A stretch of 64,000 nucleotides of DNA, taken from NCBI GenBank assembly GCA_019637265.1, contig JAHBVY010000004.1, forward strand, positions 1 through 64,000. Direction: 5' to 3'. Position 1 is the stretch's first letter. Each line of letters opens with the position of its first letter. Shown here piece by piece: positions 1 to 64,000 of this stretch. The position numbers were made by a program, and so were the translations under genes. The notes below the pieces were generated by a model, which did no database searches, had not been told where the DNA came from, and worked only from the letters and a program-made list of their open reading frames with translations. The DNA is from Polyangiaceae bacterium (GTDB taxonomy: Bacteria > Myxococcota_A > Polyangia > Polyangiales > Polyangiaceae).

Positions 1-418
1 AAAACGCCTGAGGCTCGGCTACTTCTGGCGGGACCGGGGTTTCGAGCCAGAATAGCGCCATATCGCGAGACCTGGACTTCGACGAGCACTCAGAGTTGGT
101 CCAGGCGTCCCCTGCGCGATCGATACGATTGACCCTAAAGGTGCCAGGCGCAGGCGCTTGCGGCAGGTAGACGATGGGGGTTACTTCAAGGTTCTCAACG
201 CAATGCCCCGCCGAAAGCACGACGTTCGGTCCGATCAGCGTTCCACTGCAGTCTGGACCTCGAAGCTGACCCACGGCCGAGATGAACCCGGTCGTCGAGG
301 TCGTGTCCTCAGTCACGTCCCCTGCCAACGGCTGGGAGGCCGAGGTCAGTTGGTCCTGATCCGCATCGCTCGCTGGTTGCGTGCAGGCCGCCCCGAGCAG
401 CACCCCCCACGCCCCCAA
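1..418 (-). CDS. Trypsin-like (S1) serine protease lipoprotein, 3' end outside the window
   Basis: The minus strand reads a lipoprotein leader ending in the lipobox LGAAC (Cys codon at 383-385), then a short linker, then CSGTLIGPNVVLSAGHC, the classic S1 motif holding the catalytic His and its disulphide Cys. Further on comes DMALFWLETPV, which matches the trypsin block with the catalytic Asp. The Ser block (GDSGG) would lie beyond the left edge, so the gene is incomplete here. No ATG is available upstream in this frame; TTG at 416-418 is my best start because it places a hydrophobic stretch just before the lipobox, but a start further upstream is possible. Expected to be a surface-anchored or secreted protease. 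The family is clear; the exact start is not. Confidence 0.72.
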   Translation of the reverse strand, partial: MGAWGVLLGAACTQPASDADQDQLTSASQPLAGDVTEDTTSTTGFISAVGQLRGPDCSGTLIGPNVVLSAGHCVENLEVTPIVYLPQAPAPGTFRVNRIDRAGDAWTNSECSSKSRSRDMALFWLETPVPPEVAEPQAF

Positions 419-686
419 CCAGCACCCATCGCCCCGCCATGCTCGCCATGGAACCTCGGTACCACAACGCCACCGATCCCGTCCACACAAAAGAAGCCTG
501 CCTGCTCAAATGGTGAGACCAGTCATGTTTTCTCGCAAATTCGCAGGCTACGCAGTGGCTCGAGGGCCGTGATTGGTCAGCATGGCATGCGACCGACTGC
601 CACGCGGGGGCATGCTAGACTCCGGGCACCGGATACGGAAGCCGCACTCAGCAGCATGAACGCCGCCGAGCACAGGGAACCAATTC

Positions 687-1220
687 ATGACCGCGTCAAC
701 TCACACGGGCCACCTACGCCGCGGCAGACTCCCGCCGCGGGCTCGGGCGCGTGGTTGGGCTCTCATGGTCAGTATCAGTGCCTGCATGGTGCTCCTGTCG
801 ACCCACGGCGCCGCCGAAGAGACCAAAGCGCGGTCACCTTGGCGCGCGGAGCTTCAGCTACATGGGGCGTGGATCCCTGGCGGTTACGAGCTGCAGCACG
901 GCAGGGGCATTGGGCTCGCGGCGCGGTTCCACGGTTTTGAAGCAGGCCCTGAGCTGTGGTGGTATCGACTAGCGCTCGAAGACGAGCTGGAGGGCGAACG
1001 ACACGCCTATCACGCCACGATGTTCGTGCCGCTGCGGGTGGGTTATCAGCATCGGTTCAGTGACCTGCCCATTGCGGTGGGGGCAGCGGCGAGCATGGGC
1101 CTCGTCAGCGGTGGCCACCTCGACACGGCCACCTGCACCAAGACCCACTACATGGGTTGGATGCCGGGGCTGCGCGGGTTCGTCGGGGTCGATCTAGACC
1201 ACGTGATGGTGGGGCCATAG
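687..1220 (+). CDS. Outer-membrane beta-barrel-like protein, ended by an in-frame TAG
   Basis: The protein has 177 residues: a basic N-terminus, a hydrophobic segment (about residues 25-43) with a plausible signal-peptide cleavage near HGAAEE, and alternating aromatic/polar stretches (ELQLHGAWIPGGYELQ, AGPELWWYRLALEDE, FVPLRVGYQHRF) typical of outer-membrane barrels. Translation stops at TAG 1218-1220, but the same frame stays open for 57 more codons to TGA 1392-1394 and that stretch again looks barrel-like. The gene may therefore be interrupted by a nonsense mutation. No family could be named. A short degenerate copy of two of its segments follows at 1411-1476. Its 3' end converges on the kinase gene. 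Confidence 0.6.
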   Translation: MTASTHTGHLRRGRLPPRARARGWALMVSISACMVLLSTHGAAEETKARSPWRAELQLHGAWIPGGYELQHGRGIGLAARFHGFEAGPELWWYRLALEDELEGERHAYHATMFVPLRVGYQHRFSDLPIAVGAAASMGLVSGGHLDTATCTKTHYMGWMPGLRGFVGVDLDHVMVGP

Positions 1221-1394
1221 TATGCGGGGTACAACCAAGGTCCCCAAGCCCACCCTGAAGGCTGCGATGTGGGCGCGCCCGATCCAGCCGAACGCCGAGT
1301 CTACCCGAGCAGGCTACCCCTCGAGCTTCAGCTCGGCCTGCGCAAACACCGAGCGCGCCAACCAGGACACGTGAGCTTCGAGAAGTATTGGTGA
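1221..1394 (+). pseudogene. In-frame continuation of the barrel gene beyond its TAG stop
   Basis: After TAG 1218-1220 the same frame reads YAGYNQGPQAHPEG, then LPLELQLGLRKH, and ends GHVSFEKYW before TGA 1392-1394. The alternating pattern and the aromatic C-terminal residue are what the missing last strands of an outer-membrane barrel would look like. I infer a recent nonsense mutation rather than recoding; nothing nearby suggests stop-codon suppression. Confidence 0.45.
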
Positions 1395-1410
1395 GTGGCG
1401 CTGACTGTGG

Positions 1411-1476
1411 GAGACTCCCGTCGCGGGCTCCGGCGCGCGGTAGACCTACCACGCCACGGTGTTCGTACCGCTCTGG
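1411..1476 (+). repeat. Degenerate partial copy of the upstream barrel gene
   Basis: Bases 1411-1440 resemble 724-753 (the signal-peptide coding part) and 1444-1476 resemble 1005-1037 (coding for YHATMFVPLR). The two pieces are about 250 bases apart in the gene but adjacent here, so this looks like the remnant of a second copy with an internal deletion. Confidence 0.5.
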
Positions 1477-1482
1477 TAGGTC
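1443..1482. terminator. Inverted repeat downstream of the kinase gene
   Basis: Perfect 9-base arms GACCTACCA (1443-1451) and TGGTAGGTC (1474-1482) flank a 22-base loop, 11 bases beyond the stop codon of the minus-strand kinase gene and between convergent genes. A terminator role is inferred from position; there is no clear T-run. Confidence 0.35.
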
Positions 1483-1493
1483 AGTGAGGCCGC

Positions 1494-2741
1494 TCAACTT
1501 GCGGAAGCGTCGGAGCTGGCCATCAGCCCGACATAGGCCACGATCTCCTTGGACGCGGCCTCCGGGAGGGAGAGAAACTCGACGCCGAGCGCGCGCTTCC
1601 CGTGATGCAACTTCACCCAGCGAGTGATCGCCTCGACCACCAGGACACGCCCCGAGATGGGGAGCGGGAGCTTCACCTGCACGCGTTGGTCAGCTGAACA
1701 GTCCGCCGCGCCCAAGATGAGCGCGCCGCCCTCCGAGAGGTCGATGGTTCGACCGTCTACCGTACCCTCCGCGGTAACGATTCGCACTGGCGTGACGTAG
1801 GGAGCGCGCACGAAGCGTCGCCGACCGGTCGCGCCCTCCTGGCCACTGAGCAGGCTGAGCGACTCGAGCGGACCTGTGGCCTCCAAGCACGCGCGAGCGA
1901 ACTCACCCGGGGTGTCGTAGCGCGCCGAAGGGTCACTCTGCATCGCGCGGAGGACGACGGCCTCCAGCGCGAGGGCGCCACCCGGGAGCTCGCGAGGGAA
2001 GCGCGCTGGGGCGGCGCCCTGCGTCACCCGCGCCATGATGGAGATCGCCGTCCCTGTGAAGGGCAGCTGCCCGGTCAACGCTTCATACAAAAGCACCCCC
2101 ATGGCGTAGACGTCGCTCCGGGCGTCTGCGTCACCGGACCAGCACTCGGGCGATATATACTCCACCGTCCCAATGACCTGTCCTGGCGTGGTGAGCCGCT
2201 GGAGGTCGACGAACGCCTCACCTGCAACCTGCGCGATCCCAAAGTCAATTAGCTTGACGACCTCTGCGCCACCCACCATCGTGACAATCAGGTTGGATGG
2301 CTTCACGTCCCGGTGAATCACCTGCTGGCGATGTGCGGCCCCCAGCGCCTGGCTAAGCTGGACGGCGAGCGCCACCGCCTGAGGTGGCGCCAGCCGACCT
2401 CGGGCGGCGATGAGGCTCTCGAGGGACCGCCCCACGACCTTCTCGAGCACGAGGTAGACGCCATGCGTCGCGCAGCGGCCCGCGTCGTGGATGAGCACCA
2501 CGTTCGGGTGCTTCAAGGCGGCGATGACGCGGCCCTCACGCCGCAGCCGCTCGACCGAGGAGTCGACGTCGCGCGAAGGCCCAAGCAGCAGCTTGATGGC
2601 GACGCTCGCCCCCGTCACCAGGTGCTCAGCATCGAACACAGCAGCGGTTCCCCCCCGAGCGATTGGAGATTTGATGAGGTACCGGCCGTCGACGACCTGA
2701 CCAGGCTCCGGGACGACCCAATGTGCGAAAGGGCTAGGCAT
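1494..2741 (-). CDS. Ser/Thr protein kinase fused to a C-terminal PilZ domain
   Basis: The 415-residue protein starts at ATG 2741 (MPSPFAHW); the frame is open further upstream, but that part overlaps the histidine kinase gene. The kinase domain spans about residues 20-290: Gly loop IARGGTAAV, VAIK (Lys50), HRDVKPSN (143-150), DFG (166-168) and SPE (197-199), all intact. About residues 305-405 form a PilZ domain with RRFVR (308-312) and DLSEGG (334-339), the two c-di-GMP-binding motifs. No membrane segment is seen, so it is probably cytoplasmic. Inference: c-di-GMP binding at PilZ modulates the kinase. It follows a histidine kinase and a REC-EAL phosphodiesterase on the same strand, which fits c-di-GMP signalling. 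Confidence 0.9.
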   Translation of the reverse strand: MPSPFAHWVVPEPGQVVDGRYLIKSPIARGGTAAVFDAEHLVTGASVAIKLLLGPSRDVDSSVERLRREGRVIAALKHPNVVLIHDAGRCATHGVYLVLEKVVGRSLESLIAARGRLAPPQAVALAVQLSQALGAAHRQQVIHRDVKPSNLIVTMVGGAEVVKLIDFGIAQVAGEAFVDLQRLTTPGQVIGTVEYISPECWSGDADARSDVYAMGVLLYEALTGQLPFTGTAISIMARVTQGAAPARFPRELPGGALALEAVVLRAMQSDPSARYDTPGEFARACLEATGPLESLSLLSGQEGATGRRRFVRAPYVTPVRIVTAEGTVDGRTIDLSEGGALILGAADCSADQRVQVKLPLPISGRVLVVEAITRWVKLHHGKRALGVEFLSLPEAASKEIVAYVGLMASSDASAS

Positions 2742-2772
2742 GAAGGGGGTACTCCTCGAGGTGACAACGGCG

Positions 2773-4842
2773 CTATTCGAGCGCTGCGTCGAGGACCTCA
2801 CGAACTTTGCGCTTGAGCTCGACCGGCGCGACGGGCTTCTGGAGAAAGACCGCACCCTGCGGGATTCCGTGTTCAGAGCTCGCGAGATCCGAGTACCCCG
2901 ACATGAAGATCACTGGGACCCCGGGCCTGTGCTCGTGGATCATCGCGACCATCTCTGGACCGCCGTACTCAGGCATCACGATGTCGGTAAGGATGAGCGC
3001 AAACGGTTCCCCTTCGCGCGCGATACGCAGGGCCTCTGCCACACTCGCCGGCGTGATCACACGGTAGCCATCGCGCGTGAGGATGGCGCTCACGGCAGCG
3101 CGGACTAGATCTTCATCCTCCAATAGCAGGATCGCTTCCTGATCACGGGCGCCTCGATGCTCCGGGTGTGAGATCTTGGGACGAGCCGCCACCTGCACGG
3201 AGGGCAGCACTGGAAGGTAAATCTTGAACGTCGTCCCCCTCCCCTCCTCACTGTAGACCCAGATGTGCCCCCCAGCACGCTTGACGTTGGCGTAGACCAT
3301 CGAGAGCCCCAGCCCCGTCCCCTTACCAGCCTCCTTGGTAGTGAAGAAGGGCTCGAAGATGCGCGAGATGAGCTCCTTCTCGATACCAACACCGGTATCA
3401 CTGACCGCGATGAGGACGTAGTCCCCTGGCGCCACGTTATAGTGATCTTCAGCGTAGCTCTCGTTGAGCTCGATCCAGGAGGTCTCGAGGATCAGCCGAC
3501 CACCCCTCGGCATCGCATCGCGCGCATTGACCACGAGGTTGACGATGGCCTGTTCAATCTGGCTACGATCCGCCAACACGCGCGCGCCCGAGGAGAAGTG
3601 CGTGGCTAGCCGGATATTCTCACCGATGAGTCGACCGAGCATCTTCTCAAGCTCGCTGAGGGTCTCGTCGACGTCGATGGGCTCAGGGTTCGCGAGCTGC
3701 TGTCGGCTGAACGTGAGGAGCTGGCGTGTGAGCGCGGTAGCCTGATTGGCGGCGCTCAGCACTTGGGAGAGGTCGTCGTGGCGCGGGTCATCGACAGGAA
3801 GATCGCCCAGCACCATGTCAGTGAACGCGATGATCACCGACAGCATGTTGTTGAAGTCGTGGGCGACACCACCAGCGAGTCGACCGACCGCTTCCATCTT
3901 TTGAGCGTGATGGAGCTGCCGCTCACTCTGCTCGAGTGCTTCGAGGGCATCACGATGAGCCAGCACCTCGCGCTCGAGCTCCTGATTGATGAGCGCTAGC
4001 GCTCGCGTCCGCTCGGCGACACGCTCTTCGACGATCTCGAAGGCCTCCTGCGTGAGCCGCTCCGCCTCACGTCGCCGACGGAGGTCGAGCATGGTGCTGC
4101 GGCTCCTCAAGTAGCCCCCGCGCTCATCATGGAGCACCGTGCTACTCACGAGGACTGGCAAGAGCGAACCATCATTGCGGACCAGGTCGAACTCGAGATC
4201 ATCGACGAAGCCACGCTCTTTGAAGAGCGGGAACTGACGCTCGAACTGGGCGCGGCCCTCCGGTATGAGCAGATCGGGGAACCGGCGGCGCCCAACTAGC
4301 TCGCTCCGAGTATACCCTAACCAACCGAGCGCCGTGTCATTGATGCGTAAAAACACCCCGTCCGCGTCGAGCGAGTAGTGTCCGATGGGAGAGCGCTCGT
4401 AGAGGTCCTCGAGCTCCTTGGCCGTAGCATCGAGCTCAGCCTGAATACGCCGCGCCTCCGTGATGTCCTCCGCGACCACCGCGATCTTCCCCACGTCGAT
4501 GGAGAGGACACGCACCGAAAACGTGTGGCTGAGATCGTCGTCGACGATCGTCTCGAGCTCCAATGAACCTGGGCCAGCGAGCGAGCGCGTGCCGAACTTC
4601 TCACGCCAGGACCTCGCGAACTGTGGGAGGACCTCGTTCGGGGTCTCCCCGACGCGGGTCACGAGATCCACCCCGAAGAGATCGCTCGCCGCTTGGTTCC
4701 CCCAACAGAGGGTGTAGCGCGCCCCCCCCCCATCGGGCTGCACTTGCTCCCAGATGGTGACCGCGAGGGGGATATCCTCAACAATCTGTCGGCTGAAACG
4801 CGAAACGTCGACTCGCGTCGTGCCGGCCCAACGTCTGGGCAC
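2773..4842 (-). CDS. Hybrid sensor histidine kinase (PAS-PAS-HisKA-HATPase-REC)
   Basis: The 689-residue protein begins with a GTG at 4840-4842, directly after the TGA of the upstream REC-EAL gene, so the two are translationally linked. Order: PAS-like region (about 20-130), second PAS (about 145-255), coiled-coil linker, HisKA with H-box GGVAHDFNNM (His328), HATPase with NLVVNARDAM, SDTGVGI, FEPFFTTK and GTGLGL, then a receiver domain (about 570-685) with acidic pocket LEDED and phospho-acceptor Asp620 in LTDIVMPEYGG. No transmembrane segment, so a cytoplasmic sensor. Phosphate probably moves from His328 to Asp620 and/or to the neighbouring REC-EAL protein. The ligand of the PAS domains cannot be read from the sequence. 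Confidence 0.92.
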   Translation of the reverse strand: MPRRWAGTTRVDVSRFSRQIVEDIPLAVTIWEQVQPDGGGARYTLCWGNQAASDLFGVDLVTRVGETPNEVLPQFARSWREKFGTRSLAGPGSLELETIVDDDLSHTFSVRVLSIDVGKIAVVAEDITEARRIQAELDATAKELEDLYERSPIGHYSLDADGVFLRINDTALGWLGYTRSELVGRRRFPDLLIPEGRAQFERQFPLFKERGFVDDLEFDLVRNDGSLLPVLVSSTVLHDERGGYLRSRSTMLDLRRRREAERLTQEAFEIVEERVAERTRALALINQELEREVLAHRDALEALEQSERQLHHAQKMEAVGRLAGGVAHDFNNMLSVIIAFTDMVLGDLPVDDPRHDDLSQVLSAANQATALTRQLLTFSRQQLANPEPIDVDETLSELEKMLGRLIGENIRLATHFSSGARVLADRSQIEQAIVNLVVNARDAMPRGGRLILETSWIELNESYAEDHYNVAPGDYVLIAVSDTGVGIEKELISRIFEPFFTTKEAGKGTGLGLSMVYANVKRAGGHIWVYSEEGRGTTFKIYLPVLPSVQVAARPKISHPEHRGARDQEAILLLEDEDLVRAAVSAILTRDGYRVITPASVAEALRIAREGEPFALILTDIVMPEYGGPEMVAMIHEHRPGVPVIFMSGYSDLASSEHGIPQGAVFLQKPVAPVELKRKVREVLDAALE

Positions 4843-6003
4843 TCAACCGCCCCACACAGCGCTGGGGAAGGGCGCCGCAGGCTTCGCGAACAAGTAGCCC
4901 TGAAGGTGCGTGCACTGGAGCTCGAGCAGCTTGTCTCGCTCCCCTACGGTCTCCACCCCCTCTCCCACGATCTCGATGCCCATGGAGCGACCGAGCTCCG
5001 CGAGAGCCTGCACGACCCTCTGTTTGACCGGATCGGCGTCGATGCCACGGACGAGGGACATATCAATCTTGATGAGATCAGGGCAAACCGACGCGAAATA
5101 GCTGAGACCAGCGTACCCGGCTCCCAAGTCGTCGACCGCGATGCGATAGCCAAGCCCACGCAGATCGGCGAGGCGGCCCTCCAACCCCGAGACGCCTTCG
5201 AGGGAGGAGCGCTCCGTGAGCTCGAGGATGATGCGTGAGGCATATGCAGAGAGCGGCGCCGATCGGTCGAAGAGCTCGGTGTCAGCCAAATCCGCGGGGT
5301 GCACGTTGACGAAGAAGCAGGGGCCGCGCGGGGCCTCGGCGATCGCGCGCGCCGCGCGTTCACGCACCACACGCCCCAATCGATGCAAGTATCCCAGCTT
5401 CTCGGCAGCGTCCAGCACGGCACCTGGGTGCGGGAGGGATGGTTCACGTGAGCGCATCAACGCCTCGAAGCCGAACGTCTCCCCGCTCGCAGCCGAGAGA
5501 ATGGGCTGAAAAGCGATCCACAGCGAGTCGAGCGCAGCCTGAAAGCTCAGCTCCAGCGCTTCACGGTGACGGAGGGGATTGGTCGCGCGCGCAAGGGACC
5601 GCGCGTGGAGGGCGTCTCGCACCGCGCGGGTGAGCGCCGAGGGCTGAATCGGCTTCAGGAGGTAACGGAAAGCCCCCAACTCGACCGCCGAGGCGGCGCT
5701 GTCGACGCTGGGTTGCCCCGTGAGGAACAGCACCGGCAGGTCTCGATCGCGAACGCGGACCTCGCGCATCAAATCGATCCCACTTTGCCCGGGCATCGAC
5801 AGGTCCGTGAGTATCAGATCGAACTCGCCCTCGCTGAGCTGGTCGAGCGCCTCACCAGGCGCGCCCACCGTGACCACCTGATGCCCGGCGCGCGTCAGGA
5901 CTCGCTCGAGCATCTGCCGAACCAAGGACTCATCGTCGACGACGAGGACGCGCCCGACGATGGCGTCGGTCCCCTCAAAAGATCCCCCGTTGGGCTGGTG
6001 CAT
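4843..6003 (-). CDS. Response regulator with EAL c-di-GMP phosphodiesterase domain
   Basis: ATG 6003 (MHQPNGG) is preferred because GAGGTG lies just upstream. The REC domain (about 15-130) has VVDDE and phospho-acceptor Asp in LTDLSMPG; the EAL domain fills about 150-380. The catalytic signature looks complete: FEAL, FVNVHP, LELTER, VDDLGAGY, IKID, GEGVET and LQGY, so hydrolysis of c-di-GMP to pGpG is expected. First gene of a run with the hybrid histidine kinase (adjacent) and kinase-PilZ. It closely resembles the protein encoded at 16857-17987 in domain order and motifs, so the two are likely paralogues. Confidence 0.92.
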   Translation of the reverse strand: MHQPNGGSFEGTDAIVGRVLVVDDESLVRQMLERVLTRAGHQVVTVGAPGEALDQLSEGEFDLILTDLSMPGQSGIDLMREVRVRDRDLPVLFLTGQPSVDSAASAVELGAFRYLLKPIQPSALTRAVRDALHARSLARATNPLRHREALELSFQAALDSLWIAFQPILSAASGETFGFEALMRSREPSLPHPGAVLDAAEKLGYLHRLGRVVRERAARAIAEAPRGPCFFVNVHPADLADTELFDRSAPLSAYASRIILELTERSSLEGVSGLEGRLADLRGLGYRIAVDDLGAGYAGLSYFASVCPDLIKIDMSLVRGIDADPVKQRVVQALAELGRSMGIEIVGEGVETVGERDKLLELQCTHLQGYLFAKPAAPFPSAVWGG

Positions 6004-6240
6004 ACCCACCTCCCCTTTGGCTCTAGTTGGCTAGTCCGCGTTGGCCGCGGCTTTGGTGAACCGTCAACGTAACCCACCACTCCCGAGCGTGTCAACCACT
6101 TTGAGACACCCGAGGCAGCCGTGTTGCTACGCGGGAACCATCCTGGCACAGCGGAGCCCTCCGCGACCCGCCCATTGGCCTCCCCAGTTCAGCCCCGACG
6201 GATCTAGCTACGCTGTTACGAGGCCGCATTGATGCCGCTA

Positions 6241-6329
6241 CGCTGCCGCACCTGCCGCACCTGACGCACCTGACGCACCTGACGCTACACTGCCGCACCT
6301 GCCGCACCTGACGCGCCTGCTGCGGCCTA
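6241..6329. repeat. Short 9-base tandem repeat array
   Basis: Units of CCGCACCTG and ACGCACCTG follow one another about nine times, interrupted once by ACGCTACACTG. The array sits in the 410-base gap between the REC-EAL gene (start 6003) and the lipoprotein gene ending at 6413; I see no gene in that gap. Confidence 0.7.
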
Positions 6330-6412
6330 GCACCCACCAGTCCACCTGACGCTGGGCGCCATGACGCTCCCCCGAATCGCAGCCAGAGCATCGCGGCCGG
6401 CATCCCGGGCGC

Positions 6413-6862
6413 CTACGGCACGTTGGCGACGATGAGCTCTACCCCTACGCCCATCGCCACGCAGTAGGCGCGTTCACCGGGAGGCAGCCCAGCCAAGCAG
6501 GCCTTCTTCAACGCATCCTCCGGTCCAGCACCGGCGATCCGTTGGTCGAGTCGCTCGGCGCTGGGGCAGCCCGATACGCATTCCAAGGTCGCCTCCGAAC
6601 AGCGGTCCGTCTCGCTGCCGATCTGAACGCCGTTGAACATGCCAGTGCTCCGGCAGCCGTCGCCCTCACCGACGCACGCATCCGCGCAGGCGTTACCCGA
6701 AGCGGTGATGCGCGCCACACGTAGATCGTAGTCCGCGCTCATCCCGCCCGCCTGAGCGATGGTGTTGCCGAGCTCCGTGCCGCAGCCCCCGAACACCACT
6801 CCCCAAAGCACGGTCGCGACGAAGCCGCCCACGACCACCCCCTTGCTCTTAATTTTTTCCAT
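6413..6862 (-). CDS. Cys-rich lipoprotein of unknown function
   Basis: 149 residues. The start MEKIKSKGVVVGGF gives a basic n-region, a hydrophobic core and the lipobox VFGGC (Cys at about 27), so a lipid-anchored envelope protein. The mature part carries six further Cys in a regular spacing (ACADACVGEGDGC, DRC, LECVSGC, KKAC, YC), which suggests disulphides in the periplasm or at the surface. The ATG lies in an AT-rich stretch unlike its surroundings. I do not recognise a family. The gene stands alone, with a palindrome-rich gap upstream. Confidence 0.7.
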   Translation of the reverse strand: MEKIKSKGVVVGGFVATVLWGVVFGGCGTELGNTIAQAGGMSADYDLRVARITASGNACADACVGEGDGCRSTGMFNGVQIGSETDRCSEATLECVSGCPSAERLDQRIAGAGPEDALKKACLAGLPPGERAYCVAMGVGVELIVANVP

Positions 6863-7003
6863 ACATATACGGCTAGCACGGCCGCGCGCGCTCGATCAAG
6901 GACGAGCTATCAGTACACCTCACTCAACGTGCTAGTCGTTGAGCGACACCTCTGTCGAAAAGCGCCAGCACATGCTATTTGGCGCGATCGCAGGGTGTTG
7001 ACT

Positions 7004-7035
7004 AGGACGACGAACGGTTTACCGTTTGTCGTCCT
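7004..7035. promoter_or_regulatory. 32-base near-perfect palindrome
   Basis: Arms AGGACGACGAACGGT (7004-7018) and ACCGTTTGTCGTCCT (7021-7035) pair with one mismatch around a TT centre. The left arm and core recur at 39334-39355. It could be a terminator-type hairpin or an operator for a dimeric regulator; its position about 140 bases upstream of the lipoprotein start allows either. Confidence 0.6.
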
Positions 7036-7082
7036 CAAATCAGCAACTTTCGCTGTGTGAAGGGAAGCAGCGTCGAGCAGAG

Positions 7083-7132
7083 GACCAGGGAAACCGGGCC
7101 CTCGCCCCGCATGGGGGGCGGTTTACCTGGTC
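7083..7132. promoter_or_regulatory. Long two-part inverted repeat
   Basis: Outer arms GACCAGGGAAACCG and CGGTTTACCTGGTC pair with one mismatch, and an inner CGCCCC/GGGGCG stem lies between them. It contains the same GGTTTACC core as the palindrome at 7004-7035. The gap 6863-7322 holds no gene that I can support; these two structures are its only clear contents. Confidence 0.5.
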
Positions 7133-7322
7133 CGTCTGGCGGCAAACTGATCGCCGCTCTAGGCGCGGCCTCACCGCCGACGCGCGGGGCGGTGCAGGCA
7201 AACCCCCTCCCCTACCCGCGCTGACTCACGAGCTCACGCAGGCTCGTGCGCTGCGACGGGGTGACCCCCAACACGCTCAGTCACCTGACGAGGGTGCCCA
7301 TCACGGCACGTACCCTGACGAG

Positions 7323-8138
7323 CTACTCGCACACCGGCAACTGCTCGCCGCCGGGCACCACCGTGGCGTCCACCAAAGGCACGTTGTGATGCACCACTTG
7401 GTGGCCGTAAACGTCGGTCAGGCGGAAGGTGAAGGGGCCTGGCCCGAGGCCGCTCGTGGCCACGAAGTAGTTGTAATTCTCCCGCGGAACCTCTCGAAGC
7501 GGGCCGTCGCCTTCAGCCGCTTCGAAGCGCGCGATGCCGTGGCGGTGGCCGCGCACTTGAATACCCACCCACCACTGACTACTCCCCTCTTTGTAGCGAT
7601 AGCTGATGGTATTGGGCACTTCACAGGGCACGTAACGCCAGGTGATGGGGACGCGCCCGGCGCGCATCTCCGCGATGCGCTCGAACGCCTGCGGGCTGAA
7701 GTCGATGTCACCCGGCTTGCACTCGGGGCAGCGATCCACGATGCGCACGGTGACTGAGCCGTTCGGGCCGCTCGCCTCCGCGCAGCGCCCACACGCCGCG
7801 GAGCCTTGATAGTCAGTCTGATTCATCGCGCCCACCAACATATCGTCAGGTGATGCGTCGAAGCTGCAATTCCCGGTGCCGTCGGCGTCGTAGTAAGTCC
7901 CCTCACCCGTGTGCTCGGGCTCCTCGGAGCACGTCGTCGCTGAGCCGCCTGAACCACCTGAAGCAGCAGAGCCGCCGGAAGCACCCGAACCGCCTGAAGC
8001 AGCAGAGCCGCCTGAGCCCCCAGACGCGCCCGCACCCGCCGCGCCACTCGCACCGGCTGCGCCGCCGAGCCCCGAGCCACCACCGCCGCCGCCGCAGCCG
8101 ACGAGCACCACCACCACCGCCCCGATGAATTGTTTCAC
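7323..8138 (-). CDS. Expansin-like lipoprotein (EXLX type)
   Basis: 271 residues: lipobox VLVGC (Cys15), a Gly/Ser/Ala linker (about 16-70), then an expansin-like double-psi barrel with GEGTYYDADGTGNCSF, MNQTDYQGSAACGRCAE, VRIVDRCPECKPGDIDFS. The Asp of DIDFS is the residue essential in bacterial expansins. The second domain (about 175-271, SSQWWVGIQVRGHRHG) corresponds to the CBM63-type polysaccharide-binding domain. Known members loosen plant cell walls or bind cellulose and peptidoglycan without hydrolysis. The lipid anchor and flexible spacer imply display on the cell surface. It is next to a lipase and an SGNH hydrolase on the same strand, but gaps suggest separate transcription. Confidence 0.88.
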   Translation of the reverse strand: MKQFIGAVVVVLVGCGGGGGGSGLGGAAGASGAAGAGASGGSGGSAASGGSGASGGSAASGGSGGSATTCSEEPEHTGEGTYYDADGTGNCSFDASPDDMLVGAMNQTDYQGSAACGRCAEASGPNGSVTVRIVDRCPECKPGDIDFSPQAFERIAEMRAGRVPITWRYVPCEVPNTISYRYKEGSSQWWVGIQVRGHRHGIARFEAAEGDGPLREVPRENYNYFVATSGLGPGPFTFRLTDVYGHQVVHHNVPLVDATVVPGGEQLPVCE

Positions 8139-8184
8139 CCCCCGAGTATGCCAGGGAACGGCGCCCCGTGCAGCGCCAGCTCGC

Positions 8185-9345
8185 CTAACCCCACTGGAAG
8201 CCGACCACGCGCTCGATGATGTCCTCGAAGCGGTCAGCGCCGAAGTGGGCGCCGCTGGTCATCCAATCCGTGTGGAGGGTGCCGGGGGTATCGTCGTGGA
8301 AATGCCCCAGCATGTCCAGGTGGTCGCCCTCGCCGGCCCAGAGCAGCTTACCCCACAGCATGCTGAGCGTCGGCACCACGCCGTCGTTGCTGCGGTCATC
8401 CACCTCTTGGCGCACCCCGGCGAGCAGCTGCGCGCGCTCCGCCGGCGTCGGCGTGGCGTAGGGGTAGCGCTTGTGCGCCTGAGAGGTGAAGGTGTAGAGC
8501 GTGGAGTACACCCCCGCCGTCAGCGCTGCGTAAGGCGATCTTACTTTTTTGGCAATCCGCAGGGAAACGGGGGGCGGCGCCGCCGCGGCCACGCAGCCGT
8601 AGCGCACGTGGTCGCAGTCCTCCGTCGCCGCGTTGAAGAGGTCGAGCGCCTCCGGCATCAGCTGGATCACGCCGCCTTGATCGAGCCGCACCTTGGAGAG
8701 GAAATCGCGAATTTCCCCGCGGCCATTGCGATCCACGTAGCGGAGGACCATGTCCGTCGCGCGGCTGATGAGGCGTGAGTCGCCGCCGAGCAGCTGGTCG
8801 ACGCCGCCGAGCGCCGCGAGCAGGCGCGAGAACACCGCGAGCGACGGCTCCGAGGCGGACAGCGACACCACGGTGAGCAAGCTGAGCGCGTAGAGCACCC
8901 GCGTGCCGCTCACGGTCGCGAAATAGCCGGCGAGCGGCGTACCGTAGTGCGGCGTATTGAGCGTGACCAGCGTCTCCACGCGCCGCGTCCAGTCGAGCTG
9001 ACCCACCTTCACCGGCAGGTTCGTGGTGGGCGAGAGCGCGAGGCGAGCGTCCAACCCGCCGGTGGAGTGACCGATCAGGTGGATGGGCAGGCCGTCCGTC
9101 GCGTGGGCGCTCACCTGAGACGCGAGCATTGCCGCGCGGTAACGGATGGACGAGGTGGGCGGCGTCGGCACCACCTCGATGGCGACCTCTTTCCCCCGGA
9201 GCCGCCAGCTCTTCTGCAGCGCGTGACGCAGGTGCACGAAGTAATCGAACCCGGCGAGCGTGCCGAACCCGAACATGCCCGGGATGAGGTAGATGCGAGC
9301 AGCGGGCTCAGGCACGGTGGGCGACGTCGACATCACGCGCCCCAT
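8185..9345 (-). CDS. Alpha/beta-hydrolase, lipase/esterase-like
   Basis: 386 residues. It begins with a short arm, then YLIPGMFGFG (an oxyanion-hole region), the nucleophile elbow GHSTGGLD (Ser near 95-100) and, near the C-terminus, SDGVVPT and HLDMLGHFHD, which can supply the catalytic Asp and His. No clear signal peptide, so it may be cytoplasmic or use another export route. ATG 9333 (MSTSPT) is an alternative start four codons in. Family resemblance is to triacylglycerol lipase-like hydrolases; substrate unknown. Confidence 0.8.
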   Translation of the reverse strand: MGRVMSTSPTVPEPAARIYLIPGMFGFGTLAGFDYFVHLRHALQKSWRLRGKEVAIEVVPTPPTSSIRYRAAMLASQVSAHATDGLPIHLIGHSTGGLDARLALSPTTNLPVKVGQLDWTRRVETLVTLNTPHYGTPLAGYFATVSGTRVLYALSLLTVVSLSASEPSLAVFSRLLAALGGVDQLLGGDSRLISRATDMVLRYVDRNGRGEIRDFLSKVRLDQGGVIQLMPEALDLFNAATEDCDHVRYGCVAAAAPPPVSLRIAKKVRSPYAALTAGVYSTLYTFTSQAHKRYPYATPTPAERAQLLAGVRQEVDDRSNDGVVPTLSMLWGKLLWAGEGDHLDMLGHFHDDTPGTLHTDWMTSGAHFGADRFEDIIERVVGFQWG

Positions 9346-9373
9346 AGCACGCCTGGGTGGAGGGTTGAGAGCT

Positions 9374-9424
9374 CGGGTTTGGGGGTTGGTAGCAGCGCGC
9401 GACGCCGCTCGTCCACGCAGTCAC
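9374..9424. repeat. Dispersed repeat, GGGTTTGGGGGTTGGTAGC family, copy 1
   Basis: The 19-base block GGGTTTGGGGGTTGGTAGC is followed by a weaker shared tail (GCGACGCCGC, then GCAGTCACT). The same order of blocks is found at 38164-38216 and 44491-44548, always between genes. Confidence 0.6.
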
Positions 9425-10860
9425 TCGCCGTCGATGCGCGCGACCAACAGCGAGCCAACCTCGAGCGCGCTGCGCGACCCAGGTGCCTCCTCAGGAGACG
9501 CCTTCACCTCCCGCAGCTCCACGCGGTAACTCCCGGCGGGCAACTCGAGGCGCAGGCGACGCGCGTCGCTGCCGAGGCAGCGCTGGGGCTCAGCCTCCGA
9601 GGAGAGCACCACGTCGCGCGCCACCCGACGATCGAAGCCGAGCAGCTCCACCCGCGCGCGCTCCGTGAGGCGCAGGCGGTAACTCACGCCGCGCGCCGCG
9701 CCACCACAAGGCCCCGCCGGCAGCTCCGCCGCCCGCGCGCTGAAGTCGATGAGCGGCCAGCCGGGTGGCTCGTAAGGCGTGCTGTTCGTTCCATCGCCTG
9801 ACCACTCGGCCTGGCGGCGCGCCTCGCCCAACTTACCGGCGCGCGCCGCGAGCAGGCGCGCGAGCACCTCCAGGGTGAGGTGATTGCGGCGGTTGTACCC
9901 CGCCTCCAACCCCTGAGGGCTGAAGTCACACGGCGCGCGACCGGCGGGCCCGCTGTAGGTGGTGGGGTGGATGCCGTCACCGGTGAGCCCGCGCCGCGGC
10001 AAGGCGGAGAGCGCCAAGTGGAGATCGACCAGGGGCGCCTCGAAGGCCTGCGCCAGGCCGCGGATCACGGCGTTGTAGCGCGGCACCTCCGCCGCCGAGC
10101 GCGCGCGATCGGCGCGGCTAGGGATGGTGTAGAGCACCGGGAGCGCGCCCGCGCGGTGCACCTGCTCCACCACGTCGAACAGCTTGTCCGCGAAGTGGTG
10201 AATCGCGCCCACCTCGATGTCATTGGTGCCGAACTGAATCAAGGCGTAGCGCGCTCGCAGCGCCTGCTGCTCCTGACGTAAGCCACCGAACAGCGCGCTG
10301 TGCGCGCTCCAACCGACCACCGCCGCCGCGCTGGTGCGCCCGAAGGAGCCTCCGTACGGGCCCCCGGCGCCGAAGTGGAGCGCCGCTTGGTGCAGCGCGG
10401 GGTCGAGCGCAGAGTGCAGCAAGGGAGCCTGCTTCGATGGGTGTACCGATGGCTGCGAGGTGGGTCGTGCCGCCTCCAGCGCCTTCAGCGTCTGCGGGCG
10501 CCCGATGCAGAACAGGCTGTCGCCGCTGGCGGTGATGGAGTCGCCCACCTTCATGAAGCGATCTTCACGGAGCCCTGGGTGCGCGGCGACGTGCGCCTCC
10601 CAGACGGCCACCTGACGAGCGTCGATCGGCGAGTGGATGGCGCCGAATGGATAGCGAGGCGCGTGCGCTCGCTGAGTCAGGTCGACGTCCTGGTTGGGTG
10701 CGTCGCTCGCGGCGTCCGGAGCGCTGGGCTGTGCGCCGATCGCGCTGGACGGCGCTGCGACGGGCGACGCGCTGGGCGACGTGCTGCGCGCGGTGCGCGG
10801 CGACTCCTGCACCTCCCCACGGCAGGCGACGGCGCACAAGGCGAGCAGCAGCCACCGCAT
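9421..10860 (-). CDS. SGNH/GDSL-type hydrolase lipoprotein
   Basis: 479 residues. An N-terminal hydrophobic leader ends in AVAC (Cys13), followed by a Ser/Pro/Ala-rich linker to about residue 60. The hydrolase part shows KVGDSITASG (block I, Ser108), GGSFGRTS (block II Gly), IQFGTNDIEVG (block III, GxND) and DGIHPTTY (block V, DxxH), so the SGNH set is complete. A C-terminal region of about 120 residues may be an extra beta-domain. Likely esterase or deacetylase acting on envelope or external glycans; substrate cannot be read. Gene stands alone on the minus strand. Confidence 0.85.
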   Translation of the reverse strand: MRWLLLALCAVACRGEVQESPRTARSTSPSASPVAAPSSAIGAQPSAPDAASDAPNQDVDLTQRAHAPRYPFGAIHSPIDARQVAVWEAHVAAHPGLREDRFMKVGDSITASGDSLFCIGRPQTLKALEAARPTSQPSVHPSKQAPLLHSALDPALHQAALHFGAGGPYGGSFGRTSAAAVVGWSAHSALFGGLRQEQQALRARYALIQFGTNDIEVGAIHHFADKLFDVVEQVHRAGALPVLYTIPSRADRARSAAEVPRYNAVIRGLAQAFEAPLVDLHLALSALPRRGLTGDGIHPTTYSGPAGRAPCDFSPQGLEAGYNRRNHLTLEVLARLLAARAGKLGEARRQAEWSGDGTNSTPYEPPGWPLIDFSARAAELPAGPCGGAARGVSYRLRLTERARVELLGFDRRVARDVVLSSEAEPQRCLGSDARRLRLELPAGSYRVELREVKASPEEAPGSRSALEVGSLLVARIDGE

Positions 10861-10918
10861 ACACGGGGCTTGCCTCGCTAACCCCGCCGCCGCAAGCCTG
10901 CACGGCGCCCAAAGCCAC

Positions 10919-10948
10919 GTAGGGCAGCCCCCCGTGGCTGCCCTTCAC
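10919..10948. repeat. REP-like hairpin GGGCAGCC...GGCTGCCC, copy 1
   Basis: Perfect 8-base arms (10922-10929 and 10936-10943) with loop CCCCGT, preceded by GTA and followed by TTCAC. A nearly identical unit follows at 10970-11000. Confidence 0.75.
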
Positions 10949-10969
10949 ACATCGCATGACGAGCACCAG

Positions 10970-11000
10970 GTAGGGGCAGCCCCCCGTGGCTGCCCTTCAC
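10970..11000. repeat. REP-like hairpin GGGCAGCC...GGCTGCCC, copy 2
   Basis: Same arms (10974-10981, 10988-10995), loop and flanks (GTAGGG, TTCAC) as the copy 51 bases before it. A GC-swapped relative with arms GGGCGGCC/GGCCGCCC is at 14127-14146. All lie between genes. Confidence 0.75.
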
Positions 11001-11041
11001 CCTGAAGACAAACGGCCGAGAGTCCGTGTAGGCTCGCGCGG

Positions 11042-11698
11042 ATGAGCCGGCCGGAGGTGAGCATCCGCGATCTGACGAGGGCGGACGTCCCGCGCGCCGC
11101 CGAAGTGCTGGCCCGCGCCTTCACCACCAACCCTGGCATCGTCGCGATCTTCAGCGACGTCAGTGATACTGACCGCATCCCGGTGCTCGAGCGCCTCTAT
11201 CGGCGCCTGATCGAGGCCTGCATCCTGGGCGCGGTGGCGCGCGGCGCCTTCGTCCAGGATGAGCTGGTCGGGGCGCAGCTCGCTTATGAGCCGGGCCAGT
11301 TCCCGCTCAGCGGGAGCGCCAATTGGCTGATGCTGAAGGGCCTCTGGGAGGCGGGCCCGCGCTACGTGCACCGCCTGGTGATCGCCGACGCGCTGCTCCG
11401 AGGTCGCCACATCAGCACGCCCCACTGCTACTTGTTCATGCTCGGGGTCGACCCCGCTCAGCAGGGCCGGGGGTTTGGCGGTGCGCTGCTGCGCGACTTC
11501 AACGAGCGCGCCCGGAGGCTCGGGGTCGACGCTTACCTCGAGACGGATCGCACCTCGGCCTACGCGCTGTACCGCCACGACGGTTACCGCACGCTGCGTG
11601 AAGAGGTGTTCGGCCTCCAAGGTTACGTGCGCACCTGGTTCATGCTGAAGCCGCTCGCCGCCTTGCAAGCACACGGCGCAGCGACGGGCGCTGCCTGA
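11042..11698 (+). CDS. GNAT-family N-acetyltransferase
   Basis: 218 residues covering one GNAT fold. The acetyl-CoA-binding motif A reads LGVDPAQQGRGFGGALL (QGRGFG loop), preceded by the usual beta-strand YLFMLGV and followed by LETDRTSAYALYRHDGYR, the common C-terminal motif. It may start at ATG 11042, shortly after two REP-like hairpins. Substrate unknown. Not obviously in an operon; the prolyl oligopeptidase follows after about 180 bases holding a dispersed repeat. Confidence 0.88.
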   Translation: MSRPEVSIRDLTRADVPRAAEVLARAFTTNPGIVAIFSDVSDTDRIPVLERLYRRLIEACILGAVARGAFVQDELVGAQLAYEPGQFPLSGSANWLMLKGLWEAGPRYVHRLVIADALLRGRHISTPHCYLFMLGVDPAQQGRGFGGALLRDFNERARRLGVDAYLETDRTSAYALYRHDGYRTLREEVFGLQGYVRTWFMLKPLAALQAHGAATGAA

Positions 11699-11750
11699 CG
11701 TCGGGCGCTCAGAGCTGCACAGCGACGCGTGTGCGTGTGGCTTCGACATG

Positions 11751-11778
11751 GTGCGGTGCCGTCCAACCCCCTAAATCC
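11751..11778. repeat. Dispersed repeat, GCGGTGCCGTCCAACCCCC family, copy 1
   Basis: The block GTGCGGTGCCGTCCAACCCC followed by CTAAATCC recurs at 59806-59835 and 61928-61953 and, inverted, at 30891-30919. It lies in the gap upstream of the prolyl oligopeptidase gene. Confidence 0.65.
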
Positions 11779-11879
11779 TCAGAAGAGGCCAACGCTCGCC
11801 GCGAGCGCGCGAGGAGCGCACCCCCAAAACCCTCGAAACACCGGGCGCTTGCTGCGCGACGCTCTGGAGGATCTGCGGT

Positions 11880-14093
11880 ATGAGCGCGGCCATGACCCTC
11901 AGAACCTTCGCCTGGGCCTCGTGCGCTTGGCTCCTCGTGAGCTGCGGCGGCGCGAGCAGCACCACCCCCGAAGCGCCGAGCCCGCCCGCCACGGAGGCCC
12001 CCGACATGAACAGTGCACCTGCCCATTTTGGCCCGCCGCTCGCCCGCGTGGAGCGCACGGCCGACACCATCCATGGGCAACAGGTGCCGGACCCGTACCG
12101 CTGGCTCGAGGCGGAGAAGGAGCCTGAAGTCAAGGCTTGGATGAAGGAGTACGACCGCTTCACCCGCGGCTACCTGAACGAGCTCCCGGGCCGCGCGGCG
12201 CTCACCGCGCGGGTGAATGAGCTCTCTTACATCGACTTCGTGGGCGCGCCGCGGCGCCGTGGGAACTACGTATTTTTCACGCGGCGCCACAAGGACAAAG
12301 AAAAAGCCATCTACTACGTGCGCCAGGGCAAGACGGGAGAGCCGAAGGTGCTGCTCGACCCGAACACCATGAGCAAAGATGGCAGCATCGCCGTGAAGGG
12401 CATTTTCCCTTCCTATGACGGGAAGACCGTCGTCTACAAGCTGAGCAAGAACAACGCGGACGAGGCGACGCTCCACATCATGGATGTTTCCACGTTGGAG
12501 ACGCGGGAGGCCGAGGAGATCATCGGCGCGAAGTACGCTTACCCTTCGTGGTCCGCCGACCATCAGGGGTTTTACTACGTCAGGCTCCCTACCGACCCGA
12601 GCATCCCTGTCTCTGAGCTGCCGGGCTACGCCGAGCTCCGCTATCACAAACTGGGCACGAGCCCTGACACGGACGCGCTCATCTACGAGAAGAGCGGCGA
12701 CCCGAAGCGCTTCCTCCACGGTGAGGTGTCCCGCGACGGGCGCTGGCTCCTCGCTTACCACAACCACGGCTGGAACCGGACGGACGTCTACTTCCGTGAC
12801 CTCAAGGCAGCCCACCTGCCTAGCGGCAAGGAGGGCTTCACCCCGCTGGTGGTGGGGGAGGACGCCAAGTTCAGCGTGCTGCCGTGGCAGGGCAAGTTCT
12901 ATATCCACACGGAATATGGCGCGCCGCGCGGCCGCGTGCTGGTGGCGGACCCGAAGCAGCCCAAGCTCGCCGCGTTCAAGGAGCTGATCGGCGAGCAGGA
13001 GGACGCCGTGCTGGAGGACGTGGGCATCGTCGGCGGCCGCCTCACGCTGGGCTACCTGCGCCGCGCCAGCACGGAGCTCCGCCTGCACGAGCTGAGCGGC
13101 AAGCTGGTGCGCTCCATCGCGCTGCCCAGCATTGGCAGCGCCACGAACCTGATGGGCAACCCGGAGGACGACGACGCCTATTACACCTTCTCCTCCTTCA
13201 CGACGCCGTTCACCACCTATGAGGTGAGCGTGAAGAGCGGTGAGAGCAAGCCCTACTTCACGCTCAGCGTGCCGGTAGACGCCTCCCCCTACGAGGTGAA
13301 GCAGGTGCACTACCCCTCGAAGGACGGCACCCAGATCAGCATGTTCATCGTGCACAAGCGCGGCATCACGCTGGACGGCAGCACGCCATTTTTGCTGCAT
13401 GGATATGGCGGCTTCAACATCAACAAGACGCCCGAGTTCGACGCCGCGAACTTCGCCTGGCTCGAGCGCGGCGCCGGCTACGCGGTGCCGAACCTGCGCG
13501 GCGGCGGGGAGTACGGGGAGGACTGGCACCGCGACGGCATGCTGCTGAAGAAGCAGAACGTGTTCGACGACTTCATCGCCGCGGCAGAGTACCTGACGAA
13601 AGCGGGCTACACCCGGCCGGAGCGGCTCGCCATCAGCGGCGGCTCGAACGGGGGGCTGCTCGTGGGCGCGGTGATGACGCAGCGGCCGGAGCTGTTCAAG
13701 GCGGTGGTGTGCGCGGTGCCACTGCTCGACATGGTGCGTTACCACCTGTTCGGCTCCGGGAAGACTTGGATCGCGGAGTATGGCTCGGCGGACGACCCTG
13801 AGCAGTTCCGCGCGCTCCACGCCTACTCGCCCTACCATCACGTGAAGCGAGGCGTGAGCTACCCGGCGCTCCTGATGCTGAGCGCGGACAGCGACGACCG
13901 GGTGGACCCAATGCACGCGCGGAAATTCACCGCCGCCATCCAGGCGGCCCAAGGCTCACCCACCACGCCCGTGCTGTTCCGCATGGAAGCCAACGCCGGC
14001 CACGGCGGCGGCGACCTGGTGGAGAAGACGGTGGAACGCAAGGTAGACACCTTCGCCTTCCTGTTCAGCCAGCTTGGGGTGCGCCTCGATTGA
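11880..14093 (+). CDS. Prolyl oligopeptidase family serine peptidase (S9A), lipoprotein
   Basis: 737 residues. A leader ends in LLVSCGG (lipobox Cys), so the enzyme is probably lipid-anchored in the envelope. PDPYRWLE marks the start of the catalytic unit; the middle (about 110-450) is the seven-bladed propeller; the hydrolase domain has [17 protein letters not shown], the nucleophile GGSNGGLL (Ser589), DSDDRVDP (Asp) and NAGHGGG (His). Cleaves short peptides after proline in characterised relatives. Length agrees with the family plus leader. Confidence 0.93.
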
Positions 14094-14126
14094 CATCGAG
14101 GTGGGTTGGCCTCAGGTGGGCACAGG

Positions 14127-14146
14127 GGGCGGCCCCGTGGCCGCCC
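14127..14146. terminator. GGGCGGCC/GGCCGCCC hairpin after the peptidase gene
   Basis: Perfect 8-base arms around CCGT, 33 bases after the stop of the prolyl oligopeptidase gene. It belongs by shape and flanks (CTCAC) to the REP-like family at 10919-11000, and may act as a terminator. Confidence 0.5.
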
Positions 14147-14278
14147 TCACGCGGGTGAGCGGCGTGATCGGCGTGAGGCGATTGTTGGCAGGGGATCTGT
14201 CAATCGTCGCCTGACGGGCGCGACGGGGACACGAAGGCAGTTCGATAGGGCACCCGGGAGGTGCCGAGGGAGTGAGTG

Positions 14279-15301
14279 ATGCGAGCGATCTGGATTCGGA
14301 AGCACGGCGGGCCGGAGGTGCTGGAGGTGCGGGAGACGCCCACGTCGGAGCCCAAGGCGGGGGAGGTGGTGGTCCGCGTCAAGGCGGCGGGCCTGAACTT
14401 CGCTGAAATTTCCGCGCGGCAAGGTCTCTACCCCGACGCGCCGAAGCCACCTTGCGTGGTGGGCTACGAGGGCTCAGGCGTGGTGGAGCGGCTCGGCCCC
14501 GGCGTGAGCGAGCTGAGGGAGGGCGACCGCGTGGTCTACCTCACGCGCTTCGGCGGCCACGCGAGCGAGGTGGTGCTGCCAGCGCGGCAAGCGCTGAAGA
14601 TGCCCGAGAACATGAGCTTCGAGCACGCCGCGGCGCTGCCGGTGAACTACCTCACGGCGTATCACATGCTCACGCGCGTCCACCGCACGCGCCCGGGTGA
14701 GCACGTCCTGATCCACATGGCGGCGGGCGGGGTCGGCACCGCCGCGCTCCAGCTCTGCCGCCACATTGGGGGCATCACCACCTATGGCACCGCCTCCGCC
14801 GGCAAGCATGACTACGTGCGCTCACACGGCTGCACTCACCCCATCGACTACCGCAGCCAGGACTACGTCGCAGAAATAAGACGCCTGACTGACGGTCGCG
14901 GGGTGGACTTGGTGTTGGACGCGCTGGGCGGCGCCGACTGGAAGAAGGGCTACAGCCTGCTCAAGCCCGCCGGCATGCTGATCGGCTTTGGGCTGGCGAA
15001 CACGAACACGGGCGGCAAGCGCAAGCTGCTCCACGTGGCGAAGGAGCTCCTCAGCGTGCCGCGCTACAGCATGTTCACGCTGCTGAACGACAACAAAGCG
15101 GTGGCAGGGGTGAACGTGGGGCACATGTGGGAGGAGCTCGATCTCCTCACGGAGGAGATGGGGGAGCTGCTCGCGCTGTACTCGGATGGCGTCATCGAGC
15201 CCCACATCCACCAGACCTTCCCCTTCTCCCAGGCGGCCGAAGCCTGGGCGCAGCTCGAGCTCGGTAAGAACCAGGGCAAGGTGCTGCTCATCCCAGACTG
15301 A
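14279..15301 (+). CDS. Zinc-independent MDR oxidoreductase (quinone reductase-like)
   Basis: About 340 residues. ATG 14279 is preferred over the GTG just before it; a GAGGGAG ribosome site precedes it. The GroES-like domain shows KHGGPEVLEVRE, AGLNFAEISARQGLYP and VVGYEGSGVVE; the Rossmann domain has AAGGVGTAALQLC. The catalytic-zinc Cys and the four-Cys structural zinc lobe of alcohol dehydrogenases are missing, which points to the quinone oxidoreductase/VAT-1 branch using NADPH. Cytoplasmic. Physiological substrate unknown; followed after 39 bases by rhlE-like gene, so co-transcription is possible. Confidence 0.9.
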   Translation: MRAIWIRKHGGPEVLEVRETPTSEPKAGEVVVRVKAAGLNFAEISARQGLYPDAPKPPCVVGYEGSGVVERLGPGVSELREGDRVVYLTRFGGHASEVVLPARQALKMPENMSFEHAAALPVNYLTAYHMLTRVHRTRPGEHVLIHMAAGGVGTAALQLCRHIGGITTYGTASAGKHDYVRSHGCTHPIDYRSQDYVAEIRRLTDGRGVDLVLDALGGADWKKGYSLLKPAGMLIGFGLANTNTGGKRKLLHVAKELLSVPRYSMFTLLNDNKAVAGVNVGHMWEELDLLTEEMGELLALYSDGVIEPHIHQTFPFSQAAEAWAQLELGKNQGKVLLIPD

Positions 15302-15340
15302 TACGAATCGCCGCAAAAACCTCGACCGCGGGCGCGCGCT

Positions 15341-16732
<1,392 letters not shown>

Positions 16733-16856
16733 GGGCCTGACTCTCCGAGACCCGTCGCCGCCGCGGCGCAGCCGGTCAGCAACCCGCGGAGGAATAGATG
16801 CGGGTAATCGCGCGCTGAGCTGGGGTTTTGTTGGTTTTGGTTGTACGCTCGCGTTT

Positions 16857-17987
16857 GTGCCGACAGCCGCCGACGAGCAGACCCGCGTCTTGGTGGTGGA
16901 CGACGAGCGGTTCATCCGCGAGGTCTTGGCGGACTTCCTTGGGATGGAGGGCTACCTGGTGCGCACGGCGGAGGACGGCGCCGCCGCCTCGCGGGAGCTC
17001 GACCGCGCCCGGTACCACGTCATCATCACCGACCTGAAGATGCCCAACATGGGCGGGCTCGATCTCCTACGGGAAATCAAGAGCAAGAGCCCTGACGCGG
17101 TCACCCTGGTGATGACCGGCTTCGGCACGGTGGAGACCGCCATCGACGCCATGAAGTGCGGCGCGTTCGATTACGTGCTGAAGCCCTTCAAGGTGGAGCA
17201 AGTGCTCGCGTTGGTGCGCCAGGGCTTGCAAGCGCGGCGCGAAGGCGCACGGCAGAACGCGGAGCGCGTGAAGAGCGACGCCAAGGCCGAGCTGGGCGCG
17301 CGCTTCGAGCGCATGATGGACACGCTGTGGCTCGCCTATCACCCCATCGTGCACATCGGCGGCGGGGTGTACGGCTTCGAGGCGCTGATGCGCTCGGAGG
17401 AGCCCTCGTTCCCCGACCCGAGCTCGGTGCTGAGCGCCGCTGAGGAGCTTGGCTTACTACATCGCTTGGGGCGGCAGATCCGCGCGCGCGCCGTGGAGGG
17501 TTTCGTCCACGCGCCGGCCGACGCCATCCTGTTCGTCAACCTGCACCCGGCTGACCTCACCGACCCTGAGCTCTACTCGCAGAGCGCGCCGCTCGCCGCC
17601 ATGGCGGAGCGCGTGGTGCTCGAGGTCACTGAGCGCGCCTCACTCGATAAAATGAGCGACGTGCGTGAGCGCGTCGCCAAGCTACGCGCGCTGGGTTACC
17701 GCGTGGCAATCGATGACCTGGGCGCGGGCTACGCCGGGCTCGCCTCCTTCACCAAGCTCGAGCCCGAGATCGTGAAGCTGGATATGTCGCTGGTGCGTGA
17801 CGTGCACCTGAACGTCACCCAGGAGAAGATCATCGTCGCGATGATGAGCCTCGCCCGCGAGCTGAAGGCCCGGGTGGTGGCGGAGGGCGTGGAGACGGAG
17901 GAGGAGCGCGCCAAGCTCGCATCCCTCGGCTGCGACTTGCTCCAGGGCTTCTTGTTCGCGCGCCCCGAGCGCATCGTGCGACCTTAG
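16857..17987 (+). CDS. Response regulator with EAL phosphodiesterase domain (second paralogue)
   Basis: The start is GTG 16857 (reading MPTAADEQ); the frame is open far upstream but only as a shadow of the helicase tail. About 376 residues: REC with VVDDERF and phospho-acceptor Asp in ITDLKMPNMGG, KPF Lys, then EAL with FEALMR, FVNLHP, LEVTER, IDDLGAGYAG, VKLD, AEGVET and LQGF. All residues expected for c-di-GMP hydrolysis are there. Same domain order and motif wording as the protein at 4843-6003, so a paralogue. No kinase gene is adjacent, so it is an orphan regulator. Confidence 0.9.
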   Translation: MPTAADEQTRVLVVDDERFIREVLADFLGMEGYLVRTAEDGAAASRELDRARYHVIITDLKMPNMGGLDLLREIKSKSPDAVTLVMTGFGTVETAIDAMKCGAFDYVLKPFKVEQVLALVRQGLQARREGARQNAERVKSDAKAELGARFERMMDTLWLAYHPIVHIGGGVYGFEALMRSEEPSFPDPSSVLSAAEELGLLHRLGRQIRARAVEGFVHAPADAILFVNLHPADLTDPELYSQSAPLAAMAERVVLEVTERASLDKMSDVRERVAKLRALGYRVAIDDLGAGYAGLASFTKLEPEIVKLDMSLVRDVHLNVTQEKIIVAMMSLARELKARVVAEGVETEEERAKLASLGCDLLQGFLFARPERIVRP

Positions 17988-18131
17988 CACGCTCGAGCGC
18001 TGCTGCTAGCGACGTCAGCCAGCGTCGCGGGGCGCTTCTTCGCCGACAACCCGATGCGCTAGCCCGGGAATATCGTCAGCTAAAGTGGCTATTGACGCCA
18101 CCTCAGCGAGTTGCTCCCCCATAGCAAGCGC

Positions 18132-18539
18132 TCATGGAGCGGACGCGCAGGTCACGGAGCACTGCCCCAGCGCGTGGGCCGCGGCGCCGTCAGCCTGCTC
18201 TACCCAGGGGCGCACGCAGCGCGCGGTGCCCCCGCTGGTGCACTGGGAGAGGAGCGAAGCGCAGTCCTCGTCGAGCTCGCACCCCTCCTCCGCGCTCGGC
18301 GGCTGCTTTCGCGCGGCATCGACCTCCCCGCTGCTACCATCGCTTGGAGCCTCAGCGCTTCGCGGCTCCTCTTGCGCGCCTGACGCTTCAGGCGCCGCGC
18401 TCTGGGGCGGCCCCACCTGTGACCCCGCGCAGCCAAGGACGCTCAACCCCAGCCACGCGAGCCAGGCACTGGCGCCCACGGCACCGCGCAGGGTGGCGCC
18501 CGCTTCGAAGCGCCGCTCGAGCCGCGATGAGCGTTCCAT
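18132..18539 (-). CDS. Small Cys-rich lipoprotein, unknown function
   Basis: 135 residues. A basic N-terminus, hydrophobic stretch and SVLGC lipobox are followed by a Pro/Ser/Ala/Glu linker and a short Cys-rich module (CELDEDCASLLSQC, ARC, GQCSVTC). The start codon lies two bases after the stop of the esterase gene (18541), so the two are probably co-transcribed. I recognise no family; conserved Cys spacing like this is frequent in myxobacterial envelope proteins, which is general knowledge and not shown here. Confidence 0.6.
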   Translation of the reverse strand: MERSSRLERRFEAGATLRGAVGASAWLAWLGLSVLGCAGSQVGPPQSAAPEASGAQEEPRSAEAPSDGSSGEVDAARKQPPSAEEGCELDEDCASLLSQCTSGGTARCVRPWVEQADGAAAHALGQCSVTCASAP

Positions 18540-18540
18540 G

Positions 18541-19632
18541 CTACTTCGTCAGCCCACAATACTCAGGGTAGTCGCTGGGCACGCCACCCGCGTAAGGCGG
18601 CGGATTCACGCCGTAGGGGTGCGCCAGCAGGAAGTCGAGCGCGCGGTCCCGCACGCCGCTCGGCTGGATGTGCCCGCCGGTGTGGTGGCACATCATCGAG
18701 AAGAAGCCATACCCCGTCAGGCGATCGAAGTATTGCTCGGCGAGGGTGCGGAAGATGGTGTCCTCCGTATCGCCCCAGGTGATGATCGTCGGGATCTCGT
18801 TCTCCGTCTCCTGACGTGCACCGGGGCCTCCGTTGGTGCCCGGCGAGTACATGATGGCCGACGCCAGGTAACCCGAGCGCTGATGGATCATGCGGTAAGT
18901 CTGCATGCCTCCTGCGCTGTATCCAATCGAGTGGATGTGCCGCTTGTCGATACCCACGTTCGCGATGGCGCACGCGACCACCTGATCCGCCGTGAGGAGC
19001 TCCCAAGCCGTCCAGTAGTTGCTCGGCGCCTCTGGATCGACGTAGGGCGCAACGAACATGCCGCCCATCTCCAAGAGCCTGTTCAACGCGCCGCGCGTGA
19101 TGCCGCTGAGCCCCGGTGAGCCGTGCCAACCGTGCCAATAGAACACCAGCGGACCATCGAGGGTCTTGGCGGCCTCACTCATCCACAGGCGCACGGGGCG
19201 ATCCCCGCGCGACGTTTGGAATACGACATCCGTGCCCTCACCCACCACGAATTCAGGGCAAGTACCGTAGATCTCCGGGAGCCACTCCCGAGGTGGCTCA
19301 CCGGGCCCGGTCCCCGCCGTACCACCTCCTGACGTGCCACCACTCGAGCTGCCGCCACTCGAGCTGCCACCACTCGAGCTGCCGCCACTCGACGTACCAC
19401 CGCTCGTGGTGCCGCCACTCGAGGTACCACCACTCGTGGTACCGCCACTCGAGGTACCACCACTCGAGCTGCCGCCGCTCGTGGTACCACCACTCGAGCT
19501 GCCACCGTTCCCTGAATCCGTCAGGCCACCGTCATCCCCAGCGTCCTGCGTGCCGACGTTGCCCGAGCCGCCCCCGCCGCAGCCAGCGAGGTACATCACC
19601 AGGGCGAGTAGTGGAATCTTACTCCAGTCCAT
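18541..19632 (-). CDS. PHB-depolymerase-like esterase lipoprotein with repetitive linker
   Basis: 363 residues from ATG 19632 (MDWSKIPLL), which has AAGGAAAA just upstream; the frame is open further up but that part lacks leader features. Lipobox YLAGC; then a Gly/Ser/Thr linker (about 25-115) made of SSSGG and TTSGG units; then an alpha/beta-hydrolase with FYWHGWHGS (oxyanion region), SIGYSAGGMQ (nucleophile Ser) and HHTGGHI (His). The pattern suits the feruloyl-esterase/PHB-depolymerase (LpqC-like) group, which cleaves polyesters or aryl esters outside the cell. The anchor and spacer place it at the surface. Confidence 0.8.
   Translation of the reverse strand: MDWSKIPLLALVMYLAGCGGGGSGNVGTQDAGDDGGLTDSGNGGSSSGGTTSGGSSSGGTSSGGTTSGGTSSGGTTSGGTSSGGSSSGGSSSGGSSSGGTSGGGTAGTGPGEPPREWLPEIYGTCPEFVVGEGTDVVFQTSRGDRPVRLWMSEAAKTLDGPLVFYWHGWHGSPGLSGITRGALNRLLEMGGMFVAPYVDPEAPSNYWTAWELLTADQVVACAIANVGIDKRHIHSIGYSAGGMQTYRMIHQRSGYLASAIMYSPGTNGGPGARQETENEIPTIITWGDTEDTIFRTLAEQYFDRLTGYGFFSMMCHHTGGHIQPSGVRDRALDFLLAHPYGVNPPPYAGGVPSDYPEYCGLTK
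19320..19505. repeat. Tandem 15-base-type repeats coding the Gly/Ser linker
   Basis: Near-identical units (CCACCACTCGAGCTG, CCGCCACTCGAGGTA and variants) run about twelve times inside the esterase gene and encode alternating SSSGG, TTSGG and TSSGG. Likely variable in length between strains by slippage. Confidence 0.75.
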
Positions 19633-19836
19633 CTGTGGTTTTCCTTGGGTGCGCAGCGCGCCCCGACTGTAGCACACGCAGGCCCAAGAACGCCTGAGAT
19701 CGCAACGCGCGAACAACTCGTTCACGGCGAGGTCATCGTGGTTGACGTTGGCGACGGTCGGCGCTGGGCGAGGGCGCTTCGCGCAGGCGTTGATGGCGAC
19801 GGCCAGCCAGCGGCAGTCGTGGTAACATCACGCCTC

Positions 19837-20334
19837 ATGAAAGGCATTTCACGGGGCACTCGTGAGGCGTTGGCAACGGTCCAGCTCAACCCCATCTCAG
19901 CACAACCGGTCATCGCGACGGGGTCCTGGCGAGGCTATCCAGCCCGCTACGAAGAGATCCAAGTGCACCACCACCGCGGCAGGAGCCTGCTCACCTTACT
20001 GGTGATGCAGCGCCAGAGTCACGCGATACTGGCTCTACGAGCAGTGCATCATCAAGGCGCCGGGCCACCCACACTGCCACGCGTCTACACGGCAGATGCC
20101 GACTTCGATGCGCGATTTCAGGTGTTCGCGCACGGCCCGGCGGCACAAGCCGTGCTCCGCGACCCACGCTTCCGTCTCGCCGTCACAGGCGGGCGCCGCC
20201 GCGGGCGCCCTGGGGAGATCTTGTCACTGGACATGGAGGCCACGCAGACGCGCATCACGATCTCAGGCTGGTCCCCTCCACCCGCCATCTTACGCTCAGC
20301 CTTGGAGCTGGCAGCCAACGTCCCGGAGAGCTGA
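19837..20334 (+). CDS. Hypothetical protein
   Basis: 165 residues from ATG 19837 (MKGISRGTREAL). Coding character is suggested by ordered strand-like segments (PVIATGSWRGYPARYEEIQVHHH, split by turns) and a C-terminal RITISGWSPPPAILRSALELAANV. The frame is open for another 64 codons upstream, but that stretch also lies over the esterase leader region, so I use the later start. No family recognised. Lies between two minus-strand lipoprotein genes. Confidence 0.45.
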   Translation: MKGISRGTREALATVQLNPISAQPVIATGSWRGYPARYEEIQVHHHRGRSLLTLLVMQRQSHAILALRAVHHQGAGPPTLPRVYTADADFDARFQVFAHGPAAQAVLRDPRFRLAVTGGRRRGRPGEILSLDMEATQTRITISGWSPPPAILRSALELAANVPES

Positions 20335-20470
20335 CGACAGCTCGACTGCTAGCCCCCCCTATGTCAGAGGCGTTGTCCGGTACCCCCGAAAGCCCTTCGC
20401 GACCATTGAGGCTGCGCGCGCGGGGGCCATCGGGCGGCTCCCCTGCATCGGCACACCAGCCCCAACGCCA

Positions 20471-21046
20471 TCACGGCGCCGGCTCGCGGACGACGATGAA
20501 CACCCCCGTCGTCCCGATGATGCTGCCGCCCGGCTCCTTGGCGGCTGGGCAGCGCAGGAACGTGCTGAGCCTGTGGGAGTTGCCGATCTCGACCTGCTGA
20601 TCGCGACCGAAGCTGAGCGTCGCCAACTGGACCGCCGCAGGGCCGTGAGGGAACTGGACGACCTCAACGCCCTCCTGAAGCCCCTTCAGGTAGTGGGCCT
20701 GAGCCGCCGCGATCGTGGTGCTCTCCACGACGTACGAGGTGAACCGATGGGATACCGCACCCTGGTCACTCGTAGTGCCCGTCACTTCCCCATGGCACAG
20801 CGTTCGCGCTCCCGCGGGAGGCGCAGGCGGCTTGACGTAGCCTGCTCCCGCGTCAGCCGACGCACCCACTGATACGTCAGCCGACATGCCCATTGGCGCG
20901 TCAACCGATATGCCAACTGATGCGCTGCTGCTCGGCGCGCTCTCGACGGGACCCAGCGCGCTCACGTCGGGCGCAGGTGACGGCGACGGCGCCCGCGAAC
21001 AAGCGACGGCGCAAACCAACACGATGACTCCCCAGAGGGTGCTCAT
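20471..21046 (-). CDS. Lipoprotein of unknown function
   Basis: 191 residues from ATG 21046 (MSTLWGVIVLVCAVAC). The leader ends in AVAC, then a Ser/Pro/Ala-rich spacer (to about 80) and a compact C-terminal domain with ARTLCHGEVTG, HRFTSYVVESTTIAAAQAHYL, VQLATLSFGRDQQVEIG and STFLRCP; the two Cys could pair. No family recognised. Its first 93 coding bases are duplicated 560 bases away (21513-21605) in a chimeric pseudogene. Confidence 0.7.
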   Translation of the reverse strand: MSTLWGVIVLVCAVACSRAPSPSPAPDVSALGPVESAPSSSASVGISVDAPMGMSADVSVGASADAGAGYVKPPAPPAGARTLCHGEVTGTTSDQGAVSHRFTSYVVESTTIAAAQAHYLKGLQEGVEVVQFPHGPAAVQLATLSFGRDQQVEIGNSHRLSTFLRCPAAKEPGGSIIGTTGVFIVVREPAP

Positions 21047-21120
21047 TGCAACACCATCCCGGGGACCGCGCGCGGCTGTGCTCTGACTTCCTCGAACCGC
21101 GACCGAGCGGGCATGGTGCG

Positions 21121-21605
21121 TCATGTCGACCTCCGTTGCATGCGCAGCGCTTTCCCCCCCTCTGTGAGTCGGTAGCGTTGCAAACGGCTGCGCGGCTTAT
21201 CGGGGCGGGTCATCTCTACGAGCCTGAGCGCCAACGCAGGCTTCAGATACGCCTCGCGGAAGTGCTCCTCGTGCTTTAGTCCCAGTGCGGTTTGAAGCTC
21301 CTGCCGCGAGAACTCGCCGTTCAGCACGTCAAGCAACCGAATGACTTCCCCGGTGACTTCCCCGGTGACTTCCCCGGTTAGGGGGCTGATGACGTCGCGC
21401 GGCTGGGGTAGGAACGTCGAGAACGTCTTGTGGATGCGGTCGTTCGTGTGCAGCGGCGCGGCGTGCCCGAGCGCCTGCCACTCGCGCTGCATCATCCGAA
21501 GGCCCGTGCCATCCAGCGCGCTCACTTCGGGCGCAGGTGACGGCGACGGCGCCCGCGAGCAAGCGACCGCGCAAGCCAACACGATGACTCCCCAGAGGGT
21601 GCTCA
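21121..21605 (-). pseudogene. Chimeric remnant: lipoprotein leader joined to the C-terminus of an AlbA_2/Fic-associated regulator
   Basis: The first 31 codons copy the leader of the neighbouring lipoprotein (21513-21605 against 20953-21045, four differences), but the start ATG is CTG here. From GTGLRMMQREWQALG on, the sequence resembles the end of Schlafen AlbA_2/RecG-like ATP-binding regulators, followed by three TGEV repeats and a winged-helix-like tail (LLDVLNGEFSRQELQ, HFREAYLKPALA, RYRLTEGGKAL) common at the C-terminus of such proteins and of Fic proteins. The whole N-terminal domain is missing. I infer recombination after decay; expression is doubtful. Confidence 0.65.
21347..21380. repeat. 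Three 12-base tandem repeats (TGEV coding)
   Basis: GACTTCCCCGGT occurs three times in a row and encodes TGEV TGEV TGEV on the minus strand, a feature often seen before the C-terminal winged helix of AlbA_2/Fic-associated proteins. Confidence 0.7.
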
Positions 21606-21614
21606 GGGCGCCCC

Positions 21615-22022
21615 TCAAAGCGCTCCCCGCCGAAACTTCTGCATGATGGCCTGCGTCTCCGGCGGGAGCTGATTCACGAGCCGACGTACGGACTCGAGCC
21701 AACGTAGCTTCTCGAGCGGAGGGATCGCGGCGAACGCCAGCAGCTCTTCCGTGCTCTTGTAGTGCTGCACCCCACGAACGGGACCATGAGCGAGCCCCTC
21801 CGCCTGGCTAGTCGGTAGCACCTCCCGCGCCGATCCATCGGCAGGCCCCACCGGAGCGCCCGCGCTCAGCGATTGACCCACTCTCACTGATCCGCCGACA
21901 GAATCCTCCTCACCGGTGGGTGGATCCGCTCGCAAAGGCAGCCGATCGGACGGCGAAGTCTCGCGCTCAGCACGCTCCACCATGCCCTCGAGCAGCGCAC
22001 CATCATCCTCCTTGCGCATCAA
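21615..22022 (-). CDS. Small partner protein of the nucleotidyltransferase
   Basis: 135 residues. The N-terminal 80 are low-complexity and charged; the C-terminus (STEELLAFAAIPPLEKLRWLE, then VRRLVNQLPPETQAIMQKFRRG) is compact, helical and repeated almost unchanged at 23240-23482. The gene overlaps the nucleotidyltransferase gene by 20 bases, indicating translational coupling. Small proteins with this type of tail are often found beside AbiEii-like nucleotidyltransferases; a toxin-antitoxin-like pairing is an inference. Confidence 0.6.
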   Translation of the reverse strand: MMRKEDDGALLEGMVERAERETSPSDRLPLRADPPTGEEDSVGGSVRVGQSLSAGAPVGPADGSAREVLPTSQAEGLAHGPVRGVQHYKSTEELLAFAAIPPLEKLRWLESVRRLVNQLPPETQAIMQKFRRGAL

Positions 22023-22527
22023 TCAGCCTCTCCAACGCGTTGATGTCAAACTCGTCCTGAGCCCTGCCTGTCCCCCGCTTCATCTCGATGAGATCCCGCG
22101 GCGAGGCGACGAGCAAGGATAACCCCGCCACCTCCAGCACGCGAGCCCCCGCCACCAGCTCAGCGTACTGAAGCCGCCCAGCGTACAGCACGTCCACCGC
22201 ATCGAGCGGGCGATCGGGGTGCCAGAACGAGAACGCGAGCATCCCCTTCTCCTCGAACCAAGCACGTCGCGCCGCCGGATCGGCGAGCCCCGCGGGGTCC
22301 ACCGGTGCCCGCGCCCGATACCCCAGCTCGTCAAGCACCCGAACCAACCGCAACAGGTTATCCGACTCGAGCGCCGGCACGATATCGAGGTCCGAAGTCG
22401 TGCGCGGCACCCCCTGAAGAATCACCGCGGTCCCACCCACCACGACGTAATCGACCCGCGCTTCAGCCAATCCGCGGAGAACCTCGTCGTAGAAGAACAC
22501 GTTCACTCCATGCGCCAAGGAGAGCAT
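22003..22527 (-). CDS. Nucleotidyltransferase, AbiEii/MNT-like
   Basis: About 174 residues from ATG 22527 (MLSLAHGVNVFFY); GTG 22506 is an alternative, and the upstream open part contains a repeat and is unlikely to be coding. The fold signature VVVGGTAVILQGVPRTTSDLDIV has the GG(T/S) loop and the DxD metal pair of polymerase-beta-like nucleotidyltransferases. Later LDVLYAGRLQYAELVAGAR and ASPRDLIEMKRGTGRAQDEFDINAL match the usual C-terminal helices. Relatives act as the toxin in type IV systems or as tRNA-modifying toxins. Paired with the small gene at 21615-22022. Confidence 0.8.
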   Translation of the reverse strand: MLSLAHGVNVFFYDEVLRGLAEARVDYVVVGGTAVILQGVPRTTSDLDIVPALESDNLLRLVRVLDELGYRARAPVDPAGLADPAARRAWFEEKGMLAFSFWHPDRPLDAVDVLYAGRLQYAELVAGARVLEVAGLSLLVASPRDLIEMKRGTGRAQDEFDINALERLIDAQGG

Positions 22528-22600
22528 CGCTCGGCGGCTCGCAAGCGTACCCTGCCTAGATCCGCCAAGCCAGGGGCCGCCCCGATCTCGCGCGGGCCCA

Positions 22601-22651
22601 GCAGGATCGGGGGGTTGGTAGCCCCACATGGCGCCCCAGCCCGCCACAGGC
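22601..22651. repeat. 51-base direct repeat, copy 1
   Basis: Matches 23170-23220 with about three differences, same orientation. It starts GCAGGATCGGGGGGTTGG and therefore also carries the GGGGGTTGG core of the dispersed repeats. The two copies flank the XRE-type gene. Confidence 0.75.
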
Positions 22652-22775
22652 CCTCCTCCGCTGGCGCGCCAGGTCGAGCTCCTAACGTGCTCTCAACAGC
22701 ACCAGGGCGCCCAGCCTTGCCCTCATCGCTACCATGAATCACGATCCCCGCCGAGCGAAGGAAGCGAGGTGAGTC

Positions 22776-23078
22776 ATGGGTAAGGATGTACGTGAGCTCA
22801 TTGATGAGTGGAAAAAGAACCCCGAGTTCGTGAAGGAATACGAGGCCATCGCGCCAGAGTTCGCTCAGGCCAGGATGCTCATCGCAGCCCGCGCCCAAGC
22901 CGGGCTCTCTCAGGCACAGGTCGCTCGAAAGATGAAGACGACACAGCCTGTCATTGCTCGCCTCGAGAGCGGCAAACAGAAACCATCCCTGCAGACACTC
23001 GAACGCTACGCACGTGCAACTGGCTGCGTGCTTCGTATCGAATTGGTGCCTAATGAGCCTAGCACCACGACTTCGTAA
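22776..23078 (+). CDS. XRE-family HTH regulator (HigA-like antitoxin type)
   Basis: 100 residues with a GAGGTGAG ribosome site before ATG 22776. Residues 30-85 form an HTH: ARAQAGLSQAQVARKMKTTQPVIARLESGKQKPSLQTLERYARATG, quoted in parts as AGLSQAQVARKMKTT and VIARLESGKQKPSL. The N-terminal 30 residues (KNPEFVKEYEAIAPEF) match the extension seen in HigA/MqsA-like antitoxins. No RelE/HigB-like toxin gene adjoins on the same strand, so it appears orphaned. It is divergent from the nucleotidyltransferase gene and could regulate it. Confidence 0.88.
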   Translation: MGKDVRELIDEWKKNPEFVKEYEAIAPEFAQARMLIAARAQAGLSQAQVARKMKTTQPVIARLESGKQKPSLQTLERYARATGCVLRIELVPNEPSTTTS

Positions 23079-23169
23079 CCTGCTGAACCCCGACATAGCT
23101 CGTCAGCTCACGCGAGCGCACCCGGCCTGACCCGCCAAACCGGGGCCTCTAAGGTGGCGACCTACAACC

Positions 23170-23220
23170 GCAGGATCGGGGGGTTGGCAGCCCCACACGG
23201 CACCCCAGCCCGCCACAGGC
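23170..23220. repeat. 51-base direct repeat, copy 2
   Basis: Second copy of the repeat at 22601-22651, just before the truncated partner gene at 23240. The pair probably reflects a segmental duplication. Confidence 0.75.
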
Positions 23221-23239
23221 TAGCGCGGCACCCCTCACC

Positions 23240-23482
23240 TCAAAGCTCTCCCCGGCGAAACTTCTGCATGATGGCCTGCGTCTCCGGCGGAAGCTGATTC
23301 ACGAGCCGACGCACGGACTCGAGCCAACGTAGCTTCTTGAGCGGAGGGATCGCGGCGAACGCCAGCAGCTCCTCCGTGCTCTTGTAGTGCTGCACCCCAC
23401 GAACGGGCCCATGGGCGAGCACCTCAGCCTGGCTAGGAGGTAGCGCGCGCCGCCCCCGGCGGCGCTCCCGATGCAAACCCAT
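23240..23482 (-). CDS. Truncated second copy of the small partner protein
   Basis: 80 residues; from about residue 15 on (PPSQAEVLAHGPVRGVQHYK and the compact tail ending FRRGEL) it matches the C-terminus of the protein at 21615-22022 with very few changes. The 190-base match is shared at DNA level (about 21628-21818 against 23253-23443). The first 14 residues differ and no nucleotidyltransferase accompanies this copy. Could still be expressed as an orphan, but a decayed duplicate is likelier. Confidence 0.5.
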   Translation of the reverse strand: MGLHRERRRGRRALPPSQAEVLAHGPVRGVQHYKSTEELLAFAAIPPLKKLRWLESVRRLVNQLPPETQAIMQKFRRGEL

Positions 23483-23853
23483 ATGAACTGCGACATCTGC
23501 TCTCCTTGTCTAGAGAGGCGCCGCCTTCGATGGACAAACTCCCACGGCGCCTTGCCGTAGGAGTCATTGGCCTCGCTGAGCTAGCTCCGCGGGGCGGTTT
23601 CGGCGAACTCCACCGCCATCACGAACGCCTGCAGGGTAGCACGGTCTGCGGGGGGCTCCAGCTTTGGCTGGGCCTTGCAGGCCAGCCAGGGCAAGCAGAA
23701 GCCGCTTCGATTGCGGGAGGGGTGGAGCGGGTCTGGCGGCAACGCGCAACATCTTCCAGCTTCGGGCCCCCAGGACGGCCAGGGCACGCAGAAGCCGCTT
23801 CGATCACAGGTGCCCCAAGCTGGTGTGGGCGGGCCACGAAAAGACAGAGCACC
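23483..23853. other. Gap without a supported gene; imperfect 30-base repeats
   Basis: No convincing reading frame. Two similar stretches (GCAGAAGCCGCTTCGAT with flanking CCAGGGCA, near 23681-23715 and 23771-23805) give the minus strand repeated IEAASACPG wording. Probably residual or non-coding sequence. Confidence 0.5.
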
Positions 23854-25239
23854 TCACAACCCCTTCAGCGCCTCTTCACACCGTTTCACTGCCTCCATCG
23901 CCACGCGTTCACGTTTGCCGTACTCGGTGCACACTTCGAAGGAGCGTTTGGCGCGGTCGCGGAGGGGGGCGGCGGAGGCTTGCATCGCACGCTCGAGGCT
24001 GGTTAAGGAGTCGGCGTCTAGCTTGGCGCTGGCGGGGGGCTTCAGGGAGGTGAGCTCGGTCGCGAAGGTGAGCCACATCTCGCCGACGCGCGCGGCGGCT
24101 TCGGTGACCCAGCGGGGTGGGGGCACGGGCTCTAGCTCGGCGATGGCGCGGTACTCGGCTGTCGCGCTCTCCAGCTGCGCTTGCTTCTCTTGCGCGAAGT
24201 CGTGAAACGGGCCTTCCACGTAGCTCTTCATCTCGGCGGCGCTCTTCACGCCTTTCATGGCAGGCGGCTCGAGGCGCTCTGCCTCCTCGCGCTGGGCCTC
24301 GGCGCGCACGTATTGGGCAGCGCCGATCGACGCCATCACGGCCTCCCTATCCACCAAGGGGTAGGGCGCCTGCTTCTCCAGCGCTGCGCCCAGCGAAGCT
24401 GGATCGAGGCCTTGCCACGTCCTCATCAGCTCTTCTGCCCTTTGCAGCGCCGGTTTCCGCTGCTTGGTGCGCCACAGGCCGAGCGCCCATTGACCTTGGT
24501 ACACCAGCTCATGGTCTGGTTGCTTGACGTTCTCGGGCAGCGAGGACACCGCGTCTGCCGAGAGCGCCGCATCGTTCAGGTAGCTGACTGCGCCGAGCAC
24601 CGCAGAGACATCCAGTGGATCCGTACTGGCGACGAGGGGGCTCAGGCGGCGGAGCACGAGCCGCGTGTCACCCAGCGCCACCGCCACCGCCAAGCCGAGC
24701 CCCGGAGCACGCGTCGCCTCACCCAGCTCTCGCAGCCGCGCGTCGTCGCTCGGATCTTCCACGCGCCACCGCGGGTCACGCGCCACGAGGCGCGCTTCGA
24801 TCTCCACGTCCGTCAGCTTCGCTAACTGGGCCGTCCGCACCCACTCGGGGATCACCCGCCCCGCTCCTTCGCAAGCAGCGTCTGCGGGCTCCGGCTGCCG
24901 CAGGCCGCAGCTCCGAAACGCGAGCACCGCGTGCCCCGCAGCCGCCCCGGCGAGCGACCGTTCGGCCTCGGTTCCGCTCACGCCCTCGAGGCGCCCCAGA
25001 GATTCCGTCAGTTTGGCTAACTGGGTGCTGCACGCCGATGAGCACCTTGGCTGACCTGCTTCGCTTTCACCCAAAGCCAGATCAGCGCGGGGCTCGTCCG
25101 GCGCCTCCACGACGCTCGTCGGTGCCTGAGCCTCCGCGCTCCCAGCGCCTGCCCCGCAGCCACCCAAGGCAGAGCCACTCAGCGCGACCACGAGCGCCGC
25201 CCCGTCCAACCCCCAAACCCGAAAGCCGTGTCCCCGCAT
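23854..25239 (-). CDS. Large lipoprotein of unknown function, helical
   Basis: 461 residues from ATG 25239 (MRGHGFRVWGLDGAAL), with a lipobox SALGGC; an ATG 12 codons earlier is possible. The mature protein is mainly helical (TQLAKLTESLGRLEGV, LRELGEATRAPGLGLAVAVALGD, LQRAEELMRTWQGLD, ASAKLDADSLTSLERAMQ), with Cys pairs near 70-80 and 110-125 and two more near the C-terminus. It may be a tetratricopeptide-like scaffold, but the repeats are too weak to claim. Divergent from rlmE. Confidence 0.7.
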   Translation of the reverse strand: MRGHGFRVWGLDGAALVVALSGSALGGCGAGAGSAEAQAPTSVVEAPDEPRADLALGESEAGQPRCSSACSTQLAKLTESLGRLEGVSGTEAERSLAGAAAGHAVLAFRSCGLRQPEPADAACEGAGRVIPEWVRTAQLAKLTDVEIEARLVARDPRWRVEDPSDDARLRELGEATRAPGLGLAVAVALGDTRLVLRRLSPLVASTDPLDVSAVLGAVSYLNDAALSADAVSSLPENVKQPDHELVYQGQWALGLWRTKQRKPALQRAEELMRTWQGLDPASLGAALEKQAPYPLVDREAVMASIGAAQYVRAEAQREEAERLEPPAMKGVKSAAEMKSYVEGPFHDFAQEKQAQLESATAEYRAIAELEPVPPPRWVTEAAARVGEMWLTFATELTSLKPPASAKLDADSLTSLERAMQASAAPLRDRAKRSFEVCTEYGKRERVAMEAVKRCEEALKGL

Positions 25240-25455
25240 GCCCTGGGTTCTCCGCCCGCGCACTCCATGGGTCAAGCCTCCACAGCACCTTCATGAGCCC
25301 CCGCGCACTCCATGGGTCAACCCCCCGCCAAGCCTCCGGGCGGCGTTCTGCGCTTCAGAGGCGCACCTCCTTCAATGCGCATTGCGTCACGCGCGTCGCG
25401 CCCCCAACGACTTATGGCAACACGCCGCACCTCGCTATAAGGTGCACCGAGCCCC

Positions 25456-26205
25456 ATGTCGCGTCGTAATCCTTACAGGCAAGATCACCACACTCGGGCG
25501 GCGCGGGCCGCCGGGTACCCTGCGCGCAGCGTGTACAAGCTGGAGGAGATCCACCGGCGGCTGAAGCTGATCGCGCTCGGGCAACGCGTGCTCGACCTCG
25601 GCGCGGCGCCGGGCTCGTGGAGTCGCTTCGCGGCGGAGATCGTGGGGGGAGGTGGCCTGGTGGTGGCGATCGACTTGCAACCGATCGATGCGATCGCGGT
25701 GCTGGGGCGCGGCGCGGTGGTGCAGCGCCTCGAGGGCGACGCCCTGGCCCCCAATGAGGAGCTGGTCGCCGAAGCGCCGTTCGACGTGGTGCTGAGCGAC
25801 ATGGCGCCGCGCACGAGCGGCAACAAACTGCGCGATCGCTACTTGAGCTACGAGCTGGCGCTGGGCGCGCTCCAGGTGGCGCGGCAGCTGGGCCGCGAGG
25901 GCTCGAACTTCGTCGCGAAGATCTTCATGAGTGAGGACTTCGAGGACGCCAAGCGACAAGTAAGCGAAGCTTACGATCAGGTGAAGGTGATCCGCCCGGA
26001 AGCGACGCGCGGCGCGAGCACGGAGGTTTTTTTGGTGGGGGCCCGGTTGAAGCCGGAGGCCATGCTGCCCACTCCCAGTGCACCTGACGAATCGAGCGGC
26101 TCGGCGCCCGCTGGCTCATCCGGCGCGTCCGCGCCCCACGTCGGCACCTCGAGAGCGCGCTCAGGTGGTCCTTCAGGGTCGCGCGCTACTAGATCACGTG
26201 GCTGA
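25456..26205 (+). CDS. rlmE: 23S rRNA (uridine-2'-O)-methyltransferase RlmE/FtsJ family
   Basis: 249 residues. RSVYKLEEI (catalytic Lys), DLGAAPGSW (SAM-binding motif I), VAIDLQP, LSDMAPRTSG (catalytic Asp), NFVAKIF (Lys) and STEVFLVG (Glu) give the full K-D-K-E set. It acts on U2552 of 23S rRNA in E. coli. The core ends near residue 195; the remaining 50 residues are a Ser/Ala/Gly/Pro/Arg-rich tail not found in E. coli RlmE. Its stop overlaps the GTG start of the next gene by eight bases. Confidence 0.92.
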   Translation: MSRRNPYRQDHHTRAARAAGYPARSVYKLEEIHRRLKLIALGQRVLDLGAAPGSWSRFAAEIVGGGGLVVAIDLQPIDAIAVLGRGAVVQRLEGDALAPNEELVAEAPFDVVLSDMAPRTSGNKLRDRYLSYELALGALQVARQLGREGSNFVAKIFMSEDFEDAKRQVSEAYDQVKVIRPEATRGASTEVFLVGARLKPEAMLPTPSAPDESSGSAPAGSSGASAPHVGTSRARSGGPSGSRATRSRG

Positions 26206-27667
26206 CGAGGCGCCCAAGAAGAAGCGCCGCGCGCTGTTCTACGCGCTCCAGGCGGCGCTCGTGGTGTGCCTGATCACGGCGGGGGTGGTGGTGTACCGCG
26301 GCTGGCGCTTCCCAGATCGTCAGCTGAGTGTACCCGCAGCGCAGACGCCGGAGGTGGACTGGGACGCCGCCGCCAAACGGCTAGCTGATTCCGTACGGAT
26401 ACAGACCATCTCGCGCTCCGCGCAGGGGACGCGCACCTCGCCGCTCAAGCGAGAGGACGCCGCGGCGTTCCGCGCCTTGCACGCGCTGATGGCGCGGAGT
26501 TACCCCAAGGCGCACGCGGCGCTCGAGCGCCAGGTGGTGGCGGAGCACAGCCTCCTCTATGTGTGGGAGGGCGCCGAGCCCGGGCTCCCGCCAGTGCTGC
26601 TCGCGGGGCACCTGGACGTGTCGACGGTGCCGCCGGGCACCCAGCGCACTTGGACGGAGCCGCCCTTCGCCGGCACGGTGAAAGATGGCGTGATTTGGGG
26701 GCGCGGCGCGCTGGACGACAAAGCCTTCGCGTTCGGCGTGCTCGAAGCAGTGGAGAGCATGGCCCTTGCGGGTCAGAGGCCACGCCGCACGGTGCTCATC
26801 GCGCTGAGCCACGATCAGCTGCGCGGCGGCGAGGTGGGGGCGCGTGAGCTGGCGCGCGTGGCGGGGGCGCGCGCGGAGCGGTTCCACGCGGTCGTGGCCG
26901 AGGGCATGGCCATCGTGCAGGGCTTCATGCCGGAGATCCCGGCGCCGATCGCCCTCGTGGGGGTGGGTGAGAAGGGGCTCGCGAGCTATCGCCTGCGCGG
27001 CGAAGGTGAGGAGGCGCTGCGCCAGGCGAGCGAGGCGCTGAAGGCCGCGCCGCTGCCGGCGGTGTACTCCGGGCCGGCGGTGCACCAGTTCGAGTTCTTG
27101 GCCAGCGAGCTGCCGTTCGCGGTGCGGCTCGCGCTGGCGAACCCGTGGCTCTTCTCGGGGATGCTCGAGGGGCGCATCGAGGGCACGCCCGGCGCCGACG
27201 CGCTGATCCGCACCCTGGTGACCAGCACCTCATTTCCTCCCGGATATGATGAAGCCACGCTGCCGAAGGGCTCGGTGACCGTCACCTATCGCCTGCGCCC
27301 GGGGGACAGCCTCGCGGCGGTGCGGGAGCACGCGGCGGGGGTGCTGAAGGAGACGGGCGTACAGCTCGAGGAGCTGCCCGGCGCCTACCCCGCGCCGCCG
27401 AGCTCACCGATCGACAGCGAGGCGTTCCGCACGCTGCACGAGACCATCGAGGCGGTGTTCCCCGAAGCGGTGGTCGCGCCGTCTTTGGCGCTCGGCAGCA
27501 CGGACGCGCGCCACTACCAAGCGCTGAGCCCGAACGTGTATCGCTTCCGCCCGCTGGTGCTCGGCCCCGCCGACGTCGGTCGCACTCGCGGCGCCGACGA
27601 GCGGATCCGCACAGAGGACTACCAACGCGTGGTGGGGTTTTATCACGCGCTGCTGAGCGCGCTGTAG
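26198..27667 (+). CDS. M20-family peptidase-like membrane protein lacking key catalytic residues
   Basis: 489 residues from GTG 26198, which overlaps rlmE by eight bases; the frame is open further up only inside rlmE. N-terminus basic (KKKRR) then one membrane helix (about 12-33), as in CPS1-type carboxypeptidases. Metal-binding block LLAGHLDVST (His138, Asp140), GRGALDDKAF (Asp173) and GSTDARHY (His439) are kept. The usual HDEE motif, with the general-base Glu and a zinc-ligand Glu, reads SHDQLRGGE here, and the DEG ligand reads VVAEG. So the general base and two ligands are changed: probably a pseudoenzyme or a changed activity. Confidence 0.85.
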   Translation: MADEAPKKKRRALFYALQAALVVCLITAGVVVYRGWRFPDRQLSVPAAQTPEVDWDAAAKRLADSVRIQTISRSAQGTRTSPLKREDAAAFRALHALMARSYPKAHAALERQVVAEHSLLYVWEGAEPGLPPVLLAGHLDVSTVPPGTQRTWTEPPFAGTVKDGVIWGRGALDDKAFAFGVLEAVESMALAGQRPRRTVLIALSHDQLRGGEVGARELARVAGARAERFHAVVAEGMAIVQGFMPEIPAPIALVGVGEKGLASYRLRGEGEEALRQASEALKAAPLPAVYSGPAVHQFEFLASELPFAVRLALANPWLFSGMLEGRIEGTPGADALIRTLVTSTSFPPGYDEATLPKGSVTVTYRLRPGDSLAAVREHAAGVLKETGVQLEELPGAYPAPPSSPIDSEAFRTLHETIEAVFPEAVVAPSLALGSTDARHYQALSPNVYRFRPLVLGPADVGRTRGADERIRTEDYQRVVGFYHALLSAL

Positions 27668-27672
27668 AAGCC

Positions 27673-29523
27673 TCACCCCTCCAGCACCACCAGGCGCCTC
27701 CGCCCCTTGGCGGGCGCTGGCAGCGCGATGTCTTGGCCCTTGGCGTACACGGGGTGTCGGCCGTGCTCGCGGTACCACTCGGCTACCTTCGCGGTTTGGT
27801 GCATCTGTTCGATGATTTGCCGCCAGCCCACGCCGGTGTTGTAGGCGCAGAAGCTGATCTCCCCCTGTTGGGTTCCGTACGGGATGATGCACATCTCCGT
27901 GCGGCGGAAGTCGTAGTTGAACAGGTCTTGGAACCACATGCCCGCCACGAACAGGAAGCGCCACTCGAAGGCGCCGGCGTCGCCCTCCGTGGTGCCCACG
28001 GCGTCCCCCGTGGCCCCCGCTTGGCTGGTGCACTGACGAATGAACTCCGTCAGCCCATAGCCCTCCGGCGCGCGCTCCGGGCGGAAGTGGCGCGCCAAGC
28101 TGAGCGCCACGCCGCTCATCGTGTACGCCTTGCCGCGGCCGGCGTCCGCCACCTGCTGCAAATCCGCCAGCACCCGCTCCACGTCGATGAAGTCGCACAC
28201 CGGCGCCCAAGCCTTGGTGCGCTTGTTCACCACCAGCACGGTGCCAATCCCGCAGTTGGGGTGGCAACCGCACTTCAGCGCGCCGAAATCCGTATCGGGG
28301 CCGAGCAGCACGTCCACGATGTCGCTGAACGGGTTCATCGCGCTCAGCGGGAACCAATCGCGGAGCGGCTCCGTCGCGCCCAGCTGCGCGCTCAGGTCGC
28401 GCGCCAGGTGGCTCAGGGTGTAGCGCTGCGCCTCGCGGCGCTCATCCGTGATGTCCTCATCACGCCCCGTGAAGCTCACCGGTTGAAACGACACCACCGT
28501 GATCTTGTCGGCGTTCTCGATCGCGAAGCGCACCACGGGGCCCACCTGGTGATCATTGATGCCGCGCACCACCGTCACCACGAGCACCACGTCGATGCCC
28601 GCCGCGTGCAGGTTGTCTATCGCGCGGCGCTTCACGTCGAATAGGTTGCCCACCTTACGATGCGCGTGCGCCTCGTTGCTCGTGCCATCGAACTGGAGAT
28701 AAACCAGGCGGAGCCCCGCCGCCTTCGCCTCACGGCACAGCTCGGGGCTCTCCGCGAAGCGCACGCCGTTGCTCGCCGCTTGCACGCAGAAGTAACCCAC
28801 CTGCCGCGCGTAGGCGATGGCGCGCACGAAGTGCGGGCTCAGCGTGGGCTCCCCGCCGGAGAACTGCACGCTCATCTGCCGCCGCGGCTTCACGCGGAGC
28901 GAGGCGTCCAGGATCTCGGTGATGTCCTCCCAGCCGAGCTCGTGGACGTAGCCCACTTGGTTCGCGTCCATGAAGCACGGGTCGCACATCATGTTGCAGC
29001 GGTTAGTGAGGTCCACTGTCAACACCGCGCCGCGACCGTACTTGATGCTGCTGGTGCCGTGATCGCGCAGCTTGGTCTTGGGCGCTCGGTAGTCGCGCCC
29101 AGGGAACAGCCGCTCGATGCGCTGGAGGAAGGCGGGGATTATGCTCATCACGTCCTCGAAGGCGCCGTGCTTCGGGCACTGCTTCTTCATCAGCACGCGG
29201 CCAGCTTCTTCGACGATTTCTGCGCGGATTTCACCATGGTGACCCTGCACCAGCTCCGAGAGCGGCAGGTGGCCGCGCAGGATGTCGCCGCGCACCTCCT
29301 TCACGCAGCTGGGGCACAGTGAGTCTGTCTGACGAGGCCAACCGAGCGGCGGCTTGCTGCGCTCCTCTCCGCGCATCAGCGGTCCCGGCGCCCAGCGCGG
29401 CGTCACCGGGCGCCCCGGCCAGCGCTCACCGATGGCGCGGTGGAGCGGGAACGCGAGCTTCGACGCCCAGCAGAGCCCCTGCTCGAGGCAGCGGAGCGCG
29501 CGCCGTAACGTGGTGCGAGACAT
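27673..29523 (-). CDS. Radical SAM protein of the tetraether-synthase-like (Tes/MJ0619) type
   Basis: 616 residues from ATG 29523 (MSRTTLRRALRC). N-terminal LCPSC (70-73) and QCPKHG (116) form a metal-site-like pair; the radical SAM core has CNMMCDPC (Cys176, 180, 183) and SGGEP (222-226). A further Cys cluster (CGCHPNC, about 418-424, and Cys443) and two C-terminal Cys (545, 559) suggest extra iron-sulphur clusters. This order of Cys-rich N-terminus, MoaA-like core and auxiliary clusters is what I know from archaeal tetraether lipid synthase and its bacterial relatives. The reaction here is inferred. Convergent with the M20-like gene, divergent from the phosphoesterase gene. Confidence 0.72.
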   Translation of the reverse strand: MSRTTLRRALRCLEQGLCWASKLAFPLHRAIGERWPGRPVTPRWAPGPLMRGEERSKPPLGWPRQTDSLCPSCVKEVRGDILRGHLPLSELVQGHHGEIRAEIVEEAGRVLMKKQCPKHGAFEDVMSIIPAFLQRIERLFPGRDYRAPKTKLRDHGTSSIKYGRGAVLTVDLTNRCNMMCDPCFMDANQVGYVHELGWEDITEILDASLRVKPRRQMSVQFSGGEPTLSPHFVRAIAYARQVGYFCVQAASNGVRFAESPELCREAKAAGLRLVYLQFDGTSNEAHAHRKVGNLFDVKRRAIDNLHAAGIDVVLVVTVVRGINDHQVGPVVRFAIENADKITVVSFQPVSFTGRDEDITDERREAQRYTLSHLARDLSAQLGATEPLRDWFPLSAMNPFSDIVDVLLGPDTDFGALKCGCHPNCGIGTVLVVNKRTKAWAPVCDFIDVERVLADLQQVADAGRGKAYTMSGVALSLARHFRPERAPEGYGLTEFIRQCTSQAGATGDAVGTTEGDAGAFEWRFLFVAGMWFQDLFNYDFRRTEMCIIPYGTQQGEISFCAYNTGVGWRQIIEQMHQTAKVAEWYREHGRHPVYAKGQDIALPAPAKGRRRLVVLEG

Positions 29524-29693
29524 CGCCGTAAGGTAGTGCGCCGCCTCGCGAGGCGCGAGCCCAGCGCGAGGCGCCGCTCTCGGTGCGCGCCGCGCACAGC
29601 GAGCAGCGTCCCTGAATAGCATGGCCCAAGCGAGCGCAGCCCACGACGGAGCGCGAGCTGCTACCCCAACCGAGGGTGCTATACCAGCGGGCG

Positions 29694-30860
29694 ATGACGC
29701 GCGCGGGGAGCCCACCCTTGCTGCTGGTGGCGAGCGACGTCCACCTGGGGCCGCACACGCCGAAGCGCGTGGACGAGGCGCTCGCCCGCTTGGTCGCGCG
29801 CCACCCGGGTCACGAGCTGGTGCTGAACGGCGACATCTTCGATCTCTCGCTGGCGCCCCGCGGCGAGCCCGTCGCGGGTCTGATTCATGATCTGATCACG
29901 CGCACTGACGAGCTTCCTCAGGCGCTCCGCGCGCACCTGTCAGCGGGCAATCAGGTCAGCCTGGTGGTCGGCAATCACGACGCCGAGCTGCTGAGCCCCG
30001 CGAGCCGCGAGGCGCTGCTCAGCGCGCTCTCGCTCACGAGGGACGCGCCTCTCGAGGTGCACCCGTGGTTCATCCAGCGCGGCGCCGTGCACATCGAGCA
30101 TGGTCACCTGTACGATCCAGATAACGCGCCCACGCACCCGCTCGTCAGCTGGCAGCCCGGCACCGAACCGCTCGGCATCGCGCTCACGCGGCGCTTCCTG
30201 GTGCCGAGCGGCGCGACGTACTTCGCCCACGCGCATCAGACCACCCCGCTCAAGGGCCTGCTCGACGCACTCCGTCAGTACCGCGGGAGGGCGCCGCGCG
30301 TCATCTATCAGTATTTCCACGCGGCGATTAACCTGACGCTCGAGGCGCGATCGAGCGCGCCCGGTGCCCGGCAGATGCGCCGCGAGCGTGATCTGGGCGC
30401 GGAGCGCCTGCTGGCGTTCGCCGAGCGCGCTGGGCTCGATCACGCGCTCATCGAGGAGCTGCTCCTCCAGGCGCCGGCGCCGACGCACCACGATTTCACC
30501 CGCACCTTCATGCGCCTCTACTTCGATCGCGTGCTCTCGGTGGTGCTGGGTGGTCTGGGAGCCGCCCTATTGCTCCCCTTGAGCCGCAGCGCCGCGCTCG
30601 GCCTCGCCGGCGTGGCCACGGCGTACCTCGCGCAGTCCGTCCTGCGCCAAGGCAGCCGCTATCACGATGGCCCCCGCGCGCGCCTGCGAGCCGCCGCCGC
30701 CGACGTGCAACGCGCCACCAACGCCGAGCTGGTCGTCTTCGGCCACACCCACCACGAAGACGCCGCCCCCGGCTACCTCAACTCCGGCTCCTTCGCCTTC
30801 GGCCCGCGCCTCGGCGCGAGCTACCTCCGCCTGCGCGGCGACCAGCGACTCGCCACCTGA
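29694..30860 (+). CDS. Calcineurin-like metallophosphoesterase with a membrane segment
   Basis: 388 residues from ATG 29694. Metal-binding motifs: ASDVHLG (DxH), LNGDIFDL (GDxxD), VGNHDAE (GNHD), an internal His (HIEHGHLYDPDN) and FGHTHHED (GHTH). Between about 285 and 325 lies a hydrophobic region (VVLGGLGAALLLPL, LAGVATAYLAQSVL) inserted before the last metal motif; this is unusual and suggests attachment to the membrane. Substrate unknown; some relatives act on lipid A precursors (LpxH/LpxG), which would suit a membrane protein next to a lipid-type radical SAM gene. That is inference. Confidence 0.85.
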   Translation: MTRAGSPPLLLVASDVHLGPHTPKRVDEALARLVARHPGHELVLNGDIFDLSLAPRGEPVAGLIHDLITRTDELPQALRAHLSAGNQVSLVVGNHDAELLSPASREALLSALSLTRDAPLEVHPWFIQRGAVHIEHGHLYDPDNAPTHPLVSWQPGTEPLGIALTRRFLVPSGATYFAHAHQTTPLKGLLDALRQYRGRAPRVIYQYFHAAINLTLEARSSAPGARQMRRERDLGAERLLAFAERAGLDHALIEELLLQAPAPTHHDFTRTFMRLYFDRVLSVVLGGLGAALLLPLSRSAALGLAGVATAYLAQSVLRQGSRYHDGPRARLRAAAADVQRATNAELVVFGHTHHEDAAPGYLNSGSFAFGPRLGASYLRLRGDQRLAT

Positions 30861-30890
30861 CTCACGCACCCCCTCTGCACAGTTTCGGTT

Positions 30891-30919
30891 CGGGGTTTTG
30901 GGTTGGACGGCACCGCACC
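30891..30919. repeat. Dispersed repeat, GCGGTGCCGTCCAACCCCC family, inverted copy
   Basis: Reads CGGGGTTTTGGGTTGGACGG then CACCGCACC; the reverse complement matches copies at 11751, 59806 and 61928. It ends 18 bases before the pseudogene start codon. Confidence 0.6.
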
Positions 30920-30946
30920 AAGGTATAACGCACGTGATGCGCCTCA
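30913..30946 (+). repeat. 34-base leader duplicate of the Sel1 lipoprotein gene
   Basis: Identical over 34 bases to 35205-35238 (CCGCACCAAGGTATAACGCA, then CGTGATGCGCCTCA), including the start codon. TATAAC in it resembles a -10 box but lies only about 12 bases before ATG. Confidence 0.8.
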
Positions 30947-31428
30947 CCGCCCCGCACGCCCCGCGCTCGCGCACACTGTCAGCAGCTACCCTGACCGTCA
31001 TCGCGCTCACGGCCCTCAGGCGCACCATCAGCCTCCCGCCCTATCCCAGCGCGTCCGCCAGCGCGCCCGAAGCCCCCCGCGACGAGCGCCGCTCCCCTCC
31101 AGGACTGCTCTCAGGACATCAAGGTGACCATCCACGGGGAGAGCGGCGAGTTCATCCGAAACTGGCTCACGGGCTCTGGCGTTGAGGACTATGTCGCGGC
31201 TGCGCGCCCGAAGCGAAGGCATGATCGCCGCATGCAGCGGGCTCAGCGGCCTGCGCGACGATGAGCGCTTCGGGCCGTGGGTGTATTAGGTCGCCCGCAG
31301 CGCTCTCGTCGATCACCTTCCCACAGGAACGCACCGACAAGTTCTGGGCGGTGGCGCTGACGTGTCAGAAGGAGCGTACGAACCACGGGCCGCGACTCGG
31401 CGAGATTGGCGTGCGCTGCAACAGCTAG
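30937..31428 (+). pseudogene. Frameshifted lipoprotein pseudogene (relative of the Sel1 lipoprotein leader)
   Basis: ATG 30937 opens a leader very like that of the gene at 35229 (RTLSAATLTVIALTAL against RALSAITLTVIMLAAL, then SASASAPE), but the lipobox Cys is lost. Later coding-like pieces lie in other frames: DCSQDIKVTIHGESGEFIRN (from about 31097), ACSGLSGLRDDERFGPWVY ending at a stop 31287-31289, and FPQERTDKFWAVALTC then GEIGVRCNS ending at 31426-31428. At least two frameshifts separate them. The body does not resemble the Sel1 repeats, so this was a different mature protein behind the same leader. Confidence 0.6.
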
Positions 31429-31441
31429 GTAATGATGGTGG

Positions 31442-32368
31442 CTATGTCGCTGCCGTCGCTGCCGCGTTTGCCGCCTCGGTCTCGCCCGTCACAGCCTTCT
31501 GCGAGTCCGTGGCGCCCTTCCTCTTCGTCTTTCGCTCTCCTTGGCCGATAACGAGGAGCAACTCCCAGGACGAAGGCATGCCGACACGGCGCTCTTCCTC
31601 GCGAAGCTGCGCGTCCGTCATGAGGGCGCGGGTGCAGTAGAGCACCGCGAGGAAGTTGGTCCAATCCTTCGACCCAGCGTAGCCCTTCGTATCCGCATAG
31701 ATCCCTTCGAGACACTTCTTCAGGTCGGTCTCCGTGTCGCAAAACTTGTACTCGATGGCAACCTGAAGATGCGGGATGCCGATGTCCGGCTTGTACGTCT
31801 TCGAGACCTGCGGGATGGGCGGATCTCGCACGGTGTCCGGGAACACATGAAGGAGCAATCCGTAGATCTCTCGACGGACATCCGCCTCACTTCTGGGGTC
31901 AAGACTGCGGTCGGCGATGAGCTTGGGCGTGCCGATGAGGATCTGCCGAAGAAGCTGGCGCTCTCGTTCTGCTTTTGGCTCCGTCCCCGGAACACCCCCA
32001 AGGCATGCTGCAAAACTCTCGTACGCCATCGAGAGCTCGCTCAGCACTGGCGAGAAGAAGACGTCGACATATGGAACGCTCTTGAGCGCAATCAATTCCT
32101 CGGCGTGAGCATCGAAGCGTTTCGTCATGCGGTCGAGCGCATTGGGGAGAGCGGCAAATTCGAGGGCGGTGGCCAGGCGTTCATGGATGCGCGTTAGGAC
32201 ATCGCGGAGTTCCATCTTGGCGAGCTCCTGCTCCTCATCGGGTTGCGCATCATCATCGAACTCCCGTGTCATCCACCAGTGCTCAAAATCAGAGATAAGC
32301 TTGTAGGCGCGGGACATGTCATCCTCGACACCCTTCCGAAACGCACTGGCCTCAAACTGCGATCGCAT
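31442..32368 (-). CDS. PD-(D/E)XK nuclease-like protein
   Basis: 308 residues. Residues 1-155 are mostly helical, without a recognised domain. Residues 160-250 carry EADVRREIYGLLLHVFPD, then KPDIGIPHLQVAIEYKF and KKCLEGIYADTKGY: Glu (about 161/167), Asp195, Glu206 and Lys208 give the E-D-ExK set of a PD-(D/E)XK fold, and WTNFLAVLYC is the next strand. This arrangement fits DNA nucleases often found in defence islands; I cannot name the family. The tail (about 280-308) is Ala/Thr-rich and disordered. ATG 32317 is an alternative start. Divergent from the HEPN operon across about 600 bases of remnant DNA. Confidence 0.72.
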   Translation of the reverse strand: MRSQFEASAFRKGVEDDMSRAYKLISDFEHWWMTREFDDDAQPDEEQELAKMELRDVLTRIHERLATALEFAALPNALDRMTKRFDAHAEELIALKSVPYVDVFFSPVLSELSMAYESFAACLGGVPGTEPKAERERQLLRQILIGTPKLIADRSLDPRSEADVRREIYGLLLHVFPDTVRDPPIPQVSKTYKPDIGIPHLQVAIEYKFCDTETDLKKCLEGIYADTKGYAGSKDWTNFLAVLYCTRALMTDAQLREEERRVGMPSSWELLLVIGQGERKTKRKGATDSQKAVTGETEAANAAATAAT

Positions 32369-32499
32369 GGCCCCTACATTGACCCTCTATCGAACGTATG
32401 TCAACGAGCAGTGCCTCCGCGCCCGGACCCTCCTCGGAGGCGCGGCGCGCGGTCCGTGCACGGTTCTTCCTCGTGGACCACCTCCCCGCAGGCAAGCCA

Positions 32500-32800
32500 A
32501 GCGCCTCGCCTCCGCGTTCTGCGAGGTCCAAATGCACCACACGCTCAAGCGCTTCGTCATTCCGGCTGGCAAGCCCGCTGGCACGCCGCCCAAGCCTAGG
32601 CCTGACGTCGTGCTCAATGCCGTGAGTGACGACGGGCCTCCTCGCCGCCGCGCACGAGGCGATCGCCAAACGCGGCCTGCGGGCGGCGGTGTCGTTTTCC
32701 CCACCGGCCTCGTGGCCTACGCCGAGGCTGCGACGCCGGACGCGATTTGTGCCACCCATCAGCAGCTCCAAACCCTTCTGAAGGGGTGGTCATCGGCGCG
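32500..32800 (+). pseudogene. Degraded gene fragment
   Basis: Coding-like peptides switch frame twice: TLKRFVIPAGKPAGTPPKPR and DVVLNAVSDDG, then LLAAAHEAIAKRGLRAAVSF in the next frame, then FPTGLVAYAEAATPDA and HQQLQTLLKG back in the first. The two shifts (near 32640 and 32698) compensate, so an altered but open frame exists. I treat it as a remnant; the original family is unknown. The rest of the gap 32369-32979 shows no supported gene. Confidence 0.4.
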
Positions 32801-32912
32801 CGTCCCGCAGGTGAGGACACGACGAGCGCCTTTGACGGTAACCACTACACCGACCTCGAGTGGTCCCTGCTGGTTCTTCCATCTATTGGCCCATGGATGG
32901 TGGTCGCTCAGG

Positions 32913-32918
32913 TATAAT
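32913..32918 (+). promoter_or_regulatory. Possible -10 box (TATAAT) of the HEPN operon
   Basis: A perfect TATAAT, rare in this GC-rich window, 61 bases before the first gene of the operon. TTGGCC at 32887-32892 is a weak -35 candidate with a long 20-base spacer. Confidence 0.35.
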
Positions 32919-32979
32919 AGCGCCATCACCCAAGGACCACCGTACGAACCTCAGGCCTTAGGCGCCGACGGGAGGCACG

Positions 32980-33336
32980 ATGCAGATAGCACAGGCACAA
33001 GAACAAGCGGCTACGTCTGACCTACTCGAAAGCGTCGCGCTACCGGCAATCGTCGAGTTGGTTGGCTTGCTTGCCGAATCGTGGTCCGGAAGCAAAGCAG
33101 CCGAGCGACGCGCGAAGCGACGCGAGGAAGTGCGTGCGCTCGTCGAGGCCTCGACGAGGAAGCTCCCAGACCGTGCGTGGAGCCTCTGGCAAGCCGACGG
33201 GCTCCCGAGCGTATCGGAAGCTGCGCAGACGCAAGGGAGCGCAACCACAGTGGCCGCACCATTGCGCGTCGAGGGAGGGTCAATCACGGGGGCGGTGAAC
33301 CGCATTGAGAAGCCACTGACGGGCCTCCAGCCGTGA
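32980..33336 (+). CDS. Small protein, first gene of the HEPN operon
   Basis: 118 residues; a GGGAGG ribosome site precedes ATG 32980. Residues 10-60 are helical (LLESVALPAIVELVGLLAES, then a basic AAERRAKRREEVRALVEAS), and the second half is Gly/Thr/Val-rich. No family recognised. Its stop overlaps the GTG start of the HEPN-like gene (GTGA), a sign of coupled translation. It could be a regulator, partner or antitoxin of the downstream protein, by inference from context only. Confidence 0.6.
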   Translation: MQIAQAQEQAATSDLLESVALPAIVELVGLLAESWSGSKAAERRAKRREEVRALVEASTRKLPDRAWSLWQADGLPSVSEAAQTQGSATTVAAPLRVEGGSITGAVNRIEKPLTGLQP

Positions 33337-34496
33337 GCGACATAGTACGCCAGTGGCGATGCCAGCTCGACATCCCTTCGGTGACGCCGCCGGAAACCGT
33401 TAGCGTTGATGCCCAACTCGTCGTGTACGTCACAGGCCGCGCAGATCTGACCTTCAGCTACAGGGGCGACCTTCAGATTGCTGATGGCGCGACCGCCGTG
33501 GGGACAACGTCTGGCTTCGATGTGGTCCTTGAGAATTTAGGCATCGAACGCGTGAATCGGACCATCAACGTCCACACCGGTTTTACCACGACAGTCGTTG
33601 CTACGTTTATGGCCGGGCAACTAACGAGAACGACCCCGCCCGCAGGTATGCCGTTTAAGGAGGTCGTTCACCTCAAGGCCGCGCGAGTTCGTGGCACGGT
33701 GCAGGTGGGATCGGACTTGACGATTACCTCGCGTTCGTTGAACGGCGATCGCCGTGGATATCTGCTCTCGGCGACGGCTGAGTTGAGCGCGAACGTCACG
33801 CTACCCGATCTGATTCTGCTGCTGACGCTTGCCCAGCGGTGTCCGATCTTCGCACCACTTCGCGAACGCCACGATGCTACGGGCATCGTTTCTGTGGAGA
33901 TCGCTCCTAACGAGTCCACCTTTACAGCCACAATGCCCCTGATCCCATACTGCGGGACCGACCTTGCGATCTTTCTGAAGACAGGACTCCCGAAGGTAAG
34001 CTCGCTCAACCGAGACTACGAGTTAGCCAGGCTATGTAACTACTACGCGCTCTCCGTGCAGCGCCAATACGCGGAGGAGATGTTCATGCTAGCGAGCGTG
34101 GTGATGGAGGCGTTCAAGTTCCACTGGGCCAAGAACGTCGGCAAGCTCACCCCAGACCTGAAAGCTAATGGGCTCGTGCGCGGGTTCGTAAAGGGCACTG
34201 CCCAGAATGGGCGTAAGATCCACTTCACGTTCGAGGAACTTCTCAAGCAGGCGACCACCGCCTTGGGTCTGAACCAGACGCACACGTTCATCGAGGACCG
34301 TAATGCGCTGTTCCACACCGGCGCCCCCGGCGCAGCACAGACGTTGCCGGGCAGCGGAATTTGGCTGGCGATCGAGCCCGAACTCGTCACCCTCTACAGG
34401 CAGATCGACGACATCCTTCTCACGCTTATCGGGTACACCGGCCCGATCCACCGCTGGGACGACATCAATAACTCCGTCCTGTTTCCGCCGAGGTAG
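33333..34496 (+). CDS. HEPN-like protein with a beta-rich N-terminal domain
   Basis: 387 residues starting with GTG 33333 (reads MSDIVRQW). Residues 1-215 are mostly beta-strand (SVDAQLVVYVTGRADLTFSY, AARVRGTVQVGSDLTITSRS); residues 225-385 are helical, with AEEMFMLASVVMEAFKF and FIEDRNALFHTG. The Arg323 and His328 pair (Rx4H, in the form RN...FHTG) is the HEPN ribonuclease signature. Such two-part proteins recall ApeA-type defence proteins, where the HEPN domain cleaves RNA upon infection. Its lower GC and accessory setting agree. No toxin-antitoxin partner other than the 118-residue gene is nearby. Confidence 0.65.
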   Translation: MSDIVRQWRCQLDIPSVTPPETVSVDAQLVVYVTGRADLTFSYRGDLQIADGATAVGTTSGFDVVLENLGIERVNRTINVHTGFTTTVVATFMAGQLTRTTPPAGMPFKEVVHLKAARVRGTVQVGSDLTITSRSLNGDRRGYLLSATAELSANVTLPDLILLLTLAQRCPIFAPLRERHDATGIVSVEIAPNESTFTATMPLIPYCGTDLAIFLKTGLPKVSSLNRDYELARLCNYYALSVQRQYAEEMFMLASVVMEAFKFHWAKNVGKLTPDLKANGLVRGFVKGTAQNGRKIHFTFEELLKQATTALGLNQTHTFIEDRNALFHTGAPGAAQTLPGSGIWLAIEPELVTLYRQIDDILLTLIGYTGPIHRWDDINNSVLFPPR

Positions 34497-34602
34497 GTCG
34501 TGCCGAACTAGCGCCGCAGGTGATCGGCGGGACGGGGCGCTATCCCCTGAGCGCCACGAGATCTCACAGGCGGTGAGGAGCGGAAGCTCCCGGCGCTCCA
34601 GC

Positions 34603-35215
34603 GCTCGTGAGGGTCTCTCTGCTGGCAAGAGCACGGCGGCTCGGGCCCGCTCGATCTACCGACCACCGATCGCGACTGGCTCATCAAGCGCATCGACACC
34701 GGGTCCGATGGCATCGACCGCGCGACCGCGCGTGTGGGTGGACGGTGTCCTGGCCTTCGAGGGCGGCGCGCCACGGAGATCGCTCCGGCCCACGCGGGCC
34801 CGCTCGCGGCCGTCGCGCAGTCCGCCGACACGCTGCGCGTCGTGCTGCACCCGGTGGTCCCGCTCGCGAGCCTTGCCACGGTCCACGTGCGCGTGCTGGC
34901 GCAGACCGTTGGCGACGCCGCGGCGCTTGACAAGGTCTACTCGTTCGTCCACGAGGATCGCACCGCACCCTGCGTCATCGGCGCACAGACGCTCACGCAA
35001 AGGACGGTGCGCCTGGCCTTTGATAAGCCGGTGCTCCTGTCCAGCGGGGCGACGTTCTTCCTCACGCCCAAGGGGGCGCCCGCCGTCGCCACAGGTTGGA
35101 GCGGTGCTCGTCCAGATGTACCGACAGAAGGGAACCGCGAAAGGCCTCAGAACGCGATCTTGGCCTTCACGCCGTTCAACGCCGACACACTCATCCTCGG
35201 CGAGCCGCACCAAGG
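34603..35215 (+). pseudogene. Decayed gene fragment with Ig-like strand patterns
   Basis: The frame reads PLDLPTTDRDWLIKRIDTGS, then (after a switch to the next frame) VWVDGVLAFEGGAP, then back to TEIAPAHAGPLAAVAQ, TLRVVLHPVVPLAS, TVRLAFDKPVLLSSG and TPKGAPAVATG. The strand wording is like bacterial Ig-like or phage structural domains. No start codon and two compensating shifts point to a remnant. It runs in frame straight into the start of the Sel1 gene. The remaining part of the gap from 34497 to 34602 is featureless. Confidence 0.4.
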
Positions 35216-35238
35216 TATAACGCACGTGATGCGCCTCA
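35205..35238 (+). repeat. 34-base leader duplicate, second copy
   Basis: Same 34 bases as 30913-30946 and includes the start codon of the intact Sel1 lipoprotein gene. Confidence 0.8.
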
Positions 35239-36329
35239 TGTATGGGCGACCAGCCGGTCGCCCCCACCCATCGCCCCCACGCGCCCTCTCTACGGCGCCG
35301 CGCGCGCTGTCAGCAATCACCCTGACCGTCATCATGCTCGCGGCCCTCAGCCTCACCGGCTGCGACCAGAGCCCACCGTCAGCCTCTCGCTCTACTCCCA
35401 GCGCCTCCGCCAGCGCGCCCGAAACCCCCGCGGCGAGCGCTCCCCTCAGCTTGCCGCCGCTCCCCAGCGCCGCCCCAGAGCCCAGCCCACCTCCCGGCGA
35501 CGCGATGACGCTCGAAGCCACCTGCGCCCTCACGGCGGCGCTGCCGCCAGAAGCCGAGCGCGCGAGCCGCGGCGCCGCCTGCGCCCAGCTCGCCGTCCTC
35601 TACTCCACCGGGGAGGCCGGCGAGGTGAACCACGAGAAGGCCTACCGACTGCGCGACCACGCTTGCCGGCTGGGCAACAGCGGCGCCTGCGTGCTGGCGG
35701 GCGCAGCGCTCGCGAGCGGCGACGGCACCGGAAGGGCCGCTGACCAAGCCGCCGCCTACGCCATCTACACCAAGGCCTGCGAGGCCAAGCAAGCGGAGGG
35801 CTGCCTCCGTGTCGGCGCCGCGCACCACCGCGGCGAGGGCGCCGAGAAGAGCCCCGCCGCCGCGCTCCGCGCCTTCTTGAAGGCCTGTGAGCTCGGCAAC
35901 GCCGCCGGGTGTTTCAACGCAGGAACCATGGAAGAGGCCGGCGAAGGCATCGAAGCCGCGAGCGGCGACGCCGCGCCCAGCGAAGCCGGCGCACCCAAGA
36001 GCACGAGCGACGCCGCGCGCTACGCCAAGGCCACCCTGCACTACGGCATGGCCTGCTCCGGCGGCTTCCCCAGCGCCTGCTACAACCTGGCGCTCGTGTA
36101 CGACCGCGGCGTCATCACCCAGGAGCGCCCCGAGTGGGCCGCCGAGCTCTACCGCCGCGGCTGCGACGCCCACCACCCAGGCGCCTGCGGCGGCCTCGGC
36201 GGGCTGCTCTACACCGGCCGTGGCATCGCCCAAGACACCACCCGCGGCCACGAGCTGATGCAAGACTCCTGCGCCAAGGGCTCCGACTGGGGCTGCCGCC
36301 TGATCCGCAAGCACGTAGGCAACAAGTAG
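35229..36329 (+). CDS. Sel1-repeat lipoprotein
   Basis: 366 residues from ATG 35229. A leader with hydrophobic LTVIMLAALSLTGC (lipobox) is followed by a Ser/Pro/Ala spacer to about 85. From there TPR-like Sel1 units recur, marked by Cys: HACRLGNSGACVLAGAAL, KACEAKQAEGCLRVGAAH, KACELGNAAGCFNAGTM, MACSGGFPSACYNLALVY, RGCDAHHPGACGGLGGLLY and DSCAKGSDWGCR. The paired Cys in each unit are typical of secreted Sel1 proteins with disulphides. Members usually act as scaffolds or regulators of envelope processes. Start and leader are shared with a pseudogene at 30937. Confidence 0.88.
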   Translation: MRLMYGRPAGRPHPSPPRALSTAPRALSAITLTVIMLAALSLTGCDQSPPSASRSTPSASASAPETPAASAPLSLPPLPSAAPEPSPPPGDAMTLEATCALTAALPPEAERASRGAACAQLAVLYSTGEAGEVNHEKAYRLRDHACRLGNSGACVLAGAALASGDGTGRAADQAAAYAIYTKACEAKQAEGCLRVGAAHHRGEGAEKSPAAALRAFLKACELGNAAGCFNAGTMEEAGEGIEAASGDAAPSEAGAPKSTSDAARYAKATLHYGMACSGGFPSACYNLALVYDRGVITQERPEWAAELYRRGCDAHHPGACGGLGGLLYTGRGIAQDTTRGHELMQDSCAKGSDWGCRLIRKHVGNK

Positions 36330-36356
36330 CCCAGAACCCTGACGATGCCTGCTGGT

Positions 36357-36375
36357 GGCGGGTTTCAAACCCGCC
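36357..36375. repeat. GGCGGGTTT-C-AAACCCGCC palindrome, copy 1
   Basis: Perfect 9-base arms around one base, 27 bases after the Sel1 stop. Essentially the same palindrome occurs at 61685-61705. It may terminate transcription, or be a mobile REP-type unit. Confidence 0.65.
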
Positions 36376-36452
36376 CAGTCAGCGCGCCACCCAGTGACTG
36401 CGTGACCGCCCGACGCCGCGCGGCGGTACCAACCCCCCCCCAAAAAACCCGC

Positions 36453-36488
36453 GCTGGCAGCCCCGCTAGATCACGAAGGGCTGCCAGC
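36453..36488. terminator. GCTGGCAGCCC hairpin between convergent genes
   Basis: Perfect 11-base arms (36453-36463 and 36478-36488) around a 14-base loop, 16 bases beyond the minus-strand stop at 36505. Position between convergent genes suits a bidirectional terminator. It shares GGCAGCC with the REP-like hairpins. Confidence 0.55.
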
Positions 36489-36504
36489 TCACGCGGTTGA
36501 CTAC

Positions 36505-37236
36505 TCAGCCCTCGGAGCAGTCATCACAGGCTCCAGTGGTGTTCACGCATTGGAACGCTGGGCCGATGCCCTGGGCACCATTGGGATGCGCTTCGAAGCA
36601 GCTATTGAAGCAGGCGTCTGACTCGCACGCGAGCATGCAATTCATCAGCGCGTTGCAATCTGGATCGGCTCTGCAGGCGGAGCCTTGGGTGCCGCAGCAG
36701 CTGCCAGCCTGGAGCGCATTGGCCACGCAAGTGGTGCAGGGCACGCCCTGACCTCCATCACAAGTCCCGCCACCCGAGCCACCCGAGCCACCAGACGCCC
36801 CCGAACCACCGGAGCCACCGGACGCCCCCGAGCCACCCGAGCCGCCCTGCCCAGGCGCCGGATCGCAGCGCTTGAAGGCGGCGATGCGCTCAGCGCAGGT
36901 GGAGTCCTCTACCTCCAGCGTGCCGATGGAGATGGTCAGTGAGTCGAACCCACCGCCGTCTCCCACGGCGGTGGCGACCCCAGGCGCCGTGCACGCGAAC
37001 GCGAGGCCTGTCAGGCACTGCAACATTGGATCCGCGCGATGCGCGCATGAATCGCGCACGGCAGGGCACTCCTGATTGCACCCATTCAACACCTCACCGC
37101 AGTTCTCGCCTTGCGAGAACTTGGCGCAGAACGCACCACAAGCGTCTCCCGAGCCACCACCACCACCGCTGCTGCACGCGCCGAGCGCGACGAAAGAGAA
37201 GACAGTCAACCCTACCCCAAGCCAGTGTTTCAGCAT
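36505..37236 (-). CDS. Cys-rich lipoprotein with Gly/Ser linker
   Basis: 243 residues from ATG 37236 (MLKHWLGVGLTVFSF); the frame is open further up but without a leader. Lipobox ALGACSS, a Gly run, a first Cys-rich region (CGAFCAKF, GENCGEV, GCNQECPAVRDSC), a GGSGASGG linker (about 135-160), and a second Cys-rich region (CTTCVANALQAGSCCG, ADPDCNALMNCMLAC, CFNSCFEAH, GACDDC). The second half is like the Cys-rich modules seen in many myxobacterial secreted proteins. Function unknown; disulphide-stabilised surface protein expected. Confidence 0.75.
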   Translation of the reverse strand: MLKHWLGVGLTVFSFVALGACSSGGGGGSGDACGAFCAKFSQGENCGEVLNGCNQECPAVRDSCAHRADPMLQCLTGLAFACTAPGVATAVGDGGGFDSLTISIGTLEVEDSTCAERIAAFKRCDPAPGQGGSGGSGASGGSGGSGASGGSGGSGGGTCDGGQGVPCTTCVANALQAGSCCGTQGSACRADPDCNALMNCMLACESDACFNSCFEAHPNGAQGIGPAFQCVNTTGACDDCSEG

Positions 37237-37506
37237 GCGCCGAGCATAACCCGAAGCAGCAGGTGGGTCGGGCGCTCCGCGCACAGGTGTGATGCGTCGT
37301 TTACAGGCTCTCGAGCGGAGGTGAATCGACGAGCGCGGGCCGAGCGTGCTGCGCCACGGCAGCAGCGGCTCGATACCGCTACTTTCTAGCGTTTTTCTGG
37401 GGATCCTTGGCCCCGCTAGGGGACGAAGGCGCTCGCGATGGCGCGCGCAGGGACGCGCTCCGCCCAGCGCATCCACCCGCCAGCGTGAGTCAGCGTCACT
37501 GGCACG

Positions 37507-38025
37507 ATGGCTGCTACGGACCCCGTGATGCGCCGGAACACAGCTCCCTCGCGCTACCTGAACACTTGGCTGGTGCTGACCGCTTGGTGTGTTAGCCTGA
37601 CGGTGGGTTGCGCCAGCGGTCCGCCGCTCATCGCCGAGCCGCGCCCACCCACCTGTGAAGACGAGTGCATCCTGGATGGCCCCGGCGACTTGGCCGAGTG
37701 CCTCCGCAGCTGCGGCGGAGGCGACTTCACGGCGAGCCTCGGCTGCCAGGAGGACGATCACCGCGACGTCTGCTACCCACCCTCGCCGGACGCACCCGAG
37801 TCGGGGGGCGGCTTCATCTCGGGGCTGTTCGACGTGCTGGGCGCGGTGGTGGACGCCGCCACCAAGAGCGACAGCGACGACGGGGACTACCAGGAGGAGG
37901 AGACGACGGGTGAGTCAGGTAAGCTGACCCCACCCCAAGCCCCTCCCGCGGATCGCACACCCGCCAAGCCCACGAAGCAGCGGGAGGCCAAGCCGAGCCG
38001 CACACCCGCCAAGCCCAGTCGCTGA
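37507..38025 (+). CDS. Lipoprotein with Cys motif and Lys/Pro-rich tail
   Basis: 172 residues. Hydrophobic leader (NTWLVLTAWCVSLTVGC, lipobox TVGC), then CEDECILDGPGDLAECLRSC, a small disulphide-type module, a middle FISGLFDVLGAVVDAATKS helix, an acidic stretch and a basic tail of TPAKP repeats. No known family. The tail could bind the peptidoglycan or nucleic acid; no evidence beyond charge. Confidence 0.65.
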   Translation: MAATDPVMRRNTAPSRYLNTWLVLTAWCVSLTVGCASGPPLIAEPRPPTCEDECILDGPGDLAECLRSCGGGDFTASLGCQEDDHRDVCYPPSPDAPESGGGFISGLFDVLGAVVDAATKSDSDDGDYQEEETTGESGKLTPPQAPPADRTPAKPTKQREAKPSRTPAKPSR

Positions 38026-38163
38026 GGGCTCACGGGCCGCGCGAAGAGCGAGCGGCGAAATTCGCCGGAGCCCTCGGAGCAGGTGGTCGCGATCGTGGGC
38101 CACCGAGGCGACTTGGTGAGGACAGCGCCTCACGGTGGCGAGCGGCGAAGCAGCCTGGCGCGT

Positions 38164-38216
38164 GAGGGTTTGGGGGTTGGTAGCTCCAGGCGGCCCTGCG
38201 CGTCGCCGCAGTCACC
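38164..38216. repeat. Dispersed repeat, GGGTTTGGGGGTTGGTAGC family, copy 2
   Basis: Contains the 19-base block, then GCGCGTCGCCGCAGTCACC, matching copies at 9374 and 44491. It sits in the gap before the saccharopine-dehydrogenase-like gene. Confidence 0.65.
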
Positions 38217-38276
38217 GCGCGCGCTGTGTGATCGGCGCGCTTGACGTCCGACGCCACCAGCGCTTGAGCTGCCGTC

Positions 38277-39335
38277 ATGAGTAGGCAAGGGTTGATGGTC
38301 TATGGCGCGAGCGGCTACACCGCGAAGCTGATCGCGGAGCTGGCGCACGAGCGGGGGATGAAGCTCGTGCTCGCGGGGCGCAGGCTCTCGAGCTTCGCGG
38401 CGGACGCGAGTCGCCTCGGCTTCGAAGCGCGTGAGCTCGCGTTGGATGATCCGGCGGCGCTCCGCCAGGGGCTCGACGGCATCAGCGTGGTGCTGAACTG
38501 CGCGGGGCCGTTCATCGACACCTTCGCGCCGATGGTGCGCGCGTGCCTGCAAGTGGGCGCGCATTACCTGGACATCACCGGGGAGCTCGAGGTGTTCGAG
38601 GCGGCTTCGCGGCGCGACGCGCAGGCGCTCACGGCGGGTGTGGTGGTGCTGCCTGGCGTGGGGTTCGACGTGGTCCCCTCGGACTGCTTGGCGGCGCACC
38701 TCAAGCAGCGCCTGCCCGACGCCACCAAGCTGACCCTCGCCTTCACCTCCACGGGACGTCCTTCGCGCGGCACCGCCACCACCATGGTGAGGAACCTGGG
38801 GGACAGCGGGTGGGTGCGCCGCGGGGGGCGCCTGGTGCCGGTGCCGCTAGGAAAACTCACACGGGAAATCGATTTTGGTGAGGGTGGCTGTCATCACACG
38901 GTGGCCATCCCGTGGGGCGACGTCTCCACCGCCTTCCACAGCACTCAGATCCCCGACATCGAGGTGTACACCCGCGCGCCGAAGGCCGCGGCGCTGGCGA
39001 TGCGCGCCGGCTCACGCGCCAAGCGGCTCCTCGGCTCACCTTGGGTGCAATCACAGCTGCTCGCGCGCGTGGCGCGCGGCCCCGCAGGTCCCAGTGACGA
39101 CCAACGCGCGCGCGGCAAGAGCTGGCTCTACGGCGAGGTCGTGAACGCCGCCGGCGAGCGCCGCGTGAGTCGCCTCACCGCCCCCGAAGGCTACACCCTC
39201 ACCGCCGACGCCGCCCTGAAGGTCGCCGAGCGCGTGCTGCGCGGCGAGGCCTCACCAGGCTTCCAAACCCCCTCACGCGCCTTCGGCGCCGACTTCGTGC
39301 TGGAGCTTGAGGGCGTGCGCCGCGAGGACGAGTAG
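38277..39335 (+). CDS. Saccharopine dehydrogenase-like NAD(P)-binding protein
   Basis: 352 residues. The Rossmann start VYGASGYTAKLIAELAHERG binds NAD(P); AGRRLSS and VVLNCAGPFIDT follow as expected, and HYLDITGELEVFE is the typical sequence of the trans-acting enoyl-reductase/saccharopine-dehydrogenase-like group. Not the lysine-pathway enzyme itself. It may reduce a lipid or polyketide double bond; substrate unknown. Cytoplasmic, possibly membrane-associated. A palindrome half starts in its stop codon. Confidence 0.85.
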   Translation: MSRQGLMVYGASGYTAKLIAELAHERGMKLVLAGRRLSSFAADASRLGFEARELALDDPAALRQGLDGISVVLNCAGPFIDTFAPMVRACLQVGAHYLDITGELEVFEAASRRDAQALTAGVVVLPGVGFDVVPSDCLAAHLKQRLPDATKLTLAFTSTGRPSRGTATTMVRNLGDSGWVRRGGRLVPVPLGKLTREIDFGEGGCHHTVAIPWGDVSTAFHSTQIPDIEVYTRAPKAAALAMRAGSRAKRLLGSPWVQSQLLARVARGPAGPSDDQRARGKSWLYGEVVNAAGERRVSRLTAPEGYTLTADAALKVAERVLRGEASPGFQTPSRAFGADFVLELEGVRREDE

Positions 39336-39355
39336 GACGACAAACGGTTTACCGT
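39334..39355. repeat. Half of the AACGGTTTACCGTT palindrome
   Basis: AGGACGACAAACGGT, TT, ACCGT: same left arm and centre as 7004-7035, but the right arm stops after ACCGT. It overlaps the gene's TAG stop (39333-39335). Confidence 0.55.
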
Positions 39356-39405
39356 GTGGAGCGGCCTACGCGAGCCAGCCTGATTTCGTCTGGTGCGCTG
39401 ACAAC

Positions 39406-39942
39406 TCAATCACGGCAGGCGCAGCGGGCTAGCTTCGCTTGGTGATGGGCGACGCGCTTGTGTGCGTCCGTGCAGCGCTCGTCGTCCTCCCCCGTGATGC
39501 GGCAGATCCCAGCGGCGGCGCGCTTCAAGGACGCGAAGGCGGCGCACGCCGCCTCACAGCGCGCGTCATCCGCGGCCAGCGGGGTGGCCTTCGGGGTGTC
39601 ACCGTAGAGGCGCGACAGCGTGGCGTCCGAGGTGCGCAGCGCCTCAAGCAGCGTGGGGAGCGACTCGTCCAGCGCGTCACCGCGTGCCTCGGCGGCGCTG
39701 CCCGCTTTGCCCGCCTTGCGCGGCGACGCAGCTGGGGTGCCCGGCTCTGGCGCTGAATCAGCGGCCTTCTCTTCAGCCGGGGCGGGAGCCGCGGGGCTCT
39801 CCTCCGATTCGTCAGTAGCGCTCATCGCTGAAGGTTCAGCGGCCGTCGCGCTGGATCCCGGCGCCGAGGCATCGCGCTGGCAAGCGCCGAGCAGCGCACA
39901 CAGAGCCAGGGTCGAGCTGAGCTGCCTCCAAGGGGTGACCAT
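39406..39942 (-). CDS. Lipoprotein of unknown function
   Basis: 178 residues from ATG 39942 (MVTPWRQLSSTLALCALLGAC). Lipobox LLGAC, a long Ala/Glu/Pro/Ser-rich spacer (to about 90), then a helical C-terminus with paired Cys (CEAACAAFASLKRAAAGIC, then ERCTDAHKRVAHH, LARCAC). No family recognised. The upstream open stretch overlaps the degenerate barrel gene on the other strand. Confidence 0.65.
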   Translation of the reverse strand: MVTPWRQLSSTLALCALLGACQRDASAPGSSATAAEPSAMSATDESEESPAAPAPAEEKAADSAPEPGTPAASPRKAGKAGSAAEARGDALDESLPTLLEALRTSDATLSRLYGDTPKATPLAADDARCEAACAAFASLKRAAAGICRITGEDDERCTDAHKRVAHHQAKLARCACRD

Positions 39943-39989
39943 CAGCCGAGCAGTGTGGACCCGCACGCTGCACGGCGTCAAACGCGCTG

Positions 39990-40354
39990 AGGTGCGCGGC
40001 CAGGGTACGTTGGTCACCGCCTTGCATTGGGACGCGCGACGCGTGCAGCGTGTGACGCTCGGCATCGCTGAATTCAAGATTCACGAAGGCGACCGGCATG
40101 TGTTCAAGGACAGGGTCAAGTCGCCCACATCACCCAAAGCGCAGAAGGGAGATGGGCATGGTGCCGAGCTAAACCTCGGCTTTGAGCTGTTCCTGAACGA
40201 TGAGGTTAGGCTCGGCCTGCTCGCGAGCGTCGGCTTCTTCCGGATCGATCTGAATGACACCACGGAGGAGTACCAGAGGTGGGGCGAAAGCAAGCGCCAC
40301 CTCGTGTCGTCCCTCACCATCCCCTCACTGCGCCTCGTAGGCAGCTACTTCTAA
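39990..40354 (+). pseudogene. 5'-truncated paralogue of the next barrel protein
   Basis: The last 110 codons resemble the C-terminus of the protein at 40465-41325: GHGAELNLGFELFLNDEVRLG against GFGAEINAGYEALVGKRF, and TIPSLRLVGSYF against FIPSLRLVGTLY. Upstream of about 39990 the frame is only antisense to the lipoprotein gene, and no leader or start is present. A tandem duplication whose first copy has lost its 5' half. Confidence 0.65.
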
Positions 40355-40464
40355 TGACTACCCTCTTCGGAAGGGAGCACCATGCAAAGCAAGCCAGCGG
40401 TTCTCCACGGGTTTTGGGGTTCGGTAGTGACTGGAGCCCCTCTCAGGTGGAAGCTAGCAACACG

Positions 40465-41325
40465 ATGCACTCGCCCGCCGATCCGAACGCCATGTCCATC
40501 GCTCCGTATCTCAGACGTGCCTTCGCCCTCTTCGGGCTGGCGCTGGCCCCGCTCCTCGTCGCGAGCCCCAGCATGGCGCAGGGAGGCACCACCTCCCCGC
40601 TGACGGCTGCGTTACACCCTCAGGGTGCACCGCATCACTCGGGTCCACCTTCAGCCGTGCCCCCGGCGTCTCCCGCGACGTCACCCAAAACCGATGCACC
40701 TCGACCCGCTCCGAAGCGCGAGCGCCCGGCGCGCCACGACGGCTTCTTCCTTCGCGCAGCGGCGGGCGCAGGCTACTCCTTCGGCGAAGAGGAGGCTGAC
40801 TACGACACCAGCGCGCAAGGCGCTGGCGCTAGCCTCCACCTCACGATCGGCGGATCCCCCCGCCCTGGCTTGGTCCTGGGCGGCACCCTGACGATGTTCG
40901 ACGCCCCCAAGACGACGCGCAGATGGGATGAGCCCTACCACCAGGACGGCGTCACCTATGAGTTCGAGCGTGAGGTGGTGGTGCCCACTCGCCTATCGAT
41001 GCACGGGCCCAGCTTCACTTACTATCCTAACCCACAGGAGGGGCTATCGTTCTCCGTCACCGCTGGCTTCGCGCGCGTCACCTTCGGCCAAGGCGACAAC
41101 ACCCTCTCCCGCGAAGGCATCAGCGCATCCACGAAGACGCACCCCGATTACGGTGAAGGCTTCGGCGCGGAGATCAACGCAGGCTACGAGGCCTTGGTGG
41201 GCAAGCGCTTCAGCCTGGGCGGGCTGCTCAGCCTCACCTATTTCCACGTAGAAACAGACCGACCCGATAAGATCGAGCTCACCACCTTCATCCCCTCGCT
41301 GCGCCTCGTAGGGACGCTCTATTAG
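40465..41325 (+). CDS. Outer-membrane beta-barrel protein
   Basis: 286 residues from ATG 40465, preceded by GGAAG at a suitable distance; ATG 40492 is also possible. Signal peptide FALFGLALAPLLVASPSMAQ, a Pro/Ala-rich spacer, then alternating strands (FFLRAAAGAGYSFGEE, GASLHLTIGGSPRPGLVLGG, LSFSVTAGFARVTFG, RFSLGGLLSLTYFHVE) and a C-terminal aromatic (SLRLVGTLY), as in OmpA/OmpW-like barrels. Probably an 8-10 strand outer-membrane protein of unknown function. Paralogue remnant directly upstream. Confidence 0.8.
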   Translation: MHSPADPNAMSIAPYLRRAFALFGLALAPLLVASPSMAQGGTTSPLTAALHPQGAPHHSGPPSAVPPASPATSPKTDAPRPAPKRERPARHDGFFLRAAAGAGYSFGEEEADYDTSAQGAGASLHLTIGGSPRPGLVLGGTLTMFDAPKTTRRWDEPYHQDGVTYEFEREVVVPTRLSMHGPSFTYYPNPQEGLSFSVTAGFARVTFGQGDNTLSREGISASTKTHPDYGEGFGAEINAGYEALVGKRFSLGGLLSLTYFHVETDRPDKIELTTFIPSLRLVGTLY

Positions 41326-41380
41326 TTCTCTAATCTGACTCTAGTCGGCGAGCAGCCACTGGCACCATCCCTGACGTGCC

Positions 41381-42268
41381 TCAATAATGCCAAGGGAAGC
41401 GTGAGTAGTCTTGGGGGCGCTTCTCCAAGAAGGCGTCGCGGCCTTCTTGGGCTTCTTCCGTGGCGTAGGCGAGGCGCGTGGCTTCCCCTGCGAACAGCTG
41501 TTGCCCCACCAGGCCGTCGTCCGCGAGGTTGAAGCCGAATTTCAGCATGCGCATCGCCGTGGGGCTCTTACCGTTGATGGTCTTGGCCCAGTCGAGCGCC
41601 ACCGCCTCCAGCTCGGCGTGCGGCACCGCGCGATTCGCCATCCCCATCGCCACCGCCTCCTCCGCGCTGTAGTTCTCACCCAAGAAGAAGATCTCGCGCG
41701 CCCGCTTCTGACCACACTGCCGCGCGAGCAGCGCCGAGCCATAGCCCGAGTCGAAGCTCGCCACGTCAGGATCCGTCTGCTTGAAGAGCGCGTGCTCACG
41801 GCTCGCCAAGGTGAGGTCGCACACCACGTGCAGGCTGTGCCCGCCACCCACGGCCCACCCCGGCACCACCGCGATGACCACCTTCGGCATGAAGCGGATC
41901 AGGCGTTGCACCTCGAGGATGTGCAGCCTGCCTAAACCCGCGGGCGGCGCCCCTTCGCCCTCATACTTGTAGCCGTCGCGTCCGCGGATCCGCTGATCGC
42001 CCCCAGAGCAAAACGCCCAGCCACCATCCTTGGGTGAGGGACCATTACCAGTGAGCAGCACGCAGCCCACGTCGGGGGACATGCGCGCGTGGTCGAGCAC
42101 GCGGTAGAGCTCATCCACCGTGTGTGGGCGGAATGCGTTGCGCACCTCCGGGCGATTGAACGCGACCCTCACCGTGCCATGCTCGAGCGAGCGGTGGTAG
42201 GTGATGTCCGTCAGGTTGAAGCCCTCTACCTCGCGCCAGCGCGCCGCATCGAAGATCTCAGAGACCAT
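41381..42268 (-). CDS. menB: 1,4-dihydroxy-2-naphthoyl-CoA synthase
   Basis: 295 residues, crotonase fold. ITYHRS, RVAFNRPEVRNAFRPHTVDEL, LTGNGPSPKDGGWAFCSGGDQRIRG (split here: GGWAFCSGGDQ), VVPGWAVGGGHSLHVVCDLT and DPDVASFDSGYGS are the MenB signature, including the GGDQ loop and the Asp/Tyr region specific for the naphthoate reaction. The product ring-closes o-succinylbenzoyl-CoA in menaquinone synthesis. C-terminus PQDYSRFPWHY agrees with the family end. The other men genes are not in this window. Confidence 0.95.
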   Translation of the reverse strand: MVSEIFDAARWREVEGFNLTDITYHRSLEHGTVRVAFNRPEVRNAFRPHTVDELYRVLDHARMSPDVGCVLLTGNGPSPKDGGWAFCSGGDQRIRGRDGYKYEGEGAPPAGLGRLHILEVQRLIRFMPKVVIAVVPGWAVGGGHSLHVVCDLTLASREHALFKQTDPDVASFDSGYGSALLARQCGQKRAREIFFLGENYSAEEAVAMGMANRAVPHAELEAVALDWAKTINGKSPTAMRMLKFGFNLADDGLVGQQLFAGEATRLAYATEEAQEGRDAFLEKRPQDYSRFPWHY

Positions 42269-42515
42269 GCCCGCGTGTTAGCTCGAACGGCCGCCGCACC
42301 GCGAGCCTAAACCGCGCGGCGGGCTCCTCGCTCGGAGCGCCGCGAGGCGCCATCAGCAGAGCACCATGAGGCGTCATCAGCTGCTTCGCGCGGAGCGTGC
42401 TATCAGGCGCATCCACTGCCTTACGAGGCATTCACCCGCTGCGCACCGCGCGACGCCCAACGCGAGCCGCACCCGAGATTTGCAGGGCGGCGGCAAAGCG
42501 ACTAACCCCCGCGCC

Positions 42516-44490
<1,975 letters not shown>

Positions 44491-44492
<2 letters not shown>

Positions 44493-44548
44493 GGGTTTGG
44501 GGGTTGGTAGCGTCGCACGTCGCCGCGCGGCACCACAGTCGCTGCGCC
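44491..44548. repeat. Dispersed repeat, GGGTTTGGGGGTTGGTAGC family, copy 3
   Basis: Begins at the ABC-F stop codon and contains the 19-base block, then CGTCGCCGCGCGG and CAGTCGC, in the same order as the other two copies. Confidence 0.65.
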
Positions 44549-44594
44549 CCACGCGCGCTAGCGTCCGCTGGGCCTCGCTGCTAAGCGCTGCGCC

Positions 44595-45005
44595 ATGGCG
44601 GACCCTGATCGGCGCGGCGCGCGCGTCACGCCCGAGCTCTCACCCGGCGCGCCAATGCGCGACTACCAGCGCTACATCGCGGAGCTGGAGGCTTACCACG
44701 GCTGGGAGCGCGTGAGCCTGGTGGAGACCTGTTTCCTCATGGGAGAAGAGGTGGGCGAGCTGTTCAAGGCCGTGCGCCGCGTGCGGCGCCTGTACGAGGC
44801 CGTTATAGAGACTGACGATGCAGCGCCAGCGCCCGTCGAGCAAGCCGCGCGCGTCGCGGAGGTGGGGGACGAGCTGGTGGATGTGCTGAACTACCTGCTC
44901 GCCGTCGCCAATCGGCTAGACATCGACGTGGAGCAGGCCTTCGTAGCGAAGAACACGAAGAACCTCGCGCGCACCTGGAAGAGTGATGAGAGCGCCCAGG
45001 GTTGA
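44595..45005 (+). CDS. MazG-like nucleotide pyrophosphohydrolase
   Basis: 136 residues. Helices with the all-alpha NTP-PPase pattern: CFLMGEEVGELFKAVRRVRR (EExxE) and EVGDELVDVLNYLLAVANR (ExxD), which together bind magnesium, followed by IDVEQAFVAKNTKN. Hydrolyses a (d)NTP to (d)NMP in known relatives. ATG 44655 is a possible later start. The next gene starts within its 3' end, indicating co-translation. Confidence 0.85.
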   Translation: MADPDRRGARVTPELSPGAPMRDYQRYIAELEAYHGWERVSLVETCFLMGEEVGELFKAVRRVRRLYEAVIETDDAAPAPVEQAARVAEVGDELVDVLNYLLAVANRLDIDVEQAFVAKNTKNLARTWKSDESAQG

Positions 45006-45279
45006 GATCGAATACTGCACGCAGTGCGGCTGGCTGCTGCGCGCGGCGTGGCTCGCGCAAGAGCTGCTCACCACCTTCCGCAGCGGTGAGCTCGGAGAGG
45101 TCGCGCTCATCCCCGGCACCGGCGGGGTGCTCGAGGTGCGGCTGTGCCTGGCACCAGGGGAGGCTGAGCTCCTTTTCTCGCGCGCGCAGGCGGGGCGTTT
45201 CCCCGAAGCAAAAGAGCTGAAGCAGCTGGTCCGTGACCGGGTAGACCCCGAGCGCAACCTGGGGCACTCCGAGCGCTGA
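44986..45279 (+). CDS. SelW/SelT-like (Rdx family) redox protein
   Basis: 97 residues. VEIEYCTQCGWLLRAAWLAQELL is the Rdx motif: CxxC (Cys with Cys where eukaryotic SelW has selenocysteine), in a short thioredoxin-like fold ending PEAKELKQLVRDRV. No TGA lies at the active site, so it is a Cys version. Likely a small cytosolic thiol-redox protein. ATG 44986 overlaps the MazG-like gene by 20 bases. Confidence 0.9.
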   Translation: MRAPRVEIEYCTQCGWLLRAAWLAQELLTTFRSGELGEVALIPGTGGVLEVRLCLAPGEAELLFSRAQAGRFPEAKELKQLVRDRVDPERNLGHSER

Positions 45280-45301
45280 GCAGCTCATCGCCTGGGCGAC
45301 C

Positions 45302-48300
45302 TCACTCCGCGGGCGCGCCCTGAATCGCGGCGTCGAGCGCGGCCTCCTCCTCCGTGGGCCGACGGTAGCGCGACATGAAGCTGTAGAGCGCGGGCACCAG
45401 GTAGAGCGAGAGGAAGGTGGCGCCGAGCATGCCACCGGCCACCGCGATGCCCAGCGACTGACGGCTACCGCCGGCGGCGCCCATGGAGAGCGCGATGGGC
45501 ATCACGCCGAGGATGGTGGCGAAGCTGGTCATCATGATCGGGCGGAACCGCCCCGTGGCGGCCTCCACCACGGCCTCATGCTTGGAGAGGCCGTCCTTCT
45601 GCCGGTGATTGGCGAACTCGACGATCAGGATGCCGTTCTTCGTCACCAGACCGATCAGCATGATGATGCCGATTTGGCTGAAGATGTTGAGGGAGGAGCT
45701 GGTGAGCGCGAGCGCCAGCACCGCGCCGCCGAGCGACATGGGCACCGTGAGCAGGATGATGAACGGATCCACGAAGCTCTCGAACTGCGCCGCCAACACC
45801 AGGTACACGATGAGCAGCGCCAGCCCGAACGCGAACGCCATGCTGGAGGAGCTGTCGCGCAGGTCGCGCGCCTCACCCGCGAGGTCCGTCTGGATGTTCG
45901 ACGGGAGCACCTCCTTCGCGACCTCATCCAGCGCGCGCACGCCATCACCCAGGGTGTAGCCGGGCATCATGCTGCCGCTGATGGTCGCCGAGACGTAACG
46001 ATTGTAGCGGTAAATAGCGCCTGGCACGGTGTTCTCTCGCCAGCGCACCAGGTTCTCAAGGGAGACCAGCTCACCCTTGTTGCTGCGTACGTGCACCTTA
46101 CGGAGGTCGGCCGGCTCCTTGCGGAATGGGCGGTCTAGCTGACCAATGATTTGGTACTGCCGGCCGTCCATCACGAAGTAGCCGAAGCGCTGATCACCGA
46201 AGGTGAGCTGCAGGGTGCGCGCCACCTGCTCCGCGGTGATGCCCAGCTCCGCCGCTCGAGCGCGGTCGAGCTCCACCGTGGTCTCCTCGCGGTTGATCTT
46301 GAAGTCGGCGTCCACGAAGCGAAGCTCCGGGCGCCGCCCCGCCGCCTCCAAGAACGGCGGAAGGGCGCCGAGCAGCGCCTCCACGGTGGGCGCTTGGAGC
46401 ACGTAGTTGAGCGGCTGACCCGCGAAGCGAGAGCCGATGGTCGGCGGCTGCGCCGGGAAGATACGCAAGGTGTCGAAGCGGGCGAGCCCCTGGGAGAGCT
46501 GGTTGAAGATCTCCTCCTGAGAGCGCTGACGATCTTCCGGCTCGTGCAGGTAGATGTTCTGCATGCCGGTGTTCACCGCGCCGCCGCGCATGGCGGTGAT
46601 GCTGAAGGTGCGACGCACCTCCGGCACGTTGTCAGCGATCCAGACGGCTACCTCATCCAGCGAGCGCCGGGTGTAGTCGTAGGTGGCGGACTCCGGCGCG
46701 CGCACGTTCACGCGGATATTGGAGCGATCTTCCAGCGGCGCGAGCTCTTGCGGCAGGCGGCTGCCCTGCCACACCACGTAGCCGGCGATCAACGCCATCA
46801 GCGGGAACACCGCCCAGCGCACCCGCATGAAGCCGAGCAAGGAGGCGCGATAGGTGCGGGTCATCCAGATGAAGAAGGGCTCCGTCACCCGCTGCAGCCA
46901 CCCCGCGCGCTCCTTGGGCTTCAGCAGGAAGCGGCACATCATCGCCGAGAGGCTGAGCGCCACGAAGGCGCTCACCAGCACCGACCCGGCGACCACCACC
47001 CCGAACTCCCGGAACAGGCGCCCGGTGAGCCCCTGCAAGAACACGATGGGGAGGAACACCGCCGCCAAGGCGAGCGTGGTGGCGATGACCGCGAAGTAGA
47101 TCTCACGCGAGCCCTCGAGCGCCGCTTGGAGCGGCGTACGCCCCGCTTCTATCCGCGCGTACACGTTCTCCAACACCACGATGGCGTCGTCACACACGAG
47201 GCCAATCGCCAGCACCAGCCCCACCAAGGTGAGGATGTTGATGGAGAACCCCATCAAATACATGATGAAGAACGCGGAGACGATGCTCACCGGGATCGCC
47301 ACCACGGGCACGATGGTCGCGCGCCAGTCGCGCAGGAACGCGAAGATGATCAGCACCACCAGCCCGAAGGCGATGAGCAGCGTCTCCTCCACCTCGGAGA
47401 TGGATTTACGGACGAAGGTGGTGAAATCGTAGCCTATCTCCACCTCGTATTCGGGCGGTAGAGACTCCTTGATGCCCTCGTAGCGCCGGTAAAATTCGTC
47501 AGCTATCGCGACCGCGTTGGTGTTCGGCTGCGGCACCACCGCGATGCCCACCATCGGCACGCCGAACTGGGCCATGCCGCTCCGCAGGTTCTCCGCGCTC
47601 AGCTCCGCGCGGCCCACGTCGGCCAGCGTGATCAGGCGACCATTTTCCGAGCGGATATTGAGGCGATTGAACTCCTCGGGCGTGGAGAGCTTGGCGATGG
47701 TGCGCAGGCCGAGCTCGGTGTCCTCCCCCTCGAGCCGCCCCGCGGGGAGATCCACGTGCTCGCGACTCAGCGCCGCCTGAACGTCCAGCGGGGTCACGCC
47801 GTGCGCCGACAGCCGCTCGGCGTCGAGCAGGAGCCGCATCGCGTAGCGCTTGTCCCCGAAGATGCGCACCGAAGCCACGCCGGGGATGGTCTGCACCCGC
47901 GGCTTGATGATGCGGTCCGCCATGGCAGCGATGTCCAAGATGGACTTGGTGTCGCTGTTCAGCGTCATGAACACGATGGGGGAGGCGTCCGCATCGGCCT
48001 TCTCCACCGTGGGTGGGTCCACGTCGCCAGGTAACAGGCGCCGCGCGACGGCCACCTTGTCGCGCACGTCGTTGGCGGCCGCCTCCATGTCCACCGAGAG
48101 CTCGAACTCCACACGGATCTCGCTTCGACCCTCGGCGCTGGTGCTGCTCAGCACGCGGATCCCCGCGACGCCGCTGATGCTCTCTTCGATGGGCTCCGTG
48201 ATCTGCGATGAGATCACCTCGGGGCTCGCCCCGGGGTACGTGGTGGTGACGGTGACGATGGGCGGGTCCACCGCGGGGTACTCGCGCACCCCCAGGAAGG

Positions 48301-48388
48301 TGAAGCCCACCACGCCGAACAGCACGATCACCGCCGCGAAGACGATGGCCAGCACGGGGCGACGGATGCTGAGATCGGAGAGCGTCAC
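45302..48388 (-). CDS. RND efflux pump permease, HAE-1 (AcrB/MexB-like)
   Basis: 1028 residues, full length for the family. SIRRPVLAIVFAAVIVLFGVV is TM1; two large periplasmic loops follow; the central set GLVLAIGLVCDDAIVVLENVYAR has the proton-relay Asp pair, and ATGRFRPIMMTSFATILGVMPIAL is the second conserved part near the C-terminus. Twelve membrane helices expected. Exports drugs, metabolites or lipids with proton entry. Its GTG start overlaps the stop of the adaptor gene (GTGA), so the two form an operon. The outer-membrane channel (TolC type) is not encoded here. Confidence 0.95.
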   Translation of the reverse strand: MTLSDLSIRRPVLAIVFAAVIVLFGVVGFTFLGVREYPAVDPPIVTVTTTYPGASPEVISSQITEPIEESISGVAGIRVLSSTSAEGRSEIRVEFELSVDMEAAANDVRDKVAVARRLLPGDVDPPTVEKADADASPIVFMTLNSDTKSILDIAAMADRIIKPRVQTIPGVASVRIFGDKRYAMRLLLDAERLSAHGVTPLDVQAALSREHVDLPAGRLEGEDTELGLRTIAKLSTPEEFNRLNIRSENGRLITLADVGRAELSAENLRSGMAQFGVPMVGIAVVPQPNTNAVAIADEFYRRYEGIKESLPPEYEVEIGYDFTTFVRKSISEVEETLLIAFGLVVLIIFAFLRDWRATIVPVVAIPVSIVSAFFIMYLMGFSINILTLVGLVLAIGLVCDDAIVVLENVYARIEAGRTPLQAALEGSREIYFAVIATTLALAAVFLPIVFLQGLTGRLFREFGVVVAGSVLVSAFVALSLSAMMCRFLLKPKERAGWLQRVTEPFFIWMTRTYRASLLGFMRVRWAVFPLMALIAGYVVWQGSRLPQELAPLEDRSNIRVNVRAPESATYDYTRRSLDEVAVWIADNVPEVRRTFSITAMRGGAVNTGMQNIYLHEPEDRQRSQEEIFNQLSQGLARFDTLRIFPAQPPTIGSRFAGQPLNYVLQAPTVEALLGALPPFLEAAGRRPELRFVDADFKINREETTVELDRARAAELGITAEQVARTLQLTFGDQRFGYFVMDGRQYQIIGQLDRPFRKEPADLRKVHVRSNKGELVSLENLVRWRENTVPGAIYRYNRYVSATISGSMMPGYTLGDGVRALDEVAKEVLPSNIQTDLAGEARDLRDSSSSMAFAFGLALLIVYLVLAAQFESFVDPFIILLTVPMSLGGAVLALALTSSSLNIFSQIGIIMLIGLVTKNGILIVEFANHRQKDGLSKHEAVVEAATGRFRPIMMTSFATILGVMPIALSMGAAGGSRQSLGIAVAGGMLGATFLSLYLVPALYSFMSRYRRPTEEEAALDAAIQGAPAE

Positions 48389-49494
48389 TGGGCCTCACTC
48401 TCGGGCCGCACCGGGGAGCCGTCCTTCAAGCGCAGCAGGTTGCTGATGATCACCTGATCGCCCGGTGAGAGCCCGCTCGTGATCTCCACCTGCTCGGCGT
48501 CACGCGAGCCGACCTCCACGAGCACCGAGCGCGCCACGCCGTCCTTCAGCACGAACACCCGCCGTCCATCGAGCCCCGGCAGCACGGCGATGGACGGGAT
48601 GAGGATGGCTTGGTCATCCGAGATGGTGAGCTCCACCTGAGCGAAGCTGCCTGGCATCAGCCCCGGCTCGGCCTCCACCACCCCGCGCACCAAGATGCTG
48701 CGCGAGGTGGAGTCCACCCGCGGCTCGAAGGCGGTGACCTTGCCCTCGAAGGTCTTCGTGCTTCCTTCCACGCGGAAATGGAAGCTGCGCCCCGCCTGCA
48801 CCATGCTCGCGTAGCGCTCAGGCAACGCGAAATCGAGCTTCAGCTGGCTCGTGTCGTGGAGCGTGGTCAGCACCACTTGCGGTGATAGCCAGGCTCCCTT
48901 ACTCACCTGGCGCAGCCCCAACGTGCCGTCGAAGGGCGCGCGGATCGTGGTCTTGGCCAGCTCCGCCGCGAGCACGCGCTGCTGCGCCTCCAAATCTTCC
49001 ACCCGCGCCATCACCTCATCGCGCTGAGAGGTCGGCGTGAGGCCTTGCTCGTAGAGCTTCGCCTCACGCGCCGCGACGCTCTTCGCGAGCTTCTGCTGCA
49101 CCTTGAGCTGCCGTAAGCGCGCGGACAAATCCGACGAGTCGAGCACGAACAGCACGTCACCGCGCTTGACGCGTGAGCCCTCCTCCACGCGGATATCCAC
49201 CAAGCGGCGGCTCAGCTCCGACACCAACGCCACCGACTCGCGCGCGAGCAAGGTCCCCGTCGCGGGCACCTTGGTCTCCAGCTTCTGCGGGCTCGCCGGG
49301 AACAAACGCACCGGCAGCGCCTGCGCCGCGCCCTGAGGCCGCGACGCGCCCTTGGCGGGGCCCTCCTTGGCCGGCACCGCTGCGCCGTCCTTGGCAGGCG
49401 CCGCCGCACCCTCGGAGCAAGCGGGGAGCGCGAGCGCCACCCCGCCGATCACCAGGGCGAGTGGAGCTCCCACTCGGGCGAATCGTCGAAGCAT
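48385..49494 (-). CDS. RND periplasmic adaptor (membrane-fusion protein), lipoprotein
   Basis: 369 residues from ATG 49494 (MLRRFARVGAPLAL); an open but leaderless stretch lies upstream. Leader with lipobox ALPACSEG, a Lys/Ala/Pro spacer, then KVPATGTLLARESVALVSEL, RLVDIRVEEGSRVKRGDVLFV (lipoyl-type half), helical hairpin QLKVQQKLAKSVAAREAKLYE, KTTIRAPFDGTLGLRQVSKGAW (second half), barrel and membrane-proximal domains. Works with the downstream permease. MdtA/AcrA-like. Confidence 0.93.
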   Translation of the reverse strand: MLRRFARVGAPLALVIGGVALALPACSEGAAAPAKDGAAVPAKEGPAKGASRPQGAAQALPVRLFPASPQKLETKVPATGTLLARESVALVSELSRRLVDIRVEEGSRVKRGDVLFVLDSSDLSARLRQLKVQQKLAKSVAAREAKLYEQGLTPTSQRDEVMARVEDLEAQQRVLAAELAKTTIRAPFDGTLGLRQVSKGAWLSPQVVLTTLHDTSQLKLDFALPERYASMVQAGRSFHFRVEGSTKTFEGKVTAFEPRVDSTSRSILVRGVVEAEPGLMPGSFAQVELTISDDQAILIPSIAVLPGLDGRRVFVLKDGVARSVLVEVGSRDAEQVEITSGLSPGDQVIISNLLRLKDGSPVRPESEAQ

Positions 49495-49624
49495 AGAGGG
49501 GATTGATGGAGCCAGGAGGTGACGAGGGCAACCGTAAACCAGCAGCACGAACGGAGTATTCCACGCTCGAGCGAGGAAACCGGGTGCTTGCGATCGGCCC
49601 GAACGGCGACGACACTGCCTCCGC

Positions 49625-50659
49625 ATGAAGGTCCAACACTGGCTATCGCCCCTCCTCCTCCTCCCCATCGCCTGCGGCGGCGCACCGCCGCCCGAGCCGG
49701 TCGAGCCTGAGCCGGTCACCTACGCCCCACCGGAGCCTCCCGAGCCGCCACCTCCGCCGGAGCCCACGGAGGAAGAGAAGGCGCAGCAAGCCGCCGCCGA
49801 GAAGCTCGCGAAGGAGTTCGAGGTGCTCGACCAGGAGATCGCCGCAGAGGCCGAGCGCTGGACGGACGAGCTCCGCGCGGAGGCGACCAAGCTGGCGAAC
49901 GCCAACTACATCAACGCCGCCACCGGCATCGCCCAGATCATGAAGGGCAACCACCGCACGCCCGGTCACGCCGATCGCGACGTGTACCGGCACCCCAAGG
50001 AAACCCTGGATTTCTTCGGGATCAAGCCGAACAGCGTGGTGCTCGAGCTGTCGCCTGGCGCAGGTTGGTACACCGAGCTGCTCGCCCCCTTCCTCGCGAA
50101 GAAGGGCAAGCTGGCGGTGACGGTGGGCGACGCCACGCGGCCGCGCACCGAGCGCGGCACGCTCTACGCCCAGCGCACCGATGCGTTCCTGAAGAAGTCG
50201 CCCGAGCTGTTCGGCAAGGTGGAGACCATCCTGGTCGATGGTAAGGCACCCAGCCTACCTCAGGAGGGCACCCTGGACTTCGTGCTGACCTTCCGCAGCA
50301 TGCACGGCTGGCACAACGACAAGCTGATGGGCGCGTGGCTCGGCGAGATCCACAAGGCGCTGAAGAAGGGCGGCGTGCTCGGCGTGGAGCAGCACCGCGC
50401 CAAGCCCGACGCGAACCCCGACGAGTCCGCGAAGAAGGGCTACCTGCCGGAGGCGTTCGTGATCGCTCAGGTGGAGGCCGCTGGCTTCAAGCTCTCGAAG
50501 AAATCCGAGGTCAACGCGAACCCCAAGGACACCACGGATCACCCGGAGGGTGTGTGGTCACTTCCCCCCACCCTGCGCTCCGCAGATCCAGCAGAGAAGG
50601 AGAAGTACCGTGAGATTGGGGAGAGCGATCGGATGACCCTACGCTTCGTCAAGCAGTGA
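49625..50659 (+). CDS. Class I SAM methyltransferase, lipoprotein (COG4798-like)
   Basis: 344 residues. A lipobox at LPIACGG, a Pro/Glu-rich spacer to about 50, a charged helix, then HPKETLDFFGIKPNSVVLEL, SPGAGWYTELLAPFLAKKGK (SAM motif I), FVLTFRSMHGWHNDKLM, KALKKGGVLGVEQHRAKPD and AQVEAAGFKL. The DxF SMHGW pattern belongs to the COG4798 predicted methyltransferases, known mainly as exported proteins of proteobacteria. Why a SAM-dependent enzyme would be exported is not understood; some members may bind other ligands. Confidence 0.82.
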   Translation: MKVQHWLSPLLLLPIACGGAPPPEPVEPEPVTYAPPEPPEPPPPPEPTEEEKAQQAAAEKLAKEFEVLDQEIAAEAERWTDELRAEATKLANANYINAATGIAQIMKGNHRTPGHADRDVYRHPKETLDFFGIKPNSVVLELSPGAGWYTELLAPFLAKKGKLAVTVGDATRPRTERGTLYAQRTDAFLKKSPELFGKVETILVDGKAPSLPQEGTLDFVLTFRSMHGWHNDKLMGAWLGEIHKALKKGGVLGVEQHRAKPDANPDESAKKGYLPEAFVIAQVEAAGFKLSKKSEVNANPKDTTDHPEGVWSLPPTLRSADPAEKEKYREIGESDRMTLRFVKQ

Positions 50660-50883
50660 TAAAAGGCGGATCCTAACCCCACCTACGCTCCGCCTCCCGA
50701 CGTGACGGGCGGCGGAGCCTTCAGGATCCCATGCCCAACCTGCTCCGCCCGCGTCACCCTCATCCAACTGGTTCGTCCGTCGTACTCAATCCCGGAACGG
50801 GCGCGCCTCCCAGCGCGAGCGGGGGCATCGCGGGCGCGACCGAGCACCCGGCCTCGCGCCCAACGAAGCGCCCGGCTCCGTGG

Positions 50884-53178
50884 GTGAGCGCGCGGCGCAG
50901 CGGGCTCTCCGTCGCGCCGCTGCTCGGCTTGCTGGTGAGCCTCACGGCGGCGTGCACCGACGAGCCGCTGGGCGGCGACGGCGGTCGCTTGGAGACGCGC
51001 TTCGAGATCCGCGAGAGCGTGGAGCAGCTCCAAGTCACCCACGCGGAGCCGGGCGTCACCCTGACGCTCTTGGATGCTCAGGGGAACGAACTGGATCAGG
51101 GCACGGTGGATGAGCTGGGCAGCCTGATGTTCCGCGAGGTGCCGCCGGGGCAGGGCCTGCGCATCGAGCAGCCAGACACGGGTGAGCTGAGTCGGTCGCT
51201 CCGGGTGCTGGGCGTGGACGAGAGCCTCCCTGACACCTCGTTCTACGAGCGGCAGGCGCTCGTACCCGGGTTCCAGTACATCGAGACCCGCGACGGCACG
51301 CGCCTCAGCGCCTACATCACCCTGCCTGGCCCGGTGGAGGACGGCCCCTACCCCACCGTCGTGAACTACTCCGGGTACGACCCCTCCAAGCCCGGCGGCC
51401 CCATCGGCCTCAACCTGCCCGACGCCTGCGACACCTTCCCCACCCTGTGCGACGCGCCGAACGATCCGTCCGCGATGATCGCCAGCCTGATGGGCTATGC
51501 CACGGTGAGCGTCAACGTGCGCGGCACCGGCTGCTCGGGCGGCGCCTACGACTACTTCGAGCCGCTGCAGCTGCTCGACGGCTACGACGTGATCGAGGTG
51601 GTCGGCCGTCAGCCCTGGGTGCTGCATAACCACGTGGGAATGACGGGGCTGTCCTATCCCGGCATCAGCCAGCTGTTCGTCGCCAAGACGCGGCCACCGC
51701 ACCTCGCCGCCATCACGCCGCTCGCGGTGATCGCCGACACGGGGACCTCGGTGCTCTTGCCCGGGGGGATCTACAACGACGGCTTCGCGCTCAGCTGGGC
51801 GTCGTACGTGCTCCACGGCGCGCGGCCCTACGGGCAGGGCTGGGAGCAGAGCCGCGTGGACGAGGGCGACACCATCTGCGAGGAGAACCAGTTGCTCCAC
51901 GGTCAGGCGGTGGACGCCGTGGCCAAGGCGCTCGCCAACCCGTTCCGCGATCCTCCGGTCGCCGATCCGGTGAACCCCAGCCTGTTCGCCGATCAGATCG
52001 AGGTGCCCATCTTCATGACCGGCGCCTGGCAAGACGAGCAGACGGGCGGCCACTTCCCGGCCCTGTTCGACAAGTTCGTCAACTCCCCGGTGACGAAATA
52101 CACGGTCTACAACGGCGCCCACATGGACGGCTTCACGCCGCACATCCTCACGGAGTGGAAGACCTTCCTCGACCTCTACGTCGCGCGCCAGGTGCCCAAG
52201 GTGGATCCGCTGGTGCGCGCCGCCTCGCCCTTGTTCATCAAGGAGCTGTTCGGCGCCACGCTCCAGCTCGGCCCTGATCGCTTCGCGGAGCACGAGACCC
52301 ACGCGGCCGCGCTCGCCGCCTACGAGGCGGAGGACGACGTGCGCGTCATCTTCGAGGTGGGCGGTAAGCCGGGCGGCACCCCCTACGCGCCAGAGGGCAG
52401 CTTCGAGGAGCGGTTCCCGGCGTGGCCCATCCCAGCCGCCCAGCCGCTCCGCTACTTCCTCAACGCGGATGGTCAGCTCACCGATCTAGAGCCCTCCACC
52501 GGCGCCGACAGCGGCTCCTCCTTCCGCTTCAATCCAGCGTTAGCCCAGCTGACGAACCTGAACGGGGACAACCCAGGCGTCATCGATCCTGACTGGAACT
52601 GGTTCACGCCGGATCATGGCGACGCCATCACCTTCGAGACCGCGCCGCTCACGGAGGACTTGGTGCTCCTGGGCCACGGCTCCGCCGATCTGTGGATCCG
52701 CTCCACCGCGGCGGACGCCGACATCCAGGTGAACGTGACGGAGGTGCTGCCGAGCGGCGAGGAGATGTACGTCCAGAGCGGCATGCTGCGCGCCAGTCAC
52801 CGCAAGCTCGCTCCGGACGCGACGGTCCTGCGCCCGGTGAAGACTCACCTGCGGGCGGACGCGGAGGATCTACCGAACGGCGAGTGGACGCTGGTGCGCG
52901 TGGAGATCTTGCCCGTCGCCCACGTGTTCCGCACCGGCTCCAAGCTGCGCGTGAACGTGCAGACGCCCGGCGGGAACCACGCCAGGTGGCGCTTCATCTT
53001 GAGGGATCTCGGTGACGGCGTGGTCCACTCCGTCGCGCACTCCGCGATTTACCCTTCGAGCGTGGTGTTCTCCCACGTGCCTGGCGTCACCGCTCCCGCC
53101 GAGGCGCCCGGTTGCGTGCTCCGCGCGCAGCCATGCCGCACCGCCGCGCCCATCTCCAACCTGCCCTACGCTCCGTGA
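50884..53178 (+). CDS. S15/CocE-type Xaa-Pro dipeptidyl-peptidase-like hydrolase, lipoprotein
   Basis: 764 residues from GTG 50884 (reads MSARRSGLSVAPLLGLLVSL), which gives a neat leader with lipobox LTAAC; an ATG at 50731 precedes it. After a short beta region comes the hydrolase with GTRLSAYITLPGP, GSGLS..., nucleophile GMTGLSYPGISQ (Ser), TGAWQDEQTGGH (Asp) and NGAHMDGF (His), then the C-terminal jelly roll (FRTGSKLRVNVQTPGGNH). Typical of CocE/NonD or PepX-C proteins that split peptides or esters. Probably at the cell surface. The following gene overlaps by four bases. Confidence 0.85.
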   Translation: MSARRSGLSVAPLLGLLVSLTAACTDEPLGGDGGRLETRFEIRESVEQLQVTHAEPGVTLTLLDAQGNELDQGTVDELGSLMFREVPPGQGLRIEQPDTGELSRSLRVLGVDESLPDTSFYERQALVPGFQYIETRDGTRLSAYITLPGPVEDGPYPTVVNYSGYDPSKPGGPIGLNLPDACDTFPTLCDAPNDPSAMIASLMGYATVSVNVRGTGCSGGAYDYFEPLQLLDGYDVIEVVGRQPWVLHNHVGMTGLSYPGISQLFVAKTRPPHLAAITPLAVIADTGTSVLLPGGIYNDGFALSWASYVLHGARPYGQGWEQSRVDEGDTICEENQLLHGQAVDAVAKALANPFRDPPVADPVNPSLFADQIEVPIFMTGAWQDEQTGGHFPALFDKFVNSPVTKYTVYNGAHMDGFTPHILTEWKTFLDLYVARQVPKVDPLVRAASPLFIKELFGATLQLGPDRFAEHETHAAALAAYEAEDDVRVIFEVGGKPGGTPYAPEGSFEERFPAWPIPAAQPLRYFLNADGQLTDLEPSTGADSGSSFRFNPALAQLTNLNGDNPGVIDPDWNWFTPDHGDAITFETAPLTEDLVLLGHGSADLWIRSTAADADIQVNVTEVLPSGEEMYVQSGMLRASHRKLAPDATVLRPVKTHLRADAEDLPNGEWTLVRVEILPVAHVFRTGSKLRVNVQTPGGNHARWRFILRDLGDGVVHSVAHSAIYPSSVVFSHVPGVTAPAEAPGCVLRAQPCRTAAPISNLPYAP

Positions 53179-53729
53179 GCCTCACCATCGAAGATCTGCG
53201 CGCGATGCGGCCGAGTGAGCTCGCGGAGCTGCTCGCGCGCGGTTACTCGATCGAGGCGAGCGAGCTGGAGGACACGGAGTACAACGGGGTCAGCCTGGGG
53301 CTGCCGCGGCTGATCGAGCGGCTCACCTGGACGAAGTTCATCAAGACCTTCCACCGCGACCCCCAGTCAGGGAAGCTGCGCGGTTGGAACGTGCGCGTGG
53401 TGCAGACCCCGCTCAGTGATCCGCGCTGGGAACCGCAGCTGGAAAAGGACGGCAGCCCCAAGAGCTTCGGGCACTACGAGGTGAGGGAGCTCGGTGACTA
53501 CCAGGTGCCCAGCGCGCTCACCCGCGGCCTGATGATCGACTACGCCCCCGGCGCGTCGTCCCTCTCCCCCATGAGCCGCCTCCGTGACCCCATCGTCGCG
53601 CTCGAGCCAGGCCACACCGAGCTGCTGCTCGGCTGGTCCTACTTGGACCTCGGTGGCGCCCGCCTGAAGACGCCGAGCTACTTCGCCTTGCTGCGCGGCG
53701 GCCCTCTGAGCCACATCGCGCAACCTTAG
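53175..53729 (+). CDS. Conserved hypothetical protein
   Basis: 184 residues starting at GTG 53175 (VSLTIEDLRAM, GTGA overlap with the S15 gene), cytoplasmic as no leader is seen. Patterns SIEASELEDTEYNGVSLGLP, RLIERLTWTKFIKTFHRDP, YEVRELGDYQVPSALTRGLM and TELLLGWSYLDLGG form a compact, mixed protein. I do not recognise a family; coupling to the S15 gene may reflect only compact layout. Confidence 0.65.
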   Translation: MSLTIEDLRAMRPSELAELLARGYSIEASELEDTEYNGVSLGLPRLIERLTWTKFIKTFHRDPQSGKLRGWNVRVVQTPLSDPRWEPQLEKDGSPKSFGHYEVRELGDYQVPSALTRGLMIDYAPGASSLSPMSRLRDPIVALEPGHTELLLGWSYLDLGGARLKTPSYFALLRGGPLSHIAQP

Positions 53730-53814
53730 GCTCGCGCGCATATTTCCACACGGGAATACACACGCCACGAGGCCCGTAGGGCGCCCCCTCCGCAACCGGG
53801 TGAGGGTCGCGCGG

Positions 53815-54930
53815 CTACACCCGCTCACGTAGCAGCGTGAGCGCCCTCCGGAGCGGCTCCGCAGCCCCCCACAGGAGCTGGTCCCCCACGGTGAACGCCG
53901 CCAGGTACTCCGGCCCCATCTTGAGCTTCCGGATCCGCCCGATCGGCACTCGGAGCGAGCCATTCACCGCCTGGGGCGAGAGCTTGGCCAGCGTCGCGTC
54001 GCGGTTGTTCGGGACCACGTCCACCCAGTTGTTGCCCTCTTGGATCACGCTCTCCACCTCACTCAGCGAGATGGGGCGCGTCAGCTTGATGGTGAGCGCC
54101 TGGGAGTGGCAGCGCATCGCGCCCACCCGCACGCACAGGCCATCCACTGGGATGGGCGGATCATTGTCGAGAATCTTGTTGCTCTCCGCGTGCCCCTTCC
54201 ACTCCTCGCGCGTGGCGCCATCCGGCATGTCACGATCGATCCAGGGGATGAGGCTGCCCGCCAGCGCCGCGCCAAATTTTTCCTTACGGAAATCATCAGC
54301 GCTCAACGTAGCGGACACCTGACGATCCAGCTCCAAGATGGCGCTCGCCGGGTCCTCCGCCAGCCCGGCCCCCGCCGCGCCAATCTGCTGCATCTGCAGC
54401 ACCAGCTCGCGCATGTGCGCCGCGCCCGCGCCAGAGGCCGCTTGGTAAGTCATGCTGCTCACCCACTCCACCCAGCCGCGCTGATACAGCCCGCAGATGG
54501 CCATCAGCATCAAGCTCACGGTGCAGTTCCCTCCGATGAAGTTCTTGATGCCGCTCGCGATGGCGCGCTCAATCACCGGACGATTCACCGGATCGAGCAC
54601 GATGACGCTGTCCTCATCCATGCGCTTGGTGCTCGCCGCGTCGATCCAGTAGCCGTCCCAGCCCGCGCTCCGGAGCGCCGGCAGCACCTGGCTCGTGTAG
54701 TCGCCGCCCTGACAAGTGATGATGGCCTGGTTCGCCGCGAGCGCCTCCAGGTCGAACGCGTCCTTCAGCGCACCCCCGCCACCGAGGGCAGGCCCCGGCT
54801 GCCCCACCTGCGAGGTCGAGAAGAAGTCACAGCTGAGGCCGTTGAGGTCACCCTCACGCTGCATCCGCTCGAGCAGCACCGAGCCGACCATCCCACGCCA
54901 ACCCACCAGTCCAACCTTCGAGAGGCTCAT
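53815..54930 (-). CDS. asd: Aspartate-semialdehyde dehydrogenase
   Basis: 371 residues. VGLVGWRGMVGSVLLERM (NADP fold), STSQVG, ITCQGGDYT, YWIDAASTKRM, FIGGNCTVSLMLMA (catalytic Cys136), and RCHSQALTIKL (His region) match the gamma-proteobacterial long form of Asd. Reduces L-aspartyl-4-phosphate to the semialdehyde, leading to lysine, threonine, methionine and diaminopimelate. No other genes of the pathway are next to it. Confidence 0.96.
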   Translation of the reverse strand: MSLSKVGLVGWRGMVGSVLLERMQREGDLNGLSCDFFSTSQVGQPGPALGGGGALKDAFDLEALAANQAIITCQGGDYTSQVLPALRSAGWDGYWIDAASTKRMDEDSVIVLDPVNRPVIERAIASGIKNFIGGNCTVSLMLMAICGLYQRGWVEWVSSMTYQAASGAGAAHMRELVLQMQQIGAAGAGLAEDPASAILELDRQVSATLSADDFRKEKFGAALAGSLIPWIDRDMPDGATREEWKGHAESNKILDNDPPIPVDGLCVRVGAMRCHSQALTIKLTRPISLSEVESVIQEGNNWVDVVPNNRDATLAKLSPQAVNGSLRVPIGRIRKLKMGPEYLAAFTVGDQLLWGAAEPLRRALTLLRERV

Positions 54931-55139
54931 CGCGCCGACGCTAGCAGAGTGGTTTCACCCGAGCACAGTTCGGCGCACGAACCTCAGCCGCAGGCCCGAA
55001 GGCGGTCATCACACCTCTCACTACGAACGACCACCACCACCCACGAACGGTCACCTGCGCCTACCTCGATGGGGGAGGGGGATCGGGGGGTTCGCTCACG
55101 CTGGAAACCCTGCGCGTCCCTCGGGCCCCGGCGCGCGGC

Positions 55140-56129
55140 TCATAACGGCTCGGACCACCACCAGCGTAAGCCGAGCTCACTGAAGTCGCCGCCCATCAGC
55201 CCCAGGTGATCGGGACCCACCCACGTGGGCACCAAGCTCAGGCGCGCTTCCAAATCCGAAGCCAGCTGGAGCCGCGCCAAGAGCCCCGCGCGGAGCGTCG
55301 TCGCGCGTCGCTCCGGGTCCCTCAGGGCGTCCACCACCAGCCCCACCCGGAGCGCGTCGTCGTAGCCGAAGTGAAGCAAGTAGCCGAGCCGCTGCGAGAA
55401 CACCCAGGGCCCGCCCACCACCACCCGGAAGCCGCTGCTGTACGCCGCGCGCCCCTCCGGGATCTTCTCAAGGTAACCCACGGCGCTCTCGCTCAGCAAC
55501 GTGCCCGGGCCGAGCTGCGGCTCGCCGGTGAGCCGCGCCTCCCACGACCAGAAGCGCGCCCGGCTCCGATCGTCGAGCTCCACGTCGACGCGGTCGTAGC
55601 TCGCCGCCTCGAGCGGGAACGAGCGCCCCGGCGCGTAGCTGAAGCGGCGCCCGGCGCGCAAGCGAAGCGGCGGCGCGCTGGCGCTCAGCCCCGCGTAGCC
55701 CCCCACGTCCGTCGCGCTCACCCGCGGGAAGGCCTCCACCGCGAGGTGCGTCCCCCGCGGCGCGCCGTAACCCACCAGGCCGCGCGGCTCGAGGTAAGGG
55801 AAGCCGGCGTCCACCACGCTCGCCACGAACCAATACGCGGTGATCAGGCGCACCGTCAGCTCTTCTGACTCTGAAGTGTCGGAGGGCGCCGAGCCCTCAT
55901 CCGTCAGCCTGGGGGGCGCATCAGCGCCGGCGCTCGAGCCCGCTTGGCTCACGGCTGTTGGGCTCCCCGCTGCATCCGTCAGCTCAGGTGACGATGAATC
56001 GGCGGGCGCCGCCAGCGCTCCCCGCGCGCACAGCGCCTGACCGCACAGCGCCAACACCGCCAAGCTGCGAGCAGCAGGCGCGAGCCGGCGCGCAGCAAGC
56101 GCGAGGCCATGATGAACCGCGCGGCTCAA
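55140..56129 (-). CDS. Outer-membrane barrel-like exported protein
   Basis: 329 residues. The best start is TTG 56129 (reads MSRAVHHGLALAARRL), which overlaps the TGA of the PAP2 gene (TTGA) and gives a signal peptide cut near ALAAP. After a Ser/Ala/Glu spacer come YWFVASVVDAGFPYLEPRG, GTHLAVEAFPRVSATDVGGYAG, RFWSWEARLTGEPQLGPG, SSGFRVVVGGPWVFSQRLG, LLHFGYDDALRVGLVVDAL and a C-terminal LRWWW; alternating strands suggest a beta-barrel. No family known. Third gene of the DAHP synthase set. Confidence 0.65.
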   Translation of the reverse strand: MSRAVHHGLALAARRLAPAARSLAVLALCGQALCARGALAAPADSSSPELTDAAGSPTAVSQAGSSAGADAPPRLTDEGSAPSDTSESEELTVRLITAYWFVASVVDAGFPYLEPRGLVGYGAPRGTHLAVEAFPRVSATDVGGYAGLSASAPPLRLRAGRRFSYAPGRSFPLEAASYDRVDVELDDRSRARFWSWEARLTGEPQLGPGTLLSESAVGYLEKIPEGRAAYSSGFRVVVGGPWVFSQRLGYLLHFGYDDALRVGLVVDALRDPERRATTLRAGLLARLQLASDLEARLSLVPTWVGPDHLGLMGGDFSELGLRWWWSEPL

Positions 56130-57094
56130 AACACCCCCAAGAGCCCGGCGCCGCCGGGGCTCGGCGCCAGCGCCAGGCTCACGCCCTGCGGATCGGGGCT
56201 CCGGTAGTGGAGCACCAGCGGCACGCCGAGCCCCACCGCCGTGCCCACCAGCGCCCCCACCGCCACGTCCGAGAAGTAGTGGTAGTCCGCCACCATGCGC
56301 AGCGCGCCGGTCGCCGCGGCGAGCCCAAAGCCCAACGCGCACGGCGCGAGCGCGCTCCCCTGGCCGTAGATCGGGACCTTCGTGCGGTGCACGCAGCCGA
56401 CCGACGCCGCCGCGAAGGCGAGCGAGGTGTGCCCGCTGAAGAAGCTCCGGTGTTGGTTGTCCTGCACGCAGTCCCCGGCGAGCTCCGGTACGTCGGCCCC
56501 ACACTCGCGCACGTAGGGTCGCTCACGGGAGCTGACTAGATTGCTCAGGGTTTGGAGCGCCGAGGTGAAGGCGAGCGCCTCCATGCTGATCAGGGTGAGC
56601 TGGAGCGCCACGTCGGGGCTGTCGCGGTACCACCCCGTGAGGATCACGGCGTCGACCAGCACCGTGTGCGAGACCGCGAGCGTCAGGCTGAGGTCACTCG
56701 CGTCGCGCGCGACCAAGCGGGCGCGCCGGGAGCGGCCCCGGAGCGCGTCGCGCGCCGCCTCATCCACCCCGAACCGCCGCGACCAAACGGAGTCTGCGTC
56801 CGGCCCGATCGCGTAGGCCGCCGCCGCCGAGGTGACGGCCACCCCCATGAGCGCGCCGTGGCCCACCCCGAAGCCCCGCCAATCATCACTCCAACTGACT
56901 GAATCGCCCCCGCCGCGCTCGAACCGCCCCGAGCCCAAGCGAATGGGGTCTCGTCGCGCACCGCCCGATTCACCAGCGCCTGGCTGAGCGCCACCCGTCA
57001 GAGCACCTGACGCGCTGTGCTGCGCCGCCGCTTCGCGCGCCGCGCCGAGGCACAGCGCGAGCACGCCCGCTGCGAGCGCCGCGCGCTGCGCCAT
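56126..57094 (-). CDS. PAP2-superfamily phosphatase-like membrane protein
   Basis: 322 residues. ATG 57094 overlaps the stop of the DAHP synthase gene (ATGA). After a signal sequence cut near AAAQ, several hydrophobic helices carry the three phosphatase motifs: SSRERPYVREC (KxxxxxxRP-like), SFFSGHTSLAF (SGH) and RMVADYHYFSDVAVG (HxxxD). The first motif has Arg in place of the usual Lys. Probably dephosphorylates lipid phosphates (undecaprenyl pyrophosphate or phosphatidate) on the outside of the membrane. Confidence 0.82.
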   Translation of the reverse strand: MAQRAALAAGVLALCLGAAREAAAQHSASGALTGGAQPGAGESGGARRDPIRLGSGRFERGGGDSVSWSDDWRGFGVGHGALMGVAVTSAAAAYAIGPDADSVWSRRFGVDEAARDALRGRSRRARLVARDASDLSLTLAVSHTVLVDAVILTGWYRDSPDVALQLTLISMEALAFTSALQTLSNLVSSRERPYVRECGADVPELAGDCVQDNQHRSFFSGHTSLAFAAASVGCVHRTKVPIYGQGSALAPCALGFGLAAATGALRMVADYHYFSDVAVGALVGTAVGLGVPLVLHYRSPDPQGVSLALAPSPGGAGLLGVF

Positions 57095-58500
57095 CAACCT
57101 CCCTCGCGCGATCCAGCGAGCTTCCCCAGCGCCGAGGGGCTCTTCGTCATCCTCTCACCGATCCGAAACGCCATCTCCAGCGCCTGGCGGTAGTTCAGGC
57201 GCGGATCACACAGGCTCGCGTAGTTGATCGCCAAATCCGCCTCGCTGAGCCCCCCGCCGACGCACTCCGTCACGTCCTCACCCGTCAGCTCGAGGTGCAC
57301 CCCACCCAAGGCCGAGCCAAACCCCTCATGCACGTCGAAGGATTGCTCCACCTCGCTCAAGATATCATCGAAATCTCGCGTCTTGAGGCCGCTCTGCGTG
57401 GCGATGGTGTTGCCGTGCATCGGGTCGGAGACCCACAGCACGCGCCGCCCCTCCCGCTGCACGGCCTGCACCAGCTGGGGCAACCGCTCCGCCACCTGCG
57501 CGCGCCCCATGCGCGTGATGAGCACCAACCGTCCCCAATCGTTCTCCGGATTCAGCCGATCGAGCAGCCTCAGCAGCTCATCGGCCGTCATGCTGGGCCC
57601 GAGCTTCACCCCCACCGGGTTCTCGATGCCACGGAAGAACTCCACGTGCGCGCCGTCCAGCTGCCGCGTCCGCTCGCCGATCCACGGCAGGTGCGTCGTG
57701 AGGTCGTAGTGGCCCGGGTGGTGATCGGACTCACGGGTCTGCGCCGCCTCGTACTCGAGGCTGAGCCCCTCATGACTGGTGTAGAAGTCCACGCGGGTGA
57801 GGTCGCCCCCCCGTGTCTCCCCCAGGGCGCTCATGAAGCGCAGCGCCTCGGTGAGCTGACGCGTGGTGTCGCGGTAGCGCTGCTTCAGCTCATCCGCCAC
57901 GTCGTCGCCATCCATGAACGACAGGTCCCAATACTCCGGGTGATGCAGGTCGGAGAAGCCGCCGCTGCCGAGCGAGCGCACGAAGTTGAGCGTGAGCGCG
58001 GCGTGCCAGTACGCCTCCACCAAGAGCCGAGGATCGGCCCGCCGCGCCGCCGCGTCGAACTCAGGTTGATTGACCAAATCGCCGAAGTAGCTCGGCAGCG
58101 TCGCGGAGCCGCGCGACTCGAGCGGGCTCGAGCGCGGCTTGGCGTATTGACCCGCGAAGCGACCGACGCGCACCACCGGGCGCCGCCCCGCCTGGATCAG
58201 CACCACCGACATCTGCAGCATCACCTTCAGGCGGTTGGTGATGATATCCGCACGGCAATCTGCGAAGCTCTCCGCGCAGTCGCCGCCCTGAAGGAAGAAG
58301 CGGCGCCCCTGCTGCGCCTCCGCGATCTCGCTCCGGAGCCGCCCCACCTCCCAGGGCGTGACCAGCGGCGGGAGCGCGCTCAGCTGGGCCACCGCGCGCG
58401 CCAGCGCGGCGCCGTCGGGGTACTCCACGCTCTGAGAACGAGGCAAATCACGCCACGAGTCGGGGCTCCAGTCTCTCGGCGGCTGCCGCGGGACGCTCAT
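57094..58500 (-). CDS. aroG: Class II (plant-type) DAHP synthase
   Basis: 468 residues from ATG 58500 (MSVPRQPPRDWSPDSW); ATG 58518 is an alternative. RRFFLQGGDCAESFADC, VRVGRFAGQYAKPRSSPLE, LVEAYWHAALTLNFVR, FYTSHEGLSLEYEAA, WVSDPMHGNT and HLELTGEDVTEC are the class II DAHP synthase blocks (phosphoenolpyruvate, erythrose-4-phosphate and metal sites). Catalyses the first step of the shikimate route. Class II forms often serve aromatic or secondary metabolism. Followed, with overlaps, by PAP2 and barrel-like genes. The symbol is used for the activity; class II genes are also called aroA(II). Confidence 0.93.
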   Translation of the reverse strand: MSVPRQPPRDWSPDSWRDLPRSQSVEYPDGAALARAVAQLSALPPLVTPWEVGRLRSEIAEAQQGRRFFLQGGDCAESFADCRADIITNRLKVMLQMSVVLIQAGRRPVVRVGRFAGQYAKPRSSPLESRGSATLPSYFGDLVNQPEFDAAARRADPRLLVEAYWHAALTLNFVRSLGSGGFSDLHHPEYWDLSFMDGDDVADELKQRYRDTTRQLTEALRFMSALGETRGGDLTRVDFYTSHEGLSLEYEAAQTRESDHHPGHYDLTTHLPWIGERTRQLDGAHVEFFRGIENPVGVKLGPSMTADELLRLLDRLNPENDWGRLVLITRMGRAQVAERLPQLVQAVQREGRRVLWVSDPMHGNTIATQSGLKTRDFDDILSEVEQSFDVHEGFGSALGGVHLELTGEDVTECVGGGLSEADLAINYASLCDPRLNYRQALEMAFRIGERMTKSPSALGKLAGSREGG

Positions 58501-58658
58501 GGGGCGCGAGTGTGCCACCCCCCTGCTGGGTGACCAGGGCGCCGTGCGCGGCGCCCGCTCGCACCGCGCGAATCACTGGCCGCCCGTTCGAAGGCGACGC
58601 CGCCACCGCAGCACATCGCGCTCACGCCGCGCGAGCCAGCGTCTCCAACCAGCGTGCG

Positions 58659-59669
58659 CTACGGGTGGTTCTTCTTCTCGATCTCCCAGCCGCTGTCCTG
58701 ACACAGAACGCAGTTTGTACCCTCGAACCACGGGCGCGCGTTCTCGTCACCCATCAGGTGCAGCCTGAACCACGCCGTAGAAGGCCCCCGGTAGCCCCCG
58801 ATGTCGCCCACCGCCGTGATCAGATGATCCCCTGACTTCAGCGTGCCCCAGAAGGTCGGCGTGTTCACGTGGTCGAACACCGGCTGCTGCTGGCTGCGCC
58901 GCGAGGCGATCACATCCAAGCCGCCGCTCATCAGGAACATGGGACCCGTCTGCTGGCTCTGCTTCGAGGCGTCGTGACCCAGGCCGGTGACGAACGGTTG
59001 GAGCGGCGCGGTGACGCCCACCCGCGGATCGGCGCCGACCATGATGCTCCCACCGCCGCCCTGGGAGTGCCCCGAGGCGCCCACCCGCGACAGGTTCAGG
59101 TGCCCTTCGTAGTCGCTGCCCGCGCGCGAGTGCTCCGCCACCAAGAAGTCCAAGCAATCGAGCATCTGACGCCCGGTGCCCGCGTTCGAGGTGTTGGCCG
59201 CCGCCACCACGAAGCCGTGCGAAGCCCAGTGGCGCAGCGCGGGCGCGTAGATGGGTGGTGAGGCTGTCGTACCATTCCCCCAGAGGATGATGGGGTGCAG
59301 GAGCGGGCCCTCACCCACGCCGCCCAGCCCCAGGAACCCCGGGCGGAAGATGGTGCAGCTCGGGCCCTCACCCTTTTGCACCGTGGAAAAAGGCCCGGCC
59401 GCCGCGAAGTCGCTCACCGGCGGGAAGCTGGCGAAGCTCGGCTCGGCGCCGCCGGTGCCCGCCACGCCACCCACACCGGCGACGCCACCCACGGCGCCGG
59501 CACCGCCGCTCCCGCCGAAACCTGCCGCGCCACCCACGCCGCCCGTTCCAGCCACCCCCGCGGCGCCACCCGCTCCCCCGGCGGACGGCCCCTCCGCGAC
59601 GATCCCCGCGCTGTCCGCGCTGCCGCACCCGAGCGCCGCCGCCCCCGCGAGCACCAGCAGCGCCCTCAT
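58659..59669 (-). CDS. Cutinase/polyesterase-like alpha/beta-hydrolase lipoprotein
   Basis: 336 residues from ATG 59669 (MRALLVLAGAAALGC); a longer open start exists. Lipobox AALGC, a Gly/Ala/Val linker (about 25-75, GGVAGVGGVAGTGG), then a hydrolase with ILWGNGTTASPP (oxyanion part), GASGHSQGGGGS (nucleophile; GHSxGGGG is typical of the bacterial polyester hydrolase group), MSGGLDVIAS (Asp) and TLKSGDHLI (His). C-terminal Cys pair TNCVLCQDSG. May split plant cutin or other polyesters; related enzymes act on PET. Confidence 0.8.
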   Translation of the reverse strand: MRALLVLAGAAALGCGSADSAGIVAEGPSAGGAGGAAGVAGTGGVGGAAGFGGSGGAGAVGGVAGVGGVAGTGGAEPSFASFPPVSDFAAAGPFSTVQKGEGPSCTIFRPGFLGLGGVGEGPLLHPIILWGNGTTASPPIYAPALRHWASHGFVVAAANTSNAGTGRQMLDCLDFLVAEHSRAGSDYEGHLNLSRVGASGHSQGGGGSIMVGADPRVGVTAPLQPFVTGLGHDASKQSQQTGPMFLMSGGLDVIASRRSQQQPVFDHVNTPTFWGTLKSGDHLITAVGDIGGYRGPSTAWFRLHLMGDENARPWFEGTNCVLCQDSGWEIEKKNHP

Positions 59670-59805
59670 CACTTCGTCAGCCTTCCGAACTAGCGCCGCC
59701 ATCTCGACCTCCCCGCGCCAAAACCAGAGCTAGCTTGACACAGCGGCCCGTCGGCCGAAAGGCGTACGCGGGCTCCACACCGCGCTTGGCTCACAGGGAC
59801 TGATG

Positions 59806-59835
59806 ATGCGGTGTCGTCCAACCCCCCAAAAATCC
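59806..59835. repeat. Dispersed repeat, GCGGTGCCGTCCAACCCCC family, copy 2
   Basis: ATGCGGTGTCGTCCAACCCC then CCAAAAATCC. In the gap between the polyesterase-like and papain-like genes (59670-59917), which is otherwise empty. Confidence 0.65.
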
Positions 59836-59917
59836 ACCCCAGGCGAAGCCTTCCATGAGGACGGCGCGATCATCACCGCTACGCGTAGCGCTCACCGCGC
59901 CCCACTCTGTGAGTCGA

Positions 59918-61537
59918 CTACTCCGAGCAGCCGAAGCCCGTCCGTCCGGTGGTGAGCACGAACTTCGGCGAGGGGCAGGAGCGGGTGCACACCGGGCCGC
60001 GGCAGCCCGCGACTCCCTGCGGGATCAGGTAGCTGCAACCGCCCGCTCCGCAGGTGTAGCGGATGCCGGTGCTGCTATCGGCGCCCATGCCAGACAGCGG
60101 GGAGGTGACGCAGAAGCCGAACAGGTTGACCTGCCCTGGTTTGCAACCGCTCTCCGCCTGCGGCGCGGGGCAGGTGTTGAAGTGGCGCGGGCTGCCGTCG
60201 GGGCACGGCGGCAGGCACAGCGGGATGCCGCTGTCGGGTACGAGGCCCGCGGGGCACTGACCTGGGCTCGGCGCGGGCGGCGCGGGCTCGCCAGGGCTGT
60301 TCGGCTTCTCTGGCTCCGCCGGGTTCGAGGTGGCGACCTCCACCAGGTACCCGTACTTCATGTTGCGGATCAGCGTGCTCTCGTGGATCCACGCGTAGCC
60401 GCCGTCGCCCCAGCTCTTCCCCCACGAGTTGTGGAGCAGGTAGTAGGTGCCGTTACCCTGGGTTTTGTAGCCTGAAATCACCATGGCGTGCCCCGAGCGG
60501 CTCGCGCGGAAGTCGCCGTCCGGCACCACCGAGTTGGGCCCGCGCACGTCCTGGATGCGGCCATCCACGTACATCGCGAACCACACGTTCTGTCCCTTCG
60601 CGAGCACGCCCTTGAGCTCGGCGGGGTTCATCGCGTCGATCTGGGTGATGTTGGAGATGCGTGCGTTCGCTGCCCTGTCCATCGCGCCGAGTCGCGCGCT
60701 GTCCACCGGCTGGTTGCAGGCGGTGCCCGTGTAACGACCGCAGTCGCAGTCACCTGCGGACCACCAGGAGCAGGCCGTTTTCGCGTGGTAACTCCAAGCC
60801 GACTCGAGGGAGAGCGGCCGATCGCGGTTGGACTCCGCCGCGTCCTGCATGGTGGGGTAGTGGTAGCGCGCCCAGATTTGCATCACGGACACGCTGCCGG
60901 GCGTCCCCGTGGAGCGCGCAATGGCGTGATCCGCCGCAGACGCCAGGCTGAACGCGGTGCACGCGCCCACCGGACCCTGATCGCGCACGGGGCCCTCTTG
61001 CCCGGCGGCGCGGTGATCCACCACGGCGGGCAGCGTCTCCGCGCCCACGTAGGTGGGCCCGGCGTTGAAGCGCTGACGACTGATGAGCGCCTTCGAGGCG
61101 GTGGCGATCACGCCGTACTGCGGCGTCATGCAGTCGAGCAGCATGGTGGTGCCGCCCACGTTGACGGTGCCGCACGACGAGCCCGCGTCCGTCGATGAAG
61201 GCTGACTCGGCGCACCCGGCGTCGCGCCAGGCGCACCCGGTGTCAGCCCTGGGATCACCGGCACCGGGATCCCACCGAGCATCGTCCAGCCTTGCGGAAG
61301 CGGGATGTCCGCGATGTTCGGCGGCGGGGGGAGCGTGAATCCAGGCGGAATGAAGGAAGGCGCCCGCACCGGAGGCGGCGCGGCCGGCGGGGGTGGCGCG
61401 CTCGGCACCGCGTACTGACCCGGCGGGGGCTGCTGCGCCGAGCGACTCCCCGAGCCCGACGCGGGCAAACAAGCGGACACCGCGAGCAGCGCCACCGAGG
61501 TGCCACCGAACCGAAGGAGTAAGCCAAGATTTCGCAT
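59918..61537 (-). CDS. Papain-like (C1) cysteine peptidase lipoprotein
   Basis: 539 residues from ATG 61537 (MRNLGLLLRFGG), which has an AAGGAG-like site in reverse order nearby. Lipobox VSACLP, a Pro-rich spacer (35-110), then the peptidase: VRDQGPVGACTAFSLASA (Gln and catalytic Cys), SGHAMVISGY (His) and LLHNSWGKSWGDGGYAWI (Asn), complete and in papain order. C-terminal 130 residues are Pro/Cys-rich (CPAGLVPDSGIPLCLPPC, GCKPGQVNLFGFC, CRGPVCTRSC), a probable binding module. Surface-anchored protease. Confidence 0.9.
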   Translation of the reverse strand: MRNLGLLLRFGGTSVALLAVSACLPASGSGSRSAQQPPPGQYAVPSAPPPPAAPPPVRAPSFIPPGFTLPPPPNIADIPLPQGWTMLGGIPVPVIPGLTPGAPGATPGAPSQPSSTDAGSSCGTVNVGGTTMLLDCMTPQYGVIATASKALISRQRFNAGPTYVGAETLPAVVDHRAAGQEGPVRDQGPVGACTAFSLASAADHAIARSTGTPGSVSVMQIWARYHYPTMQDAAESNRDRPLSLESAWSYHAKTACSWWSAGDCDCGRYTGTACNQPVDSARLGAMDRAANARISNITQIDAMNPAELKGVLAKGQNVWFAMYVDGRIQDVRGPNSVVPDGDFRASRSGHAMVISGYKTQGNGTYYLLHNSWGKSWGDGGYAWIHESTLIRNMKYGYLVEVATSNPAEPEKPNSPGEPAPPAPSPGQCPAGLVPDSGIPLCLPPCPDGSPRHFNTCPAPQAESGCKPGQVNLFGFCVTSPLSGMGADSSTGIRYTCGAGGCSYLIPQGVAGCRGPVCTRSCPSPKFVLTTGRTGFGCSE

Positions 61538-61684
61538 GAGAGGATCCAAGGGTTGGGGGTTTGGCGTGGCGATGCGCGGCGCTGTGAAAGGCGCTGGGGT
61601 GGAGCGCCGAAACGAAGCCCTCAATCATACGGGCCGCAGCGCTCAGCCATTCGCTGAAATGCGGTGAAATAACGCCGAGAGCTC

Positions 61685-61705
61685 GGGCGGGTTTGAAACC
61701 CGCCC
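61685..61705. repeat. GGGCGGGTTT-G-AAACCCGCCC palindrome, copy 2
   Basis: Perfect 10-base arms around one base, followed by CTAC. Nearly identical to 36357-36375. It lies upstream of the papain-like gene in the gap 61538-61971, which holds no gene. Confidence 0.65.
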
Positions 61706-61927
61706 CTACCACCAACGACCGCCCTGCAAGTCCGCAGGAACTTGGCGCGCGCGACACCTGCCAACGACCGTCAACTGTCGTCGCGGGGCTCATCGTGTCG
61801 TCATCAGGGCGCGCGGTTGACTCGCTTGGGTGCCAGGGTCAAACCTGGCTGCTCACGACGTCGACGTGAGGGTGTGCTCGGCTCCTGGACCGCGAAGGCG
61901 GTGGCGCTGAGCGCGCGGCGCCGTTCA

Positions 61928-61953
61928 TTGCGGTGCCGTCTAACCCCCCTACG
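61928..61953. repeat. Dispersed repeat, GCGGTGCCGTCCAACCCCC family, copy 3
   Basis: TTGCGGTGCCGTCTAACCCC then CCTACG, 18 bases before the start codon of the radical SAM gene, the same distance at which the inverted copy precedes the pseudogene at 30937. Confidence 0.6.
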
Positions 61954-61971
61954 AGCACTGAACAGAAGAAC

Positions 61972-64000
<2,029 letters not shown>

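Follow-up and report, generated by a model that had tools for sequence, protein, structure and literature searches.

A low-GC accessory island in a Polyangiaceae genome carries a PD-(D/E)XK nuclease gene and an ORFan gene pair with a HEPN-like motif

The window analyzed here is a stretch of 64,000 nucleotides of contig JAHBVY010000004.1 from a Polyangiaceae bacterium (assembly GCA_019637265.1). The initial annotation had described three open reading frames in it, a nuclease gene divergent from two overlapping genes encoding proteins of 118 and 387 residues, and all three were confirmed in this arrangement and position (Table 1). The two genes of the pair share 4 nt, GTGA. A 4-nt overlap of the GTGA type is a classic arrangement for translational coupling.

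Table 1. Features of the island and its edges, in positions of the window
Feature	Positions	Strand	Basis
308-aa nuclease gene	31442-32368	minus	ORF list
118-aa gene, first of operon	32980-33336	plus	ORF list
387-aa gene, second of operon, GTG start	33333-34496	plus	ORF list
Decayed phage tail gene (Tail_P2_I-like, with Ig-like domain)	34683-35204	plus	62% identity to intact L084:6014-7348
Left copy of repeated promoter/signal-peptide region, start of decayed lipoprotein paralogue	30913-31077	plus	repeat with 35205-35429
Right copy of repeated region and Sel1-repeat lipoprotein gene, right island edge	35205-36329	plus	Sel1 PF08238, E=3.1e-10

The GC content drops from about 0.70 outside to 0.58-0.65 across positions 31500-34500, which bears out the lower-GC island that had been proposed. 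GC at the third codon position was 0.73-0.74 in the 308-aa and 387-aa genes against about 0.88 in host genes, and the GC at the codon positions of these two genes was coding-like, yet unlike that of host genes. The nuclease gene and the operon are separated by about 600 bp of apparently non-coding DNA. This gap (32369-32979) resembles the remains of a frameshifted gene, seen around MHHTLKRFVIPAGKPAGTPPKPRPDVVLNAVSDDG; the phage tail loci gave no match to the gap, and we found no identity for it.

Pseudogenes had been claimed on both flanks of the island, and the comparison of the edges agreed with this: the right one is a decayed phage tail gene and the left one a decayed lipoprotein paralogue. 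The right-edge gene carries frameshifts and an internal deletion of about 0.4 kb relative to the intact gene at L084:6014-7348. The gene is intact in relatives from the same taxonomic order, where it lies in contractile-tail clusters and adjoins Baseplate_J and GPD genes, and the intact L084 protein matched Big_5 (Ig-like) and Tail_P2_I weakly, below the curated cut-offs. In the relative G206, an Endonuclease_7/HNH gene lies downstream of the intact tail gene on the opposite strand (L086:8169-8678).

The left edge begins with a copy of the promoter and signal-peptide region of the Sel1 lipoprotein gene, with 34 identical nucleotides followed by pieces of 83-94% identity. The 34-nt repeat was considered as a phage att site and rejected. 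Because the similarity continues through the lipoprotein signal region, the repeat looks like the product of paralogous genes. Two other repeats were observed at these edges. An element of roughly GGGGTTTTGGGGTTGGACGGCACCGCACC occurs genome-wide on both strands (30884-30922, G000:C2:70713, C2:32131, C16:192007, C16:421554, C16:325846 and C17:198595), and the left copy of the island repeat starts where this element ends. The palindromic repeat GGGCGACC(A/G)GCCGGTCGCCCC was found at 35232-35270, G000:C1:435633, C16:237028 and C7:6725; it is present in the right lipoprotein copy and missing from the left copy.

The decayed tail gene was the one phage gene remnant found in the island, and the left and middle non-coding stretches had no match in the tail loci. 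G001, a genome of the same genus, retains the radical-SAM and metallophosphatase neighbors on the left and has a Sel1 region on another contig; contig ends break the comparison before an empty site could be seen. The island genes were absent from the related genomes searched. These observations support an accessory island flanked by pseudogenes, probably left behind by a decayed prophage or phage-tail-bearing element. The simplest history would be that a phage-derived element came to lie between two lipoprotein paralogues and decayed except for its cargo; the cargo may have arrived with the phage.

The product of the 308-aa gene had been described as an E-D-ExK nuclease of the PD-(D/E)XK type, and this proved correct. 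Residues 158-249 match Pfam PF18742 (REase_DpnII-MboI) with an E-value of 2.3e-8 and a score of 34.2 bits, above the curated cut-off of 27, and the same profile was matched by six of six aligned family members (E<=0.01). The catalytic residues E161...D195...E206-x-K208 are conserved: E161, E206, and K208 are invariant in the six-member alignment, while one member has E in place of D195 (numbers count from the start Met; the alignment output gives E160, E205, and K207). Judged by the profile match and these residues, the gene encodes a genuine PD-(D/E)XK nuclease of the REase_DpnII-MboI type. The N-terminal part of the protein lies outside the PF18742 match.

Relatives of the nuclease were found by tblastn in 12 plasmid records at 24-37% identity. 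They occur on proteobacterial plasmids and on two prophage-like IMG/VR contigs, both of which also encode phage tail or baseplate-like ORFs. The Methylocystis relative adjoins a PaeR7I-type restriction-modification set and an AAA ATPase, the Klebsiella relative adjoins TerD-type stress genes, and the Agrobacterium relative has Shedu and AbiE genes nearby. The Agrobacterium plasmid locus (L031:1763-9968) was itself observed to be a dense defense-like cluster, in which Shedu, an AbiE pair, RES-domain, and restriction endonuclease genes surround the nuclease relative. No further copy was found among 379 genomes of the phylum of the host; in another phylum, 289 genomes searched with the nuclease profile yielded a single partial match. 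By these comparisons the 308-aa gene is a rare, mobile, and defense-like solo nuclease gene whose product is most likely a DNA endonuclease that attacks invading DNA.

Two known classes were compared with the nuclease. The PADLOC models named Aga_Helical-REase matched the catalytic core of the 308-aa protein partially, with E, D, and E-x-K conserved, but the match spans only about 85 residues of models of 370-400 positions. We take 'Aga' in this name to mean Argonaute-associated. A short Argonaute-associated REase would be recognized by a full-length profile match beside an Argonaute gene; no Pfam match to Argonaute was found among the island and adjacent ORFs scanned, and the 308-aa nuclease is not assigned to that class. 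The island also has no methylase gene, so the nuclease is not a DpnII/MboI restriction-modification system.

The 118-aa frame had the top score of the six frames but was weakly coding. A GGGAGG Shine-Dalgarno sequence precedes it, and a TATAAT box can be read about 62 nt upstream; the promoter and terminator scan gave no full sigma-70 site and nothing above chance. The ORF is probably, though not certainly, a gene. Its product had no match in four profile libraries, including antitoxin families such as MNT, and no plasmid relative. Weak matches in 229 genomes of the phylum fell in shadow frames or in frames interrupted by stops, none adjoined a similar gene, and all were rejected. The GTGA overlap is what suggests a partnership between the 118-aa and 387-aa proteins. 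Co-occurrence of the two gives no signal either way because neither gene has a detectable relative.

The 387-aa protein had no match in four profile libraries, PADLOC among them, or in PDB sequences. Searches of 58 related genomes, one of them of the same genus, of 379 genomes of the same phylum, of 398 genomes of another phylum, and of plasmids and phages gave no relative. A comparison of exact short peptides with an 84,980-species collection and IMG/VR, a scan that can show the absence of close relatives only, found close relatives missing. Weak matches in four genomes (G097, G356, G445, and G754) were rejected: those at L002, L003, and L074 fall in frames opposite real genes, and L075 is a membrane-transport-like ORF. 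Scans for RN-x-L-F-H-T-G in IMG/VR, and for the same pattern preceded by D/E in 84,980 genomes, returned chance frames only. As far as these searches reach, the 118/387-aa operon is an ORFan.

The initial annotation had read the C-terminal part of the 387-aa protein as HEPN-type. The motif on which this reading was based, R323-N-A-L-F-H328-TG, is present. Single-sequence AlphaFold modeling reached a pLDDT of 31 with the full-length protein and 37 with its C-terminal part, values that do not support statements about the fold. In these low-confidence models the protein is beta-rich at about residues 1-217 and helical at about 224-366, in agreement with the initial description, and one helix ends with R323-N324-x3-H328 and is followed by another. 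In HEPN domains, helix 3 ends with the Rx4-6H motif, whose Arg is followed by a polar residue, mostly N, D, or H (PMC3710099); R323-N-A-L-F-H328 has both the polar residue and, in the low-confidence model, the helix end. The motif and the helix pattern make the HEPN reading plausible but unproven; no HEPN profile matched, the fold models were not usable, and Foldseek with the low-confidence C-terminal model gave no significant match. A conserved acidic residue upstream of the motif, often within Ex3[KR], is a further mark of HEPN domains, and the sole C-terminal match to that pattern, E301-E-L-L-K305, is of a kind that chance produces in 62% of shuffles. HEPN domains are poorly conserved outside the motif (PMC3710099), and therefore it is quite possible that profiles missed one here. 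We consider that the 387-aa protein is rather probably a HEPN protein.

A less probable but substantial alternative is that the protein is not HEPN but an unrelated two-domain ORFan, for example a structural or accessory protein of a phage or element, in which RNALFH is coincidental. The lack of any profile match would fit this, as would the decayed tail gene adjoining the 387-aa gene and the frequency of the motif in shuffled sequences. RN-x3-H occurred in about 1.5-1.8% of shuffles of the whole protein or its C-terminal part, and RN-x3-H-[TSG]-G in 0.02-0.04%, percentages to be read with the fact that the motif was picked once the sequence had been seen and the suffix chosen afterwards. The generic Rx4-6H was present in most shuffles. 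However, the motif lies at a predicted helix end with another helix after it and in the C-terminal part, where HEPN effectors typically have it (PMC3710099), and phage families had no match to the protein.

Assuming the HEPN reading, the operon was compared with two known HEPN defenses. Tha is a prophage-encoded HEPN defense of Staphylococcus aureus phages; its HEPN domain is C-terminal and contains R265NSIMH270, and the substitution H270A abolishes protection (PMC11087260). It resembles the 387-aa protein in having an N-terminal part of no recognized family followed by a C-terminal R-N-x3-H; the likeness is one of layout and motif rather than of compared sequences, and Tha has 301 residues against 387 here. 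Tha, which is carried by phages, is controlled by a small separate protein, Ith, and this recalls the pairing with a small gene here; a role of the 118-aa protein as an inhibitor would be conjectural. ApeA consists of a beta-rich ApeA-NTD1 and HEPN (PMC3710099, PMC10952713) and thus has the layout predicted for the 387-aa protein, a beta-rich N-terminal part ahead of a helical C-terminal part with Rx4H, but the 387-aa gene has neither a HEPN_Apea nor a PADLOC match. When the genome was searched with HEPN_Apea (PF18739) to E=10, the only match, of 12.4 bits, lay elsewhere and the 387-aa gene was untouched, so a relationship to ApeA, which had been suggested, was not upheld. The operon may have an anti-phage function.

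The pair might instead be a toxin-antitoxin module, a HEPN toxin with a small antitoxin, serving its own maintenance without phage defense. A small upstream gene does overlap a putative RNase gene here, and HEPN toxins with small partner genes are known (PMC4621449, PMC3710099). We regard such a module as unlikely: MNT and other antitoxin families have no match in the 118-aa protein, and the large beta-rich N-terminus of the 387-aa protein fits a sensor-effector protein better.

That the nuclease and the pair form one divergent defense system, with nuclease and HEPN acting together, is suggested by their adjacency and shared low GC but is very improbable, because the nuclease relatives examined are each solo genes never seen beside operon relatives, the five whole plasmid and two IMG/VR records that hold nuclease relatives contain no match to the 387-aa protein, and the apparently non-coding gap separates the two units.

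We favor the reading that the locus, a small accessory island, is what remains of a decayed prophage or mobile element and contains two independent cargo units, and we give this reading a probability of about 0.5. The first unit would be the nuclease, whose DpnII/MboI-type catalytic core would cut invading DNA and whose N-terminal part may sense or dimerize. The second would be the 118-aa/387-aa pair, presumably translationally coupled. In it, the beta-rich N-terminus of the 387-aa protein may recognize a trigger related to phage, and the HEPN-type domain at the C-terminus would dimerize and cut RNA using R323 and H328, leading to abortive infection, with the 118-aa protein controlling or assisting. 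The fuller proposal, that the operon is a new and very rare two-gene abortive-infection family, carried as cargo of a decayed prophage and made up of a HEPN RNase with a beta-rich phage sensor and a small regulator, sensor and regulator both being novel, is speculative and somewhat unlikely.

To call the island a demonstrated new system would go beyond the evidence; it looks like a leftover prophage or defense cargo. The nuclease is of a recognizable type that is already known, and to see in the operon an undescribed form of HEPN-based defense would be a claim stronger than the present evidence. The nuclease extends a little-described solo PD-(D/E)XK family of proteobacterial plasmids and prophages and is a tractable defense candidate in its own right. 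Were the HEPN reading right, the operon would add a divergent RNase effector, one with a sensor domain not seen before and beyond the reach of present defense-finding profiles, and would indicate that such cargo can outlive its prophage.
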